Origin: Thermoplasmata archaeon
GTDB lineage: Archaea > Thermoplasmatota > Thermoplasmata > Thermoplasmatales > Thermoplasmataceae
DNA: 64,000 nucleotides
NCBI GenBank assembly: GCA_021797555.1
Contig: JAJZZM010000004.1
Location: 1 to 64,000, forward strand
Direction of reading: 5' to 3'
Part shown: positions 1 through 64,000 of the stretch, one piece after another
How the letters are laid out: each line of letters starts with the position of its first letter
Numbering within the stretch: position 1 is the first letter of the stretch
Made by a program: the position numbers and the translations under genes
The notes under the pieces: generated by a model
Databases searched by the model: none
The model's input: only the letters and a program-made list of their open reading frames with translations
What the model was told of the DNA's origin: nothing

Positions 1-50
1 AATTTACATAACAGCATATAAAAATAAATACATTTTGGATAAGCCGATAA

Positions 51-785
51 ATAATCAAAAAAATAGTATCTATTGATTTAGGAATTAAGAATCAATTAAC
101 ATTGTCAAATGGTCTTATACTAAACTACAATATACCAAAATCTAAAAGAGAGAAAAGATTGCAGAGAAGATTATCTAAAAAGGTTAAGAACTCAAACAAT
201 TACAGGAAATTAAACAATAAACTAAATATAGAGCAAACTAAAACAGTTAATAAGAGAAGGGATACCATTAATAAGATAGTTCATTGTATATCAACAGATT
301 ATAATATAATAATAACACAGAAAGACAATATAAGAGGATGGAAGCATCTCTTTGGTAAAAGAATAGAATCAACAAATATAGGTGGAATAATAGAGGCACT
401 TAAACATAAGGCTTCAACATTTATATTATTGGACAGATTTATTCCAACAACTAAAGAATGCTCAAAATGCCATAATAAATACAATATAAAATTAGATGAG
501 AGAATATACAAATGCCCTAATTGTGGTTTTATTATAAACAGGGATTATAATTCTACATTAAATGACATATATTATGGAATTATAAAAATAAATGAATTAT
601 TAAAAAATAAAAATAGAAAATTAAATAATTATTTTAAGGAATATAATATAAATATGAAAATACCTGCGGGGCGCTTAAGGGAATATAAGCCTGTGGAGAT
701 TAATGCCCCTGCCCTGGAAGGATTAAGTCCGCATGTAAGGGTAAGCATGGTCGATGAATCAGGAAGCCTCTATGCCTTGGCATGA
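51..785 (+). pseudogene. tnpB: TnpB (OrfB) RuvC-like nuclease, truncated and inactivated
   Basis: The open frame runs from 51, after an in-frame stop at 48-50, and an internal TTG lies at 102. Residues encoded at 66-90 give the first RuvC motif (SIDLGIKN). The zinc ribbon CSKC...CPNCG and the last Asp (NRDYN) are present near 460-545. The middle catalytic Glu, normally in an E-D-L-N-I-K-G context, is replaced by Gln (TQKDNIRG, about 314-337). The N-terminal domain is missing, and other-frame coding traces upstream suggest frameshifts. The C-terminal tail with SMVDESGS is typical of archaeal OrfB, and the stop codon falls inside the right-end hairpin. I infer a dead RNA-guided nuclease gene. 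Confidence 0.8.
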
Positions 786-787
786 GG
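767..787 (+). repeat. IS605 right-end hairpin, copy 1
   Basis: CCTC (767-770) pairs with GAGG (784-787), and ATGCC (772-776) pairs with GGCAT (779-783). There is a TT loop and one unpaired T at 771. A bulged stem close to the end is the recognition structure of IS200/IS605 transposases, and in related systems this RNA end also forms the guide-RNA scaffold of TnpB. The same shape recurs at 20826-20846 and 46423-46439. Confidence 0.65.
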
Positions 788-795
788 TAGCTCAC

Positions 796-1377
796 ATTGA
801 TGATTACCAGTCTTTAGGTTCAATTAATATGGATATCAGAAAGAACAATATTGACTTTTTAGCATCAGGCAATCTAAAATGGTTGCTTGGGGTTTCTGGT
901 ATTGCATTTTTATATGTTAATAAAAAAATTTCTGAGGATTTATTTCCAGCTGATATAGGATGGTTTTCACAGAAAGACCCGTTTAATTTTGGATCTGAGG
1001 AGCTTGACTATGAAAGTGGTGCAAGAAGGTTTGAGAATGGCACATGGTCTATTCCATCAGTATATGCATCAATAGAAGGTATGAAAACTATAATAAAATA
1101 TAGAAATTATATAGAAAATGAAAATAAAAATCTTTTTAAATATGCAATGGAATTTATAAATAAAAATAAAATAAATACGATTACTCCTGAAAATGCGGCA
1201 AATATTATCGCTATACCCATGAAGGATCCATTTAATGCTGAGGCAAAATTAAAAAGCAAATATAATATAATAACATCTGCACGTGGCAGTTCATTGAGAA
1301 TAGCTACACATTTTTATAATACATTAGATGAAATAGAAAATGCATTGAAAATTATAAAAAAGGAGTTTTTACAATGA
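796..1377 (+). pseudogene. PLP-dependent class V aminotransferase, 3' part, split by IS
   Basis: The frame after the IS end reads D-D-Y-Q-S-L-G, then a DFLASGNLKWLLG segment holding the PLP-binding Lys, then GIAFLYV. This matches the active-site half of cysteine desulfurase/kynureninase-like class V aminotransferases. The rest, to the stop at 1377, is a normal C-terminal small domain with an S-L-R-I-A-T-H-F-Y-N segment. The cofactor-pocket Asp-x-x-Gln-Ser survives, but the whole N-terminal half is absent from the window and the element replaces the expected upstream sequence. The 5' half may lie left of base 1. An ATG within the IS at 754 could start a fragment, but a working enzyme is unlikely. 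The 3' end overlaps the convergent gene by 9 bases. Confidence 0.75.
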
Positions 1378-2181
1378 ATTGTATATATCCATTGTCCATG
1401 GAATTACATCGGTAAAAAATGAAGGGCCGTGATGTGCGAAAAAATCTAACTTACCCGGAGTAATAAATATATTATTATTTTTCACTGCATTTATATTATT
1501 CCATTTTCTTTTATCTATTAGATTTTTCATGTCAGTTTCATTGAAATCCCTATACATCTTATGCTCGTATATTATAACATCAGGGTTCATTTTTTTAACA
1601 TAATCAAAATCTGGCAGTATCCACTCATTGTCATAATCTCTATAAATTGTATCAAATCCCATCAGAAAAAGTGAATCCGTAATATAACTCATTGAACCAA
1701 ATGTAACTGGACCACCTAAATCCATTTCAAAATATGTTTTGTATCTCCTATTTACATTTATATTATTATAATACTTCATTAATTTATATTCCAATTCCAT
1801 TGATTTTTCTTTTTGATTGACGACTATTCCAATTCTTGATATCAAATCCAAAATGCCATGCATTGAGGATGGCAATTCAAAAATATATGTATTTAAATCC
1901 TTTAAATTATTGAATAGTTTTTCCTGATAACCGCCTATAATTAAAATTATATCAGGGTCCATTTCAATTAATACATCCTTTCTTGTGGTTGAATAACTTG
2001 CAAGTTTTCTTTTATTTTTTGCCTCATTCGGCCTGGAGCAGAATGCAGAGTCGGCAATTATTTCATCACCAAGGCCAAGAATAAATAAAGTTTCTGTAAC
2101 AGCCGGGCTAAAAGAAACAATTTTATCTAAATTATCTTTTATGGTTATTTCATCACCGGTATACATTTTCAATTTTCTCAT
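1369..2181 (-). CDS. BtuF/TroA-like metal or cobalamin-binding protein, no signal peptide
   Basis: This 270-residue protein has the helical-backbone metal-receptor fold of the BtuF/FecB group. The first lobe has KIVSFSPAVTETLFILG, followed by ADSAFCSRPNEA, the position of the H-E-C-x-x-P-x-E-A motif of cytosolic cobalamin-binding homologues, and a D-P-D-I-I-L strand. The second lobe contains GSMSYITDSLFLMG and a P-D-V-I-I-Y strand. Secreted members start with a signal peptide or lipobox, but here the N-terminus (MRKLKMYTGDEI) is polar, so I infer a cytoplasmic protein. No permease or ATPase gene is adjacent. The ligand is unknown; vitamin B12 or a chelated metal is likely. The gene converges on the disrupted aminotransferase. 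Confidence 0.7.
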   Translation of the reverse strand: MRKLKMYTGDEITIKDNLDKIVSFSPAVTETLFILGLGDEIIADSAFCSRPNEAKNKRKLASYSTTRKDVLIEMDPDIILIIGGYQEKLFNNLKDLNTYIFELPSSMHGILDLISRIGIVVNQKEKSMELEYKLMKYYNNINVNRRYKTYFEMDLGGPVTFGSMSYITDSLFLMGFDTIYRDYDNEWILPDFDYVKKMNPDVIIYEHKMYRDFNETDMKNLIDKRKWNNINAVKNNNIFITPGKLDFFAHHGPSFFTDVIPWTMDIYNSL

Positions 2182-2203
2182 TAGAATTTATATAAATATT
2201 CTA
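2182..2203. promoter_or_regulatory. Inverted repeat at the start of the BtuF-like gene
   Basis: TAGAAT (2182-2187) and ATTCTA (2198-2203) are perfect inverted half-sites separated by ten A/T bases, directly abutting the start codon of the minus-strand gene. The same half-sites occur in the larger dyad in front of surE (7698-7738). It may be an operator or promoter element. In such A/T-rich DNA, chance is a real alternative. Confidence 0.3.
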
Positions 2204-2420
2204 TATATTATTTTTATTATTTTTAAAAACTTTATAAACTATGTGATAAATATTTAATAATAACGTTTGATATCAAATTATGTACTAGGATTGCATGGGA
2301 TAAAATTGCAAATATGATAAATACTATTTATACATTAATTATTCAGTCTGCTCTGCATGTAGCCATATAATATTTTAGATTGCTTCAGGGATTTATAAAG
2401 CATCATTATGATCTAACGTT

Positions 2421-2819
2421 TTATTTATCTTCCAAATAATTTTTTATTCTGTTTAATGCATCTTCTGTTCCTGTTTGAAAATGTTTCTGCAATCTTTTTG
2501 TAAACAATATTAACGAGGGTGATAATTTTATATTCCATTCAGAAATTAATTTTATATCATTGTTATCCTCTATTTTTGTTATAATATAACCCGTAAATGG
2601 GCCTTTTAAATAATTTTCTTTGGTATAATAATTGTTATCATTTACTTCCATTGACATTTTCCCTTTTCCGGGAAAGGCAAATTGAACGTAATAAAAATCA
2701 TCTATCTTTTCAATTGACCTTGTTCCATGCCAGAATTCAGGCTTTTTTTTATAGTCTTTTATTAAATTCCATAATTCGCCTTTATCGCAGTTTATAATTA
2801 TTTTCCGTTTAAATTCCAT
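2421..2819 (-). CDS. SRPBCC (START-like) family protein
   Basis: This is a 132-residue single-domain protein. The N-terminal strand MEFKRKIIINCDKGELWNLI is the usual first strand and helix of SRPBCC/polyketide-cyclase-like proteins. A run of beta strands follows, then a C-terminal amphipathic helix (residues about 108-130). The fold makes a hydrophobic cavity for lipids or other apolar ligands; the ligand here cannot be read from the sequence. The gene stands alone between two gaps of roughly 240 bases, 2182-2420 and 2820-3068, in which I see no gene. Another SRPBCC protein, of CoxG type, is encoded at 50781-51227. Confidence 0.65.
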   Translation of the reverse strand: MEFKRKIIINCDKGELWNLIKDYKKKPEFWHGTRSIEKIDDFYYVQFAFPGKGKMSMEVNDNNYYTKENYLKGPFTGYIITKIEDNNDIKLISEWNIKLSPSLILFTKRLQKHFQTGTEDALNRIKNYLEDK

Positions 2820-3068
2820 TGTATAATATATTAATTTTATATAAATGAATTTTCATTATTGTATTTTAAAGAACACTATATGGCATAACGGGTGCAATTG
2901 AACCTATATTTAGATATTAATAGGCGTACTCATTTTAAATTATAACTGAATTGAATTATGGTAATTAGTAATCATTATCAGCAATTATAATTGTTTTTAT
3001 ATTAATTCCATAAAAATTTGTAAATATCTGAAATTAAAAATAAATAAAATTTTTTAAAAGTTATAAAT

Positions 3069-4664
3069 TTATATCGATGGGTCTACAGCTGTTACAGGTA
3101 AAGCCGTAACCCAGCCATATGAGTTTGTCAGGAACATTGTATTTCCCGATATTACTGGGTTTACAATACCGAATCTGCCACCTATGTAATGGTAATCTAT
3201 TATAGACCCATTTGCCGGGTTTATTGCATATATGTATGAATCTGCACCCACAAATAAAGTTCCCTTGTAGTAAACTGGTGAACCTCTTGGACCTCCAGGA
3301 GATGTAGGTGGTAGATGTACATGTGGTAATCTTGATTCCCATGCTATTGTACCGTTGTTTGCATACATCGCTACTAAGTCACCTGTTGATTGATCACCTG
3401 AATATACCATATTTTTGTATATTAATGGTATACCACCTTTAAATGCAGGGGGTACATAGCCACGACCTATGTTTGTCTGCCACATTACTGTTCCATTTAA
3501 TGCATCTATTGCCATTGTTACTGTATCTACCTTTCCGGATGTTACATTATGGTTTGCTATTGCAGATTGGTATATCATCCCTGTTGCCTGGTCTACAGCT
3601 AATGGGACATCCCCCATACCGGTATCAAATGGTACATATGGTTTCTGCATTGTTGTATTCCATAATTCTTTTCCATTTGTACCATTAACTGCTATTATTA
3701 GACCATGCGGTGCACCCACAAATGTGAATCCAGCAATGAATTCTGTTATTCCATTGGGCATTGTATAGTATGTAACGCTCCCCATATTATCGAAGTAACC
3801 ACCATAATGGTCTGACCATAATACTTTGCCGGTTGTTGCATTTACACCTATAAACTGACCACCCCCATCAGCATATGCTAATATGCCATTATGTATTGCC
3901 GGTGAAGGCATTGTTTCTCCCTTTGTGAAATTCATCCACATTAATTTTCCAGTTGTTGCATTGAAAGCATATATGGCACCGTATGTTAACCCTCTTGTTA
4001 CTATATTTGATTCATTATGCAGTGCGTGTAATATCTGTGCAAATGAAAATCCGGTATCACCAACAGTAACATAGACCATGCCATTGCTTACTATTGGATT
4101 ATTCATTGCCGGTGCTGCCAGACCTGTTGCATCCCATACAATTTTGCCATTATCAGGGTTTACAGCAAATATTGATCCTGGGCCTGTGTCTTCTTCTATA
4201 AAGACTAAATTATCCGCTAATGTAACTCCCAGGGGCTCTCCCATATACTGTGTCATTGTTGTTAATGCACTTTTATTACCAATGTCATGTGCAGATGGCA
4301 GATGCGAATCCGTTACGTTTAAAGGTATTGCATTTCCACCAACATAATTTATTATTGGTATATTCCAGGACACACCTTTTTCAAGTGCGGAATTATCAGT
4401 TGTTATTACTGTTTCATGTGTTCTATTGTATGATGTTACATCCCAGTTAGCTGGGAAACCATATGACCCTGTAGCATTGCCTTTATAATCTGTTACTTTC
4501 AATGTATATGGAAAATACATTCCATCATATTCCCTATACGTTGTTACTTCTGGCTTTACAACTGGTGGCTTATGAACAGCCTCATAGGTTATTCCAGCAC
4601 CTATACCTGCACCGATAAACAGTGCAACTACTATAGCTACAACAAATTTTGTCCTATTTTTCAT
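3069..4664 (-). CDS. Membrane-anchored PQQ-like beta-propeller protein
   Basis: The 531-residue protein begins with a short charged stretch and one hydrophobic helix (residues about 6-27, rich in Val/Ala/Ile/Gly), giving an N-terminal membrane anchor or uncleaved signal. The remainder is built of repeated blades of the type A-I-N/D-G-K-x-x-W (for example NPDNGKIVWDAT, NATTGKLMWMNF, NGTNGKELWNTT, NPANGSIIDYHY), as in quinoprotein dehydrogenases and BamB-like PQQ repeats. I do not see the vicinal disulfide or catalytic Asp arrangement expected of a true PQQ dehydrogenase. A structural or redox-associated surface protein is therefore as likely as an enzyme. Many N-x-S/T sites suggest N-glycosylation outside the cell. 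The gene looks somewhat less A/T-rich than its neighbours and is flanked by gaps. Confidence 0.75.
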   Translation of the reverse strand: MKNRTKFVVAIVVALFIGAGIGAGITYEAVHKPPVVKPEVTTYREYDGMYFPYTLKVTDYKGNATGSYGFPANWDVTSYNRTHETVITTDNSALEKGVSWNIPIINYVGGNAIPLNVTDSHLPSAHDIGNKSALTTMTQYMGEPLGVTLADNLVFIEEDTGPGSIFAVNPDNGKIVWDATGLAAPAMNNPIVSNGMVYVTVGDTGFSFAQILHALHNESNIVTRGLTYGAIYAFNATTGKLMWMNFTKGETMPSPAIHNGILAYADGGGQFIGVNATTGKVLWSDHYGGYFDNMGSVTYYTMPNGITEFIAGFTFVGAPHGLIIAVNGTNGKELWNTTMQKPYVPFDTGMGDVPLAVDQATGMIYQSAIANHNVTSGKVDTVTMAIDALNGTVMWQTNIGRGYVPPAFKGGIPLIYKNMVYSGDQSTGDLVAMYANNGTIAWESRLPHVHLPPTSPGGPRGSPVYYKGTLFVGADSYIYAINPANGSIIDYHYIGGRFGIVNPVISGNTMFLTNSYGWVTALPVTAVDPSI

Positions 4665-4771
4665 AATTCGTTATTAATATTAATTATTTAAAATGTAAAA
4701 TTATGGAAAAAATATATTTACATGATATATTATGAATAATGTATAAGTAAAAATTTATAAGGTGATTTAAA

Positions 4772-5236
4772 ATGAAAAATTATGAAGGATTAAGTAATAT
4801 TAGTAATGATTGGTTCAAAAAATGTGAAATAAATAAAAAAATAAATTTTTATGAAAAAGAACTCAGAAATATGAAATTTATAAATGATGTACTAAATGGT
4901 TTACCTGTAGCTGATGCCGCAAAAAAATATATGATCACCAGGCAGTATAGCTATAAAATACTCAATAATATTAAGTCAAATAAAAATAAATTCAGAGGGA
5001 GGCCTTGTAAACTAAATAGTTCACAGATAGAAAAGCTTATAAAATATTTGAATAAAAAGTCCTATTTTACAGTAAAGGATGTAAGGGAATTTATTAAAAT
5101 AAATTATAATGTTGTTTATTGCAATAAGGAAATTGTAAAAATATTGAATAATTATGGTTTTAAATATTATAGTATACTAAAATGTTATAGCAATAAAAAA
5201 AATTATAAAATATTTATAGATAAAATTTTTCCATGA
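4772..5236 (+). CDS. Stand-alone IS630/Tc1-type helix-turn-helix protein
   Basis: The 154-residue protein carries two DNA-binding units. Residues about 37-68 are a helix-turn-helix (GLPVADAAKKYMITRQYSYK), joined by a GRPCKL linker to a winged-helix segment at about 80-130 (YFTVKDVREFIKINYNV). This order is the N-terminal half of IS630-family transposases, but translation stops where the DDE catalytic domain should begin. There is no transposase remainder downstream: the next gene, on the opposite strand, ends only 10 bases away. A purine-rich AAGGTGAT lies just before the ATG. It is either a transposase remnant or a domesticated DNA-binding regulator. The intact frame and ribosome site slightly favour a used gene. 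Confidence 0.6.
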   Translation: MKNYEGLSNISNDWFKKCEINKKINFYEKELRNMKFINDVLNGLPVADAAKKYMITRQYSYKILNNIKSNKNKFRGRPCKLNSSQIEKLIKYLNKKSYFTVKDVREFIKINYNVVYCNKEIVKILNNYGFKYYSILKCYSNKKNYKIFIDKIFP

Positions 5237-5246
5237 TCTTATATAA

Positions 5247-5978
5247 TTAGTTTTCCCTCCATCTCACTAAAAACCTTGCTAATATTAAATATACAGCAGT
5301 TTCAATTATTAATATATAAACCATTGAATTCATCATAGGCGATAAACCAAAGGCCCCCTGAGCAATAACTGCAGCAGGTGTAGTCGGTGATAAGGCAATT
5401 ATATATAAAAAATCCTTTGGAACATAATAATACGGATAAAACGTTGGAGGCAGAATGCTTGTTATTATCGTAATTATTCCAGTTATCCCCCAGATATTTC
5501 TCAAATGCTTTATTGAACTTGATATTATAAATGAGATTGATGTTGTTGTTATAATTAATGATAGCATTAATAAAATCATTATAATCGAATCATACAGATT
5601 AAATAAACGATAAACCTCACCTAGATAAACATATAGAATTATCCCTGGTATTGCAAATACTAAATAACTTAATGTAAATGCTATCATATAATCGAATGGC
5701 TTTATACTGCTTGAAACATATAAATCCTGAATCCTTAGCTGCAATCTAAAAAATGCAGAATCGCCTGCGCCTGATAAACCCACAGATCCGACAAAGGCTA
5801 TTAATCCGCCAATAACAGCAAATTTTACCAAGGCACCGTGGCTCAATACAAATACTAAAAATAATAATGTTAATGGAGTTGCCAGTGATGCTACTATGTA
5901 TGAAGGCCCCCTGAGTATGGTTTTTATTCCATAATACCATGCCATTGTTAATATAAATCTAACTTTCAAGGTCAACAC
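5247..5978 (-). CDS. ABC-2 type transporter permease
   Basis: This 243-residue integral membrane protein has about six hydrophobic segments, starting with an ATPLTLLFLVFVLSHG helix and ending with a VYILIIETAVYLILA helix. Such half-size permeases form the membrane part of ABC-2 exporters (drug, polysaccharide or lipid export). The start overlaps the end of the ATPase gene by 20 bases, so the two are translated from one message and surely form one transporter. The substrate is not evident. The C-terminus ends with a positive RWREN tail, consistent with a cytoplasmic end. There is no separate extracellular domain. Confidence 0.8.
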   Translation of the reverse strand: MLTLKVRFILTMAWYYGIKTILRGPSYIVASLATPLTLLFLVFVLSHGALVKFAVIGGLIAFVGSVGLSGAGDSAFFRLQLRIQDLYVSSSIKPFDYMIAFTLSYLVFAIPGIILYVYLGEVYRLFNLYDSIIMILLMLSLIITTTSISFIISSSIKHLRNIWGITGIITIITSILPPTFYPYYYVPKDFLYIIALSPTTPAAVIAQGAFGLSPMMNSMVYILIIETAVYLILARFLVRWREN

Positions 5979-6798
5979 CTATTATAATGAATAAATCCTC
6001 TATTGTTACCTTTTTAATGCTATAATATTTTCCCTCATAATATGATAAATCCTTTGAATCAATATATTTTACATATAATGTTCCTATATTGTATGAATTA
6101 TCTAACCTTTCCCTTGATTCTATTCTTATTTTGCCTTTCAGTGGCAATAATAATTCATCAATACTGCCTGACCCAATAAATTTGCCTGAGTCCATCATAT
6201 AGATTTTCTTTGATAATTCTTCGGCTTCTTCCATATAATGAGTTGTCAGTATTACATTTCCTCTTAATTCCTTAATTGCAGACCATACCTCCATTCTTGA
6301 TAATGGATCTAATCCTGTGGTAGGCTCATCCAGAAATACTGTATCTGCATTTGATGCCAATGCCATGGCAACAAACATTTTCCTTTTCATGCCACCGGAT
6401 AATTCATCTGTTGGCCGGTTCCTCGCATCATATAAACCAACCTTTTTTAAAGCTATATTTGCTTCTTCCCTTGCAGAATGGAATGAAAACCCCCTTGCAG
6501 TCAGATACATGAAAATTTGCTCATATGATGTTAATATGCCTATGGGTGCTGCTTCCTGCGGTATGCTTACAATTTTTTTCCTTATTTTGTTATATTCTCT
6601 TGTTACGCTTATACCGTCTATAAATGCATCCCCTGATGTGGCCTTTAACTGCGTTGATAATATCCTCAATAATGTTGTTTTGCCTGCTCCATTCTGCCCT
6701 ATTATTGAAATAATGCCCTTATCTATATCCTGATATCCGACATTAAGTGCAATTTTATTTTTACTGTAAACCTTTGTTAAATTAGAAATAGATATCAT
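5959..6798 (-). CDS. ABC transporter ATP-binding protein
   Basis: The 279-residue ATPase has every core motif: Walker A GQNGAGKTT (residues about 33-41), a Q-loop at IPQEA, the signature LSGGMKRK, Walker B TVFLDEPTTGLD and the H-loop in ILTTHYMEEAEE. The TTHYMEEAE segment and the C-terminal extra domain of about 70 residues are typical of DrrA/NodI/CcmA-like exporters paired with ABC-2 permeases, matching the gene that follows. The region upstream (6799-6865) has an A/T-rich TATA-like tract close to the start, consistent with a short or absent leader. The exported substrate is unknown. Confidence 0.88.
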   Translation of the reverse strand: MISISNLTKVYSKNKIALNVGYQDIDKGIISIIGQNGAGKTTLLRILSTQLKATSGDAFIDGISVTREYNKIRKKIVSIPQEAAPIGILTSYEQIFMYLTARGFSFHSAREEANIALKKVGLYDARNRPTDELSGGMKRKMFVAMALASNADTVFLDEPTTGLDPLSRMEVWSAIKELRGNVILTTHYMEEAEELSKKIYMMDSGKFIGSGSIDELLLPLKGKIRIESRERLDNSYNIGTLYVKYIDSKDLSYYEGKYYSIKKVTIEDLFIIIGVDLES

Positions 6799-6865
6799 TC
6801 ATGGTGTATTATTACAGTATATAATAAATATTACCGTTTATAAAGTTTATAAAAATGCAATAAGA

Positions 6866-7675
6866 TTACATATCTGATATATCGTCTTCATATATTGCCC
6901 GTGAAACATTGTTAAAGAACTTTATTGTTGGATTTAAATCCTTTACATTATGCCCATGAACAGTCAATGGCGTAACAGATATATTTTTTTCTTTCATTAA
7001 AACATAGTAATCCGAATTTTTTTCATTAAATGATCCCATTGTATTTCCAAACCAGTAATAATCCTTGCCTGTAGGATCTTTATATGAATTTACAAAATCC
7101 ACGAATACATTATTTAACATTGGTACAACCTTTATTTTTGTGTTTTCATCTATTTTTTCGGGAAAGTTTATGTTTAATACATCCGCATTTTCAGGAAATC
7201 CATTTTTAAGGAATTCGCTTATAATATATTTTGATATTATTCCGGCCTTATCAAAATCTGCACCCTTTTTTGTATTTGCGTTTTCCGTAACCATTGAAAA
7301 TGCCATGCCTTTTATGCCTGTTAATGCAGCCGCCATTGCTGCGGAAATTGTTCCACTTGTGTATAATGCCCTTAATGATATGTTTGAACCGTAGTTTATT
7401 CCGCTTATTACTAAATCTATATTTTTATCTTTTAATAATATATGCTTTGCCATAGCTATGCAATCTGCAGGATAACCTGAAATCGAATATCCATTTATGC
7501 CATAATTTTCAAGAGAATTCATTCTTAATGGAACTGTAAATGACATGGTCATGCCGGATGCACTCCTCATGCTATCTGGTGCAACCATTATTGTTTCGTC
7601 CAGTCCAGAGGCACTTTCATATAATTTTCTTATGCCTGTTGCATTATATCCATCATCATTTGTTATTAAAATCAT
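6866..7675 (-). CDS. surE: 5'-nucleotidase/phosphatase SurE
   Basis: SurE hydrolyses nucleoside 5'-monophosphates, and in some species also 3'-nucleotides and short polyphosphate, using one divalent metal. The N-terminus MILITNDDGYNATG carries the metal-binding Asp-Asp pair, followed by VVAPDS-like VAPDSMRSASG, GYPADC and the ISGINYGSN metal/phosphate loop, all in family order. The frame could also start at 7696, seven residues earlier. I prefer the ATG at 7673-7675 because SurE proteins begin directly with the M-x-I-L-x-T/S-N-D-D-G strand. The length (269 residues) is normal. A large inverted repeat lies just upstream. The next gene is transcribed in the same direction, but the 94-base gap makes a shared promoter uncertain. 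Confidence 0.92.
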   Translation of the reverse strand: MILITNDDGYNATGIRKLYESASGLDETIMVAPDSMRSASGMTMSFTVPLRMNSLENYGINGYSISGYPADCIAMAKHILLKDKNIDLVISGINYGSNISLRALYTSGTISAAMAAALTGIKGMAFSMVTENANTKKGADFDKAGIISKYIISEFLKNGFPENADVLNINFPEKIDENTKIKVVPMLNNVFVDFVNSYKDPTGKDYYWFGNTMGSFNEKNSDYYVLMKEKNISVTPLTVHGHNVKDLNPTIKFFNNVSRAIYEDDISDM

Positions 7676-7697
7676 AATATCTATACATTGGTTCATT

Positions 7698-7738
7698 ATA
7701 TATAGAATTAACTCAATATTTTCTGTTATTCTATATAT
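7698..7738. promoter_or_regulatory. Perfect 11-bp inverted repeat upstream of surE
   Basis: ATATATAGAAT (7698-7708) and ATTCTATATAT (7728-7738) are exact inverted repeats with a 19-base spacer. They flank the place where a TATA box and transcription start for surE would be expected. The arms contain the same TAGAAT/ATTCTA half-site as 2182-2203. This could be an operator for a dimeric regulator or two opposed TATA elements; no regulator is identified. Confidence 0.35.
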
Positions 7739-7769
7739 TTTTATATAAACCGTATAGAAATTATAAATT

Positions 7770-9215
7770 TTATTTGAAATAGTCCTTTAAATTATATTCA
7801 AGAAGGCCATCGCCCCTGGGGTCAAAGCCCTCCTTAATATTATCGCTTACAGTTATGCCCTGTGCATGTCCCATCATGCTATTTAAATCATCTACGGCAT
7901 TGTATTTTCCCAAATCCAATGATTTTTCATAATATATATCAGAATCACTGTATATAGAAGCAGGATATGCGAATCTTGGAAAAGATATGGCTTCCTGGAT
8001 ATCATAATTTAAATCGATTATCCTGGAAAGTGCCTGAACATTAACCTCAGGCTGTATATCGCCGCCCATAGTTCCGAACATTATATCCTTTTCCCCTGAA
8101 GCCAATGTGCTCATTAAGGTATGAAATGTTTTTTTAAATGGTTTTAAGCAGTTTTTATTATTAGCATCTAAAGAAAAATATGATCCACGGTTATTCATGT
8201 TTATTCCGGTTCCATGTATTGTATGGCCTGACCCGAAACCCATATAATTGCTCTGAATTGCGCTTATTTCTATATTTCCATCATATATTGAATATGCAGT
8301 TGTGTCAGAAATATTATTTTTCCTGCTGGTGTTTATTGAATTATCCGATTTTAATGATGCTACATCATCTATTACAGATCCATCGTAAACATAATTTTTT
8401 CTTATATTATATGCATCATACATTGTTTTTATTAATGTATCATAATAATTGCTTTTGTCCATATTTTTTAAATCGTAATTATTTAGAAGATTAAACCATG
8501 CTAAAGCTGTTAATCCCTGGCTTACCGGTGGGTTTGTATATATATCATAGTTTCTATATTTTATTTTTAATGGCTTTGTGATTTCTGCTTTATAATTATC
8601 CAAATCACTAAATCGCATAAAACCTCCCTTGCTTACCATATCCTTATCTATTGCCTTGGCTATTTTCCCATGATAAAATGAATAAAATTTTGTTTTTACT
8701 AATTCATTGAATGTATTTGCAAGGTCTTTCTGATATAATATTTTATCCTGATTTTTGTAAATATTTTCAAAATCATAATCACCTGGCATTAATTTCATTG
8801 CATTTTTTAATTTCTCCGATGGTTCAAAGCCATTTTTTGCAAACTGTATTGCCCTTTTAAAATCCTCTGATAAACTTAAATTAATTTTTTCAGATATAAT
8901 TTCCCATGCAGATACCATTCCAGGAACAGATAGTGATGAAAAATGCCCTCTTTTTGGTATTTCTTTATAACCCATGGCCGAAAAGAAATTAAGGGTGGCC
9001 TTTTCTGATGCGTAGCCACTGGCATTTATTGAGTAATAATCTTTATCCTTTACTGTGGCAAAAAAATCTCCACCCAGACCATTTAAATGTGGCTGGACTA
9101 CAACAAGGCATGATGAAACTGCTAGTAATGCATCGTATGCATTACCTCCCTTGGATAAAACTTCCTTTCCTGCAAAAGTACTTAATGGATGGCTTGAAGC
9201 TACACCGTAATTCAT
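7770..9215 (-). CDS. ggt: Gamma-glutamyltransferase family N-terminal nucleophile hydrolase
   Basis: The family transfers or hydrolyses gamma-glutamyl groups, for example from glutathione or poly-gamma-glutamate. Here the N-terminal region has GGNAYDALLAV and HLNGLGGDFF, and a later SVPGMVSAWE matches the large-subunit core. The self-cleavage/nucleophile site is the Thr of SDTTAYS (about residue 305), followed by NYMGFGSG and NNRGSYFSLD of the small subunit, then a GTMGGDIQPE-like loop. At 481 residues it is shorter than secreted bacterial enzymes (about 580) and begins MNYGVASSHPL with no signal peptide. A cytoplasmic enzyme is likely, and a related acylase activity is possible. The substrate in this organism is unknown. 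Confidence 0.85.
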   Translation of the reverse strand: MNYGVASSHPLSTFAGKEVLSKGGNAYDALLAVSSCLVVVQPHLNGLGGDFFATVKDKDYYSINASGYASEKATLNFFSAMGYKEIPKRGHFSSLSVPGMVSAWEIISEKINLSLSEDFKRAIQFAKNGFEPSEKLKNAMKLMPGDYDFENIYKNQDKILYQKDLANTFNELVKTKFYSFYHGKIAKAIDKDMVSKGGFMRFSDLDNYKAEITKPLKIKYRNYDIYTNPPVSQGLTALAWFNLLNNYDLKNMDKSNYYDTLIKTMYDAYNIRKNYVYDGSVIDDVASLKSDNSINTSRKNNISDTTAYSIYDGNIEISAIQSNYMGFGSGHTIHGTGINMNNRGSYFSLDANNKNCLKPFKKTFHTLMSTLASGEKDIMFGTMGGDIQPEVNVQALSRIIDLNYDIQEAISFPRFAYPASIYSDSDIYYEKSLDLGKYNAVDDLNSMMGHAQGITVSDNIKEGFDPRGDGLLEYNLKDYFK

Positions 9216-9309
9216 ATTATAATATCCTGATATTATATATAATATATGCTATTTATTTAACCGTACTGCATGCTATAATTTTATATACTATGATTTATAT
9301 TAAGTTTCC

Positions 9310-9864
9310 ATGAAAGGTGGAAAAATAATAGCTGCTATAATAGTAATAGTTATGATAGCCGGAATAGGTTACTATGGATATCACTATGAAACTACAGGAA
9401 AGTTAAATGTGAATGCTGCCGATATAGAATTATCTAATGTAACAACTCCTGATGCGTCTCCGGATGCATCCCATGGTGGTTTATATGTTACATTTTCAGC
9501 AATTGCTTTACATAGCAAGGGTGCCTCAAATTCAACAGGCTGGACAAATTATTCATTGCATGATAAAACAGTAAATGTTTTTGATCTGAGTGCTTCAAAC
9601 GCATCATTTTTGTCAAACCTAAGTGTACATGCAGGAACATATAATATGGTAAAAATATACATAAAAAGCATATCTGTTAATATATCCATACTTGGCTTTA
9701 CAGGCAATACCACATTAACATTATCTGCACCATTCGCACTTGTAATACATACAGTGACAGTCTCGGCGCATTCGACAACATCAATGATAATAGATATCAA
9801 TGAAGGCGGAATTGTAAGTTCATCACACTTTGATATGTCAGGAAATATAAATATAATAAGCTAA
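9310..9864 (+). CDS. Membrane-anchored DUF4382-like protein
   Basis: The 184-residue protein starts MKGGK, followed by one hydrophobic helix (residues about 6-25) that would anchor it in the membrane with the rest outside. The body is beta-rich and resembles the DUF4382 domain: LYVTFSAIALHSKG, a tryptophan-containing turn, a V-N-V-F-D-L-S strand, AGTYNMVKIYIKSISVNI, and a closing strand that should face the solvent. The function of this domain is unknown. Several N-x-S/T sites fit an extracellular location. The TATA-like stretch TATACTATGATTTATATTAA lies just before the start, suggesting a short leader. The gene is independent of ggt (divergent) and precedes the trehalose operon by 42 bases. 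Confidence 0.65.
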   Translation: MKGGKIIAAIIVIVMIAGIGYYGYHYETTGKLNVNAADIELSNVTTPDASPDASHGGLYVTFSAIALHSKGASNSTGWTNYSLHDKTVNVFDLSASNASFLSNLSVHAGTYNMVKIYIKSISVNISILGFTGNTTLTLSAPFALVIHTVTVSAHSTTSMIIDINEGGIVSSSHFDMSGNINIIS

Positions 9865-9906
9865 TATTGTAAATAAATTTATTAACCATTTTTTATTTAT
9901 TATTTA

Positions 9907-12306
9907 ATGATAAATTCTACATACAGAATTCAGTTCAATAAAAATTTTAAATTTAATGATGTTTTTAATATAGTTAATTACTTAAAGCTTTTAGGATTAA
10001 AATGCATTTATTCATCTCCGGTATTAAAAAGCGTTTCCGGTAGCAACCATGGATATGATGTTACAGATTATGAAACAATAAATCCCGAGGTTGGTGGGGA
10101 AAATGATTTTATAAAATTATCATTGTTTTTGCATAAAAATAATATTTTTTGGATCCAGGACATTGTGCCCAACCATATGGCCATGAGTTCAGAAAATAAA
10201 TATATCCAGGATGTTTTTAAGAATGGCCAGAATTCAAGTTATTATAATTTATTTGATGTTTTTAAAACCGAAAACTTTGGCAAAAAAATAATACTGCCAT
10301 TTCTTGGAAAAACCTATGAAGAATCCTTAAATAATTTTTCTATAATTGATGATAAAATAAAAATAGAGAATTCATTATATAATATTTCTAATAACTCATA
10401 TAATCTTAAGGAAAACATAAATGACAGATATAAAATGCATGATTTTTTAATTATGCAGAATTTTAATCCTAAATACTGGAAAACATCGATTTCCGGAACA
10501 AATTACAGGAGGTTTTTCTCAGTTAATTCTTTAATAGCAGTAAATACAATGGATTACTATGATTTAATAAATAAAAAAATTATTGAATTATCTGAAAAAG
10601 GTTTGATTGATGGATTCAGGGTAGACCATATTGATGGCTTATTTGACCCTGAAGAATTCCTTTTAAAATTAAATGAAAATAATAAATATATTTACATAGA
10701 AAAAATATTAAAAAATAATGAAAAATTGAATAAAAATTTTAAATGCAATGGCACAACTGGTTACGATTTTCTGTTTTACTGCAATTATTTATTTACTGAT
10801 AAAAATAATGAAAATAAATTAAAAAATGTATATTTTAAATTTATAAATAAAAAGCTAAATTTTAATAAAATGCTAAGGCAGAGAAAATTATATTATATAA
10901 ATAATTATTATAAATCGGAATTAAATTATTTATCGCAGTTGTTTTATGATAATGTAAAGAATAAAATATATGGAAATGAATGCTCATTTGATGGTTTTAT
11001 GGATACCATAAAAAATATATTTTTAAATATTAATTTATACAGGACATATCTGCCCGAAAATAAAAATATTATAATAAATATATTAAAAAGGATAAAAAGT
11101 TATGAAGCAGGTGCAATGATTAAAATGATAAATGAAAATGATTTATACTGCTTTAAAAGATTAGAACAGTTCATGCCTGCAATAACAGCAAAAAATCTTG
11201 AAGATAACATGTTTTTCAGGTATAATTTATTGGTTTCATTAAATGAAGTTGGATGTGATCCCTTGAAATTTAATGTTTCTGTAAATGAAATGCATAGATT
11301 CAATAGATACAGATTAAAAAATATGCCATTGTCAATAAATGCATTATCAACGCATGATACAAAATATGGTGAGGATTTAAGGGGAAAAATAAATGTTATT
11401 TCAGAAATGCCTGACGAATGGGATAATTATCTAAACTTATGGAATAATATTAATAGAAAATATATTAAAAATATTGATCAGAATGATATATATTATTATT
11501 ACCAGATATTGTTGTCTGAAGATCCGGTAAAATGGAATTCAAAATTTTATGAAAGGGTAAAAAACCAGATGATTAAAATTATAAGGGAAGGTTCTGTAAA
11601 CAGTGACTGGAATAATATTAACAGTGAATATGAAGGTAATATTATATATTTCATTAAAAACACAATGAACGACAAGGAATTTATAGATTCATACGAAGAC
11701 TTTTATAAGAAAATAATTATATATGGGAATATTAATTCCATATCACAGGAAATAATCAAAATAACGGCACCGGGAATACCTGACAATTACCAGGGATCTG
11801 AATTTAAAAACAATAATTTTACGGACCCGGATAACAGAAATACCATAGATTTTAATTTATTAAAAAATGAATTAAATAATATTATAAAATATTATGAAAA
11901 TAATAATTATAATGAAATTTTAAATTTGCTTTACAGCAACAATTTTAAATTATTGATAAATTATTTATTATTAAATTTAAGGAATAAAGATTCAGATTTA
12001 TTTAATGGGGAATATATAGAAATAAAATCAAAAGGAAAATATAAAAACAATGTATTTTCCTTTGCAAGAAAATATAATAAAAAAATATTAATAATAATTA
12101 TTCCGATAAAAATATCATTTTTAAATGGTAAATTGCCTGTAAAGGTTTTCTGGGATAATACTGAAATAATATCAAAAAAATCATTATACGGCGTATACTA
12201 TAATCTATTAGATAAGGAATATTATCATATAAATGGGAATACTAAATTATCATATTTAATGAACATATTTCCATTTGCATTGCTTTACGGTGATTTGAAT
12301 GAATAA
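9907..12306 (+). CDS. treY: Malto-oligosyltrehalose synthase
   Basis: TreY isomerises the reducing-end alpha-1,4 bond of maltodextrins to an alpha,alpha-1,1 bond. The 799-residue sequence is full length. It opens with STYRIQFNKNF and continues with a NHGYDVTDYE segment, the DIVPNHMAM region of GH13 enzymes, a DGFRVDHIDGL nucleophile segment (about residues 235-245) and a late TAPGIPDNYQGSE stretch characteristic of TreY. It overlaps treZ by 8 bases (ATGAATAA), so the two are translationally coupled. Together with treZ and treX it forms the pathway from glycogen-like polymer to free trehalose, a compatible solute. A TATA-like TTTATTTATTATTTA lies directly in front of the ATG, so the message is probably near-leaderless. 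Confidence 0.95.
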   Translation: MINSTYRIQFNKNFKFNDVFNIVNYLKLLGLKCIYSSPVLKSVSGSNHGYDVTDYETINPEVGGENDFIKLSLFLHKNNIFWIQDIVPNHMAMSSENKYIQDVFKNGQNSSYYNLFDVFKTENFGKKIILPFLGKTYEESLNNFSIIDDKIKIENSLYNISNNSYNLKENINDRYKMHDFLIMQNFNPKYWKTSISGTNYRRFFSVNSLIAVNTMDYYDLINKKIIELSEKGLIDGFRVDHIDGLFDPEEFLLKLNENNKYIYIEKILKNNEKLNKNFKCNGTTGYDFLFYCNYLFTDKNNENKLKNVYFKFINKKLNFNKMLRQRKLYYINNYYKSELNYLSQLFYDNVKNKIYGNECSFDGFMDTIKNIFLNINLYRTYLPENKNIIINILKRIKSYEAGAMIKMINENDLYCFKRLEQFMPAITAKNLEDNMFFRYNLLVSLNEVGCDPLKFNVSVNEMHRFNRYRLKNMPLSINALSTHDTKYGEDLRGKINVISEMPDEWDNYLNLWNNINRKYIKNIDQNDIYYYYQILLSEDPVKWNSKFYERVKNQMIKIIREGSVNSDWNNINSEYEGNIIYFIKNTMNDKEFIDSYEDFYKKIIIYGNINSISQEIIKITAPGIPDNYQGSEFKNNNFTDPDNRNTIDFNLLKNELNNIIKYYENNNYNEILNLLYSNNFKLLINYLLLNLRNKDSDLFNGEYIEIKSKGKYKNNVFSFARKYNKKILIIIIPIKISFLNGKLPVKVFWDNTEIISKKSLYGVYYNLLDKEYYHINGNTKLSYLMNIFPFALLYGDLNE

Positions 12307-13972
12307 TCTATATAGAATAGAAGATAATAATATAACAGTAAATGTATGGTCTCCAAAAATGGAAAGATTATATTTAAGAGATTTGAATGAAAATAAAATT
12401 TATGAGATGAATAATTTAAAAAATGGATTTAAAACATTAGAGTTAAAAAATGCCATAAACCATGATTATTATTTTGTTTATAATAATAATTATCCGGACC
12501 CTGTATCGAGATACCAGCCATATGGTGTTTCAGGACCTTCAAGGTTTATAGATTATAATTATGAATGGAAAACAAAAAAATGGAAAACATATGGCATTAA
12601 GGACACTATAATAGAGGAAATACATATAGGAACATATACAGAAAATGGAGATTATAATTCAATTTTAAATAAAATCGATTATATAAAGGATACAGGTATA
12701 AATACGGTGGAAATAATGCCATTAAACCAGACATATGGAAAAAGGAACTGGGGTTATGATGGCGTTCTTTTATATGCTCCAAGCAATAATTATGGAACAG
12801 TCAATGAATTAAAAAATTTAATAGATAAATTCCATGAAAATGATATAAACGTTATATTGGATGTTGTTTACAACCATATAGGCCCTATAGGAAATGTTTT
12901 AAATGATTTTGGCTATTATTTCAGCAACATCCATAAAAATCCGTGGGGAGAAACATTCAATTACGATGGCTATGGTTCTGATTTCGTAAGGTCATTCATA
13001 ATTGAAAATGTTGACTACTGGATAAATGAATACAAATTTGATGGGTTAAGGTTAGATGCAATACACTCAGTGTATGATTCATCGCCATTAAACATAATAA
13101 ATGAAATTTCATTAGAAATAAGTAACATGGAAAAAAAATTGAAAAGGAAAATAAAAGCCATAGCCGAAAGTGATAAAAATAATTCTTCACTTGTAAAGCC
13201 ATTCTATAAATGCGGTTACGGCCTTACAGCACACTGGAATGATGATTTTCACCATGCATTGTATTCATATCTGTCAGGAGAAAATAATGGATATTATTCA
13301 GATTACAATAATTTTGATGATATAACTCACTGCTATAATAATGGCTACGTTTATGATGAAAGATTTTCTGAGTACCTTAATAAAACCAGAGGAACAATAT
13401 TTAATGATAAAAAATATAAATTAATAGCATTCGACTCTGATCATGACCAGATAGGCAACAGGGCATTTGGTGAAAGGCCCATAAAATTATTAGGCATAAA
13501 AAAAATGAAATTGTTTGTTGCAGCATTGTTATTATCGCCATTTACGCCAATGCTGTTCCAGGGTGAAGAGTATGGCGAGGATTCTCCATTTTTATTTTTT
13601 ATTCAAACAGATGATAAGAATTTTGCAGATATGATATTCAATGGCAGGAAAGATGAATTTTCCGATTTTAAATGGGGTAAAAATATCCCTGACCCAAATG
13701 ATATAGATACATTCAATAAATCAAAATTAAAATGGAAAATAAATAAAGATATATTAAATTATTATAAAAACCTTATTAATATAAGGAAAAGATATGTTAA
13801 AGGAAACTGCACTGCATATAATGAAAATGATATAATAAAATTGGTTTATGAGAAAATAAATGTTTATTTATCATTCTCAGGTAACCCCAAAAAAATAGAT
13901 GGAAATATATTATTTTCAACATCAGGTTCAAATATATTAAATGAGCATGATGTTATTGTTACAGATAAATAG
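12299..13972 (+). CDS. treZ: Malto-oligosyltrehalose trehalohydrolase
   Basis: TreZ cleaves the alpha-1,4 bond next to the trehalosyl end made by TreY and releases trehalose. The 557-residue protein has an N-terminal beta domain, then the GH13 barrel: YDGVLLYAPSNNYG, VILDVVYNHIGP, and the nucleophile strand DGLRLDAIHSV (about residues 247-257). The general acid is in KAIAESD, and the family-specific TAHWNDDFHHALY and SDHDQIGNRAFG follow. Length and motif order are normal. It starts inside the end of treY and ends two bases before treX, so the three genes are one transcription unit in the order Y-Z-X. Confidence 0.95.
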   Translation: MNNLYRIEDNNITVNVWSPKMERLYLRDLNENKIYEMNNLKNGFKTLELKNAINHDYYFVYNNNYPDPVSRYQPYGVSGPSRFIDYNYEWKTKKWKTYGIKDTIIEEIHIGTYTENGDYNSILNKIDYIKDTGINTVEIMPLNQTYGKRNWGYDGVLLYAPSNNYGTVNELKNLIDKFHENDINVILDVVYNHIGPIGNVLNDFGYYFSNIHKNPWGETFNYDGYGSDFVRSFIIENVDYWINEYKFDGLRLDAIHSVYDSSPLNIINEISLEISNMEKKLKRKIKAIAESDKNNSSLVKPFYKCGYGLTAHWNDDFHHALYSYLSGENNGYYSDYNNFDDITHCYNNGYVYDERFSEYLNKTRGTIFNDKKYKLIAFDSDHDQIGNRAFGERPIKLLGIKKMKLFVAALLLSPFTPMLFQGEEYGEDSPFLFFIQTDDKNFADMIFNGRKDEFSDFKWGKNIPDPNDIDTFNKSKLKWKINKDILNYYKNLINIRKRYVKGNCTAYNENDIIKLVYEKINVYLSFSGNPKKIDGNILFSTSGSNILNEHDVIVTDK

Positions 13973-13974
13973 AA

Positions 13975-16047
13975 ATGTTTTTATTAACTAAAAATATAAC
14001 GGCTAAAATGTTTGATGTACATGACCAGGGGGCAATAATAATAAACAATGGTGTAAATTTTTCAATATATTCCGAACATGCAAAAAAGGTTTCGCTGCTA
14101 TTATTCAAAAATGATGATGATAATAATCCAGAAATAATAGAAATGAAGCGCATTGATAAAAATATATGGAATACATTTGTATCCGGCATAGGATCAGGAT
14201 CATTATATGGCTATAAAATAGATGGCGATTATAATCCGGAAAATGGGTCAAGGTACAATAAAAATAAATTATTAATAGACCCATATGCAAAAGCAGTGTC
14301 AAAATCTGTAATATCAAATGAAATAACAAATGGATATAAGGTTAATGATGAAAAATTGGATTTATCATTTGATGAAAATGATGATATGAATATTATACCC
14401 AAATCATATGTATATGAAGATAATTTTGACTGGAAGGGCGTTGATAAGCCGCACATACCGTGGAATAAAACAGTAATATATGAAGCACATGTTAAAGGCA
14501 TTACCCAGCTAAGGAATGACATACCTGAAAACATTAGGGGCACATATTCAGGCCTGGTATCTGAACCAATGATGGATTATTTTAAAAATTTAGGCATAAG
14601 CGCAATAGAATTATTGCCTGTAAACCAGAAAATTGATTGCTTTAATTTTAATGGAAAAACATCCGGCGATTACTGGGGTTACAACACAGTAAATTTCTTT
14701 TCGCCCGATATTACATATTCATCAGACAAAACTCCTGGGTCTGTAATAAATGAATTTAAAAACATGGTAAAGAAATTCCATGAAAATAATATTGAGGTGA
14801 TAATGGATGTTGTTTACAACCATACTGCTGAGGGCAATGAAATGGGGCCTACACTCTCATTCAAGGGCATAGACAATTCAGTTTATTATAAATTAATGCC
14901 TGATAAAAGGTATTATCAGAATTTTACAGGAACAGGGAATACACTTAATGTTGGGCACCCGCAGGTATTAAAAATGATAAGGGATAGTTTAATTTATTTC
15001 TCAGAAAAAATGAAAATAGATGGATTTAGATTTGATTTGGCGCCTGTTTTAGGACGGAAAAAAACATATTTTAGCAACAATTCATCATTTTTTAATGTAA
15101 TACATTCCGATGATATATTATCCAAACTAAAATTAATAGCAGAACCCTGGGATATAGGTCCGGGTGGATACCAATTGGGCAACTTTTCCATGGACTGGTC
15201 AGAATGGAACGGTAGATACAGGGATTCAATAAGGAGTTTCTGGAAAAACCGTGGACATAATATCAATGATTTTGCAACAAGATTTTCAGGGTCATCCGAC
15301 ATATTTTATAATAGATATTTTCATGCAAGCATAAATTTCGTTACCTGCCATGATGGTTTTACATTAAATGACCTGGTTTCATATTTAAATAAGCACAATG
15401 AGGCAAATGGAAATAACAATACTGACGGAAACAATAATAGCATTAGTGTTAATTTTGGCGTTGAGGGAGATACTGATAATTTAAAAATAATAGATATAAG
15501 GAATACAAGGATAAAATCTATGCTGATAACATTACTAACATCATATGGAACTCCAATGATTTTAGGCGGTGATGAAATAAAAAGGACACAGAATGGAAAC
15601 AATAATGCATATAATCAGGATAATAAAACTTCATGGTATGACTGGAATCTAGACGATGATAAAAATAATATGCTTAATTTTACAGAGAATTTAATAAAAA
15701 TTAGAAAAGAATACTGTGTCTTTAATAAGGATTTTTTTAATTTAAACAATAATGATATTAAATGGATCAGGCCGGATGGAAATTATTTTTCTGACGGTGA
15801 CTGGCACACATTGAATTCAATAGAAATTTTGCTGAATAATACACATAATTGCAGGGATTGCATAAACAATGACGTAATAATAATATTTAACACAACAAGA
15901 AAAAAAATCAATTTTAAATTGCCCGGAAATTATAATGGGTTTACCTGCATTATTGATTCAGTTAATAAATCGTGGAATTATGAAATTTATAATCATAATG
16001 TTGATGCCATGCCAGGATCGTCATATATAATAAAATGCATAAATTAA
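13975..16047 (+). CDS. treX: Glycogen debranching enzyme TreX (isoamylase type)
   Basis: TreX hydrolyses alpha-1,6 branches of glycogen and so supplies linear maltodextrins to TreY/TreZ. The 690-residue protein has an N-terminal CBM48-like domain (INNGVNFSIYSEHA, GYKIDGDYNPENG) and the GH13_11 catalytic barrel: GYNTVNFFSPD, VIMDVVYNHTAEG, DGFRFDLAP (nucleophile, about residue 352), LIAEPWDIGPGGYQ (acid/base) and CHDGFTLNDLVSY. The ATG at 13975 is two bases after the treZ stop. The 3' end overlaps the convergent MFS gene by 4 bases, leaving no room for a separate terminator. Confidence 0.95.
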   Translation: MFLLTKNITAKMFDVHDQGAIIINNGVNFSIYSEHAKKVSLLLFKNDDDNNPEIIEMKRIDKNIWNTFVSGIGSGSLYGYKIDGDYNPENGSRYNKNKLLIDPYAKAVSKSVISNEITNGYKVNDEKLDLSFDENDDMNIIPKSYVYEDNFDWKGVDKPHIPWNKTVIYEAHVKGITQLRNDIPENIRGTYSGLVSEPMMDYFKNLGISAIELLPVNQKIDCFNFNGKTSGDYWGYNTVNFFSPDITYSSDKTPGSVINEFKNMVKKFHENNIEVIMDVVYNHTAEGNEMGPTLSFKGIDNSVYYKLMPDKRYYQNFTGTGNTLNVGHPQVLKMIRDSLIYFSEKMKIDGFRFDLAPVLGRKKTYFSNNSSFFNVIHSDDILSKLKLIAEPWDIGPGGYQLGNFSMDWSEWNGRYRDSIRSFWKNRGHNINDFATRFSGSSDIFYNRYFHASINFVTCHDGFTLNDLVSYLNKHNEANGNNNTDGNNNSISVNFGVEGDTDNLKIIDIRNTRIKSMLITLLTSYGTPMILGGDEIKRTQNGNNNAYNQDNKTSWYDWNLDDDKNNMLNFTENLIKIRKEYCVFNKDFFNLNNNDIKWIRPDGNYFSDGDWHTLNSIEILLNNTHNCRDCINNDVIIIFNTTRKKINFKLPGNYNGFTCIIDSVNKSWNYEIYNHNVDAMPGSSYIIKCIN

Positions 16048-17255
16048 TTTTTATTTTTGTTTGGCAGCAGTGGCAGCATTATAACTGATACAACGGCAAA
16101 TATAAGCATGAATATAAATGACTCATAAAGTGATATATTTATATATAATAACCCTGTAACTAAAGCTATGCCAACAGAACCACCAACAATATTGCCAAAG
16201 CTCCATACTAAAGCATTTGACTGTGTTGAAAATTCCGATGGTATAACCTGTGCAACATAGCCTAATAAAACAGGGAAACCACTGAAGGCAGCGAATACAT
16301 AGATTAAATATATAAGTGTAACAAGTATTATATTATCAGTTAATAATAAAATTCCGAAAAATATCGTTGAAATTATTGTTGATATGGCAATCGTAAACTT
16401 CCCGCCGAATTTTTTTGTTAATGACCCAAAATAGGGTTGCCCAAAAATAGCACCTATGAAACTTATTGTTACTACATCACCCATTATTATCTTTGAATGG
16501 AATATTTCATCGAAATAATCAGGAATAAATGTTACCGTACCTAAAAGAAATATTGACCTTATGAAAACTATCGCTGTTAATATATATAAAAATTTTTTAT
16601 ATTTACTATAGTCTAGATTCCTTTTTTTATTATGCTTTTTTAATTCTTCTTTATTTACTATTTTTTCCTCCATATCTGACCTTCTAAAGAAGTTTAAGCC
16701 AGATAGAATTATAAATGCTGATATAACTGTATATATGAATATAATAAATAACCCGTTAAAATCACCAAAGAATAGTATTGCGTAAACAATTATCGATGGC
16801 AATAATGCCCTGCCGGTACTGCCAAAGGATCCATTTATGCCCATGGCATACGGAGATCTTTCCTTTCCGTATGTAAATGATAATATGGACGCACCTATAG
16901 GATGGTAAAATGCCTGGCCTGTTCCTAATAATATCGCTGCTATTAATATTATGTAATTTATTTCCCCCACAAATACAAATGCAATGCCGAAAAATAGAAC
17001 AGATATTGCCTCTATAATTATTCCTGTGAATATCAATAAACTATCCTTATTTATCCTATCTGCATATTTTCCTATAGGAGACCCCAATAAGCCGGATAAT
17101 AAATTGTATAAAATTGCCATAACACCTAAGAATTCTATGCTAACTCCAGGTATAAATTTATAATATGCTATTAATGTAGGGAATAGTAAAAAATTGCCAT
17201 CATTGGTAAAATGTGCCAGTGAAGTAAATATAAGTGATTTTCTATCATCTTTCAT
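16044..17255 (-). CDS. MFS transporter, fosmidomycin-resistance-like
   Basis: The 403-residue protein has about twelve hydrophobic segments with a polar central loop of Lys/Glu/Asn (residues about 190-215). The first helix SLAHFTNDGNFLLFPTLIAYY, with its Asn-Asp near the outer end, and the loop GSPIGKYADR after helix 2 resemble the Fsr-like branch of the major facilitator superfamily. The substrate is not predictable. Its coding end overlaps treX tail-to-tail. The upstream side faces the DNA polymerase gene, which runs in the same direction and ends beyond it, 62 bases away. Confidence 0.8.
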   Translation of the reverse strand: MKDDRKSLIFTSLAHFTNDGNFLLFPTLIAYYKFIPGVSIEFLGVMAILYNLLSGLLGSPIGKYADRINKDSLLIFTGIIIEAISVLFFGIAFVFVGEINYIILIAAILLGTGQAFYHPIGASILSFTYGKERSPYAMGINGSFGSTGRALLPSIIVYAILFFGDFNGLFIIFIYTVISAFIILSGLNFFRRSDMEEKIVNKEELKKHNKKRNLDYSKYKKFLYILTAIVFIRSIFLLGTVTFIPDYFDEIFHSKIIMGDVVTISFIGAIFGQPYFGSLTKKFGGKFTIAISTIISTIFFGILLLTDNIILVTLIYLIYVFAAFSGFPVLLGYVAQVIPSEFSTQSNALVWSFGNIVGGSVGIALVTGLLYINISLYESFIFMLIFAVVSVIMLPLLPNKNKN

Positions 17256-17317
17256 ATATAAGTAAGTTATCTAATATATTTAAAATTTTTGTTGTAAACT
17301 GTTTATTAATAAATTAT

Positions 17318-19672
17318 TTAAAAAAAATCATCCAGTTTTGTCCCACCGGATTTGTTTTTATCCGAATCATTTTTGCCCGAATCAAACAAATCTGTAATTT
17401 TTGTCTGTGGATTCTTAAATATGCTTACCTCACTATCCAGGCTTTCCAGTACACGGTTTAATGTTTCCTGGAGCCTCTTTGAATAATATGTATAGTCAGG
17501 AGTATACTCAAACTTTTCTCCATCTATAAATGGTTCAACTTCCTGCGGGGTTTTATTTGCATTTGTGACTACCCATGAAACTTTCATTCCGGGTATAAAC
17601 ATCTCCCCCCTATCAATCATTTTCTTAGCAGCATTTACATTTGCCATTGATGATGCATTTTTATATGTTTTGAAATCCTTAACACTCCTGGATATAACTA
17701 AATCCTCTGTATCTATATCTCCAGATGAAACTTTTTTTATTAAATCCTCGGCGTATTTTTTTGCACCATCAACGTCTCTGGATAAAATTAAATCAAATAC
17801 CTTTTTTAATGCTTCACTTTGAAGATTAAATGAGTCTGTTCTCCTTGTTTCATAACCACGCACCAATATTTCCCCATTATTTTCCTCAGGATAAACAATT
17901 TTTCCGGCATATCTTTTTTTTGCGCCATGTGAAAATAACGGGTCCATTATTTTTTCAAATTCTAAAACCAAATTTTCCTTTTCTGATATTTCTGAGCTTA
18001 ATTTATTTCCAAATTCTATTGCCTCCTCAACTGTTTTTTTTCCTGATTCTATAAATATTGAATCTGTATCGCCATAAATTACCTTATGCCCATCATTTTC
18101 AAGGTCTGATATTATAGATGTTATTGTTTGCCTTGCAAATGCCGTGATTGCACTGCTAATTTCACGGTTAGTAAAACGGTAAAAGGTTGTGCCCAAAACA
18201 CCGTAGAATGTGTTCATTAAAACCTTTATTGCAGCCTGCAGGCCATTTAAATAATCATAATTATTTTTATCTGTTTTCATCTGTTTTTTTACTTCATCAC
18301 GGTTTTTCATTAGCTGATCCAGTATATCAGGGATAATGCCTTTTTTTACATCAGGTGATAAAAATCTTGCTCCGTTAGGTGCTTTAATTTTTCCTTCTTT
18401 GCTTAATGTTGTAAAACATATATTATATTTTATAATCATTGAAGGATACATGCTTTTAAAGTCAAGTACCACAATCATATCGTATAATCCCGGGTCCATT
18501 GTGTGTACATAACCGCCCTCATATGTTTCATTTCCAGACCTCCTTGAGCTCATTGGGACACCTATATTTTCCCTATCGGCACGCCTTATTAATATTGAAT
18601 CAACATATGTGCTTGTTCCGCCATTTGTTACATCGTCCAATGGAAGCATGGATACCGTTGATAAATATAAATTCCTGTCAAGGATCCTTATTTTTAAATA
18701 AATCATTAATGCCAGATATGAATCCTTGATGCAATATTTTATAACATCATCCCTTCTCTTTTCCCATTCATTTTCAATATCCAACCTGTTAACATTTTCT
18801 TTTCCCTCATTTAATAATAAATTTGATACAAAGTTCAATGATTCATGTTTTGGATGGAGCACCTTTTTAACTGCCCACCATGCATCATCTATTACCCTGC
18901 CATGGAGCCTCCAGAACTGATCCATGATACGCCTTGGAGGTAAAAAATCCCTGCCTGTATTAAAACTAATTTTATTTACTTTCATCCTTTCTTCTAATAA
19001 CGGTAAATCATATCCATCAATGTTATATCCGGTTATAATATCCGGGTCTTCTTTCTGTATTAATTCATTAAATCCTTTTAATATTGATCTCTCATCTGAA
19101 GACAGTTCCCCCTGGGTTATCTTGCCATTAAAATAAATTGAATAGCCAATAACAAATACCTCCCTTGTGCTTATTGAATTTTCAATATCAAATGATAATA
19201 TTTTTAGTTCTGGATTAAAGGAATCTGCATTTTCTATCCTGTTTATTTTAATTACTATATCTGTTGTATAATTTTTTTTCTCATCCTCTAATGGTTCACC
19301 ATCTATATTAACACTTGAACCCAAATTGAAATCGTAAATAAATCTATGATGGAATGGTATATCGGCTGCTAAAGCCTCACAGTTACAGATTTTTCTTAAT
19401 TCCGGAACTTTCCATGGCGATTGTATATAAAACCTTTTTACATTTACATAATCACCGTTTAAAAATAATCTTTTGTCCTCCATTCTTATAAATTCGGGAT
19501 TGCTTTTCATTTTATTTATGCAATCCTCATCAGGGTTTACGTAATCAAAATATGGTTTAAAGCCAAAATATAATGCTGTTACTGATTTGCCATCAGAACT
19601 TCTGCCAAAAAGTTCAACTGTAACATCACTCTGCCTGTATGATGCTGTAATGATTCTCATTTTTATATTCAT
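17318..19672 (-). CDS. polB: Family B DNA polymerase
   Basis: This is a replicative-type polymerase of 784 residues. The 3'-5' exonuclease carries SFDIENS (Exo I, about 160-166), ITGYNIDGYDLPLL (Exo II) and YCIKDSYLAL (Exo III). The polymerase has DFKSMYPSMI (motif A, about 402-411), LMNTFYGVLG (motif B) and YGDTDSIFIES (motif C, about 533-543), so both activities should be intact. The last residues, TKLDDFF, form a C-terminal PCNA-interacting peptide in which the usual first Gln is Thr. Translation may start at 19672 or four codons later; both are followed by the RIITASY strand. nadM lies upstream on the same strand, 35 bases away, so co-transcription is possible. Confidence 0.95.
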   Translation of the reverse strand: MNIKMRIITASYRQSDVTVELFGRSSDGKSVTALYFGFKPYFDYVNPDEDCINKMKSNPEFIRMEDKRLFLNGDYVNVKRFYIQSPWKVPELRKICNCEALAADIPFHHRFIYDFNLGSSVNIDGEPLEDEKKNYTTDIVIKINRIENADSFNPELKILSFDIENSISTREVFVIGYSIYFNGKITQGELSSDERSILKGFNELIQKEDPDIITGYNIDGYDLPLLEERMKVNKISFNTGRDFLPPRRIMDQFWRLHGRVIDDAWWAVKKVLHPKHESLNFVSNLLLNEGKENVNRLDIENEWEKRRDDVIKYCIKDSYLALMIYLKIRILDRNLYLSTVSMLPLDDVTNGGTSTYVDSILIRRADRENIGVPMSSRRSGNETYEGGYVHTMDPGLYDMIVVLDFKSMYPSMIIKYNICFTTLSKEGKIKAPNGARFLSPDVKKGIIPDILDQLMKNRDEVKKQMKTDKNNYDYLNGLQAAIKVLMNTFYGVLGTTFYRFTNREISSAITAFARQTITSIISDLENDGHKVIYGDTDSIFIESGKKTVEEAIEFGNKLSSEISEKENLVLEFEKIMDPLFSHGAKKRYAGKIVYPEENNGEILVRGYETRRTDSFNLQSEALKKVFDLILSRDVDGAKKYAEDLIKKVSSGDIDTEDLVISRSVKDFKTYKNASSMANVNAAKKMIDRGEMFIPGMKVSWVVTNANKTPQEVEPFIDGEKFEYTPDYTYYSKRLQETLNRVLESLDSEVSIFKNPQTKITDLFDSGKNDSDKNKSGGTKLDDFF

Positions 19673-19707
19673 TTAATTTTTTATATTTATGCAATATATA
19701 TATTTTG

Positions 19708-20226
19708 TTATGTAGGGTCTTCATCGGTTTTTGATAGATCTTTTAGCCTGTTAACCCCATCCAAATCATTTATTATGTTATAAACCGTTTCAGGAACTGC
19801 ACTTTTCCAGTCCTGGACATTTATCATTTTATTTCTTATTTTTGTGCCTGTCCATTCATTTCTATTGAACATTGGTGATGATAAAACCTCATAATTCTTT
19901 TCATAAAATAATCTTCTCACCAGTGGATTGTTTGTATAAACCCTTTCAAATGGTGGCGTTAACGATTCCACATGTGCAACCCACATAGGATTTGAATTTA
20001 CATCCTCTATTGGAACTATGTAATAATTTGATATATTATAATATTCTAATGTATTTAAAATCATTAAATACCTTTCACCTGCCGTAAATGGGTTCATAAG
20101 TGTGTGTGATAGCTGTGCACTGCCTATTCCTATAACAACATAATCATTTTCATTTAATATTTTTTTAATGATTTCTAAATGTCCCTTGTGAAAAGGCTGA
20201 AACCTGCCTATTATAAATGCTCTCAT
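19708..20226 (-). CDS. nadM: Nicotinamide-nucleotide adenylyltransferase, archaeal type
   Basis: NadM joins nicotinamide mononucleotide and ATP to make NAD. The 172-residue protein has the nucleotidyltransferase signature GRFQPFHKGHLE at residues 7-18, IGIGSAQLSHT in the middle and WTGTKIRNKM as the C-terminal ATP-phosphate motif, the order and size of archaeal NadM. The last residues (KTDEDPT) are an acidic tail of unknown role. The genes for nicotinamidase and nicotinate phosphoribosyltransferase, which feed the same coenzyme pool, are at 43240-44950. The long gap upstream (20227-20888) should hold its promoter. Confidence 0.93.
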   Translation of the reverse strand: MRAFIIGRFQPFHKGHLEIIKKILNENDYVVIGIGSAQLSHTLMNPFTAGERYLMILNTLEYYNISNYYIVPIEDVNSNPMWVAHVESLTPPFERVYTNNPLVRRLFYEKNYEVLSSPMFNRNEWTGTKIRNKMINVQDWKSAVPETVYNIINDLDGVNRLKDLSKTDEDPT

Positions 20227-20347
20227 TTAAGCATAATATTAATAATGTAAATAAATTTTTATGATAGGAAAATAATTTTTTAAATGTAATTTTAATAAAA
20301 GTAGAATTAATAATATAAAAATAATAATCCATTTTTCAATTGGGGTT

Positions 20348-20395
20348 AATAGTATTAATGGTCAATAGTATTAATGGTCAATAGTATCATTAGAC
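20348..20395. repeat. 16-bp tandem direct repeat, two exact units plus a degenerate third
   Basis: The unit AATAGTATTAATGGTC occurs exactly at 20348-20363 and 20364-20379, and a diverged third unit (AATAGTATCATTAGAC) follows at 20380-20395. It lies between nadM and the IS605 remnant. It could be replication slippage or a small regulatory array; there are no spacers, so it is not a CRISPR. Confidence 0.75.
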
Positions 20396-20667
20396 TAACA
20401 CATTAGACCACTAACTTCCATGTTAAAAAATATAAATCTCTACAGAACCAAATAAATATGGAATATTATCAAAAAGTGATAATGCAAATGTAACTAATGA
20501 CCTTATTTATTAATCATTAATATAACAATTAACATTATTTTTTTAAAAAAATATAACACTTGAAAAATTCTTATTTACAAATCAACATACCAGAAAGAAA
20601 GCCACTGAGTTTATGATGTGGATGAATTTCTGTGATAAATATATTTTAATAAGATTAATAATAAGAG

Positions 20668-20854
20668 AGATAATAGAAGCACTTAAATTAAGGCTTCAAC
20701 TCTTATAAATAAATACCTGCGGAGCGCTTAAGGGAATATACGCCTGTGGAGATTGATGCCTCTGCCCTTGAAGGATTAAATATAAGTACGTATGTAAGGA
20801 TAAGCATGGTTCATGAATCAGGAAGCCTCATCGCCTTGGCATGAGGTAGCTCAC
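20668..20854 (+). mobile_element. Internally deleted IS605-type remnant, copy 2
   Basis: The segment aligns with the element at the left window edge. The part around AATAGAAGCACTTAAA and GGCTTCAAC matches 383-425; about 225 bases corresponding to 430-655 are then missing, and the match resumes at ATACCTGCGG and runs to the end at GGTAGCTCAC (20854). The tail frame is still open and encodes a peptide close to the TnpB C-terminus (for example SMVHESGS). A bulged hairpin at 20826-20846 (CCTCAT/ATGAGG, GCC/GGC, unpaired C) is kept. The zinc ribbon is deleted, so no protein activity is expected. Confidence 0.75.
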
Positions 20855-20888
20855 AATTATACAACTCAACAATATATAAAAATTATTT

Positions 20889-22604
20889 TTATGTAACATA
20901 TATATAAGGTTCTGGTACATAAACTGCATGGTATGTTCCATTATATTGGATATATTCAGGGTATTCTGATTTATATAATGTGAAATTAAATGTGGCGCCT
21001 ACTCCATTTTTAGAATTTTGCAGGGTAATTGTATTGAATTCTGCATTTATATTGTTTGCAACAGAAATTGGCTGTGATGCCTGTTCAATTGCAACTCCTA
21101 ATGAACCTGCAGCTACAAGCAATGATGAGAAAGCCAGTGCATAACCTGCAGCACCACCAAGATCAAATGCTGGTGCACTTACACTCATAATTGCCAAATC
21201 CACACCCAAATCTCCTAAAAATAAATTTGCACCTGTTAAAACTCTATTTAATGTATTATATGCATCTGTATATGTTGTTACATTCAATGAAAATGTTGAT
21301 ATTGAATACATATCTCCTGCTTTTATGGTTTTATTTAATATTTTAGTATTGTTTTTTAATAAATATTGATAGAATCCCAATGCGTATATATATTCTCTTT
21401 GGGTTTTATTTTCTATGTTAAAGTTAACGTTTTGTATATTGGAACCGACACTTAATATCTTTAATGTTGCATATGGATTTCCATAATCTGTATGGTCTTC
21501 TGAATATGTTTTTGATGTTTTCTTTACTTCTTCTCCATTTTTATAATAACAGTAATAAACAGTATATTTATAATCTGTCACTGTAACCGGTCTATAATTT
21601 GTTATCTGCAATGTTGAATTTGGTATACCATAAATATTTGCAGGATTATTGTGCATAGTAACTAAAAATATATCATTTACAGATAAATCCGGACTAACGT
21701 ATGACGGTGTTGTTGATTGTACTGTATCAGTTTTGCTATACGTAGTCGTATCATTGAACTGAAAATTTACATTTTGACTTGAGTTGAATTCTGAAATTGA
21801 GTTGGAATATTCGGCATAGTCTGTATTGTTGTCTGTATCATTTAAATACATTATCTCTATAGGCAAATATGAATTATTATAGGTTGTCTGGTTTAATTCC
21901 TGTGTGTATGTATGATCATTGTTATAATCACATGCCTTTCTTTCACGAACACAGCAATGGCTTCCAGGACCCGGTGTTATATAATCGGGATTATTTGTAT
22001 TGTTTGTTGTGTTGTTTGAATTATTATATACATATGTTGGATTATTAATGTTAAAATATACATTTAATGAATAATTAAAATAATTATTGTTTATTATATT
22101 TAATGGATTATACAATATATTATTAAAATATGTATAAACATATGTTGTATTGTTGTTATTTATATATGTAAATGCATATACCTGCATTGATAAATCATTC
22201 TGATTTGCAATATAATTAACAATTTCATTGTTATCTGTTGATTTTATGTAATTATACCATTCACTGCTTATATTTTTTAATACAATTTTATTTAATGATA
22301 CTGTATAATTATTAAAGGGCAATGTTTCATTTAATAATTCTATATTATATTTATAAGTTTTATTTGTAAATCCATTATTTATTGATTTTGGATTTTCCAT
22401 GTATATAATTATATTATAATTTTTAGGTTTTGATTTATTGTTTATATTTCTAAAATATGGAATTAGATTAATCTTATAATTATTATTGTTATTATTATTT
22501 AAATTATTTGGTGAATTCATATAATAATGTATGCCAATAAATGATATTGATACCATTATTATAATAATAAATATTGAAATATACTTTTTATGTATATTTT
22601 CCAT
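20889..22604 (-). CDS. Asn-rich secreted or surface protein of unknown function
   Basis: I do not recognise this 571-residue protein. It starts MENIHKKY, followed by a hydrophobic helix (residues about 9-27), so it is exported or anchored. Next comes a run of seven Asn (near residue 37) and a long Asn/Thr/Tyr-rich, beta-type region with dozens of N-x-S/T sites. Residues around 215-225 contain a Cys cluster (SHCCVRERKAC) that could form disulfides outside the cell. Near the C-terminus is a hydrophobic Gly/Ala-rich segment of about 60 residues (TGANLFLGDLGVDLAIMSV onward), followed by a last beta segment. Cell-envelope protein or adhesin is an inference. A 16-bp palindrome lies upstream. Confidence 0.65.
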   Translation of the reverse strand: MENIHKKYISIFIIIIMVSISFIGIHYYMNSPNNLNNNNNNNYKINLIPYFRNINNKSKPKNYNIIIYMENPKSINNGFTNKTYKYNIELLNETLPFNNYTVSLNKIVLKNISSEWYNYIKSTDNNEIVNYIANQNDLSMQVYAFTYINNNNTTYVYTYFNNILYNPLNIINNNYFNYSLNVYFNINNPTYVYNNSNNTTNNTNNPDYITPGPGSHCCVRERKACDYNNDHTYTQELNQTTYNNSYLPIEIMYLNDTDNNTDYAEYSNSISEFNSSQNVNFQFNDTTTYSKTDTVQSTTPSYVSPDLSVNDIFLVTMHNNPANIYGIPNSTLQITNYRPVTVTDYKYTVYYCYYKNGEEVKKTSKTYSEDHTDYGNPYATLKILSVGSNIQNVNFNIENKTQREYIYALGFYQYLLKNNTKILNKTIKAGDMYSISTFSLNVTTYTDAYNTLNRVLTGANLFLGDLGVDLAIMSVSAPAFDLGGAAGYALAFSSLLVAAGSLGVAIEQASQPISVANNINAEFNTITLQNSKNGVGATFNFTLYKSEYPEYIQYNGTYHAVYVPEPYIYVT

Positions 22605-22642
22605 AATATCATAATAAATAATAATAATATATAAAATTTTCT

Positions 22643-22658
22643 ATAAGTTATAACTTAT
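22643..22658. promoter_or_regulatory. 16-bp perfect palindrome upstream of the Asn-rich gene
   Basis: ATAAGTTATAACTTAT reads the same on both strands and lies 39-54 bases before the start of the minus-strand gene at 22604. The half TTATAACTTATGA recurs at 24985-24997, close to the start of scpB. An operator is possible, but composition alone makes such palindromes fairly likely. Confidence 0.3.
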
Positions 22659-22777
22659 GATGCTATGAATTGAATATTATAATTTTATATCCCTATATTT
22701 ATTAAAACGAATTTACATATTATGTTATTAATTTAAAATATTTATATTAAATATAAATGCCTGTAGAAGCACTAAAT

Positions 22778-23209
22778 CTATCCTAAATTTATCCCATTGC
22801 TATTATTATAATGGCCTGATCTTTTTTCATAATTCTTTTCCGGTAATTTTATCTCATAAAAAACTATCTGAACAAATTTATATCCTTTTTTTAGTATTAT
22901 ATTATCGCCAAAATTATAAAATGTCATTGTTAAATTACCTTTATAACCCGAATCTACAAATCCAAATGATGAAAAAATACCTTTTCTTGAGTATTTTGAT
23001 TTTATATATAATGATGCAACTATATTATCAGGTAAATTTAATTTTTCTAAACTGGATATGAAAAATAGCTGATTTTTATTTATATTTTCATCAGTAATTT
23101 CACCTATTCTTAAATCATAGCCATTAGGTGTTAAACATTCATCATTGTAATTTTCTGAGATTAATAAATTATTTTTTATACAATTCTTTATTTCAATGTC
23201 ATTTAACAT
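22778..23209 (-). CDS. dut: dUTPase / dCTP deaminase-like family protein
   Basis: The 143-residue protein belongs to the trimeric dUTPase/dCTP deaminase family (COG0717 type). It has LTPNGYDLRIG, KSKYSRKGI (motif 2) and GFVDSGYKGNLT (motif 3, with the catalytic Asp of diphosphate hydrolysis). In dCTP deaminases the segment just after this motif supplies a catalytic Glu (L-E-I/L); here it is T-F, so deamination is unlikely and dUTP hydrolysis is the better guess. It overlaps the NCS1 permease gene by 11 bases, so the two form an operon concerned with pyrimidines. The protein is shorter than most dCTP deaminases (about 170-200 residues). Confidence 0.8.
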   Translation of the reverse strand: MLNDIEIKNCIKNNLLISENYNDECLTPNGYDLRIGEITDENINKNQLFFISSLEKLNLPDNIVASLYIKSKYSRKGIFSSFGFVDSGYKGNLTMTFYNFGDNIILKKGYKFVQIVFYEIKLPEKNYEKRSGHYNNSNGINLG

Positions 23210-24554
23210 TTTTTGTTATTTCTTTTTTGTTAATTATTTTTTTTATTAACGGATATAAAAGTAATGCGATTATAAATGATATATAATAACTTATATCAAC
23301 ACCACCTAAATATAATTTTGATATTATCCCCTCATATATAACTCCAGGGTCCATGAATGGTACTGATATTATTAATGCCATAAAATATGAAAAAATTCCT
23401 GGCCTGTTAAATCCAGGTATATTTTTAATATCAAATTTTTTATTTTTATTTATGATAAAGAAATCGGCTATCATTATACCCAGCCATGGAGTTATCCAGT
23501 AATCCAAAATAAATAAAAAGTCTTCATAAAATGCATAAAACTTTGAGTATGTTATTATAGCTAATATAACTGCAGCAACTATTCCTATAATAACTGCATT
23601 TATTCTTTTCATTTTTATTCCTGTTGTTTTTAAGGAAACAGAATTAGAGTATAGATTAATTGCATCCGCAGCTATGCCGCCTAAAAATATTGCAAATAAC
23701 CCTATAATGCCGTAGGACCCTAAAACAGATTTTAGGTCTATAGCAGGATTTCCTGATGGGTTAAATGACAGTATTGCGACAAATACTCCTGCTATTTCCG
23801 CCCATAATGATGCAATAAAGCCTCCTGAAAATGTATAAATAAATGTATTTTTTTCCTTATTATACCTTGAATAATCCCCTGCATATGGACCCCATGACAT
23901 TATATATGAAAATGATGTTGCCAGTGTTATTCCAAAGGCTATTCCAAAGCCGTAGTATGAAGGCTCATAATCATATATAAGTGGTAATTTAAATAATGAT
24001 GATACTATTATAAACAAAAACATTATTCCCAGAACTACTGACATTATTCTTTCAAAATAGGATATAATTTTTCTTCCTGAAGATGATATTATAAATATTA
24101 TAACTGCAAGAACTATAATGGACATTTCATAATATGGCACATGAAACGCCAATGTAAAGGCAAAAGCAGCTAAAACCAGATTAACTGTTAACCATCCTAA
24201 TGTATTTAACCACTGCAGGCCAGACATAAAAATGCCAAATTTGCTGCCAAATGATCTCCTGCCCGCAATCATCTGGGGCAAACCCGTTAATGGACCTGTT
24301 TTTGACATGTATGCTAGTAAAATAGATCCAAAAACATTGCCCAGAACTAATGCAAAAAATGTCATTGTTAGGCTTAAACCTAAAAGCACAGGTATAAATC
24401 CAATTGCAAAATCCCCTATTGTAAGGTTTGCAGCAAACCATAATGTAAATAACTCAGAGGATTTATGATTACGTTCATTCTCAGGAATCTCTATATTTTC
24501 GTATTCTTTAAAGTTATTTTTTGAATTATTTACGAACATATGTTCGTTTTTCAT
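23199..24554 (-). CDS. NCS1-family nucleobase permease (cytosine/purine/allantoin type)
   Basis: The 451-residue protein has a polar N-terminus of about 35 residues, then about twelve membrane helices. Family marks are FAANLTIGDFAIGF in helix 1, the GRRSFG loop, WLNTLGWLTVN in helix 3, and SWGPYAGDYSRY in the loop after helix 6. These place it in the nucleobase-cation symporter-1 family (CodB-like). The coupling to a dUTPase-like gene suggests a pyrimidine base substrate such as cytosine or uracil, but this is inference. The upstream gap to the next small ORF is short and A/T-rich. Confidence 0.88.
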   Translation of the reverse strand: MKNEHMFVNNSKNNFKEYENIEIPENERNHKSSELFTLWFAANLTIGDFAIGFIPVLLGLSLTMTFFALVLGNVFGSILLAYMSKTGPLTGLPQMIAGRRSFGSKFGIFMSGLQWLNTLGWLTVNLVLAAFAFTLAFHVPYYEMSIIVLAVIIFIISSSGRKIISYFERIMSVVLGIMFLFIIVSSLFKLPLIYDYEPSYYGFGIAFGITLATSFSYIMSWGPYAGDYSRYNKEKNTFIYTFSGGFIASLWAEIAGVFVAILSFNPSGNPAIDLKSVLGSYGIIGLFAIFLGGIAADAINLYSNSVSLKTTGIKMKRINAVIIGIVAAVILAIITYSKFYAFYEDFLFILDYWITPWLGIMIADFFIINKNKKFDIKNIPGFNRPGIFSYFMALIISVPFMDPGVIYEGIISKLYLGGVDISYYISFIIALLLYPLIKKIINKKEITKNVK

Positions 24555-24636
24555 ATTAGGTTAATTAATAATTATTATAAATATATTTTCAATTATATTT
24601 GTTTTAACTGTATTTTTATAATGTTTTTAATATTAA

Positions 24637-24873
24637 TTAATATAGGTTAGGTATACCTATTTTGGTAGAACCGCTGGGTGAAAATGCCGTTAACCCTGTT
24701 AAAATAGTATTATTATAGTTAAATTCCTGCGGTGTATTATTATATAAACAATATATTTTATATTCTGTATCGTATGTATTCACATTTTTTACAAATAATG
24801 AACTTGGGTTTATACAATAATCATCACCACAATGTGGCATCCACACGACTGAAGCCCTGTAATCCCTGCTCAT
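24637..24873 (-). CDS. Small hypothetical protein
   Basis: This is a 78-residue open frame that I do not recognise. It begins MSRDYRASVVWMPHCGDDYC, with two Cys that could bind metal or form a disulfide, and ends with a Gly/Ser-rich SPSGSTKIGIPNLY segment. A TATA-like AATATAAATATAG lies about 25 bases before the ATG, which fits the leaderless promoters of this genome. The composition is less A/T-rich than the flanking gaps. No neighbour suggests a role, and it may be a gene fragment. Confidence 0.4.
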   Translation of the reverse strand: MSRDYRASVVWMPHCGDDYCINPSSLFVKNVNTYDTEYKIYCLYNNTPQEFNYNNTILTGLTAFSPSGSTKIGIPNLY

Positions 24874-25007
24874 GGTACTAAAGTTTTACTATATTTATAT
24901 TGCATTTATAATATTTATAATGCAAAAATTTATAGATTATTATATAAATAATGAAATGAGTTCAATAGTTTCATAAAATTTAAATTATAACTTATGAATA
25001 CCATATA

Positions 25008-25487
25008 ATGGAAGAATTTACAAAAAAGGTAGAGGCGATTTTATATTCATCCAAAGGACCATTAAAGGTTTCTGATATAGCAGAATATTTAAATTCAGAT
25101 AATAATGCAGTTCTAAAATCCATTAAGGAAATAATAAAAAATTATGCGGAAATAAATAGTTCCTTAGCTGTAGGGCAGTTCGGAAACAAATATAAAATAA
25201 AATTGAATGATAATTTCAATGAACTGGTATCACCTTTTATTGATAGGGAATTCAATGATAAGGAATTATCTATGCTATCATATATTTATAAAAATCCAGA
25301 TGTTATCAACGGTGATTTAAGGGAAAAATTCGGTTATGATTATAAGGAATCACTGGATAATTTGAAAAAATTAAGGATGGTTTCATCAAAAAAATATAGA
25401 AATACAAATAAATATAATGTTACAAAAAATTTTTACATAAAATTTAATATAAACAAAAGAACTTTAAAAAAAGAGGAAATAAAATGA
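25008..25487 (+). CDS. scpB: Segregation and condensation protein B
   Basis: ScpB is a winged-helix partner of the SMC-ScpA complex in chromosome organisation. The 159-residue protein has the family opening KKVEAILYSSKGPLKVSDIA (first winged helix, residues about 6-50), a turn with SSLAVGQFGNKYKIKLN, and a second winged-helix part (ELSMLSYIYKNPDVINGDLR). The last 25 residues are basic. It ends 4 bases into purD (ATGA overlap), so the two are co-transcribed although their functions differ. No scpA or smc is in the window. Confidence 0.8.
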   Translation: MEEFTKKVEAILYSSKGPLKVSDIAEYLNSDNNAVLKSIKEIIKNYAEINSSLAVGQFGNKYKIKLNDNFNELVSPFIDREFNDKELSMLSYIYKNPDVINGDLREKFGYDYKESLDNLKKLRMVSSKKYRNTNKYNVTKNFYIKFNINKRTLKKEEIK

Positions 25488-26764
25488 ATGTTTTACTTAT
25501 TGGCAGTGGTGGAAGGGAGGATGCAGTTGCAAGAAAAATTGTTGAAAAGGATAATTTATACTCTGTGATAACCAATGAAAATCCGTCAATAATAGATTTA
25601 TCACAGGAGTATATTAAATATAATGAAAATAATTTCAACGAAATTATAAAATTTTCAAACGAAAATAAAATTGATATAGCTTTTGTAAGCCCGGATGAAA
25701 TTTTAAATACGGATCTTGTAAATATATTAAGAGAAAACCATATACCGGTTGCCTCACCAAGTAAAAAGGCCGCAATGATAGAAACATCCAAGGAGTATAT
25801 GAGATATATAATGGATAAATATAAAATAAAAGGAAACATTGAAAATAAAATAATAAACAATTATGATAGCTTAAATAAATTTTTTAATGGAAATGATGGA
25901 GAATATGCAATAAAGCCTATAGGATTGACCGGCGGCAAAGGAGTAAAGGTAATGGGTTTGCAGTTAAAAAATAGGGAAGAGGCAATAGATTATGCAAAAA
26001 CAATAATAAATAAAGATGGAAAAGTTTTAATTGAAAAACGTGAAACCGGTGAGGAATTTTCTATCCAGGCATTTTCAGATGGAAAAAATATTGTATATAT
26101 GCCTGTTGCACAGGATTATAAGAGGTTATATGAAGGCGACAATGGCCCAAATACCGGTGGCATGGGTTCAATTACAGATAAGAATCTCTCACTGCCATTT
26201 TTAAGCGATAAAACTGTAGAGGATGCAAAAAAAATTTTAAATGATATAATAACTTCAATGAGAAAGGAAGACAATGAATTCAAAGGAGTGATTTATGGCC
26301 AGTTCATGGCAACAGAAAATGGCGTTAAAGTAATAGAAATAAATTCAAGGCTTGCAGACCCTGAAGGCATTAATGTATTAACACTGTTGAAATCAAATAT
26401 AGTTGATATTTTCCTTGATATTTACAGCGGCACATTAAAAAACAATATAAAATTTGAGAATAAATCAACAGTTTTGAAATATATAGTTCCTCCGGGTTAT
26501 GGAATGGAGCCTGTTGAAACAGAATTAAGAATTAAGGATAATATAGAGAATAATAATTTTAAATTATACTATGCATCTGTTTCAGGTGAATTAACAAAGA
26601 TAAAAACAACAAAATCGAGGTCACTGGCATTGATAGGAATAGCAGATTCCATATATGAGGCATCTGATATAGTTGAAAGTAATTTAAAAAATATAACAGG
26701 CAATTATTATATAAGGCATGACATCGGAACAAGAAATATGATAGAAAATAAAATTAAACTTTAA
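25484..26764 (+). CDS. purD: Phosphoribosylamine-glycine ligase
   Basis: PurD makes glycinamide ribonucleotide, the second step of purine synthesis, using ATP. The 426-residue ATP-grasp enzyme begins MNVLLIGSGGREDAVARKI and has the PSKKAAMIETSKEY segment. The glycine-rich ATP lid is GLTGGKGVKVMG, GPNTGGMGS binds substrate, and NSRLADPEG holds metal-binding residues. All are in the usual order and the length is normal. The start overlaps scpB by 4 bases. The stop overlaps the convergent GTPase-like gene by 11 bases, leaving no intergenic terminator. Confidence 0.95.
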   Translation: MNVLLIGSGGREDAVARKIVEKDNLYSVITNENPSIIDLSQEYIKYNENNFNEIIKFSNENKIDIAFVSPDEILNTDLVNILRENHIPVASPSKKAAMIETSKEYMRYIMDKYKIKGNIENKIINNYDSLNKFFNGNDGEYAIKPIGLTGGKGVKVMGLQLKNREEAIDYAKTIINKDGKVLIEKRETGEEFSIQAFSDGKNIVYMPVAQDYKRLYEGDNGPNTGGMGSITDKNLSLPFLSDKTVEDAKKILNDIITSMRKEDNEFKGVIYGQFMATENGVKVIEINSRLADPEGINVLTLLKSNIVDIFLDIYSGTLKNNIKFENKSTVLKYIVPPGYGMEPVETELRIKDNIENNNFKLYYASVSGELTKIKTTKSRSLALIGIADSIYEASDIVESNLKNITGNYYIRHDIGTRNMIENKIKL

Positions 26765-27653
26765 TTTTTCCAAATATCCTCGGTGCAATATTATTGTTTG
26801 ATAATATTATATTATCTTTAATTACAGGTATTTTCTTTTCAAATATTATTTTATCATTTTCGAATTTGCCCCTCTGGTACCTCATCATGTCAGATAAAAA
26901 TACCTCAAAATTATCTGTTAGTTCTATTTTTAAGCTTTTCTGTACATCTATTTTGCCTTCAATTACGTCCTTATATTCAAATTGTTTATCTGATATGAAC
27001 ATTCCACGGAACATATCCGATGGCTCTATATTTTTCAGTGCAAGACCTACCCTTGAACCGGCATCAGCAGTATCAACATCAACATCATTCATCTGAATTG
27101 ATTTAATTTCTATTTCCCTATCTATATCTGATAAAATCATTTTATTATGTTTTTTAATGCTGCCGGATATTACAAAGCCCAAAGCAACTGTGCCAACACC
27201 CCTTACCTTAAAGAAATGGTCTATTACTGTTAAATTTTTATTATTATCCCTGTTTATTTTTACTTTCTTTAATTCATCAATTAATTCCATAGGCCTTCCA
27301 TCAAAAAATTTATAGTTTTTTAAATTTGTGTTCTTTATTATATTTTTTATTAAGTCCTTTTTATCATTATCTGCAATAATAAATCCATTTTCTTTATTCA
27401 TTAAATCTAATGTTACGATAATCTCTCCAAGTTCCTTATTTATATTTTTTGCGTTGACAATTGCAATATCAGCCGGGAATATAGAATCTGTTAATGATGA
27501 TACCTTTTCAGGGTATTTTATAGGTTCTATAAATGTAAAAATATTATCCTCATCCTTTCTATGGTATAACTGTATATCGCTGTTCGTTCCTATTTTGGCT
27601 ATTTCCTTAACATATTCCTGTGAATTGTATGCAAAAACATTATATGATTCCAT
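26754..27653 (-). CDS. EF-1A/SelB-like protein with degenerate GTPase domain
   Basis: The 299-residue protein resembles a translation GTPase in layout. Residues about 1-130 take the place of the G domain; 135-210 are an EF-Tu domain 2 (FKVRGVGTVALGFVISGSIK, then DADAGSRVG-like TADAGSRVGLALK); the rest looks like a domain 3 barrel. No P-loop (GxxxxGKS/T) and no NKxD motif can be found, so it probably does not bind GTP in the usual way. Archaea are known to carry EF-1A-related proteins of uncertain role, and this looks like one. It sits 29 bases downstream of hemH and may belong to the asnS-hemE-hemH transcript. Confidence 0.65.
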   Translation of the reverse strand: MESYNVFAYNSQEYVKEIAKIGTNSDIQLYHRKDEDNIFTFIEPIKYPEKVSSLTDSIFPADIAIVNAKNINKELGEIIVTLDLMNKENGFIIADNDKKDLIKNIIKNTNLKNYKFFDGRPMELIDELKKVKINRDNNKNLTVIDHFFKVRGVGTVALGFVISGSIKKHNKMILSDIDREIEIKSIQMNDVDVDTADAGSRVGLALKNIEPSDMFRGMFISDKQFEYKDVIEGKIDVQKSLKIELTDNFEVFLSDMMRYQRGKFENDKIIFEKKIPVIKDNIILSNNNIAPRIFGKIKV

Positions 27654-27682
27654 TATACCTTATTTTATAAAAATATATATTT

Positions 27683-28549
27683 TTATAGATTTTTTAAAAT
27701 TACATTTTTTAATAATATTATAGTTTCATCGGAGCAGGAAGGTGTTATTGCCCTTCCATATTTTATATTATTCCCTTCGATAAAATCTTTATACTTTACA
27801 TCTAAATCATATAATATTTCTAAATGCTCATATAAAAATCCTATGGGTATTACTAGCAAATTATCTATTTTATCCTTTTTAAAATCATCAACCAATGAAT
27901 ATATTGATGGCTCGATCCATTTGCCATATTTGCCCTGCGAATAAAATGCCTTATAATGCCTTTTTAACCCCATTATACCTGAAATTTCCTCTGCCTTATC
28001 ATACAGGCTATTAATATATGATGTTTCATCATCGATTAATGGCAGGCTATGCGCTGTAAATAAAAAATTATCATAATCATATACATATTTGCTTATCTGC
28101 TTAATCCATATATAATTAAACATAGAATCATCAAGGCCATTTATAAATTTAATTTTTATATTTTTATTTTTTACTGCATTATTTAATGGTATTTCATATG
28201 ATTTTTTTATATTGTTTGACTTAAATGCAAATAATGGCAATGCTATTATTTCATCATTATTATCAATATCCGAAACAACATCTTCAATTGATGGCTTCCA
28301 GTGCTTGTATGCATCTATTATTTCAAAATCATCATATTTATTTAATAATTTATTTAATTTATTTATTATATTTTTTATAATGTCATTTGACGGTGATTTT
28401 CCGTTTACCATTTCATATTTCTTGATATTTTCTTCCATTATATCGTCAGGAACCTTTTTCCCATTAAATATCCCACTTAAATATTCCGGTACATCTTCTG
28501 TTCTTTCTGGGCTTCCGTAACTTAGTAAAATTACCTTATACATGCACAC
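27683..28549 (-). CDS. hemH: Ferrochelatase family protein
   Basis: Ferrochelatase inserts iron into a porphyrin at the end of heme synthesis; a related coproporphyrin form also exists. The 288-residue protein has LLSYGSPE at the start, FTAHSLP (with the metal-binding His, about residue 168), YSQGKYGKWIEPS and the diagnostic IPIGFLYEHLEILYDLD, where the Glu acts in catalysis. It follows hemE by 36 bases and so belongs to a heme gene pair. The sequence does not tell which porphyrin is used. The frame opens with two Met (M1 and M3), and either may be the start. Confidence 0.9.
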   Translation of the reverse strand: MCMYKVILLSYGSPERTEDVPEYLSGIFNGKKVPDDIMEENIKKYEMVNGKSPSNDIIKNIINKLNKLLNKYDDFEIIDAYKHWKPSIEDVVSDIDNNDEIIALPLFAFKSNNIKKSYEIPLNNAVKNKNIKIKFINGLDDSMFNYIWIKQISKYVYDYDNFLFTAHSLPLIDDETSYINSLYDKAEEISGIMGLKRHYKAFYSQGKYGKWIEPSIYSLVDDFKKDKIDNLLVIPIGFLYEHLEILYDLDVKYKDFIEGNNIKYGRAITPSCSDETIILLKNVILKNL

Positions 28550-28585
28550 TGATTAATTAAAACGATTTATAATTTTATAAAAAAA

Positions 28586-29596
28586 TTATTTATTAAAACT
28601 ATGTATAGTATCAACTATAGACCTCAATGTATCCACTTTTGTATCAGGCAAAACACCATGACCAAGATTAAATATATAATTATTTTTATCAAAATTCTGG
28701 CTCAGTATATAATTTGATTCATTAATTGCATAATTTTTACTGTACTGGACAATATAAGGGTCTAGATTTCCCTGCAAGCCAATATCATTGTTAAGAATTT
28801 TTCTTGCGTCCTTAATGTTAATTCTCCAGTCAATGCTTAAAAAATCTGGATTTATGTCGTTGAAACTATTAATCATGCCTGAATTGCCTGTAGCAAAGTA
28901 TATTACAGGAATTTTCCCCTTAAATTCATTTACTATTTCAATAATATCATTTTTTATATAATTGTTAAATGTATATGGAGATAATGAACCCAGCCATGAA
29001 TCAAATATCTGTATTGCGTCTACTCCGGCCTTTATCTGCATTTTTAAGTAATTTATAATCATATTTTTTATTAGTTTTTTATAATCCTTAAAAATATCAT
29101 CATTTAACATTATTTTCTTTGTATAGTTTAAATTATTGTCCGATGTACCCGACAGTATATATGATAGAATTGTTATTATTCCGCCAGAAAATCCTATTAA
29201 TGGCGTATTTTTATGTTTTTTCTTAAATAATTTAATGGCATCGTATGTTTTATATTTTAAATTATTTTCATCAAATTCTATTATATTTTTTAATTCCCTA
29301 TTATTTTTATATCCATTGTATATAACAGGGCCATTCAAATTAAAATCAATATTATAACCCATGGCCTCTAATGGCAGTATTATATCTGCAAATATTATTG
29401 CGGCATCAACATTTAATAAATTTACCGGTTCATATGTTATTTTTTCTGTAATTTCAGGATTCATGCATATTTCCCTTATATTATATTTTTTCCTGATTTC
29501 CTTATATGCATCCATATATCTTCCTGCCTGGCGCATGAACCATACCGGAATTTTTTCAGAATTTTTATTTTTAAGGGTTTCTAAAAAATTATTCAT
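28586..29596 (-). CDS. hemE: Uroporphyrinogen decarboxylase
   Basis: HemE removes four acetate carboxyls from uroporphyrinogen III to give coproporphyrinogen III. The 336-residue sequence contains the signature [12 protein letters not shown] near residue 18, the [16 protein letters not shown] segment with the catalytic Asp, FDSWLG and a late GHGVLPDT. The ATG overlaps the end of asnS by 4 bases (ATGA), and hemH follows. An operon asnS-hemE-hemH, perhaps with the GTPase-like gene, is therefore likely. Confidence 0.94.
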
Positions 29597-30885
29597 GGTT
29601 TTACCCTTCTTATGGTCCTCGGATATGGTATTGAATCCTTTATATTACTTAATCCGCAGATCCATGTTACAACCCTGTCCAGGCCTAAACCAAAACCACT
29701 GTGCGGTATGCTTCCATATCTTCTTAAATCTACATACCAATAATAGTCATCAGGATTTAAATTGTTATTTTTTAATCTATCCAGTAATTCATTTAAATTA
29801 TATATCCTTTCACCGCCACCTACAACCTCTCCGTAGCCTTCTGGAGCCAGTAAATCATGGCATAATATTTCACCTGGATTATCCGGATCCGGCCTGTGGT
29901 AGAATGTTTTCAGTGATTCCGGATAATTAGTAACAAATATGGGGTTATTATAATGGATCATTATATTATATTCCTCATCAGCGCCTAAATCATCGCCATA
30001 TTTTAAATCCAATCCAAAATCCTTTTTTGCTTTTTCCATTAGATCCTTATATCTTATTCTTTCAAATGGAACTTTAATATTCTTTAAAACATTGATATCA
30101 CGGTTTATTATTTTTAAATCGTTTTCATTATTTTTTATAACCTCATCAATGATGTATTTTATTAAATTTTCCTCATCACGCATCATATCTTCATTATTAT
30201 ACCATGCAGCCTCAACCTCGGCATGCCAGTATTCGGACAGATGCCTTCTTGTTCTTGATTTTTCAGCTCTGAAGCTGGGTGCTACTGTAAAAACCTTTTC
30301 CAGGCTATATATTAATGTTTCCAAATAAAATTGTGAACTCTGTGTTAAATTTACCTTTTCACCGAAATAATTAACCTCAAACAGTGTTGATCCTCCTTCA
30401 GTTGCCGTTGAAACAAACATGGGTGCCTGAACCTGGTAATAATTATTTTTATAAAAAAAATCAGCAAAGGCCCTAAAAACGGTTGACCTTATTTTTAATA
30501 TGGACGTAAATTCCCTGCTCCTTAGCCATAAATGCCTGTTGTCAAGAAGAAACTCTTCACCTAAATCCTTTGTTATCGGAAAATTTTCATTTCTTTCATA
30601 TATTTTATATGATAATATTAACAATTCATATCCTGTTACTGCCCGGTCTTCCCTGTGTATAATGCCATTTATTTCAATGCTGCTTTCTACTGTTAATGAT
30701 GATAACTCCTTCATTGAATTTTCATCCAGTTTTTCAGATGATGCAATGCATTGTATTATATTGGATGAATCCCTCAGTACAATAAATGTAATTTTGCCCG
30801 AGCTCCTGATCCTGTATACCCAGCCCCTTATGCTTGCTTCCTTGCCTATAAAATTATCCGATAGTATATCATTTATTTTTTCCAT
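29593..30885 (-). CDS. asnS: Asparaginyl-tRNA synthetase
   Basis: This is a class IIb synthetase of 430 residues. Residues 1-105 are an OB-fold anticodon-binding domain ([22 protein letters not shown]). The catalytic domain has [16 protein letters not shown] in motif 2 and [10 protein letters not shown] in motif 3. The [10 protein letters not shown] form, rather than the archaeal AspRS pattern with Asp before the second Glu, supports Asn as the amino acid. Its presence suggests direct charging of tRNA-Asn. It leads the minus-strand operon with hemE; its promoter should lie in 30886-30994, shared divergently with rpo7. Confidence 0.9.
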
Positions 30886-30982
30886 TGTATGTTAATATTA
30901 ATTTAAGATATATTTTTTTAGAATTTTTAAGTATAATACATAAATATTTATAACATTATTAAATTAATTATTAATCTTTTAA

Positions 30983-30989
30983 AGGAGAA
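30983..30989 (+). promoter_or_regulatory. Ribosome binding site of rpo7
   Basis: AGGAGAA precedes the ATG at 30995 by a few bases. Most genes in this window that follow a gap lack such a site and look leaderless, so this one indicates a true 5' leader. The gap upstream (30886-30980) holds A/T-rich promoter-like sequence for the divergent pair asnS/rpo7. Confidence 0.5.
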
Positions 30990-30994
30990 TAAAT

Positions 30995-31573
30995 ATGTAC
31001 ATATTACTTGAAGATGAATACGTGGTTAGGGTATCGCCGGAGTTGTTGAATGAGAATTATGATGAAGCTGTTAAGGAAGCGTCCAGGGAAATACTCGAGG
31101 GCAAATTAGTGGACATAATAGACGAAAACGAGAAGGGCGTGGGAAAATCATATATTGTTTCAATAAACAGCATAGAATTGAAAGGCGAAGGAACAATAGT
31201 CCATGGCGATGGTGGAGTTTACCAGACAATAAGGTACAAGGCATTGGGATATTTACCTAAAATGCAGGAAGTTGTGGATGGCATAGTTGTATCGGTACAG
31301 AAGTTCGGTGCCTTTATAAAGTTCGGTCCATTCGAGGGTTTGCTGCACATAAGCCAGATAATGGAAGATTCTATTAATGTTGACCTTGAAAATCAGAGAT
31401 TGATAGGGAAGGATACAAAAATGGATTTAAAGGTTGGAGACAAAATAAGGGTGAGGATAGTTGCATTAAATCTGGCATCAGCATCATTATCCGATAGCAA
31501 GATTGGATTCACCGCAAAGCAGCCCGGCCTTGGAAAGGATGAATGGCTAAAGCATGAAAATATAAAAAATTGA
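30995..31573 (+). CDS. rpo7: RNA polymerase subunit Rpo7 (E')
   Basis: Rpo7 forms the RNA polymerase stalk with Rpo4 and contacts emerging RNA. The 192-residue protein has the N-terminal truncated RNP domain (MYILLEDEYVVRVSPELL) and a C-terminal S1/OB domain (IVVSVQKFGAFIKFGPFEG, then LLHISQI), as expected. A Lys/Gly tail ends it. It opens a conserved archaeal cluster: spt4, dephospho-CoA kinase, S24e and S27ae follow, nearly all touching or overlapping. Codon use is less A/T-extreme than in neighbouring genes, as usual for highly expressed ones. Confidence 0.95.
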   Translation: MYILLEDEYVVRVSPELLNENYDEAVKEASREILEGKLVDIIDENEKGVGKSYIVSINSIELKGEGTIVHGDGGVYQTIRYKALGYLPKMQEVVDGIVVSVQKFGAFIKFGPFEGLLHISQIMEDSINVDLENQRLIGKDTKMDLKVGDKIRVRIVALNLASASLSDSKIGFTAKQPGLGKDEWLKHENIKN

Positions 31574-31582
31574 GGTATAGTT

Positions 31583-31774
31583 ATGAAAAAAGTATACAAA
31601 GCATGTAAAATATGCAAAAGATTAACCACTGAAGATGTCTGCCCTGTCCATGGCGATGAGAAAACAAGGGAGGACTGGTTCGGCTTTTTATTAATAAACG
31701 ATGTAAATTCAGAAATTGCAAAAAAGGCAGAGATAAGTAAAAATGGTTTATATGCAATTAAAGTTAGATCATGA
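31583..31774 (+). CDS. spt4: Transcription elongation factor Spt4
   Basis: Spt4 binds the NGN domain of Spt5 and keeps RNA polymerase processive. The 63-residue protein carries a zinc ribbon, CKICK near residue 8 and CPVHG near residue 21; the fourth ligand, normally Cys, is His here. The rest (DWFGFLLINDVNSEIAKKAEI) matches the Spt5-contacting half. It starts 9 bases after rpo7 with a GAGGTATAG stretch upstream. The next gene begins inside its last codons. Confidence 0.92.
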   Translation: MKKVYKACKICKRLTTEDVCPVHGDEKTREDWFGFLLINDVNSEIAKKAEISKNGLYAIKVRS

Positions 31775-32255
31775 TATAATTATAAATGGAAGAATCAGAT
31801 CTTTAATTAAAAATTTTAAATATAAATTATGCACTGTAAATGATATAAAGGAATTCTCTAAAAATAATAAAATTATATCTGTTGGTGATGTAACAACAGA
31901 AAATTTAAAAAATAATAATGTTAATATTTTTCTTGAGGTTGTGGACCTTAAAACAAAAAGGGAAAATAAAAATTTCAAGCATATAGAAAATTCAATAGAA
32001 GTTGATAATCCCAATGGTGTTATAACAAAAAATTTGATGGATATACTGTATAATTCAATTAATTCAAGTAAAAATAATAGGATAGAAATAAACGGTGAGG
32101 AGGATCTGGCAGTTATACCAATAATTTTTTATGCAGATAACAATACAGTAATAGTTTATGGTATACCGGATACAGGTATGGCATATATAAAAGTGGATAA
32201 AGAAATAAAAAAAATGGTAAATAATATTATAATGGAGATGAAGAAAAATGAGTGA
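31752..32255 (+). CDS. GTP-dependent dephospho-CoA kinase (DUF359 type)
   Basis: This archaeal enzyme phosphorylates dephospho-CoA with GTP in coenzyme A synthesis and is unrelated in sequence to bacterial CoaE. The protein has [23 protein letters not shown] and [13 protein letters not shown], the conserved run of this family, and a Y-G-I-P-D-T-G segment near the end. I start at the ATG at 31752 (MQLKLD); another ATG lies three codons earlier at 31743. Either way it overlaps spt4 and the S24e gene (by 8 bases at the 3' end), a placement conserved in archaea. Confidence 0.87.
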
Positions 32256-32565
32256 TGAAACACCAATAAAAAACTTTAAGGTTGATAGTGAAAGAGATAA
32301 CAAATTACTGTTCAGAAAAGAAATAAAATATACTATAGACTTTAAAACAGGGAAAACTGTTAGCAGGGAGTCAATTAGAAATTTATTTGCGAATTATTAT
32401 AAGGTAAGTAAGGAACTTATAATAGTTGACAGCAACAGGCAGGAAACAGGGAAAAACCAGTTAAAAGGTTATGTAAAGATATATGATAATAAGGACCATG
32501 CAATGCTTTATGAACCGGATTACGAGCTTATAAGAAACAATTTAAAGGAGAAGGAGGTTAAATAA
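32248..32565 (+). CDS. rps24e: Ribosomal protein S24e
   Basis: S24e is a small-subunit protein shared by archaea and eukaryotes. The 105-residue sequence has [20 protein letters not shown] and the [22 protein letters not shown] core typical of the family. An AATGGAGATG stretch in the preceding gene can serve as ribosome site. The stop TAA shares its last A with the ATG of S27ae, so the two are coupled. Confidence 0.95.
32553..32558 (+). promoter_or_regulatory. Ribosome binding site of rps27ae
   Basis: GGAGGT at 32553-32558, six bases before the ATG at 32565, is a near-perfect anti-16S match. It fixes the start of this very short gene. Confidence 0.7.
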
Positions 32566-32720
32566 TGGAAAAAAGAGAGTTATATGAAGTAAAGGATTCA
32601 AAAATAGTAAGAAATAGAAGATTCTGCCCGAGATGTGGCCCAGGAGTTTTTCTTGCAGAGCATAAGGACAGATTTTCATGCGGAAAATGTGGATATACTG
32701 AATTTAAAAAGAAAAAATAA
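32565..32720 (+). CDS. rps27ae: Ribosomal protein S27ae
   Basis: This 51-residue zinc-ribbon protein of the small subunit has FCPRCGPG near residue 20 and [10 protein letters not shown] near residue 38, giving the C-x2-C...C-x2-C metal site. Length and motifs are normal for archaeal S27ae, which is not fused to ubiquitin. The ATG overlaps the stop of rps24e by one base. It is the last gene of the cluster; a T-rich tract follows, and the next gene converges from the other strand. Confidence 0.95.
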
Positions 32721-32738
32721 ATTTTTAAAATTTTTATA
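32718..32738 (+). terminator. T-rich tract after rps27ae
   Basis: ATTTTTAAAATTTTTATAA follows the stop codon with two runs of five T, the type of oligo-T sequence at which archaeal RNA polymerase stops. It lies between two convergent genes, so it could serve the plus-strand cluster. No hairpin is needed or seen. Confidence 0.4.
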
Positions 32739-33033
32739 AATTATATATAAGGTTTGTGGTTTCCCCGCCTTCCTTTTCTATTGATGTTATTCTTTTTCTG
32801 ATTATTTCTGATGCTTCTTTATCATCTGTTTTTAAGCTTAATAGTTCGACCAGATATGTCATTTCATAATCCAGCACAAGTGCAAGGTTCCTTAAATACT
32901 CAACCTTGTCATCACTTATTTTTTTGCGCTTATCCGATACAAAGCAGTCCAGATGCACAGATCCATCCTTCGTAAAGGTAAACTTTTCTCCGGTTCTTAT
33001 AGTTTTGTTACATATATAGCATTTATATTCCAT
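32734..33033 (-). CDS. DUF2175 family zinc-ribbon protein
   Basis: The 99-residue protein begins YKCYICNKTIRTGEKFTFTK and continues with HLDCF, giving a C-x2-C...H-x2-C metal-binding site in the first 32 residues, as in archaeal DUF2175 proteins. The remainder is two helices rich in charged residues, likely a coiled coil (residues about 40-90). The function of the family is unknown. It converges on the ribosomal cluster. No neighbour on its own strand is close enough for an operon. Confidence 0.75.
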   Translation of the reverse strand: MEYKCYICNKTIRTGEKFTFTKDGSVHLDCFVSDKRKKISDDKVEYLRNLALVLDYEMTYLVELLSLKTDDKEASEIIRKRITSIEKEGGETTNLIYNL

Positions 33034-33241
33034 AAACCATAATTAATTAAAAGATGTTAAATTTATCGTTAAATAATTTTTTACATTTATACCTATAATT
33101 ATTATAGAATAATACGAATTTAGTAATAATTTTATTTAATATGTATTATTTTATAAAAAAGAAAAGTTTTATAAAATATAAATAAATTAACGTAAAACGG
33201 AAACAGTTAATTCAACTGGTTATAAAAAGGATTTAAGTTTC

Positions 33242-34951
33242 ATGAACCTTGTGATGCTTAATGCAATGGGCATGATCGGTTCTGGATGGTTATTTGCTGA
33301 ATTGTACACAAGTTCATATGCCGGTTCATTTGGTTCAATATTTTCATGGATTTTAGGTGGCGTAATAGTTTTGTTCATGGCATTGACATTCATGGAAGTT
33401 TCATCAGCCTTTCCAAAAGCCGGAGGGTCTACACCTATAGGTGAATTTTCACATGGCAAATTAGTGGGATTTATAGCAGGATGGGGTGCCTGGATATCCG
33501 ATGTTATGACACCTCCCATAGAGGCAATAGCTTCAGTAACATATCTATCGTTTTTTATTCCGGGAATTGTTACCAGTAGCGGTGTTTTACTGCCATTTGG
33601 GTATTTATTTGCGGTGATAATAATGGTTGTTGTATTAATAATAAATTTATTTTCTGTTAAAACTTTCGGGAATATATTATCAGGCGTTATGATCTGGAAA
33701 TGGGCCATACCCTTATTAGTAATATTAACGTTTATACCATTTGTATTCCACGCATCAAATTTTGTGGCATATGGCTCATTTTACCATGGATATTCAGGCA
33801 TTTTCTATGCGTTAGTACTTGGTGGCGTAATTTTTTCATTTGAGGGGTACCGTGCAGCAATAAACATGGCAGGAGAGGCGAAAGATAAAACATATATATG
33901 GAAATCTGTAATAGTTGCATTGCTGCTTGTAATGGGTTTATATATATTATTGCAGGTGGCCTTTGTTGGGGCGATTAACTGGTCCATCTTTTCTGTTAGC
34001 CCCGGAAACTGGGGTGCTTTAAATTCTACAATAATATCAGGGCCATTTGCACAGGAAGCTGCTGCTGCCGGTTTAGGCTGGCTAATTGTAATTTTAATGA
34101 TTGATGCTGTCATATCACCTGGCGGTGCCGGCGTTAGCTATGCAGCATATCCTTCAAGAATATTCCAGTCAATGTCTGAGTATGGCTATGCACCTAAAAG
34201 TTTCCTGCAGTTAAGTAAAAATCATGTTCCTGCCAGGGCATTAATTTTAGGCTTTGTCCTTGGATTATTTTTTATATACGAGTTCCCCGGATGGGATTTA
34301 TTAATCGGAATATTGACATCGACACTGGTAATAGCCTATATTGTTGGCCCGGCATCAATAAACATTTTGAGAGCAACCGCACCGGATGTTGAAAGACCGT
34401 TTAGATTAAGATATGCCAGAATAATAGCACCGATAGGGTTTATCTTTACATTTTTAGTTGTATATTGGTCAGGCTGGCCATTATCCGGCGAGGTTGTATT
34501 TGTTGTATTGCTAGGATTGTATATGTTTTTATATTATTATAAAAAATTATTTGATATTTCATCTGAGGAATACAGGTACATATTTATTTTTATAGCAACA
34601 ACAGTAATATTTTCATTTGTGTTAATATTGCTATTCAATTTCTATACTTATTACTATTTGGGCACCATAATAGAAATTATAGCTGGGATTATAATGATCT
34701 TTTCATTTTTAAAAATGAATAGAATAAATAGTGATTCAGATATGGTCCATGGGTCATGGTTTATATTTACATTATTGGCCATTGAAATATTATCTTTAAT
34801 AGGCCCGTATCAATACGGAGGGCTTAACTATATAAAATTCCCCTTTGATTTTATAGTAACCGGAATAGTTGCCTTTATCTTTTATTTATGGTCACAGAAG
34901 AGCGGAAGGAAAACTGAATCATTAAATAATTATATAGAATCAATGAAATAA
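33242..34951 (+). CDS. APC-family amino acid permease
   Basis: The 569-residue protein has about twelve to fourteen membrane helices. The first, NLVMLNAMGMIGSGWLFAE, contains the helix-breaking I-G-S-G substrate motif of APC transporters, and the FSFEGYRAAINMAGEAKD loop also fits. Upstream of the ATG at 33242 the frame stays open to 33191 and would encode TGYKKDLSF, the usual L-x-R/K-D-L-S lead-in of this family. No ATG, GTG or TTG occurs there, so the start is uncertain. The substrate is unknown. A large soluble extension is absent. TATA-like sequence is at about 33170-33185. Confidence 0.85.
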   Translation: MNLVMLNAMGMIGSGWLFAELYTSSYAGSFGSIFSWILGGVIVLFMALTFMEVSSAFPKAGGSTPIGEFSHGKLVGFIAGWGAWISDVMTPPIEAIASVTYLSFFIPGIVTSSGVLLPFGYLFAVIIMVVVLIINLFSVKTFGNILSGVMIWKWAIPLLVILTFIPFVFHASNFVAYGSFYHGYSGIFYALVLGGVIFSFEGYRAAINMAGEAKDKTYIWKSVIVALLLVMGLYILLQVAFVGAINWSIFSVSPGNWGALNSTIISGPFAQEAAAAGLGWLIVILMIDAVISPGGAGVSYAAYPSRIFQSMSEYGYAPKSFLQLSKNHVPARALILGFVLGLFFIYEFPGWDLLIGILTSTLVIAYIVGPASINILRATAPDVERPFRLRYARIIAPIGFIFTFLVVYWSGWPLSGEVVFVVLLGLYMFLYYYKKLFDISSEEYRYIFIFIATTVIFSFVLILLFNFYTYYYLGTIIEIIAGIIMIFSFLKMNRINSDSDMVHGSWFIFTLLAIEILSLIGPYQYGGLNYIKFPFDFIVTGIVAFIFYLWSQKSGRKTESLNNYIESMK

Positions 34952-35032
34952 TTAATATTTTATCCTATAAATACATATTATATTTTCAATAAAATTATAT
35001 ACATTTATGAATTACCATACAGATTATATTAA

Positions 35033-38000
35033 ATGATATACAGGGACCAATTTAAGGTAGAAGATACATTGCCATTTCTGGATGATGTAATATGCGAATG
35101 GTTTAATAATAAATATAATGATTTAAGCGAACCACAGAGAAAGGCACTGCCATTGATCCATGATAAAAAAAATGTTTTAGTATCATCACCTACAGGAACA
35201 GGAAAAACATTAACCGGATTCTTATCCATAATCAATGAATTGTTTATAAAAGCTAAAAATAATGAACTTGAGGACAAGATATACTGTGTTTATATTTCAC
35301 CTTTAAAAGCACTGGCAAATGATATAAATAAAAATTTGAATGAACCGTTAAAAGAAATATATGAAATAGCTAAAAACCAGGGCTTAAAAATCCCGGAAAT
35401 ACGTGTTGGGGTACGGTCCGGAGATACAGACCAATCCGAAAGAAATAAAATGCTAAAGAAACCACCGCATATATTAATAACAACACCGGAATCATTATCT
35501 TTAGCACTCACTGCAAATAAGTTTAGGGAAAAATTTTATGGTGTTGAATATGTTATTGTTGACGAAATACATGAGGTTTCGGCAACAAAAAGAGGTTCAT
35601 TATTATCACTGAATTTGGAGAGGTTAGATAATATAGCCGGCAACTTTGTGAGAATAGGATTATCTGCAACACAGGCTCCCCTGGATTTAATAGCAACATA
35701 TTTATGTGGCTATGACGGTGATAAAAAAAGGGATTTTGAAATAATAGAGGTAAATACAAACAAATACCTGGATTTAAAGATAATAACGCCTGTGAAAGAT
35801 TTAACCATGGTAAGCTATGAGGTTGCAAATGAAAAAATGTATGATATTTTGGTAGACCTTGTAAATAGCCATAAAACAACATTAATATTTACAAATACAA
35901 GAAGTTCTACAGAACATGTTGCAATGCGGTTAAAGGCTATGGGCATAGAAAATATAGAGGCACACCATTCATCCTTAGGAAAGCAAACAAGGATAGAAGT
36001 AGAAAATAAATTAAAAAATGGTGAATTAAAATGTGTCATAACCTCAACGTCGCTGGAACTTGGAATAGATATTGGCTTTATTGATATGGTTATACAGATA
36101 GGAAGCCCGAAATCTGTTTCCAGGGCATTGCAGAGGATTGGCAGGTCAGGTCATGGTGTACGTGATTTGTCCATGGGCAGATTTATTGTTTTCGATTTAG
36201 ATGATTTAATGGAATGTGCCGTCATGACCCGTGCTGCATATGAACATGAAATAGATAAGGTAAGTGTGCCGGTGAATCCACTGGATGTTCTATCTCAGGG
36301 CATAATTGGCATGTCCCTGGAAAAAAACTGGAATTTTGAGGAAGCATATAATTTGATTAAAAATTCATATTCATTTCATACTTTAGATTATAATGATTAT
36401 ATATCTACCTTAAAATATTTATCTGGCCAGATAGAGGGAAATACATTATTTTCAAAAATATGGTATGATGAAAATGAAGAATTATTCGGGAAAAAAAGAA
36501 GTACAAGAATGATTTATTTTATGAATGTTGGAACAATACCTGAGGAAGCAAATTACAATGTTGCCAATGAACGTGGAAGACTAATAGGGCAATTAAGCGA
36601 TAAATTTGTGGAAAGATTAAAACATGGTGATATTTTCGTTCTTGGAGCAAAAACATACATGTTTTTAAGGGTGTCAAGAAATAATATTACTGTAAAGGAG
36701 GCAACGGGAATGAAGCCTACTGTCCCTTCATGGACAGGTGAATTATTGCCAAGGTCATATGATCTTGGTGTTCTAATAGGAAAATTTAGAAAAGAATTAT
36801 ACAGTAAAATAAAAAATGGTGGAGACCCTGAAGACTGGCTTATTAAAAATTACAGGGTTGATCAGGCAGGTGCAAGAAGCTTAATATCATATATAAAATC
36901 ACAGGGCAAATTTGATATTCCCACTGAAAATCATTTATTTATTGAGGGCTATTTAGATAAGGATTTGTATGACATTATATTCCATATACCCTTAGGCAGA
37001 AGGGTTAACGATGCATTATCAAGGGCATACGGCCTTGTAATATCAAATAAATACAATGTAAATACACGGATAAGTGTAAATGACAACGGATTTATGATAA
37101 CACTTAATAGAAAAATTGTAATAAAGGAAATATTAAAATTATTAAATTCAAAAAATTTTGAGGATGTATTAAAAAGGTCTATTATAAATACTGAACTATT
37201 TAAACAGAGATTCAGGTACTGTGCCACAAGGTCACTTATGGTATTAAGAAAATATAAAAGCACCGACATATCTGTTGCAAGGCAGCAGTTGAGAAGTGAC
37301 AAATTATTAAGGGTATTAGAATCTATAAATAATTTTCCGGTTATAAAAGAAGCTTTCAACGAAATAAGAAATGATGTTATGGACGTTGATAATGCGAAAT
37401 TATATATTGAAAATGTAATAGAGAAAAAAGAATATTCAGTAAGGGATTACTCGGATGAAAGCAGCCCATTTTCATATAATTTAATACTATCTGGGGTTTC
37501 TGATATAGTTTTAATGGAGGATAGATCAAAATTATTAAAGGAATTGCAGAATAAATTGCTGGATAGGATATATGGCACTGAGGGCATAGATTTTCTTATA
37601 AAGGATTCAAAATTGGTTGAAAATTATTTTAAGAATAAAATACCCGATATAAAGGATAAAAACACATACATAAAATTTTCAGGTCATTTCCTTTACATAG
37701 ATCCATTTAAAGTAAAATATAACTCCCCATTGAGTCATACATCAATGGATTTAAATGAAATTACACATGATTTAATAAAGGAAGACCAGATAATATATGC
37801 CTTTATCAGGTCTGATCAGTGGGTAAATAAGAATTATTATGGCATAGTGTATAATTTATTTAAAAAAGATATAGAATTAAGCGATGCTGATAAAAATATA
37901 TATAATAACATAGAAAATAAAACCTTTAATGAACTGAAAAAATTAAATTATAATGAGGAGGAAATAAGGGATTCTATTATACATTTAGAATCTTCTTATA

Positions 38001-40129
38001 TGATAAGGAAAAAGATAAAGAATAATTTAACGTATTATATTAAAAATGAAATAAAGCCAGAACCTGGCAATAATAGCTTATATAAGGCAGTAGAATTGAT
38101 ATTATCCTCATATGGGCCGTTGACATACGATGAATTATTAATAAAATTGCCTGTAAATAGTGATTTACTTGAAACAGCATTAAAAAATATGATTGATAAT
38201 GATGCATTAATTTATGATTATATTACACCAATTTTTATAAAACAGTATATGTTAAAATCCGATTTTGATAATATAATAAATAATGTTGATGAAAATATAG
38301 CTGAAAAAAGGATAATCAACTTTTCAATGCCAGTTGAAACAGTAGATGATTATTTCAATAAATATGGATTTGCATTTGATTTGTATGATATAAAAATCAG
38401 GGTAGGTAATTTTGATATAAATAAAATAAATAAAATGGTCAAAAATAATGAATTATTTTATTTAAAAGCAATAAAAAATAAATATGCATATATATCAAAA
38501 TGGTTATTGAATCTATTATATTATTTAAGGGATGAAAAAAATAGCGCAAACGAAGATAAAATACTGGATTATATAAAAAATGGTTATGATACAGACGATA
38601 AACTATTAAAAATAAGTGGCTATGACACATCCGTACTGAAGGCCATTCTTAAGGAACTATTATTCAAGATAAAAATAATCCCTGAAAATGATGCATATAA
38701 AATATATATTCCCGATGAAAATCAAAATAACAATAAGATAATAGAAAAATATGGCCCTGTAACAATGTATGAGCTCTCAAGGTTCTTCTGGTTCAATCCG
38801 GCAAAGATAGATTATACCAAATTAAAGCCATATTATTATAAAAATGAAATTTATTATGGCGATAATAAAACTGATTCAACAGTGAACTCGATAATAGTAA
38901 AAACAAATGATCCGGTAAGCATATATTTAGGCAAATACATAAGAAATGATAGCTATAATTCAAGATTTATATGCAATGGAAAAGAGGAGGCAATGTTCCA
39001 TGTGGAAGAGAAATCCTCGAGCGCATGGATAGAAAATATAGATTTTGAGGACAGCAAAATTCATGAATTTTTGTCATCATTAAATGACATGGCAGATAAA
39101 ATTAACATAACCTCAATAATAATAAATACGGAAAACCAGGAATTAATAGATGAAGCAAAAAAAATGGATTATAAAACGTCAAAAAATGTTATTTATAAAG
39201 GGAATATAGACATATTAAATATAAATAATAGTGATTTATTAGGAATAGCAGTAAAAAGATTTTCCGGAAATAAGATTACATTAAATTATAATTCATTGAA
39301 TAAAATATGTTTGGGATTAAGAAATGATATAGAGGCATCATATTCAGGCGTAAAGAATATTGAATTAAATAATTATTATAATTCATTATTACTTTATAAT
39401 TTTAATGGCCCATTTAATGTAACCGCCTATGGCACAAAAAATGTCATATCAATATATAAAGCTATTAAAAAACGTGATTTGGACAATAATGAGGAAACAA
39501 TTTTAAAGTATTTAATTTCTGAGAATTCTACGGAAAATGAGTTAATAAAGAATATGAGAATAAAATCATTTATAATAAAAGATTCAATAAAAAATCTTTA
39601 TAAAATCAATGCAATTGCAAAGGACAAAAACAGGAAATATGTAACTGTAAATAATGAATACGGTAGAGAGGAGGCAATAGAGGCATTATTAAATTATATA
39701 ATAAATGCTATAGGATTTTTTGACGACAGCATATATGAAAAACTAACAGATGTGTATGCTGATGATATTTACAGGAATATTATAAATAAAATGATTGAAA
39801 ATAATATAATTAGCAAAAAAATTATACCTGAGGAAAGAAAAATTATATATATTTCAAATGATATTGATATAAATAAAATAAAAAATATAAAAATTACAAG
39901 GATTATTGAGCCGAAAGATATAATAGCGCTGTTCTTTAGCGATTACATAAAATCAAATTTTAAATCATTAAACACATATCTATTGTTTATAAATAATTCC
40001 GTAAAATTATCAATAAATGTAAAGAAAAGCGGTAAGTACCTTACGGTAAAATCAATAACTGGAGATAACAAATATAAAGATACTGCAAAAAAAGAATTTA
40101 ATGATCTCGGATATATATTATCATATTAA
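35033..40129 (+). CDS. lhr: Very large Lhr-type superfamily 2 helicase
   Basis: The 1698-residue protein starts with a helicase core: Q-like SEPQRKALP (35-40), Walker A SSPTGTGKT (51-59), TPESL (151-155), the DEIH box (177-180), SAT (211-213), and in the second domain LELGIDIG and QRIGRSGHG. The following winged-helix and Lhr-specific parts reach about residue 850. The remaining 800 or so residues are rich in Asn/Lys/Ile and hold further winged-helix-like units (for example YGPLTYDELLIKLP near 1065 and YGPVTMYELSRFF near 1240). Bacterial Lhr has about 1500 residues with a tandem winged-helix C-terminal region; typical archaeal Lhr has about 900. A role in DNA repair is inferred from the family. 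Confidence 0.88.
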   Translation: MIYRDQFKVEDTLPFLDDVICEWFNNKYNDLSEPQRKALPLIHDKKNVLVSSPTGTGKTLTGFLSIINELFIKAKNNELEDKIYCVYISPLKALANDINKNLNEPLKEIYEIAKNQGLKIPEIRVGVRSGDTDQSERNKMLKKPPHILITTPESLSLALTANKFREKFYGVEYVIVDEIHEVSATKRGSLLSLNLERLDNIAGNFVRIGLSATQAPLDLIATYLCGYDGDKKRDFEIIEVNTNKYLDLKIITPVKDLTMVSYEVANEKMYDILVDLVNSHKTTLIFTNTRSSTEHVAMRLKAMGIENIEAHHSSLGKQTRIEVENKLKNGELKCVITSTSLELGIDIGFIDMVIQIGSPKSVSRALQRIGRSGHGVRDLSMGRFIVFDLDDLMECAVMTRAAYEHEIDKVSVPVNPLDVLSQGIIGMSLEKNWNFEEAYNLIKNSYSFHTLDYNDYISTLKYLSGQIEGNTLFSKIWYDENEELFGKKRSTRMIYFMNVGTIPEEANYNVANERGRLIGQLSDKFVERLKHGDIFVLGAKTYMFLRVSRNNITVKEATGMKPTVPSWTGELLPRSYDLGVLIGKFRKELYSKIKNGGDPEDWLIKNYRVDQAGARSLISYIKSQGKFDIPTENHLFIEGYLDKDLYDIIFHIPLGRRVNDALSRAYGLVISNKYNVNTRISVNDNGFMITLNRKIVIKEILKLLNSKNFEDVLKRSIINTELFKQRFRYCATRSLMVLRKYKSTDISVARQQLRSDKLLRVLESINNFPVIKEAFNEIRNDVMDVDNAKLYIENVIEKKEYSVRDYSDESSPFSYNLILSGVSDIVLMEDRSKLLKELQNKLLDRIYGTEGIDFLIKDSKLVENYFKNKIPDIKDKNTYIKFSGHFLYIDPFKVKYNSPLSHTSMDLNEITHDLIKEDQIIYAFIRSDQWVNKNYYGIVYNLFKKDIELSDADKNIYNNIENKTFNELKKLNYNEEEIRDSIIHLESSYMIRKKIKNNLTYYIKNEIKPEPGNNSLYKAVELILSSYGPLTYDELLIKLPVNSDLLETALKNMIDNDALIYDYITPIFIKQYMLKSDFDNIINNVDENIAEKRIINFSMPVETVDDYFNKYGFAFDLYDIKIRVGNFDINKINKMVKNNELFYLKAIKNKYAYISKWLLNLLYYLRDEKNSANEDKILDYIKNGYDTDDKLLKISGYDTSVLKAILKELLFKIKIIPENDAYKIYIPDENQNNNKIIEKYGPVTMYELSRFFWFNPAKIDYTKLKPYYYKNEIYYGDNKTDSTVNSIIVKTNDPVSIYLGKYIRNDSYNSRFICNGKEEAMFHVEEKSSSAWIENIDFEDSKIHEFLSSLNDMADKINITSIIINTENQELIDEAKKMDYKTSKNVIYKGNIDILNINNSDLLGIAVKRFSGNKITLNYNSLNKICLGLRNDIEASYSGVKNIELNNYYNSLLLYNFNGPFNVTAYGTKNVISIYKAIKKRDLDNNEETILKYLISENSTENELIKNMRIKSFIIKDSIKNLYKINAIAKDKNRKYVTVNNEYGREEAIEALLNYIINAIGFFDDSIYEKLTDVYADDIYRNIINKMIENNIISKKIIPEERKIIYISNDIDINKIKNIKITRIIEPKDIIALFFSDYIKSNFKSLNTYLLFINNSVKLSINVKKSGKYLTVKSITGDNKYKDTAKKEFNDLGYILSY

Positions 40130-40291
40130 TTATGGTGAAAATTCTTCCTGAAGCTCAAGTATAACTTCATTTAAAACATCTTCTAATGTCAAACCTGTGT
40201 ATTCACGGAGTCCCCCCATGTCAGTCCTTAATCTGGCTGTATAGCCATTTCCATCTTTTTCAAATTCAATATTGCATAATAGTTCTTCCAT
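40130..40291 (-). CDS. Small protein, HicB-like in pattern
   Basis: A 53-residue frame starts at the ATG at 40289-40291 and stops immediately after the Lhr gene. The sequence has IEFEKDGNGYTARL, then a G-G-L-R turn, then TGLTLEDVLNEVILEL. This is the strand-strand-helix pattern of HicB/UPF0150 domains, with G-Y-x-A and T-x-E-D/E-A/V. It is shorter than HicB proteins and has no DNA-binding tail. No HicA-like partner is visible, so a toxin-antitoxin role is doubtful. The clear sequence conservation pattern makes it a real gene in my view. Confidence 0.55.
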   Translation of the reverse strand: MEELLCNIEFEKDGNGYTARLRTDMGGLREYTGLTLEDVLNEVILELQEEFSP

Positions 40292-40343
40292 AGTAATCAC
40301 ACATAAATTATATGGTGTATTTAATACTTTTGACTTTATAATT

Positions 40344-41612
40344 CTATATATTATTTTCCGAATAGTATCCCATTATTATGTCTGAAACATTGTTGCCGGT
40401 CCGTCCTGTAATTATAACACCATGGTTTTTTAGCAATGCAGTGTAACTATCATTGTTATTTAAATAATATTCAAGATCGCTTATTTTTGTGGTATTATCA
40501 ACTATGCCACCTGCAGCATCGCTCATGCCATCAATTCCATCGGTACCTATAGAAACAAAAACAAAGTTTTCATTATTTTTCATATTTTTTAATAACCTTA
40601 AAACCAATTCCTGATTTCTGCCACCCCTGCCATTGCCCCTAACATTGACCGTTGTTTCACCACCTCCTACAAAGCTGAAACTGGATTTTTTTATGGAATA
40701 TACAGACCTTAGAACCTTTGCCAGTTCACCGGATACATCATCCACATCACCGTTTATGTTGCTTCCAAGATTTATCGAGTTGGTATCCATATATTCATAA
40801 AATTTATTAACAAAATCATTATTTTTTAATATAATATTGTTCGTTATTTTCTTAAAATATTTATTTTCAATTTTATAATTTTTATAATTATTTATTATAA
40901 TATTTTTAAGTTTATCATCTTTTATATATTTATTTAATAATTTATTAATGTTAAAATCATTATCTGTTTGCTTTAATGGACCGGATGCTATTATTGATAA
41001 GTCATCATATATAACATCCGAGATTATATACGATACAATGTTTGCAGGATATAGATATTTTGATAGTTTGCCATTTTTAACATCCGACAGTACAGACCTC
41101 ATATAGTTTAATGAATATATGTCACCGCCATTTTTCATTATTTCCTTTGATATATTCATTATATCATTTGCACTTACATTATCAACAGGTATTTCAAATA
41201 ATGATGACCCGCCACCTGAAATCAGGACTATTACAAGATCATTTTCATTTAAATCTTTTAAATTGGATAATAATTCCCTTGATGAATTCACTGATAATTC
41301 ACTGATGTATGGATGTGTACCCTTTAAAATATTTAATTCACTATATGCATTTTTATCATTTTCATCCTCTGGAACTATAATGCCCGCATATTTAACTTTG
41401 CCTATTATTTTATTTCTTATACCTGAATACATTTTAAATGAGGCTTTTCCAAAACCGATAACGTATATATTATCATATTCAGTAAAATCGGGATTAAATT
41501 TTTTATTTATAATTTTCTCCGGGGATAATTCATTGAATACTTTTTCTATAATATTAATAAAAAACTTTCTTTTATCATTTGTTGATATATCATTTTTATT
41601 CTTAATGTTCAT
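40344..41612 (-). CDS. Glycerate 2-kinase (GckA/MOFRL family)
   Basis: The enzyme phosphorylates glycerate to 2-phosphoglycerate in the non-phosphorylative Entner-Doudoroff pathway of thermoacidophilic archaea. The 422-residue protein has VIGFGKASFKM, VLISGGGSSLFEIP and SGPL motifs in the first domain. The MOFRL domain follows, with GGGETTVNVRGNGRGGRNQE and STDGIDG-like GTDGIDGMSDAAGG. The order and length are those of archaeal glycerate kinases. The gene is not in an operon: the small HicB-like gene ends 52 bases downstream and the next upstream gene is divergent. Confidence 0.9.
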   Translation of the reverse strand: MNIKNKNDISTNDKRKFFINIIEKVFNELSPEKIINKKFNPDFTEYDNIYVIGFGKASFKMYSGIRNKIIGKVKYAGIIVPEDENDKNAYSELNILKGTHPYISELSVNSSRELLSNLKDLNENDLVIVLISGGGSSLFEIPVDNVSANDIMNISKEIMKNGGDIYSLNYMRSVLSDVKNGKLSKYLYPANIVSYIISDVIYDDLSIIASGPLKQTDNDFNINKLLNKYIKDDKLKNIIINNYKNYKIENKYFKKITNNIILKNNDFVNKFYEYMDTNSINLGSNINGDVDDVSGELAKVLRSVYSIKKSSFSFVGGGETTVNVRGNGRGGRNQELVLRLLKNMKNNENFVFVSIGTDGIDGMSDAAGGIVDNTTKISDLEYYLNNNDSYTALLKNHGVIITGRTGNNVSDIIMGYYSENNI

Positions 41613-41718
41613 ACATGATTAATTAAAATAAAGATTTAATATTATTTATTAAGCATTAATTAATATTATATTTATCGAATAAAAAAAATTAAAATATAAA
41701 TTGCATATTAACTTCCAC

Positions 41719-43245
41719 GTGGCAGAAGAGAATAAAATAAATTCGAATAATGATGCTGGTTATAGGGATTACAGGCATTTGAAATACAATCAATTAACGT
41801 TGAGGCATGCCGTATCACAGGCAATAGGTTTAAACGCACCCGGTGGCACAATAGTTTTATATGTAGCAGGTACAGCAGCATTATTGACATTTACATTTTC
41901 TAAATATCCTGATGGTGCATTTTCAATACCTTTAATTTTATTATTGGCTTTAATTGTGTATTCAATGATGAGTTATTCATCATATGAATTTTCAAAATAT
42001 TTGTCAAGTGCCGGAGGTTATTATACATTCGTTGCCAAAGGCCTCGGAACTGGCTTTGGTTTAACAACAGCATTATCTTATATAAGCTATCAGATTTTAA
42101 GTTTTACCGGTTTCGGCATTCTTGGTTTTATAGGTTTTGCATATGCAATTCTTCCAAGTCTCGGTATAACACTGCCATATGTTAATGTATTGTGGATTCC
42201 AGTTACCATTGCATTTATATTATTTGTAAGCTTTTTGATTTATAAGGGGATAAAACCCTCATTAAAATATGTCTCATATGCAATTTTGATAGAGGTAATA
42301 TTTTTTATATCAACATCTATTTATTTAATAGCAGAAAACCATTCGGCATTAACAGTAAAGCCTTTTACTGCCATACCTGTTGGTGGCAATTTTATTATTT
42401 TAGCAGCAATGATGGTATATGCAATAGGAACTTTTGTTGGTGTTGGCGGTTCAATACCCATTGCCGAGGAAACAAAAAATCCCAAGAAAAATGTGCCATT
42501 ATCAATAATAGCAAGCATATTTATTTTAGGGGCCACAATAATACTTGCTGCATATTCCGAAGTCATATCATGGGGATATTCAAATATGCTTAACTTCGGA
42601 ACCGGGTCCGGAATAGGAGCATATCCTGTTTTATCCATATATAGAAATGATTTCAGTGTTTTTGGATTGCTGCCATTTGCAATATTGTTAATAATAGTTA
42701 TTAACTCATTTTTTACAGCAACGGTTTCCTTAGGCACAAATGCATCAAGGGTATTATTCTCATTATCCAGGGAAAATGTAATACCTGAAAAACTATCAAG
42801 GACAAATAAAAAAGGTGTTCCAGTATATGCAGTTATATTTATAACCATAATTTCATTAATAATAGTTTTATCAACAGGCATAGCCTTTGAATTATTATAC
42901 CCAGGCCAGATTATAGATGCTTTATTATATGCCTCTGTATTTTTATTAGTATTAGAATCACCAATAACATACATTGTTCATATATTGACGAATACATCAT
43001 TATATTTATTTTTGAAGAAGAATGGCAAAAAGGCGCATATAGTAAGGCACATAATAATACCTGGCATATCAAGTGCAACTTTAGTAGGTGCAATCATAGC
43101 AGCAATATATTTTGATTTAAGCGCGCCATATATCTATGGGGTTTATGGCTCTTTGATATGGGTTGCCATAATATTTGGTACGGTATTGATAACATATACA
43201 AGATATAAAAAACATTTAGAAAATTTGGGAGATTTTTCATTATAA
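41719..43245 (+). CDS. APC-family amino acid permease
   Basis: The protein (508 residues from the chosen GTG at 41719) has twelve or more membrane helices. A cytosolic lead-in YNQLTLRHAVSQAIG is followed by the APGGTIVLY helix, then YSSYEFSKYLSSAGGYYTF. The loop IPIAEETKNPKKNVP and the LGTNASRVLFSLSRENVIP region are typical of the APC superfamily. I prefer GTG 41719 because a TATA-like AAAATATAAAT lies about 25 bases before it, giving a leaderless start; a TTG at 41701 would add six residues. The 3' end overlaps pncB by 6 bases. The substrate is unknown. Confidence 0.85.
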   Translation: MAEENKINSNNDAGYRDYRHLKYNQLTLRHAVSQAIGLNAPGGTIVLYVAGTAALLTFTFSKYPDGAFSIPLILLLALIVYSMMSYSSYEFSKYLSSAGGYYTFVAKGLGTGFGLTTALSYISYQILSFTGFGILGFIGFAYAILPSLGITLPYVNVLWIPVTIAFILFVSFLIYKGIKPSLKYVSYAILIEVIFFISTSIYLIAENHSALTVKPFTAIPVGGNFIILAAMMVYAIGTFVGVGGSIPIAEETKNPKKNVPLSIIASIFILGATIILAAYSEVISWGYSNMLNFGTGSGIGAYPVLSIYRNDFSVFGLLPFAILLIIVINSFFTATVSLGTNASRVLFSLSRENVIPEKLSRTNKKGVPVYAVIFITIISLIIVLSTGIAFELLYPGQIIDALLYASVFLLVLESPITYIVHILTNTSLYLFLKKNGKKAHIVRHIIIPGISSATLVGAIIAAIYFDLSAPYIYGVYGSLIWVAIIFGTVLITYTRYKKHLENLGDFSL

Positions 43246-44409
43246 ATTTAAGATGTTATTTATCTCATTTAATGATCTTTTTCTTATAATATTTATATCC
43301 TCATTTTTAATGATTTTACCATTTTCTATATATTTTTCCATAATGTTTTTCATTGTCCCACCACAATCGCATTTTTCTTCGCTTATATTATTCAAAACAG
43401 TTTTGACTTTATAGCATTTATCACAGCGCAGAACATTTTTTATACCTGAAAATTTACCACGCTTTGTTTTATTTACGTCTTCTATGTTTACTATGTCCAT
43501 GGCAAAATCTACCGGTTTTGCAGATGCTATTGATGTACCTATGCCAAAAGCTTCAACACCGGCATTTACCAATTCATTTAAATCCTCTATTTTTATGCCA
43601 CCCGATACCATTATTTTAATGTTTTTATGGTTCCTTATACCTAATTCCCAGCGTATTTCCCTTATTATATTTGGAAAATTTCCCCTCCTGGAAGACGGCG
43701 TGTCAAGTCTTATATAATCTATATCGGGAAATTCATCAGCTGCCTTTATTGCTGCAAACTTTTCATCCATGTATGTATCTATTAAAAAAACCCTGAAATT
43801 AGAATTGTCATGTTGAATTTTCCATGCTTCATCATCACCTAAAATTAATGATAATGCATGTGGCATTGTTCCTGACGCCTCTATGCCTAAAACTTTTGCG
43901 CTTAAAACCCCTGAAACACCAGATGCACCGCCTATATATGCGGATCTGTCTATCATTATTGATATTGCAGGATGCATCCTTCTTATGCCAAATGACATGA
44001 AAGGGATATTATTCAAAATTTTCTTTATCATTGATGAATATGATGATATCCCTGATGCCTGGCATATAAACCCCAATAGGGGCGTTTCAAACTCTGCAAA
44101 ATCTAAATAATTTCCCTCAATTCTTATAAACGGCACAGGTATTCCATTATCATCCCTTGGCCTTATTAATGTCCCCTCAGGAATTGCATATAAATTTATA
44201 TTATGATTTTCAAGCAATGAAACTACATCATTCAAGCCTGTAAAATTTATATAATTATATGCAGATGATGAAATAGTAACCTCCATTGTAACTTTCGGAT
44301 TCACATTTAATTTTTTTAAATATTCCTCTGTTTTGTCGAAATAAACATCTGTTGAACTGCCATTAATTATATCATTTTCATTGGCCATTGCAAATTTACT
44401 CATTTTCAT
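43240..44409 (-). CDS. pncB: Nicotinate phosphoribosyltransferase with zinc ribbon
   Basis: This enzyme turns nicotinate and PRPP into nicotinate mononucleotide. The 389-residue protein resembles the Thermoplasma form: an N-terminal fold with TMEVTISSSAYNY, central GIRRMHP, SGTMPHALSL and MVSGGIKIEDL (phosphate binding), and a C-terminal zinc ribbon (RCDKCYK...CDCGG, near residues 320-350). The gene overlaps pncA by 14 bases, so deamidation and phosphoribosylation of recycled nicotinamide are expressed together. Together with nadM (19708-20226) it covers much of NAD salvage. The 3' end overlaps the convergent permease gene. Confidence 0.9.
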   Translation of the reverse strand: MKMSKFAMANENDIINGSSTDVYFDKTEEYLKKLNVNPKVTMEVTISSSAYNYINFTGLNDVVSLLENHNINLYAIPEGTLIRPRDDNGIPVPFIRIEGNYLDFAEFETPLLGFICQASGISSYSSMIKKILNNIPFMSFGIRRMHPAISIMIDRSAYIGGASGVSGVLSAKVLGIEASGTMPHALSLILGDDEAWKIQHDNSNFRVFLIDTYMDEKFAAIKAADEFPDIDYIRLDTPSSRRGNFPNIIREIRWELGIRNHKNIKIMVSGGIKIEDLNELVNAGVEAFGIGTSIASAKPVDFAMDIVNIEDVNKTKRGKFSGIKNVLRCDKCYKVKTVLNNISEEKCDCGGTMKNIMEKYIENGKIIKNEDINIIRKRSLNEINNILNL

Positions 44410-44950
44410 TTACCTCTTTTATAAATTCTTCACTGCTAATAGCGTTATAGCCATAATTTATTTTAATGTTTTTTAATGCCATTAAATGATTATCCTTATC
44501 TATTGAGGAGCATAAATCTGATACTACTGAAACATCATAATACCTGTAAAATGCACCTGCACATGTATGTAAAACACATATATCCGTACTTATTCCAAAA
44601 ATATACATTTTTTTTATATTTAAAGCCCTTAATAAAGAATCCAAATCCGTATCAAAAAATGCATCATAATGCCTTTTTTTAATTATATAATCCGGGAATT
44701 CCTTTAATTCATTTACAATTTCGGATGAATATGAATTGCCAATAGCATGTTCACCCCAGACCTTAAATTCCGGGTCATTTTTAATATGTGAATCCTTTGC
44801 AAATATAATTTTTATTTTTTTATTTAATTTAATTAATGTTTCTTCTGTTTTTTCTACTGTTTTTAATGCTTCTTCATTGCCAAATTTTCCATTAACAAAG
44901 TCATTTATCATATCCACAATTAAAATGCACTTATTGTTTACAGAATTCAT
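44396..44950 (-). CDS. pncA: Nicotinamidase, isochorismatase family
   Basis: Nicotinamidase hydrolyses nicotinamide to nicotinate and ammonia. The 184-residue sequence has all three catalytic positions: Asp in IVDMINDFV (residue about 13), Lys in KKRHYDAFFDT, and Cys in GISTDICVLHT. Metal ligands Asp and His lie in FAKDSHIKND and GEHAIG. The adjoining pncB gene makes nicotinamide the convincing substrate among isochorismatase-like enzymes. The start is 22 bases from cysS, which lies downstream in sequence but upstream in transcription, so a cysS-pncA-pncB transcript is possible. Confidence 0.92.
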   Translation of the reverse strand: MNSVNNKCILIVDMINDFVNGKFGNEEALKTVEKTEETLIKLNKKIKIIFAKDSHIKNDPEFKVWGEHAIGNSYSSEIVNELKEFPDYIIKKRHYDAFFDTDLDSLLRALNIKKMYIFGISTDICVLHTCAGAFYRYYDVSVVSDLCSSIDKDNHLMALKNIKINYGYNAISSEEFIKEVNENE

Positions 44951-44972
44951 GTTCGCACATCCGTTTTAAATA

Positions 44973-46346
44973 TTAATCCTTTACCCACCATTCCGTTTTA
45001 TTGCCATTATCTTCAATATATATATTATTTTCTTCAAGTTTTTTCCTGATATAATCTGATATTTCATACATTTTATTATTCCTCATATTATTCCTTATTT
45101 CAATCATGGCATTTATTATATTTTCATTATTGTTATTTTTATTTTCATATAATATACATAGAAATTTGTTTAGATAATCCATAATATTAATTATTTTTTT
45201 TGCTGTTTCCTTTGATATATTATTTATGTTCCTATTTATATCTGATATAAATTCGAATATATTTCTTATTAAAGATCTTGTATCAAAGTTATTTTCCATG
45301 ATTTCATTAAATTTTTTTATCGTTTCGCTTTCATTGATTCCATAATTGCCAGTTAAATTTTCTATTTTTTTTATTTTATTATAAAAATTGTTGATCTTAT
45401 CAACATTGTCCCTGGAAATATTTAATAATTCATCTGAGAATTCTATTGAGGTATTATAATTTGCATTTATCATTGCAAACCTTAAATGTTCAGGTTTATA
45501 AACATTTAATATATCATTTATTTTTATAAAATTTTTTAATGATTTTGACATTTTTTCATTATTTATATTTATCATTCCTGTATGTATCCAGTACCTTGCA
45601 AGATATTTTTTATTGCTTATGGACCTCATCTGTGCTATTTCCGCCTCATGGTGCGGGAAAATTAGGTCAGACCCACCGCCGTGTATATCATATTCTGGTC
45701 CAAAATGTGTTTCCGTTATGGCAGTATCTTCTATATGCCATCCTGGCCTGCCTTTTCCCCACGGAGATTCCCAGTATGGTTCACCGGCTTTCATTTTTTT
45801 CCATAATACAAAATCCTCCGGGTTTCTTTTATCCTCATTGATTATATCCCTGGAATTATTTATTATTTCATTTAAATTCTGATTTGACAATTTTCCATAA
45901 TCCTTGAATTTTTTTACGTTAAAGTAAACACCATCTGATGTTTCATATGCATAGCCTTTATTAACCATGCGCCTTATCTGTGATATGATTTCCTTTATAT
46001 ACAGTGTTGCCCGGGCATAGTAATTTATACTGGTTACCTTTAATTTATTCATTGTATTTATATATTCATTAAAATAATAATCCGAAATTTCATAATATTT
46101 TTTATTTTCATTTTTTGATCTGTTTATTATTTTGTCGTCTATATCCGTTATGTTCTGCAAATAAAAAACTGAATAGCCAATATTTCTTAGAAATTTTGTT
46201 ACAACATCAAAGAATATGTAAGTCCTTGCATGGCCTATATGGAAATCATCGTAAACGGTAGGTCCGCATACAAATATGTTTATTCTTCCCTTATTAATTG
46301 GCTTGAATTCCTGATCCTTCTGACCTAGAGTATTATGTATAATCAT
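44973..46346 (-). CDS. cysS: Cysteinyl-tRNA synthetase
   Basis: This is a class Ia synthetase of 457 residues. HIGH is in DDFHIGHARTYIF (residue about 37) and KMSKS in NNEKMSKSLKNF. The zinc site has Cys in FVCGPTVYD and the His/Glu of FPHHEAEIAQ. The Cys usually in W-H-I-E-C-S is Asp here (WHIEDTAI), a form I associate with archaeal CysRS, so metal binding may still occur with mixed ligands. The C-terminal helical domain is Asn/Lys-rich. The gene may be co-transcribed with pncA and pncB. Confidence 0.93.
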   Translation of the reverse strand: MIIHNTLGQKDQEFKPINKGRINIFVCGPTVYDDFHIGHARTYIFFDVVTKFLRNIGYSVFYLQNITDIDDKIINRSKNENKKYYEISDYYFNEYINTMNKLKVTSINYYARATLYIKEIISQIRRMVNKGYAYETSDGVYFNVKKFKDYGKLSNQNLNEIINNSRDIINEDKRNPEDFVLWKKMKAGEPYWESPWGKGRPGWHIEDTAITETHFGPEYDIHGGGSDLIFPHHEAEIAQMRSISNKKYLARYWIHTGMININNEKMSKSLKNFIKINDILNVYKPEHLRFAMINANYNTSIEFSDELLNISRDNVDKINNFYNKIKKIENLTGNYGINESETIKKFNEIMENNFDTRSLIRNIFEFISDINRNINNISKETAKKIINIMDYLNKFLCILYENKNNNNENIINAMIEIRNNMRNNKMYEISDYIRKKLEENNIYIEDNGNKTEWWVKD

Positions 46347-46412
46347 TATTTACATATTTATAATAAATAAATAAATTTATTTATTGTTTTATTCATAATT
46401 TTCATATTGTTT

Positions 46413-46500
46413 GTGAGTTACATCATGCTAAAGCATTGAAAATTCCTGTTTCATGGACTACACCACATTAACATACTTATATTAAGTCCTTCTAAGGTAC
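46413..46500 (-). mobile_element. IS605-type right-end remnant, copy 3, inverted
   Basis: Read on the minus strand, 46500 to 46413 matches the other two remnants: T-T-A-G-A-A-G-G-A-C-T-T-A-A-T-A-T-A-A-G-T, then CATGAAACAGGAA, then ATGCTTTAGCATGATGTAACTCAC with the same ending. The hairpin is at 46423-46439 (ATGCT/AGCAT, TT loop). It has an unpaired base at the same side as copy 1 and a C-to-T/G-to-A pair change that keeps the stem. Only the last 90 bases of the element remain, in the gap between cysS and the glutamate decarboxylase gene. No coding capacity is left. Confidence 0.65.
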
Positions 46501-46556
46501 CGGTATGTTTATTTATAAATTTCAGGTTAAAATTTTATTTTAAACCTTTTTATAAT

Positions 46557-47954
46557 ATGTATTCATTATTATATATGGTAGTTAAAAAAATTAGCGGGGA
46601 TAAAAAAATATATGGAACATACAGCAACAGGGATTTTGATAAATCTATACCGGAAAATAAATTTCCGGAAACGGGCATGAATGCAAGGGCTGCATATGAA
46701 TTAATTCATGAGGAATTAAATCTTGATGGCATCCCTGAATTAAATTTGGCAACGTTCGTAACCACATGGATGGAACCTGAAGCAGATAAATTATATATGG
46801 AAAATGCACATAAAAATTTTATAGATAGTTTTGAATACCCGCAGATAAAAAGAGAGGAACAAAGAATAGTAAATATATTATTAAGGTTATATAATGCACC
46901 GGAAGAGAATGATTTTACCGGTACATCCACAATAGGTTCATCTGAAGCAATAATGCTGGCGTTAATGGCACATAAATGGAACTGGAAAATTAAAATGCAG
47001 AAGATGAATAAGGATTACAGCAAGCCCAATATTGTTTTTGGGGCAGATACACATGTAGTATGGGATAAGTTTGCAAAATATTTTGATGTTGAACCCAGAG
47101 TAATACCATTAGACAAAAAAACACTGGTTGTCAATCCGGAGGAGTTAATTAAAAACGTTGATGAAAACACTATTGCTGTGGGTGCCGTTATGGGAACTAC
47201 ATTTACCGGTGCACTTGATGATGTTAAGAGGATAAATGAATTATTAGAAAAATTAAAAAATGAAAAAAACATAGATGTACCAATACACGTGGATGCTGCC
47301 AGTGCGGGTTTTATTACACCTTTTATAGAACCTGATTTAGAATGGGATTTCCGTTTAAGTCATGTAAAATCAATTAATGTTTCAGGTCATAAATTCGGTT
47401 TAGTATATCCAGGGATTGGATGGTTATTGTTTAAGGATAAAAATGATTTGCCAGAGGATTTAATATTCTATGTAAATTATTTAGGGGATGAAATGCCGAC
47501 ATACACCCTTAATTTTTCAAAAAGTGGATCGAATATAGCCGCACAGTATTACAATATAATAAGAATGGGAAAATCCGGATATAAAAGAATAGATGAAAAT
47601 ATGATGGATAATGCAAGATATATATCAGAAAAAATAAGTAAAATAGACAACTTTAGTATTGTCAGTGATGCAAAACATATACCTGTTATAACCTTTAAAC
47701 AGAAGAATAAGGATAGTTTCACACTGTTTGACCTTTCATCCGAACTACGGTCATACGGCTGGATTGTCCCGGCATATTCACTGCCAAAAAATGCGGATGA
47801 TACTGTTTTAATGCGTGTTGTGGTAAGGGAAAGCTTCAGTAAGGATATGGCTGATTTATTTATAAACAGTTTAAACGGTGCAATAGATAAATTAAATGGG
47901 AATAATAAAACAATAAAAACCCTATCACCAAGGAAGGGACATTTTGTTTCATAA
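46557..47954 (+). CDS. gadB: Glutamate decarboxylase
   Basis: GAD converts glutamate to GABA and CO2 and consumes one proton per turnover. The 465-residue protein matches the E. coli enzyme end to end: MNARAAYELIHEELNLDG, LATFVTTWMEPEA, TSTIGSSEAIMLA, IHVDAASAGFITPF, and the PLP Lys in INVSGHKFGLVYPG. The tail ends KGHFVS; in E. coli the tail holds a His that closes the site at neutral pH. The start could also be the ATG at 46575. No glutamate/GABA antiporter is adjacent, although APC permeases lie at 33242 and 41719. Link to acid tolerance is inference. Confidence 0.93.
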   Translation: MYSLLYMVVKKISGDKKIYGTYSNRDFDKSIPENKFPETGMNARAAYELIHEELNLDGIPELNLATFVTTWMEPEADKLYMENAHKNFIDSFEYPQIKREEQRIVNILLRLYNAPEENDFTGTSTIGSSEAIMLALMAHKWNWKIKMQKMNKDYSKPNIVFGADTHVVWDKFAKYFDVEPRVIPLDKKTLVVNPEELIKNVDENTIAVGAVMGTTFTGALDDVKRINELLEKLKNEKNIDVPIHVDAASAGFITPFIEPDLEWDFRLSHVKSINVSGHKFGLVYPGIGWLLFKDKNDLPEDLIFYVNYLGDEMPTYTLNFSKSGSNIAAQYYNIIRMGKSGYKRIDENMMDNARYISEKISKIDNFSIVSDAKHIPVITFKQKNKDSFTLFDLSSELRSYGWIVPAYSLPKNADDTVLMRVVVRESFSKDMADLFINSLNGAIDKLNGNNKTIKTLSPRKGHFVS

Positions 47955-48236
47955 ATTTTATAAATATCTAAATTATATAAATTATTAACTGTGATTTCCT
48001 GTATTTTTATAAAATTTATAACATTTATTGTTTTGAGCGTAATGGTTATGTTATTTATTTCAGTTAAGTCTCCACAATTACCCAAGTATTTTATTATATT
48101 ATATACCTATTTCCCATAAAACGTTAAATGTAAAAATAATAGAAAGGAAACATTTGGTGTAATAACAAGGAAAATTATAAATAAGGGCAAGATAGATAAA
48201 AAATATATTATAATTGATTTAATGAATTTTCAATGA

Positions 48237-49421
48237 TTATTCAAGCTTTATTTTCTTTGTTTCAGGCAATAGCAGCGTTAGCAGTATTGCAGTAACCATT
48301 ATAACTGCTAAAAATATATATGCACTGGAATAATTATTCCCGCTAATAAGTAATGTCATTGCAATTACGCCTATGACAGCACCAATTTTTCCCATCATGG
48401 ATGAAAAGCCATATGAGGACCCACGGAATTTAGTAACTGTAACTTCAGCCGGTATTATGCCTACTGTAGCACCACCAAATGAATTGAACAGTTCAAGAAA
48501 TGATACAATAATAATTAATCCTGTTAAAAAATAATAATGTGGTAATACAAGAAATAATATCGCCATAAAAGCAAATCCTGTTATCTGCATGGCTTTCCTG
48601 CCGAACCGGTCAACGGAAAACATAACATAGATTCCCGCAGAGATGCCTATTATAAGAAAAAACGTTGTCAGTAATGCATTATCAACATTATCGACAAAAT
48701 GGCCCAACTTTAATATTGTAGGCAATGTTAATGATAAGCCATATGCAACAATATCATATAAAAACCATATTACTGCAGCCAATATTATATCCTTAGAATA
48801 TTTACCTGAAAACATTTCAAAAAATTTGGTTTTTTCTTTTTTATTTTCCCACATCTTTGATTCTGGCAGTGAAAACCTCATAAATTCCACAATTATTGCT
48901 GGTATTACAGAAATTCCTAACATTAACCTCCAGCCAAGATTATCTAATGGAAATGCAAATATTGCAATTATTGCACTGCTAATAGAACCTATGCTGAAAA
49001 ATACGGTTGCCATAGCAAGGTAATAACCTCTTTTTTCGTTTGGAGTTACCTCTGCTATATATGAATTTGCAACGGGATATTCTGCACCCAAAACTATGCC
49101 TAAAAGTACCCTTGATATAAACAGCATAATAAAATTAAATGAAAATGCGGATATTAAATCAAATATAATAAAAAATATTAATGTTGATAAATAAATTCTT
49201 CTTCTCCCGAAAATATCACTGAGATAACCTATTGATACAGTTCCTATAATTGCACCAATTATAACAGAAGCTATTAATAATCCATATTCTAATGTCGTTA
49301 TTGCTATATACTCCGGTATTAATAATATTGCAAAGGCGATAACTGTTAATTGATAACCATCCAAATACATACCAAATGCAGATAAAACAACTATTTTATT
49401 GGCATTTAAAGTTTCATTCAC
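48237..49421 (-). CDS. MFS transporter, sugar/metabolite:proton type
   Basis: The 394-residue permease has twelve helices. The conserved loop GYLSDIFGRRRIYLST, between helices 2 and 3, the RVLLGIVLGAEYPVA segment in helix 4, and PNEKRGYY and VDRFGRKA mark the sugar porter or aromatic acid:H+ branch of the major facilitator superfamily. The substrate is unknown. The 282 bases between it and the end of the decarboxylase gene (47955-48236) contain no gene that I can support. Its own start at 49421 faces the divergent flavoprotein gene across about 105 A/T-rich bases. Confidence 0.85.
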   Translation of the reverse strand: MNETLNANKIVVLSAFGMYLDGYQLTVIAFAILLIPEYIAITTLEYGLLIASVIIGAIIGTVSIGYLSDIFGRRRIYLSTLIFFIIFDLISAFSFNFIMLFISRVLLGIVLGAEYPVANSYIAEVTPNEKRGYYLAMATVFFSIGSISSAIIAIFAFPLDNLGWRLMLGISVIPAIIVEFMRFSLPESKMWENKKEKTKFFEMFSGKYSKDIILAAVIWFLYDIVAYGLSLTLPTILKLGHFVDNVDNALLTTFFLIIGISAGIYVMFSVDRFGRKAMQITGFAFMAILFLVLPHYYFLTGLIIIVSFLELFNSFGGATVGIIPAEVTVTKFRGSSYGFSSMMGKIGAVIGVIAMTLLISGNNYSSAYIFLAVIMVTAILLTLLLPETKKIKLE

Positions 49422-49527
49422 TTTTAGTTAATTTACAGCTTTATTTAAAACTTGGCTAAATTGCTTATATATTGATCTATATTATATATATGAATAAAAT
49501 AATATATAAAATTAAAATAACCGTTTA

Positions 49528-50808
49528 ATGGAAAAAATAGGAATAATTGGTGCAGGCATAACAGGTTTGTTCTCTGCATTAAATTTATCTTTAGATAATT
49601 ATGATGTTACATTATTTGAAAGGAATAATTTATTATCCGGTACATCTGGAAGATTCCACGGAATGCTTCACAGCGGGTCCAGATATTCATTAACTGATGA
49701 AAATTCTGCAAGGGAATGCATAAATGAGAATAAATTATTAAACAAAAATGCAGGTAATTTTATTAAAAATACTTCGGGTTATTTTGTTTCTTTAAATGAT
49801 GACGACTCATCATACGGTGATAAATTATTTAAAAAAAATAAAAATATTGGGATAGAAACAGAAAATATCAATGTAAATGAACTATTAAAAATTGAACCAT
49901 ACTTGAATAAGGATATAAAAATGGCATTGAAGGTTCCGGATAAAATAATATATGCACATCCTTTTGCATCCGCAGTAGCAATGGAGGCAATATTAAATGG
50001 TGCAAAAATTAGATTCAATTCTGAAATAACTGGAAGTGAAATCAAGAATAATAATGTAATTTCAGTAAAATATAAAAAGGGTAATAATATAATATCTGAG
50101 AAATTTGATTATATAATAAATACAACGGGTCCATGGTCAGGCAAATTATTAAAAAATTTTAATATAAAAAATTTTGATGTTATGCCTACCCTGGGTTATA
50201 TGGCTTCATATGATAGATTATTTATAAACTCTATAATAAACCGGATGAGGGATCCATCAGATGGTGATATATTACTGCCATATGGATCAAAATCCGTTGC
50301 GGGAACAATAGCAATTATTTCGGAAGACCCCGATAATAATGAACTCGATGACGAAGATATAGATACAATGATTTCAGAAATAGCTGAAATGGTGCCTTCA
50401 ATCAAAGATTATAAATATAAAAAATTATATTATTCCATGAGGCCATTAATAAAAGAGGATAATTCAAGAAATTCCAGGGATTTTAATATATATAAAAATT
50501 ATGACAATATGATTACAATTATAGGTGGAAAATTTACAACTTCAAGATTAATGGGAAAATCGGTTTCGGAATATATATCAAAAATATTTGGAAATAAAAG
50601 CAGTGATACAAAAAATATAATATTTGATAATACATTTAATAAATTTATAAGCAAATATAAAAATAATATCGATACTTCATTTCTTGATTATATCAATTCA
50701 TATGATAATAGCATGGACTATGAGTATAAATTGCATATTGAGAGTGCATTCCTCCTAAATGAGGCAGTAAAGGTGAATAAATGGAATTCAATGGAAAATT
50801 CAGTGTGA
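49528..50808 (+). CDS. FAD-dependent oxidoreductase, GlpA/L2HGDH-like
   Basis: The 426-residue flavoprotein begins with the dinucleotide-binding fold GIIGAGITGLFSALNLS and the Glu of LFERNN that binds the ribose of FAD. SGTSGRFHGMLHSGSRY and the later IINTTGPWSG and MRPLI and GGKFTTSRLMG segments resemble the anaerobic glycerol-3-phosphate dehydrogenase GlpA. A 2-hydroxyacid dehydrogenase of the same family is an alternative. No [2Fe-2S] or CCG domain is attached. The gene overlaps the following CoxG-like gene by 28 bases, so both are made together. Confidence 0.8.
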   Translation: MEKIGIIGAGITGLFSALNLSLDNYDVTLFERNNLLSGTSGRFHGMLHSGSRYSLTDENSARECINENKLLNKNAGNFIKNTSGYFVSLNDDDSSYGDKLFKKNKNIGIETENINVNELLKIEPYLNKDIKMALKVPDKIIYAHPFASAVAMEAILNGAKIRFNSEITGSEIKNNNVISVKYKKGNNIISEKFDYIINTTGPWSGKLLKNFNIKNFDVMPTLGYMASYDRLFINSIINRMRDPSDGDILLPYGSKSVAGTIAIISEDPDNNELDDEDIDTMISEIAEMVPSIKDYKYKKLYYSMRPLIKEDNSRNSRDFNIYKNYDNMITIIGGKFTTSRLMGKSVSEYISKIFGNKSSDTKNIIFDNTFNKFISKYKNNIDTSFLDYINSYDNSMDYEYKLHIESAFLLNEAVKVNKWNSMENSV

Positions 50809-51227
50809 ATAAAAATATAGACTATTTAAATAAATTTTTTTCCGATATAAATAATGTTATTCCATGCCTGCCGGGCATATATGACATTGAGAATATTAAC
50901 GATGAAATAAAATGCAAGATAAAACTGGATGTCAAGGATATGAACATACCTGCAATGAGCACAATAACCGGGAAAATAGTTTTTAAATATATATTGAATG
51001 ATAATTCATTAAATGTAAATGGCTCAGGCAGAATAGCCGGGTCCAAAATAAAACTTGAGATAAATATTGATTATAAAAGCAATGGAAATATTTCTGAGAT
51101 AAAATGGGTAAGTTCATTTGATTTCGGCTTAATAGTAAAAATAATGAATAAAAATAAAATAACTGAAGTTTCAATGAAAAATATTGATAGGACAATGAAA
51201 TGTATAATAGAAAAAATTAATAATTAA
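50781..51227 (+). CDS. CoxG-like SRPBCC protein
   Basis: The 148-residue protein starts MEFNGKFSVNKNIDYLNKFF and has PCLPGIYDIE (family D/N-x-x-x-x-x-x-x-P-G pattern), G-K-I-V-F-K-Y and G-S-G-R-I-A-G-S-K-I-K-L strands and a final helix. This is the pattern of carbon monoxide dehydrogenase subunit G, a START-like protein that helps mature molybdenum hydroxylases at the membrane. No molybdenum dehydrogenase genes are in view. The 28-base overlap with the flavoprotein gene suggests a shared substrate or membrane attachment; this is inference. Confidence 0.7.
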   Translation: MEFNGKFSVNKNIDYLNKFFSDINNVIPCLPGIYDIENINDEIKCKIKLDVKDMNIPAMSTITGKIVFKYILNDNSLNVNGSGRIAGSKIKLEINIDYKSNGNISEIKWVSSFDFGLIVKIMNKNKITEVSMKNIDRTMKCIIEKINN

Positions 51228-51345
51228 TATGATATTTTTATCAGTAATATTAAATTTTATATTATAAAACAAAATATTATATAATTTTTATATATTTTGA
51301 TAATATACTCAAAAAATATTTAATATTAATTAAAAATTATATTTT

Positions 51346-52176
51346 ATGGTTTCATTTGTTTATGATATAATTAACTGGGAAGAAAAACAGTTAATAAAAA
51401 AATTTAAGGACGAAAATTTAAAAATAAACTTAATAGATGCAAAAAATAATGAATTAAATTTAACTGGAAAAAATAATATTGATAATATTGCATTTATAAG
51501 ATGTTTAAGCCATAAAAGGTCTTTATATTATTCATATGTACTTGAATCACAGAATATTAATGCAATAAATTCTTACAATATATTCAATACGACAGGAAAT
51601 AAGGTATTTACATCAGCATATTTACATAAAAATAAAATACCAACGCCGGAAACATACGTTTCCTTTTCAAAGGATAATGCCATTGAAACATCAAATAAAA
51701 TTGGATATCCTGTAGTTTTTAAGCCTGTTAGTGGAAGCTGGGGAAGAATGGTGTCATTAATTAAGGATAATAATTTCGCAGAAACAATTTTTTCAATGAA
51801 TGATATGATAAATGATAAGATATATTACTTGCAGAAATACAATGAAAGACCTCCAAGGGATATCCGGGCAATTATAGTAAACCACGAAATTTCTGCTATT
51901 ATTTATAGATATTCATATAAAAGCTGGAAAACAAATTTATATTTGGGAGGCAAAGTTGAAAAGGCAAATTTAGATGATAATGACAAAGAATTATTAATAA
52001 AAACAGGTGAATTGTTTGATCCGGGCATTATAGGAATAGATGCGATGGAATCAGATAATGGTTTATTGATACATGAAGTTAATAGCAGGGTGGAATTCAG
52101 GGGTGCATCTAAAATTTATGGGAATAAAATAATAGAAGATATTGCAAATTTTTTTAAGGATTTATTAAAAAATTGA
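51346..52176 (+). CDS. LysX/ArgX-like ATP-grasp ligase (RimK family)
   Basis: The family joins glutamate or 2-aminoadipate to the C-terminal Glu of the carrier LysW in lysine and arginine synthesis; RimK relatives modify proteins. The 276-residue protein has FVYDIINWEEK at the start, then KPVSGSWGRMVSLI (ATP-grasp), PPRDIRAIIV, and EVNSRVEFRG, where LysX has E-V-N-x-x-x-E-F. This supports a LysX/ArgX assignment over RimK. No lysW or other amino-acid carrier genes are adjacent, so the real partner must lie elsewhere. The neighbour downstream is an M13 peptidase 33 bases away. Confidence 0.75.
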   Translation: MVSFVYDIINWEEKQLIKKFKDENLKINLIDAKNNELNLTGKNNIDNIAFIRCLSHKRSLYYSYVLESQNINAINSYNIFNTTGNKVFTSAYLHKNKIPTPETYVSFSKDNAIETSNKIGYPVVFKPVSGSWGRMVSLIKDNNFAETIFSMNDMINDKIYYLQKYNERPPRDIRAIIVNHEISAIIYRYSYKSWKTNLYLGGKVEKANLDDNDKELLIKTGELFDPGIIGIDAMESDNGLLIHEVNSRVEFRGASKIYGNKIIEDIANFFKDLLKN

Positions 52177-52209
52177 AAATTGTTATAAATAATATTGATA
52201 TACGAGTTT

Positions 52210-54153
52210 ATGGAAGAAGATGTACCTGAAATTAAAAGGTTTTCTATTGAAAATATGGATCTGTCTGCTGACCCCGTAAGGAATTTTTATGAGTATGCCA
52301 ACGGGACATGGTTAAAAAATAATCCTGTACCCCCTGATAAATCATCATGGGGGACATTCTATGAATTGCGTGATAGAAATTTATATATTTTAAAAAATAT
52401 ATGTGAAAATGCAGATGAAGAATCAGGTAATTTAAATGAAAAAATGGTAAGCAAATTTTATTCGTCCGGAATGAATATAGATTTAATAGAAAAGCTGGGA
52501 ATAAATCCCTTGGAAAATATATTAAAATCAATCGATGCCCTAAAAACAAAGGATGAAATACCCGATATTATAATGAAATTACATTCAATGGGATTGCCAT
52601 CATTTTTTGATTCCGGTTCATACAACGATGAAAAAAATAGTTCAATATATTCATTTTATTTTGTCCAGGGCGGGTTATCACTTCCGGATAGGGATTATTA
52701 TATAGAAAAACATTTTTCTGATTTATTAAAGGATTATTTATTGTATATTAAAAACATACTTGCTTTTTCAGGCTATAATAATGATGATGCAGGAAAATAT
52801 GCAGATACAATACTTGAAATGGAAAAAGAAATTGCAAATTTCAGCAGGAGCCGCGAGGCATTAAGGGATAGTGAAAAAAATTATAATAGATTTGATGTGA
52901 ATAAATTAAATGAAAAATTCCATCTTATAAAAATGGAGGATTACATTAAATATTTAGGTGTGCCCAATGTAAATTATGTTATATTAGGTCAGCCTGAATT
53001 TTTTGAAAAAATAAATGATTTTATAAATAATAAACCATTGAATGATCTAAAAATTTATTTAAAATATAATGTAATAAATTTTGCAGCACCGTTTTTAAGC
53101 AAGAATTTTGCGGATGAACACTTTAATTTCTTTAATAAAAAGATCATGGGCCAGGAAAAGCCGGAAAAAAGATGGAAAACCATAATTTCTGTAATAAATA
53201 TGTGTATTGGAGAGGCTCTGGGCGAATTATACGTAAAACAATATTTTACAGATGACGCTAAAAAAAGAATGGAAATCCTTGTAAATGATTTAAGATCAGT
53301 TTTTAATGAAAGATTAAAAAACGTTAAATGGATGAGTGAACAGACAAAGGAAAGGGCTATAAAAAAATTTGAGAGATTCAGAGCAAAAATTGGCTATCCT
53401 GAAAAATTCAGGGATTATTCATCCATTTTAATTGATAAAAATGATTATTTCGGAAATATTATAAGATCATTGTCCTTTGAGGTAAAAAGGCAGGCAAACC
53501 GTGTTGGCAAACCAATAGACAAAAAAGAATGGCTGATGGACCCACAGACAATAAATGCATATTTCTCACCTACCGATAATGAAATTGTATTTCCTGCTGG
53601 CATCTTGCAGCCACCGTTTTTTGATGTTACAATGGATGATGCAGTTAATTATGGTGCCATAGGTGGTGTTATAGCACATGAAATGACACACGGCTATGAT
53701 GATCAGGGAAGCATGTATGATGAGGAGGGCAACTTAAATAACTGGTGGACAAAAGAGGACAAGGACGCATTTGATAAACTTACAAAGAAAGTTATAGACT
53801 TATACAGTTCTATTGAAATACTGCCCGGGATAAAAGTTCGTGGCGATAGAACTGTAGGAGAAAACATAGCAGATCTAGGTGGTGTAAGCATAGCATATGA
53901 GGCATTAAAAAGAAGATTAAAGATAACTAATAACTATAAAAAAATAGACAATTTTACACAGGAACAGAGATTTTTTATTTCATGGGCAAATGTATGGAAA
54001 GAAAATATAAGGGATGAGGAAATAAAAAGAAGGGTTACAATAGACCCACATGCACCAAATAAATTAAGGGCAACATTGCCTGTTTTAAATCATCCGGAAT
54101 TTGAAAAGGTTTTTAATAATGAATCTGGCAAAAATAAAATAATAATATGGTAA
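52210..54153 (+). CDS. pepO: M13-family zinc metallopeptidase (neprilysin-like)
   Basis: M13 peptidases cleave short peptides. The protein has the family N-terminus PVRNFYEYANGTWL, then a helical lobe, then the catalytic motif VIAHEMTHGYDDQG (His ligands and Glu, about residue 490) and ENIADLGGVSIAYEA (third ligand Glu). NAYFSPTDNEIVFPAG is the substrate-binding strand. Bacterial and animal forms are secreted or anchored; here there is no signal peptide, so it probably acts in the cytosol. I start at the ATG at 52210, about 20 bases after a TATA-like GTTATAAATAATATT; a TTG at 52195 would add five residues. Confidence 0.9.
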   Translation: MEEDVPEIKRFSIENMDLSADPVRNFYEYANGTWLKNNPVPPDKSSWGTFYELRDRNLYILKNICENADEESGNLNEKMVSKFYSSGMNIDLIEKLGINPLENILKSIDALKTKDEIPDIIMKLHSMGLPSFFDSGSYNDEKNSSIYSFYFVQGGLSLPDRDYYIEKHFSDLLKDYLLYIKNILAFSGYNNDDAGKYADTILEMEKEIANFSRSREALRDSEKNYNRFDVNKLNEKFHLIKMEDYIKYLGVPNVNYVILGQPEFFEKINDFINNKPLNDLKIYLKYNVINFAAPFLSKNFADEHFNFFNKKIMGQEKPEKRWKTIISVINMCIGEALGELYVKQYFTDDAKKRMEILVNDLRSVFNERLKNVKWMSEQTKERAIKKFERFRAKIGYPEKFRDYSSILIDKNDYFGNIIRSLSFEVKRQANRVGKPIDKKEWLMDPQTINAYFSPTDNEIVFPAGILQPPFFDVTMDDAVNYGAIGGVIAHEMTHGYDDQGSMYDEEGNLNNWWTKEDKDAFDKLTKKVIDLYSSIEILPGIKVRGDRTVGENIADLGGVSIAYEALKRRLKITNNYKKIDNFTQEQRFFISWANVWKENIRDEEIKRRVTIDPHAPNKLRATLPVLNHPEFEKVFNNESGKNKIIIW

Positions 54154-55101
54154 TTATAAATTTTTACTTATATATTCTTTAATGGCATCTATTGCAATAT
54201 CATTTTCCTCTTTTTTGCCCACTGTAATCCTTGACCTATCCTTTAATAATGGTAATTTCCTTATTATTATATCATGCTTTTCCATATAACTGTATAAATC
54301 CTTTTTTAAAAATAAAAAATTTGCCTTGCTGTCATATGCTATTTCCTTTACTGCATTGTAAAACCTTTCCCTTTCATTTATTATATACTTTACATGTTCC
54401 TGAACAGTAGAATAATTATCTATCATTATTTCTGCAAGTTTTGCCGATAAAACATTCATATAAAATGGAGCCTGCAATTTTTTTATATTTGATATTACAT
54501 TTTTATTTGCTATGCCATAGCCTATTCTTAGGCCTGCCATGGAGAATGCCTTCGAAAATGTCCTTAGAATAATTAAATTATCATATTTATTTAATAAATC
54601 TGTATAATCTTCACCGGAAAATTCATAATATGCATTATCCAGTATTGTGGGTATGCCTAACTCAAGAATTTGCTCTACCTGTCCCATATCAATTAAATTA
54701 CCTGTGGGATTATTGGGAGAGCATATTATTATTAATTTTATATTATTTTTATTTATAATATTTTCAGTATCCAGTGAAAAGTCACTTTTTAATGGAACGT
54801 TAACTGTATTGTAACCATAGTTATTTGCATAAAAATTATACATCTCAAATGTAGGCGTGTTTATTAAAATATCTCCCTTAGCCTGATTTATAAGGATATT
54901 CAATAATTCATCACTGCCATTTCCAACTATGATATTTTCATCATTAAAACCTGAAAAATCACCTATTTTTTCTAATAATGATGGCAGGCCTTTTTCAGGA
55001 TACCTGTTTAAATTTGTTTTTTTAATATATTCCATAAATTCGTATTTCACATTTTCAGGTATATCGAATGCATTTTCATTTTTGTCTAAATATACAGTCA
55101 T
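54154..55101 (-). CDS. hisC: Histidinol-phosphate aminotransferase
   Basis: HisC transfers an amino group from glutamate to imidazole acetol-phosphate. The 315-residue fold-type I protein is short (usual about 350) but has the needed parts: NENAFDIP at the start, NGSDELLNIL, ICSPNNPTGN (PLP pocket), LDNAYYEF, and the PLP Lys in RTFSKAFSMAGLRIGYG. The other his genes are in the operon from 58887 on the opposite strand, so hisC is regulated separately. The gene's upstream sequence carries an inverted repeat. It converges on the M13 peptidase gene with no gap. Confidence 0.9.
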   Translation of the reverse strand: MTVYLDKNENAFDIPENVKYEFMEYIKKTNLNRYPEKGLPSLLEKIGDFSGFNDENIIVGNGSDELLNILINQAKGDILINTPTFEMYNFYANNYGYNTVNVPLKSDFSLDTENIINKNNIKLIIICSPNNPTGNLIDMGQVEQILELGIPTILDNAYYEFSGEDYTDLLNKYDNLIILRTFSKAFSMAGLRIGYGIANKNVISNIKKLQAPFYMNVLSAKLAEIMIDNYSTVQEHVKYIINERERFYNAVKEIAYDSKANFLFLKKDLYSYMEKHDIIIRKLPLLKDRSRITVGKKEENDIAIDAIKEYISKNL

Positions 55102-55104
55102 AAT

Positions 55105-55122
55105 TTGATATTTTTATATCAA
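55105..55122. promoter_or_regulatory. Inverted repeat next to the hisC start
   Basis: TTGATAT (55105-55111) and ATATCAA (55116-55122) are perfect inverted repeats with a four-base loop, 4-21 bases before the hisC ATG. An operator overlapping the start site is possible. No copy is seen upstream of hisZ. Confidence 0.3.
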
Positions 55123-55293
55123 TATTAAATTTAACTATGATAAAATATCAGTTTAATTAAAAGTCATTATTCTTTGGAGAATTATAAAATACAAATAACA
55201 AGATTAGTATTGTTATTAATATTTTGTAATGATTTTTAATATTAGCACTTCATCGTTTATAACTGATTTAATTGTATATCACAATGTAATGAA

Positions 55294-55407
55294 TTATAGC
55301 ATTAAATCTATGAAATTGGGATTCAGAGATATGCTTGCCACCATTCGAACTATTTCTGCATCATCTTCAACCAGTTTCCTGACCAATATATTAATTTTAT
55401 ATCGCCA
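55294..55407 (-). pseudogene. Short coding remnant
   Basis: The 37-codon open stretch ends with a normal stop (55294-55296) but begins directly after another stop at 55408-55410. The encoded helix-rich segment, with VRKLVEDDAEIVRMVA, could be the C-terminus of a lost DNA-binding or ATPase-type protein. The family is not recognised. A TTG within the stretch could start a tiny peptide, but I consider decay more likely. Confidence 0.3.
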
Positions 55408-55554
55408 TTATATTATTTTTCCATGTATAATAATATAATAATTAATATATAAATATTTACATTATATAATTATCAACACACAATATTATTACCATAAAAT
55501 TATAAACAAATATCAAAAACAAGAAAATTATAAATGTTGATTAAATTACCATGA

Positions 55555-56181
55555 ATGAATCCTGTAGATAAGGTAGTTCTAATTATAAACGGCGATGCTG
55601 GTTCTGGAAGTTATATTGCAGAGAATCTTGCAAAGAATGGTTGTAAGATTGCTCTAACATATAATAATAAAAGTATAGCAGAAAATATAAAGAAAAGAAT
55701 AGAAAAGGTAGAAGGCATAATTAATATATACAAAAATGATGATATTGAGGAAATTTTAAAGAATGTAAAGAATGATTTTGGTGTGGTCAATATATTAATA
55801 AACAATATATATGTCAGTGACGATAAGAATATTGATGAATTTTCATTGAATACTTTGAATGAATATGATATTTATTATAATTATTTAAAGGCAGCTGACA
55901 GGTTTTTATCCGGGATATTAATAAACATAGTTTACTCACCTTATGGCAATATGTATTATAAATCAATTAAAAAAATATTTAATAATATTGCAGAAAACAT
56001 AAAAAATGATAAATATAGAATAATTTCAATAAACGTTGATAAAATTGATGTAAAATTCATTGATGAATCAAGAATTCCGGATATGAAGGGAAAAATAACA
56101 TCAAATGACATTGCAAATGCAATAATATTTTCACTTGTAGAGGAAAACTTATCAAATAAAATAATAGATTTATCATTATAG
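55555..56181 (+). CDS. Short-chain dehydrogenase/reductase-like protein
   Basis: The 208-residue protein has an SDR Rossmann fold. NGDAGSGSYIAENLA takes the place of the T-G-x-x-x-G-x-G loop, NILINNIYVS the N-N-A-G position, and YYKSIKK offers a Tyr-x-x-x-Lys pair. Several positions are unusual: the loop begins with Asn-Gly-Asp and the catalytic Ser is not obvious, although a VYSP segment may supply it. It is shorter than typical SDRs (about 250). Substrate and activity are unknown. It is 47 bases upstream of the LutA/LutB-like pair and might work with it. Confidence 0.65.
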   Translation: MNPVDKVVLIINGDAGSGSYIAENLAKNGCKIALTYNNKSIAENIKKRIEKVEGIINIYKNDDIEEILKNVKNDFGVVNILINNIYVSDDKNIDEFSLNTLNEYDIYYNYLKAADRFLSGILINIVYSPYGNMYYKSIKKIFNNIAENIKNDKYRIISINVDKIDVKFIDESRIPDMKGKITSNDIANAIIFSLVEENLSNKIIDLSL

Positions 56182-56228
56182 ACATGTTTATAAATAAATT
56201 TATTAATAAATATACATTATAATTTATT

Positions 56229-57122
56229 ATGGATAATGATACTGTAAATAGAATTTCAAAAATGAAAAAAATGATTTTTAATAATTTAATGGAAAGTTAT
56301 ACACCTTTCCCAATGGATAAAAAATATTATTCATCGTGGACGGATAAATTGCCAAAAAATAAGGATACAATAATATACACATCATATATGTATCAGATTT
56401 CCGTTGTATTGAAAAGGTATGAAAAATTATTTCCTAAAATCTCAAATATTAATATGCCAAAAAGGTTAATGAATATATCAAAATTTCTTATAAAACCTGA
56501 TGAAAAGGAATTAAAAAGGTCATTTTCAATAATAAATAATATAAGTAATTTATTAAATAAAAACAATATAGATTTTGGATATTTATACGATGAAGAGCCT
56601 TATTCTGGTGCAATCCTGCTGGAATCGGGCTTTTTAAGTGAATTTAAGGAATATGGAAATAAACTTTATGAATTCTTTAAAAACAAGAATATAAAAAAAA
56701 TAATAACAATAGACCCACATACAACAAATGCATTAAAAAGGCTAAAAAAATTAATAAATTTTGATATTGATGTAAAAAATTATATCGAGTTAATAAACTT
56801 TAATGGCAGTGGAGAATATGTAATACATGATTCATGCTTATATTCAAGGGCAATGGGTATGTACGATACAATAAGGAATAAAATAAATAACTCCGGAATA
56901 AAAATTGATGAGGATTATTTAACAACAAGCAGGGATATGGGAACGTGCTGCGGCGGTCCATTATCACTTGTTTCTGCAAATGATAGCGATGAAATTGCAA
57001 AATTAAGATCCGAACAGTTATTGAAAATTAATGAAAATGTTCTGGTTATGTGCCCATTATGTTATCAGAATCTATCGCCGTATGTTGATAATATAAAGGA
57101 TTTAGCCGAGGTGGTATCATGA
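56229..57122 (+). CDS. LutA/GlpC-like CCG-domain iron-sulfur protein
   Basis: The 297-residue protein resembles the CCG-domain subunit of lactate- or glycolate-oxidising complexes. The second CCG region is complete: IHDSCLYSRA, GTCCGGP (about residue 238) and MCPLCYQNL (about 275). The first region keeps the shape (EEPYSGAILLESGFL; TIDPHTTNALKR) but has lost its Cys residues. At most one cluster of this type can therefore form. The gene ends 4 bases inside the next one, so the two proteins are made together. Whether lactate is the substrate is inference from family. Confidence 0.75.
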   Translation: MDNDTVNRISKMKKMIFNNLMESYTPFPMDKKYYSSWTDKLPKNKDTIIYTSYMYQISVVLKRYEKLFPKISNINMPKRLMNISKFLIKPDEKELKRSFSIINNISNLLNKNNIDFGYLYDEEPYSGAILLESGFLSEFKEYGNKLYEFFKNKNIKKIITIDPHTTNALKRLKKLINFDIDVKNYIELINFNGSGEYVIHDSCLYSRAMGMYDTIRNKINNSGIKIDEDYLTTSRDMGTCCGGPLSLVSANDSDEIAKLRSEQLLKINENVLVMCPLCYQNLSPYVDNIKDLAEVVS

Positions 57123-58252
57123 ATTATGAATGGAATGTTTCGATAAATAAGGCAATATTAAATAATGCACCTAAAGTAAATAAAATTTTAGAAGAGAATC
57201 CATACATAAGGGAAACGGCAAAGGAATTAAGGAATAAAAAATTAGATGTTTTAGATAATATTGATTTTTATATAAATAAAACTGAAGAAAGCGTTAAAAA
57301 AACTGGAGGCAATTTCCATTTTGCAAAAGATTCAAATGAGGCAATGGAAATAGTAAAAAATATAATAAAGGATAAAAAAAATATTGTTTTATCAAAATCA
57401 AATGTATTATATGAAATAAAATTAAGGGATGAATTATCAAAATTGGGCAAGGATGTCTGGGAAACCGATTTGGGTGAATATTTAGTCCAGATAAATAATG
57501 ATATGCCATCCCATTTAATTGCACCGGCAATACATTTATCAAAGGAAAAGGTATCTGAATTATTAAATAAAAATCTTGATAAAACAATAAATGAAAACAC
57601 ATCTGTGGAGGATATGGTTAGGGCAGTAAGAAAGTTTTTAATGGAAAAATACTTAGGATCGGAAGTTGGAATAACAGGAGCAAATGCAATAGCATCAGAT
57701 ACAGGTTCAGTTTTATTAATAGAGAATGAAGGAAATATCAGAATTGATACCGTACTCCCGGAAATACATATAGCCATTACCGGAATAGATAAAATAGTCC
57801 CAACATTGAAGGACGCATTCAATGAAGTTATTGTTCAGGCATCGTATGCAGGCTTTTATCCACCTACATATATCAATGTTACGTCTGGTCCAAGTGCAAC
57901 CGGGGACATCGAATTAAAAAAGGTTTCACCTGCAACAGGACCCAAGGAATTCCATTTGATATTAATAGACAATGGAAGAAAAGAGGCAATAAATTCCGAT
58001 TTAAAGGAATCATTACTTTGCATAAGATGTGGAAGATGCTATTTTTCATGCCCTGCATACAAATATTATGGCAAAGATTTTGGAGATCCCCCCTATACTG
58101 GGCCCACGGGAATTATGTGGTCTGCAATAACAGCAAAAAAATATGACAAATCATTATTATGCATGCATTCCGGTGGCTGCAGGGAAGTATGCCCCATGGA
58201 TATAAACATACCCGAAGAAATAGAAAGAATAAAATTCATGGAATTAAAATAA
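57119..58252 (+). CDS. LutB-like LUD domain iron-sulfur protein
   Basis: The 377-residue protein has a LUD domain (residues about 60-290, with GSVLLIENEGN and TYINVTSGPSATGDIE) followed by two iron-sulfur motifs. The first, CIRCGRCYFSCPAY, is a complete 4Fe-4S motif. The second, CMHSGGCREVCPMDI, has Ser where the second Cys of the usual C-x2-C-x2-C-x3-C-P belongs. LutB normally works with LutA and LutC in L-lactate oxidation. Here the LutA-like gene is directly upstream and no separate lutC is present. The protein probably passes electrons in a membrane-linked dehydrogenase. Confidence 0.78.
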   Translation: MNYEWNVSINKAILNNAPKVNKILEENPYIRETAKELRNKKLDVLDNIDFYINKTEESVKKTGGNFHFAKDSNEAMEIVKNIIKDKKNIVLSKSNVLYEIKLRDELSKLGKDVWETDLGEYLVQINNDMPSHLIAPAIHLSKEKVSELLNKNLDKTINENTSVEDMVRAVRKFLMEKYLGSEVGITGANAIASDTGSVLLIENEGNIRIDTVLPEIHIAITGIDKIVPTLKDAFNEVIVQASYAGFYPPTYINVTSGPSATGDIELKKVSPATGPKEFHLILIDNGRKEAINSDLKESLLCIRCGRCYFSCPAYKYYGKDFGDPPYTGPTGIMWSAITAKKYDKSLLCMHSGGCREVCPMDINIPEEIERIKFMELK

Positions 58253-58292
58253 TTTATAGATATGTTTATATGAACTTATAAATTTCTTATCT

Positions 58293-58694
58293 ATGGATAA
58301 CATGAATTCATTTGAGGAAAATGCAAATAAAAAATATAAAGGCTTAGAAGAAGATATGCCTGCTGGAAGCATTGAAATTTTATCACCAGAAATAATAGAT
58401 ATTATAATACATAATATAAAAATGAAAAAATCTGTTGATTATACTGCCAATAATGTAACATACAATGCAACTTTCAGTACATACACAAAACTTGATAAGG
58501 ATGGGATGGTTGGAGTGTATGAGGGTGCACCCGACAGTGATTTCCGTGAAATTAAATTAATAGTTACAGGTTTCCATAGAAAATGGGACACCGAGGTAAC
58601 GTTTTCACATGAACACATATCTGTAATGCCTGACCGTGAATTAAAGCATTTAATAAATTTTCAGAGGGCAATTTTAAAAACTGGCAAATTATAA
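58293..58694 (+). CDS. Hypothetical protein
   Basis: I do not recognise this 133-residue protein. It begins with a charged helix (MNSFEENANKKYKGLEED), then an acidic-to-basic segment with IEILSPEIIDIIIHNIK, a beta region with NNVTYNATFSTY, and an end rich in His/Arg (TGFHRKWDTEVTFSHEHI). No signal or membrane segment is seen. It lies between the LutB-like gene and the his operon and is 40 bases from the former, so it may be part of that transcript. Confidence 0.6.
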   Translation: MDNMNSFEENANKKYKGLEEDMPAGSIEILSPEIIDIIIHNIKMKKSVDYTANNVTYNATFSTYTKLDKDGMVGVYEGAPDSDFREIKLIVTGFHRKWDTEVTFSHEHISVMPDRELKHLINFQRAILKTGKL

Positions 58695-58730
58695 TATTTT
58701 TTATTTATAATATTAAAATTGATAATAAGT

Positions 58731-58752
58731 ATTAAATATAATATTTAAATAG
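58731..58752 (+). promoter_or_regulatory. Probable his operon promoter (TATA-like)
   Basis: ATTAAATATAATATTTAAAT contains TATA-like octamers centred about 23-27 bases before the ATG at 58760. In this genome such a distance is usual for leaderless starts, so transcription probably begins at or close to 58760. This leaves about 127 bases before the likely hisZ start, an unusually long leader. Confidence 0.5.
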
Positions 58753-58759
58753 CTTTTAT

Positions 58760-58924
58760 ATGGCAAAAATGGTGTATATAAAAAATATCGTCAGCAAAGG
58801 AGTTTTTTCAGTATTAAATATACATCATCATAGAGATATAACATGTTTCAGTTATAGCAATGCCAGCAAGTATTCTTTACTGAAACGTGGTTATATTGAA
58901 GTTTATAGATCCCTTATTAAGTGA
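58760..58924 (+). CDS. Leader ORF of the his operon with three consecutive His codons
   Basis: The ATG at 58760 opens a 54-codon frame (MAKMVYIKNIVSKG...) ending at TGA 58922-58924. Codons 22-24 (58823-58831) are all CAT, so the peptide reads L-N-I-H-H-H-R-D. It is out of frame with hisZ and overlaps its first 38 bases. The peptide is not part of hisZ, since that frame has its own complete N-terminus. His-rich leader peptides control the his operon of enteric bacteria, and I infer an analogous sensor here. No protein function is apparent, and the frame could be fortuitous. Another ATG in frame lies at 58769. Confidence 0.5.
   Translation: MAKMVYIKNIVSKGVFSVLNIHHHRDITCFSYSNASKYSLLKRGYIEVYRSLIK
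58842..58889 (+). promoter_or_regulatory. Hairpin covering the hisZ start
   Basis: CATGTTTCAGT (58842-58852) pairs with ACTGAAACGTG (58879-58889), giving eleven base pairs with one G-T wobble and a 26-base loop. The 3' arm includes GTG 58887-58889, the likely start of hisZ. The 5' arm begins eleven bases after the His triplet, within the footprint of a ribosome stalled there. No T-run follows, so a bacterial type terminator is unlikely; control of translation initiation fits better. Confidence 0.5.
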
Positions 58925-59645
58925 AATATCTAAAATTATAAGGAATTCTTTCGATACTTGTAATTACATTGAAATATTCCCACAGATAATTAACAGTGGC
59001 AAACTGAATGGCCTAAAATTTGTTTATAACAATTGTATATACACAGTAGCCCCGGACATAACATTGAGGCTTTTAAATACAAATAAAAAATATTTTGCAA
59101 ATAATCCAAGAATATATTATATTTCAGGTTCTGTGGACCCGTACCTGGGTGAAACATTAAAGGCAGGCCTGGAATTAATAAATGATGATGAATTCAATTC
59201 AAATATTGAAATAATAAAAATTGCAATGAAAACACTTAAGGAATTATCTATAAATAATTATAAAATTGATATTAGCTTATCATATCTCTATAAAAAATAC
59301 AGTAAAACAAGGGATTATATTAAAAAAATGGATTATAATGGCACTGGAAATATAGATAGCAAAGAGGCAATTATTGATTTAATAGATACCGGGATAAGCA
59401 AAAACAACATAGAATTCCTAAATAAAATTTTAAAAACAGTAAATGATGAAAGAATTAACATAGATTTCGGCACTGTAAGGTATTTTAATTATTATGATGG
59501 CTTAATTTTTGAAATTTATAATAATAATAGATTTATAGCCGGCGGCGGAAATTATAAAATAAAAAGAATGAACGCATGTGGTTTTTCATTTAATGTTGAC
59601 AGCATTTATAATATTACAAAGGAAAATTTAAAGGTGAAAAAATGA
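58887..59645 (+). CDS. hisZ: ATP phosphoribosyltransferase regulatory subunit HisZ
   Basis: HisZ is a histidyl-tRNA synthetase paralogue without charging activity that forms the active enzyme with the short HisG. The 252-residue protein has a class II fold: motif 1 RNSFDTCNYIEIFPQ, motif 2-like SGSVDPYLGETLKAGLELI, and motif 3-like region YYDGLIFEI...GGGNYK...ACGFSFNVDS, with the His A motifs degenerate. It is shorter than most HisZ. The start may be GTG 58887 or TTG 58896. It overlaps hisG by 4 bases. The leader ORF and hairpin upstream probably control it. Confidence 0.85.
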   Translation: MVILKFIDPLLSEISKIIRNSFDTCNYIEIFPQIINSGKLNGLKFVYNNCIYTVAPDITLRLLNTNKKYFANNPRIYYISGSVDPYLGETLKAGLELINDDEFNSNIEIIKIAMKTLKELSINNYKIDISLSYLYKKYSKTRDYIKKMDYNGTGNIDSKEAIIDLIDTGISKNNIEFLNKILKTVNDERINIDFGTVRYFNYYDGLIFEIYNNNRFIAGGGNYKIKRMNACGFSFNVDSIYNITKENLKVKK

Positions 59646-60250
59646 AATTTGCAATACCCAGGGGCAGATTAATGGAATGCTCAATAAATTTATTAAATAA
59701 AGCAGGGATAAACACAAATATAAACGATGAAAGAAAACTAGTTTTTTATTCAGATAAAGATATAATAATGTTTCCAAAACCCATGGATATACCTGCATAT
59801 GTTGAACATAACGCTGATATAGGGATATGTGGGTCCGATGTTTTATTAGAGAATAAAAATTATGTATTCTCTCCATTGAAGCTAAATTTCGGAAAATGCA
59901 GGTTAAGCATTATATCAAACAAAAAATATAAAATCAGGGATTTATACGATTTAAAAATTGCAACAAGGCATCCGGAAATAACATATAATTACTTCAGAAA
60001 ATTAGGAATTAATGTTAACATAATAAAACTAAATGGTTCATTGGAACTTGCACCATTAACAGGCATTGCGGATGCGATAGTTGACATTATTGAAACCGGA
60101 GAAACTTTAAGGAAAAATAATTTAATAGAAATTAAAAAAATAATGGATATTTCTGCTGTTTTAATAGTGAACAGGATATCCATGAAAACAAAATATAATG
60201 AAATAAATAATTTTATTGACAATATAAAAGGTGTTTTATATGAATATTGA
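59642..60250 (+). CDS. hisG: ATP phosphoribosyltransferase, short form
   Basis: HisG joins ATP and PRPP in the first step of histidine synthesis. The 202-residue protein is the short form, lacking the C-terminal regulatory domain, which agrees with the presence of hisZ. It begins [18 protein letters not shown] and has [27 protein letters not shown] and [17 protein letters not shown], the PRPP-binding segment. The ATG lies inside the hisZ stop (ATGA), and the 3' end overlaps hisD by 20 bases, so translation is coupled. Feedback by histidine would act through HisZ. Confidence 0.95.
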
Positions 60251-61385
60251 AAGTTATGTAAGCAATATATTAAACAATATAAAAAATGGTAAAGAGGATG
60301 CATTAAAGAAATATTCAGATCAATTCGACAATTACTCCGGAGACTTTGCTGTAACGCCGGAAGAATTCAAAGAGGCAGAAAAATTAATAACCGAATATGA
60401 TAAAAATATTATAAAAAGGACATATGATAGAATATACAACAATCATTTAATACAGAAGAATATGGATAAATTCAGGTTTTATAATGGTTCAATTTATGGG
60501 ATAATATATAAGCCAATAGAAAGGATCGGTATGTATATCCCGGGAAAGAAGCCCCTGCCATCAACAGTAATGATGATCGGCGCACCTGCAAAAATAGCAG
60601 GCGTAAATGATATAATAATAACTGTGGCACCTGACAGTGATGGAAAAATTAATCCATATGTTTTATACATAGCTAAATTTTTAGGTATAAAGGAGGTATA
60701 TAAACTGGGGGGCATACAGGCAATAGCAGCAATGGCATATGGCATATTCATGAAAAAGGTTGATAAAATCTATGGTCCCGGAAATATATATGTTAATGAG
60801 GCAAAAAGGCAGGTTTATGGCATTACCGGAATAGATGGATTATATGGCCCATCTGAAATATGTGTAATTTCAGATGAAAGGTCAAAAAATGAATATATAA
60901 TTTCTGATTTAGATTCACAGTTAGAACATGGGGAAACATCAAAGGCATGGCTATTAACCACAGATAAAAATATAAAAAATAAAATTTATAATAAAAACGT
61001 TGAAATTTATACATTTGATAATGTGGATTCATTAATAGAAAAAGTTAATGAAATAGCGCCTGAGCATTTGGAAATATTATGCAAGGAACCACTGAGCCTA
61101 TTAAACAAAATAAAAAATGCCGGTGCGGTTTACATTGGGGATTATACTCCTGTGCCTGCAGGGGATTACTTCATTGGAGTTAACCATTTATTGCCAACAG
61201 GAAAAACATCAAGATTTTCATCTGTGCTGACTGTCGATGATTTTATGAAAAAAACATCATTTGCATATACATCAAGGGAGGACTTTATCTCTGATTCATA
61301 TTTGGGCATAAGGTTGGCCGAAATAGAAAATATGGATTTACATAAAAAATCAATGGAGGCAAGAAATGATAAGGAATACCAGTGA
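60231..61385 (+). CDS. hisD: Histidinol dehydrogenase
   Basis: HisD carries out the last two steps, oxidation of histidinol to histidine. The 384-residue protein is shorter than usual (about 430) but complete in key residues: [47 protein letters not shown] (zinc ligands Gln and His), APEHLEIL (catalytic Glu-His), [14 protein letters not shown] (Asp ligand) and [11 protein letters not shown] (last His). It overlaps hisG and hisB by 20 bases each. Oxidation uses NAD. Confidence 0.95.
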
Positions 61386-61890
61386 AACAAGAATAGAGGT
61401 TAGAATGGGTAATAATATAAATTATATAAATACGGGTGATAAAATATTGGACCATATGATGAAAACATTATTTTTCTATATGAATAAAAATGTTTATATT
61501 AATGCAGAATACGACTTAAGGCACCATCTATGGGAGGATTTAGGCATAACCATTGGTTTGGAAATTAAAAACAATATCAAAAACATAAAAAGATTCGGGT
61601 CATCAATGATGCCCATGGATGATTCATTAATATTATTATCCCTGGATATATCAAGGCCATATATTAATTTCAGTGTTAATTATAATAATTCGGAGGGCTT
61701 TGAACTGAATTTACTGTATGAATTTTTATGGGCATTGTCAAGAACGTTGTCCATGACACTGCATGTTATAAAATTGAATGGAAATGACCCGCACCATATA
61801 ACTGAGGATGTTTTTAAAAATTTAGGAAATGCGCTGAAAATTGCATTAGAAAATTCCGATAGAATTGAAAGTACAAAGGGGATATTATGA
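61366..61890 (+). CDS. hisB: Imidazoleglycerol-phosphate dehydratase with altered metal sites
   Basis: HisB dehydrates imidazoleglycerol phosphate and normally binds two Mn ions. The 174-residue single-domain protein has GDKILDHMM at the start, then [12 protein letters not shown] and [15 protein letters not shown], in family order, with no fused phosphatase. Two normal His ligands differ: the one after the D-H-M strand (H in I-A-T-H) is Tyr (LFFYMNKN), and the one in I-E-H-F-F is Glu (LLYEFL). The segment before HHLWED is also shorter than in E. coli. Its place within the operon leaves no doubt of the pathway. It overlaps hisH by 4 bases. Confidence 0.9.
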
Positions 61891-62456
61891 TATCAATAAT
61901 AGATATAAAAACTGGAAATGTTTCAAACATAAATAAAGTATTAAACGGAGTTGTTACATTAGACCCTTACACAATAGAAAAATCTGATAAAATTGTTTTC
62001 CCTGGTGTGGGTTCATTTGATTATGTAAATTCTATAATAATGCCGGTAAAAAATATAATATTAAATAAAATAAATGATGGTACCCCATATTTAGGAATAT
62101 GCCTGGGTTTGGAAATATTATTTGAAGGTTCTGAAGAAGGTGTTTCAGAGGGGTTAAAAATATTTACCGGTAAAATAAAAAAGTTTGATAATGCAAAAAA
62201 AGTGCATATGGGCTGGAATACTATTGATATAACAAATAATACATTGCTATTTAATAATATAACAAATAATTCATATTTCTATTTCATGCATTCATATTAT
62301 AATGAAATTAATGATAATACAGTGGCAGAAACTGAGTTCACTGTAAAATTCTCATCAGCAATAAATAAGGATAATGTTTATGCCGTTCAGTTCCATCCCG
62401 AGAAATCAGGAGAAAATGGGATAAGATTGTTAAAAAATTTCAGGGATTTAATATGA
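61887..62456 (+). CDS. hisH: Imidazole glycerol phosphate synthase, glutaminase subunit
   Basis: HisH releases ammonia from glutamine for HisF. The 189-residue class I amidotransferase has FPGVGSFDYV, the Cys nucleophile in YLGICLGLEIL, and the His/Glu pair in QFHPEKSGENG, all in place. The ATG overlaps hisB by 4 bases and the stop overlaps hisA by 4. The partner HisF is encoded two genes downstream, which is the common order H-A-F. Confidence 0.95.
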   Translation: MISIIDIKTGNVSNINKVLNGVVTLDPYTIEKSDKIVFPGVGSFDYVNSIIMPVKNIILNKINDGTPYLGICLGLEILFEGSEEGVSEGLKIFTGKIKKFDNAKKVHMGWNTIDITNNTLLFNNITNNSYFYFMHSYYNEINDNTVAETEFTVKFSSAINKDNVYAVQFHPEKSGENGIRLLKNFRDLI

Positions 62457-63136
62457 TAGATATATATCCTGCAATTGATATTTATAACGGAAAGGCGGTT
62501 TCATTAACTAATGGCAGCATTAAAAATAAAAACGTATACGGTGATCCTGTAGAATTTGCGATAAAATTTACTGAAAAAATAAAAAAGCTTCATGTAATAG
62601 ATTTAAACGGTGCATTAACAGGAAATAAAAAAAATATAAAAATCATAAAAGAAATAATAGATAATGTAGATGCCTCTGTACAGGTTGGGGGTGGATTCAG
62701 GACATTAAATGATATAAATTACGGTTACAGCATAGGCGCAGATAGCGTTATAATAGGTACATCTGCTTTAAATAATGAAATAATTAAAAATGTTTCATAT
62801 AATAATATAACAGTTAGCATTGATGTTTACAACAATAATCTAAAAATTAAAGGCTGGAAGGAAGACTCATATATAAATTATAATGATTTTTATAACAATT
62901 TAAATAAAAAAATTAACAGGTTTATCTATACATCCATAAAAAATGATGGTACAAAAAATATAGAAAATGTCAAAAAATTCTGGAATAATGAATATTTTAT
63001 GTATGCTGGCGGAGTCAATAAAATAAATGATATTATAAACATCAAGAATTCAGGTTTCTCCGGGGTTATAATAGGCAAAGCAATATATGAAAACAATATA
63101 AAAATGGAGGATTTAATATGCCTGCAAAAAGAATAA
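62453..63136 (+). CDS. hisA: Phosphoribosylformimino-AICAR ribotide isomerase
   Basis: HisA opens the ribose ring of ProFAR in an Amadori rearrangement. The 227-residue (beta-alpha)8 barrel has the first-half Asp in YPAIDIYNGKAV, a VQVGGGFR phosphate loop, VSIDVYNNNLKIKGW with the second catalytic Asp and the Trp, and SGVIIGKAIYE near the end. It shares fold and ancestry with HisF downstream, overlapping it by 19 bases. The protein is a little shorter than the usual 240. Confidence 0.95.
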   Translation: MIDIYPAIDIYNGKAVSLTNGSIKNKNVYGDPVEFAIKFTEKIKKLHVIDLNGALTGNKKNIKIIKEIIDNVDASVQVGGGFRTLNDINYGYSIGADSVIIGTSALNNEIIKNVSYNNITVSIDVYNNNLKIKGWKEDSYINYNDFYNNLNKKINRFIYTSIKNDGTKNIENVKKFWNNEYFMYAGGVNKINDIINIKNSGFSGVIIGKAIYENNIKMEDLICLQKE

Positions 63137-63870
63137 TAGCAGCACTGGATGTAATCAATAACTCTGTTGTCAAAGGCATAAATTTTGAAAACATAAAAAA
63201 TGTTGATAACCCTGTTGAACTTGCAAAGAGGTATGAAATGGAGGGCATAGATGAGATAGTATTCCTGGATATTACTGCAACGAATGAAAAAAGGAATATA
63301 TTAAAAAATTTAGTAAAAAATGTAGCGTCAGAAATTTATATTCCATTTACAGCCGGCGGTGGAATAAACTCGGTAGAAAATGCATTGGATATAATAAGAA
63401 ACGGCGCAGATAAAATATTTATTAATACATATGCTATAGAAAACCCGGCAATAGTTAGAAAATTATCTGATGTTCTTGGTTCCGCAAATACTGTAGTAGC
63501 AATAGATGCAAAATATGAAAATAATAATTATTATGTATATTCACACGGTGGAAAAATAAATACAGGTAAAAATGTAATAGAATGGGCAAAAAACGTTGAT
63601 GATTACGGTGCAGGTGAAGTATTAATAACATCAATAAATTCTGATGGCACAATGAAAGGCTATGATAATAATCTAATAGAATTATTAAGCAATAAAATAA
63701 ATATACCGGTAATAGCCTCAGGTGGTGCCGGAAAGCCAGAGGATTTTTTAAATGCTTTTAAATCAGGAGCAGATGGTGCATTAGCAGCGTCAGTATTCCA
63801 TTATAAAAAATACAGCGTAAAAGAAATTAAAAATTATTTAAAGGAGAATGGTATAAATGTCAGGTTATGA
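63118..63870 (+). CDS. hisF: Imidazole glycerol phosphate synthase, cyclase subunit
   Basis: HisF makes imidazoleglycerol phosphate and AICAR using ammonia channelled from HisH. The 250-residue barrel starts MPAKRIIAALDVINNSVVKG with the catalytic Asp, then DEIVFLDITATNEKR, FTAGGGINSV (phosphate loop), VVAIDAKYEN (second Asp) and VIASGGAGKPEDF. It overlaps hisA by 19 bases and hisI by 14. Confidence 0.96.
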   Translation: MPAKRIIAALDVINNSVVKGINFENIKNVDNPVELAKRYEMEGIDEIVFLDITATNEKRNILKNLVKNVASEIYIPFTAGGGINSVENALDIIRNGADKIFINTYAIENPAIVRKLSDVLGSANTVVAIDAKYENNNYYVYSHGGKINTGKNVIEWAKNVDDYGAGEVLITSINSDGTMKGYDNNLIELLSNKINIPVIASGGAGKPEDFLNAFKSGADGALAASVFHYKKYSVKEIKNYLKENGINVRL

Positions 63871-64000
63871 TTTAAAGTTTGATGAAAATAGTTTAATACC
63901 TGTAATAATACAGGATTATGATAATAATGAAGTTTTAACATTAGGATACATGGATATAAATGCTTTTAATAAAAGCATTGAAACTGGATATGTACATTAT
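63857..64000 (+). CDS. hisI: Phosphoribosyl-AMP cyclohydrolase, 5' part
   Basis: The first 48 codons of the gene lie before the right edge of the window. The peptide starts MSGYDLKFDENSLIPVIIQD and continues with LTLGYMDINAFNKSIETG, the N-terminal signature of HisI, where the metal site follows further on. It opens inside hisF with a 14-base overlap. Whether it is fused to HisE (pyrophosphohydrolase), which is not seen elsewhere in the window, cannot be told here. Confidence 0.9.
   Translation, partial: MSGYDLKFDENSLIPVIIQDYDNNEVLTLGYMDINAFNKSIETGYVHY

Follow-up and report, generated by a model that had tools for sequence, protein, structure and literature searches.

The window, a stretch of 64,000 nucleotides from an acidophilic Thermoplasmata archaeon, carries two adjacent genes that resemble lutA and lutB; their products have fewer iron-sulfur ligands than the canonical motifs and no LutC is encoded beside them. 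This locus raises the question of whether the pair, here named lutA' and lutB', is a damaged lactate utilization set or an enzyme in its own right and, in the second case, on which substrate it acts. The two genes, coding for proteins of 297 aa (56229-57122) and 377 aa (57119-58252), have both intact frames and overlap by 4 bases. Their features are the following:

56229..57122, forward strand: lutA', CCG-domain iron-sulfur subunit (alpha) of the EtfD/GlcF type, 46% identical to STK_16540
56379..56396, forward strand: TSYMYQ, site 1 of the lutA' N-half, with Tyr where Cys-type rows have TSCMYQ
56595..56609, forward strand: EPYSG of lutA', occupying the CCGxP place of CCG proteins; Tyr125 aligns with EtfD Cys538
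56712..56723, forward strand: DPHT of lutA', aligning with EtfD CPHC (Cys581, His583, Cys584); contains His164
56835..57062, forward strand: intact noncubane [4Fe-4S] site of the lutA' C-half, Cys203, Cys240-Cys241, Cys275-x-x-Cys278
57119..58252, forward strand: lutB', LUD plus dicluster ferredoxin subunit (beta), 55% identical to STK_16550
57272..57967, forward strand: LUD domain of lutB' (Pfam), the sole LUD found in the genome
58019..58054, forward strand: first ferredoxin motif of lutB', CIRCGRCYFSCP, with 4 Cys
58160..58195, forward strand: second motif of lutB', CMHSGGCREVCP, with Ser351 for Cys; spacing as in the aligned SDH iron-sulfur subunit motif

An earlier note, made from the sequence alone, had described the pair at 56229-58252 as having reduced cysteine sets, and its reading of the residues is confirmed. 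LutA' contains five Cys (203, 240, 241, 275, 278), all in the C-half and none in the N-half, so the first CCG motif has indeed lost its Cys; Pfam recognizes a single CCG domain, at residues 198-282, again in the C-half. In LutB', where Pfam finds a LUD domain and, after it, a dicluster ferredoxin, there are seven Cys (301, 304, 307, 311, 348, 354, 358), and the eighth slot of the ferredoxin-type motif is filled by Ser351 (CMHSGGC), the replacement already noticed. The pair has sites for one four-Cys cubane, one three-Cys cubane and one noncubane CCG cluster, in agreement with the proposed maximum of three clusters. Canonical Cys residues are not to be restored by a frameshift correction: no frameshift is present and close relatives carry identical residues; a frameshift or pseudogene in the window is thus rejected, the frames being intact and conserved in relatives.

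The absence of LutC was also correctly seen: in the window genome, which is 99.56% complete, no LUD domain other than that of LutB' was found, which leaves no LutC. A second intact lutABC locus, which the earlier note had named as contrary evidence, was not found in the genome either, and a hidden LutC elsewhere is rejected on the ground of the single LUD domain. Among the 117 genomes of the order, 41 have a LUD match, distributed as 28 in the window's family (f1), 2 in f2, 10 in f3 and 1 in f6; no free-standing LUD frame of LutC size was seen in f1, save for pieces of LutB' in two genomes (G055 and G058). The two LUD-containing f2 genomes each encode a LUD frame of 186 or 189 aa, which in L070 lies beside lutB and a lactate permease gene. 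A wider scan covered 56 named loci of relatives, with at most 8 kb of DNA on either flank, and no open reading frame nearest to LutC was found in them; a LutB homologue is present in 36 of these loci, and many of the 56 come from genomes already represented in the f1 set. Five f3 archaea (L077, L079, L081, L082, L083) encode a LutB-like protein of 424-427 aa that keeps the eight motif Cys, next to a companion of 257-292 aa and a malic-enzyme-like gene (labelled by eye), and each of these genomes has a single LUD match; a fumarate-reductase-type flavoprotein end, also labelled by eye, is present in four of these five loci. The f3 set is perhaps another LutC-free LUD system.

Missing cysteines and a missing LutC could be the marks of a decaying lutAB remnant that is shedding its clusters, and the frame is actually broken in three loci of relatives: in L060 and, for LutB', in L058 and L059. 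The conservation of the pair makes this explanation practically untenable. When the order's 117 genomes were searched for LutA', 28 of them contained strong matches of 178 bits or more, 30 in all, and 29 loci from 27 f1 genomes were read, window included: LutB' directly follows LutA' in all of them, with the four-base overlap in 20, window included, and frames are intact in the window and in most relatives. Every complete second motif of the family has Ser in place of Cys: CxHSGGC is found in 26 of the 27 LutB' rows of the family alignment, the remaining row, L060, losing its frame upstream of the motif. L058 and L059, where LutB' is split, were excluded from this alignment, and both carry CxHSGGC (their contigs are those of L103 and L104); the two frames have differing break points in these two genomes of one genus (L058:6736-7892, L059:1099-2261) and are possibly assembly errors or early loss. 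The alignment with other archaea that had been proposed extends the same reduced motifs from the 29 loci to several archaeal orders. Among 36 LutB rows of wider origin, 26 have Ser at position 351, 3 have Ala and 7 have Cys; the five Sulfolobales rows are all Ser, and of two Thermoproteales rows L117 has Ser and L113 Ala. Cys351 is retained in E. coli, two f3 archaea, an f2 genome with a LutC, L118, L124 and L129. The interchange of Ser and Ala argues against Ser being an essential ligand.

The spacing of the second motif, C-x2-S-x2-C-x3-CP, is shared in a profile alignment with the SDH iron-sulfur subunit (CRTTFNCTEACP in chain B of 6lum), whose site we take to hold a [3Fe-4S] cluster. Second motifs with three Cys occur outside the archaea too: in two Deinococcus LutB proteins it is the first Cys that is gone (S-x-LCGACYDACP). 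In LutA', His164, Cys203, Cys240 and Cys241 are invariant in 49 of 49 rows and Cys275 and Cys278 are absent from a single row, while the TSxMYQ site has Cys in 14 of the 49 (TSCMYQ type), mostly from Thermoproteota, and Tyr in the window. The reduced ligand set, regarded at first as a peculiar or degenerate trait of this pair, is therefore common to the whole family and, as Ser, to the Sulfolobales rows. The pair is a conserved enzyme of a kind purified once before, not a damaged lutAB.

The label "LutA-like" was right only in part: LutA' is a CCG protein, closer to the EtfD/GlcF type than to E. coli LutA. A profile of 18 LutA' sequences (A1) scores 155.1 bits with the genome's own GlcF-like protein versus 16.6 with E. 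coli LutA (YkgE), and a wider profile that includes GlcF-like rows (A3) matches Mycobacterium EtfD at 6e-17. The AlphaFold model of LutA' (pLDDT 92.3) has EtfD as best structural match (Z 21.9, rmsd 3.1, 256 aligned residues), followed by LutA of 9a6l, itself an integrative model (Z 18.6, rmsd 2.5, 206 aligned), and HdrB (Z about 15.6). LutA' as a close relative of LutA is rejected on the score with YkgE and on the fold match.

EtfD, described as an electron conduit, binds a noncubane cluster, D2, through Cys637, 672, 673, 709, 712 and His583, the latter leaving D2 fully coordinated and non-catalytic, and a linear [3Fe-4S] cluster, D1, through Cys503, 538, 581 and 584; FadF and DgcB are said to be without the D1 cysteines (PMC13083937). 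In our alignment, LutA' Cys203, 240, 241, 275 and 278 fall on EtfD Cys637, 672, 673, 709 and 712, and His164 on His583; D1 Cys538, 581 and 584 are matched by Tyr125, Asp162 and Thr165, and no D1 Cys is present in LutA'. TSYMYQ would be the counterpart of Cys503, which lies outside the alignment. LutA' thus very probably holds, to judge from these residues, one His-ligated noncubane cluster and, like FadF and DgcB, has no D1 cysteines; different from EtfD of Mycobacterium smegmatis, it has neither ferredoxin nor membrane domain, and the cubane clusters are placed in LutB'.

The window genome also encodes a GlcD/GlcF-type pair (L063:6347-8951, G000:C10), in which the N-half of GlcF is degenerate in the same way (TGDMYQ, EEPYPG, DPHT). 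A whole-genome CCG search listed four places and missed the window's own CCG gene; weak members are lost in it and it does not give a count. LutA' homologues with the degenerate N-half are encoded in Desulfobacterota MAGs as well (L127, L128, L130-L134, L136-L141), with a 113-117 aa ferredoxin piece in 6 of the 13 loci. A quick tree of LutA', unrooted and without bootstrap, groups the rows of Thermoplasmata type together with a Thaumarchaeota MAG and separates them from the GlcD-associated archaeal and Desulfobacterota rows.

LutB' has the LutB fold. In LutABC/LldEFG of B. subtilis and E. coli (YkgEFG), LutB has the same LUD and dicluster ferredoxin arrangement, with a CCG partner encoded just upstream, and the LutB' model matches LutB of the integrative model 9a6l with Z 51.2; its score with TIGR00273 is 339.9 bits, the cut-off being 444.8. 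Differently from these systems, the window pair has no LutC, a three-Cys second motif and a LutA' with one CCG site instead of two cluster-binding CCG halves. In B. subtilis, an association of LutA with LutB is supported by cross-linking and one of LutB with LutC by co-fractionation (PMC10090944). The pair also falls outside LdhH (NF045670), a single-chain LUD-Fer4-CCG protein: LutB' scores 265 bits against a cut-off of 800 and LutA' 20.7. Haloarchaeal LudBC shares a LUD-Fer4 protein and, in Haloferax, has a link with rhamnose, its deletion impairing growth on this sugar (PMC8305020); no separate lutA is annotated alongside it in four plasmid stretches. Unlike the window pair, it keeps a LutC-type LUD protein, and its LudB, in which the CCG region is part of the same chain, carries the four-Cys motif CTGCxRC.

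The closest characterized counterpart is the dye-linked L-lactate dehydrogenase of Sulfurisphaera tokodaii, stk_16540/16550, described in 2021 as an alpha3beta3 complex containing FMN and non-heme iron, which was purified through tagged STK_16540 and gave two bands only; it oxidises L-lactate with a Km of 0.199 mM and does not use D-lactate (PMC8704557). The main text of that paper contains none of the terms LUD, LutA, LutB, lactate utilization, DUF162 and LldF, and its beta subunit was assigned by gel mass only. The primers of its Table 2 decode to LutB' peptides. One primer was sought in 31 genomes of the Metallosphaera javensis family and matched one genome, and all 8 gene-specific primers match exactly, over their gene parts, within one 11-kb stretch (L161). 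STK_16540 (287 aa) is 46% identical to LutA' and STK_16550 (383 aa) 55% identical to LutB'. The two genes have the same 4-base overlap and their products carry TSCMYQ, EPYSG, DPHT and CTHSGNCKEVCP, with CTHSGNC in place; the window pair thus has homologous subunits, adjacent and in identical order, and the same EPYSG, DPHT and CxHSGxC motifs. Two differences are found: the N-half motif of STK_16540 keeps one Cys (TSCMYQ) where LutA' has Tyr, and STK_16550 has His (SPAHGPKEF) where LutB' has Thr273. LutC queries gave no match with the next two genes after the S. tokodaii pair, both of which look by eye like membrane or surface proteins. On this comparison, the window pair is likely to be an L-lactate (L-2-hydroxyacid) dehydrogenase of the LUD type that has two subunits and no LutC and is an orthologue of STK_16540/STK_16550.

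A purified complex of two bands that is active on L-lactate (PMC8704557) also weighs against the idea that LutA'B' is a mere electron-transfer module serving another dehydrogenase, of which the adjacent GlcD/GlcF pair of Thermoplasma would be an example. The idea has some ground: GlcD-GlcF genes lie upstream of the pair in all five Thermoplasma loci, with one transporter gene between in L056, a GlcD-type FAD oxidase gene accompanies the LutA' homologue in 12 of the 13 Desulfobacterota loci, none of which has LutB in the DNA examined, and the related EtfD is itself a conduit. Across the 29 loci, GlcD is within the DNA examined around the pair in only six (L052-L056, L060), and the module is improbable.

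Which hydroxyacid the enzyme uses is a separate matter. The earlier note had supposed that the substrate may not be lactate, in view of the neighbouring SDR and 133-aa protein. This suggestion is not supported, the orthologous S. tokodaii pair being a purified L-lactate dehydrogenase and some relatives lying in L-rhamnose clusters; moreover, homologues of the SDR are present in 4 and of the 133-aa protein in 3 of the 29 loci, window included, and a function tied to these rare neighbours is rejected. The 133-aa protein (58293-58694) has no match in Pfam or NCBIfam. About 5 kb upstream of the pair, the window also encodes a GlpA-like FAD oxidoreductase (49528-50808; 287 bits to TIGR03377, cut-off 552.8), adjoined by a CoxG-family gene.

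The gene context of relatives fits lactate in part. The L-rhamnose mutarotase gene rhaM is present in 17 of the 117 genomes, 15 of which also have LUD; five of these 15, belonging to 4 of the 6 genera, have it no more than 3 kb from LutA', and the other 10, five of them from the window's genus, have it elsewhere or on a different contig. A binomial estimate for this proximity is about 6e-8 with genomes treated as independent, a value inflated by their relatedness. Genes for an SDR, a Zn-ADH and an FAA hydrolase share a cluster with the pair in L049-L051 and L101; in L101 the hydrolase is nearest, among NCBIfam families, to 2,4-didehydro-3-deoxy-L-rhamnonate hydrolase, with 183.1 bits against a cut-off of 500. 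An L-rhamnose route with that hydrolase can end in pyruvate and L-lactate (PMC11199699). A rhamnulokinase gene adjoins two Deinococcus lutABC sets.

In the window organism, the same type of enzyme could have as natural substrate another L-2-hydroxyacid, for example 2-hydroxybutyrate, in place of L-lactate. Indeed, the S. tokodaii complex is equally or more active on 2-hydroxybutyrate (116%) and 2-hydroxyhexanoate (130%) (PMC8704557), neither a lactate permease nor rhaM was found in the window genome, and no lactate context was seen in the window neighbourhood. In two Thermoproteota MAGs (L124:2383-7646, L129:320-5592), the pair directly follows genes for a methylmalonyl-CoA mutase, its family checked for L124, and a MeaB-like GTPase (by eye), a neighbourhood that lactate does not explain; there, the second motif of LutB' keeps four Cys. 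Against this stand the Km for L-lactate of the S. tokodaii enzyme and the rhamnose and GlcD/GlcF contexts of some relatives, which indicate lactate, so that another L-2-hydroxyacid is a possible but rather unlikely natural substrate. The genome also encodes an FMN_dh protein nearest to L-lactate dehydrogenase, with 258.8 bits, below the cut-off of 376 (L151:1354-2559, G000:C15), possibly a second lactate-oxidising enzyme.

For the LUD-type L-lactate dehydrogenase preferred here, we infer L-lactate activity of the window enzyme from its orthologue, and the following sequence of events may be proposed. L-Lactate would be converted to pyruvate by LutB' at its LUD domain, and a flavin at that place, which in the S. 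tokodaii enzyme is FMN, would split the electron pair. Electrons would then pass over the [4Fe-4S] and the probable [3Fe-4S] cluster of LutB' to the noncubane [4Fe-4S] cluster of LutA', the cluster types and their order being deduced from the ligands. With His164 as extra ligand, the latter cluster would carry electrons rather than catalyse, and LutA' would finally deliver them to the quinone pool, the presumed natural acceptor.

This scheme bears on the catalytic site of LUD systems in general. In 2013, the precise roles of LutA, LutB and LutC were called unclear, and the proposal was made that LutC contains the active site, with His201 of the Deinococcus protein (PMC3924224). By our reading of the sequences, His201 falls in the HGPR stretch of 2g40, which aligns with the GPK stretch of LutB'; the matching position is Thr273 in window LutB', and it is His in 12 of 36 rows, Sulfolobales included. 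With an enzyme that is active without LutC, catalysis would shift to LutB or to where LutA and LutB meet, and our analysis suggests that LutC is dispensable and catalysis is in LutB. Since a natural two-subunit enzyme without LutC oxidises L-lactate and contains FMN, it may tentatively be asked whether the LutB LUD domain is the FMN enzyme and catalytic site of all LutABC-type lactate dehydrogenases, with LutC as an accessory, although the odds are somewhat against so wide a generalization. A recognized flavin-binding domain is found in neither subunit, and no literature linking LUD or Lut with FMN was found in titles or abstract openings. The host species of the published work is FMN_dh-positive, a weak finding since all 14 controls are positive too, and a co-purified host flavoenzyme is a possible source of the published FMN or activity. 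If the FMN belongs to LutA'B', a LUD domain would be a flavin site.

Loss of CCG or ferredoxin cysteines in such proteins need not equal loss of function. The archaeal form has no LutC, yet in one case it was purified as an active, FMN-containing L-lactate dehydrogenase; this indicates LutB, or the contact between LutB and LutA, as the place of catalysis, and a stable archaeal enzyme of two subunits makes the question directly testable.
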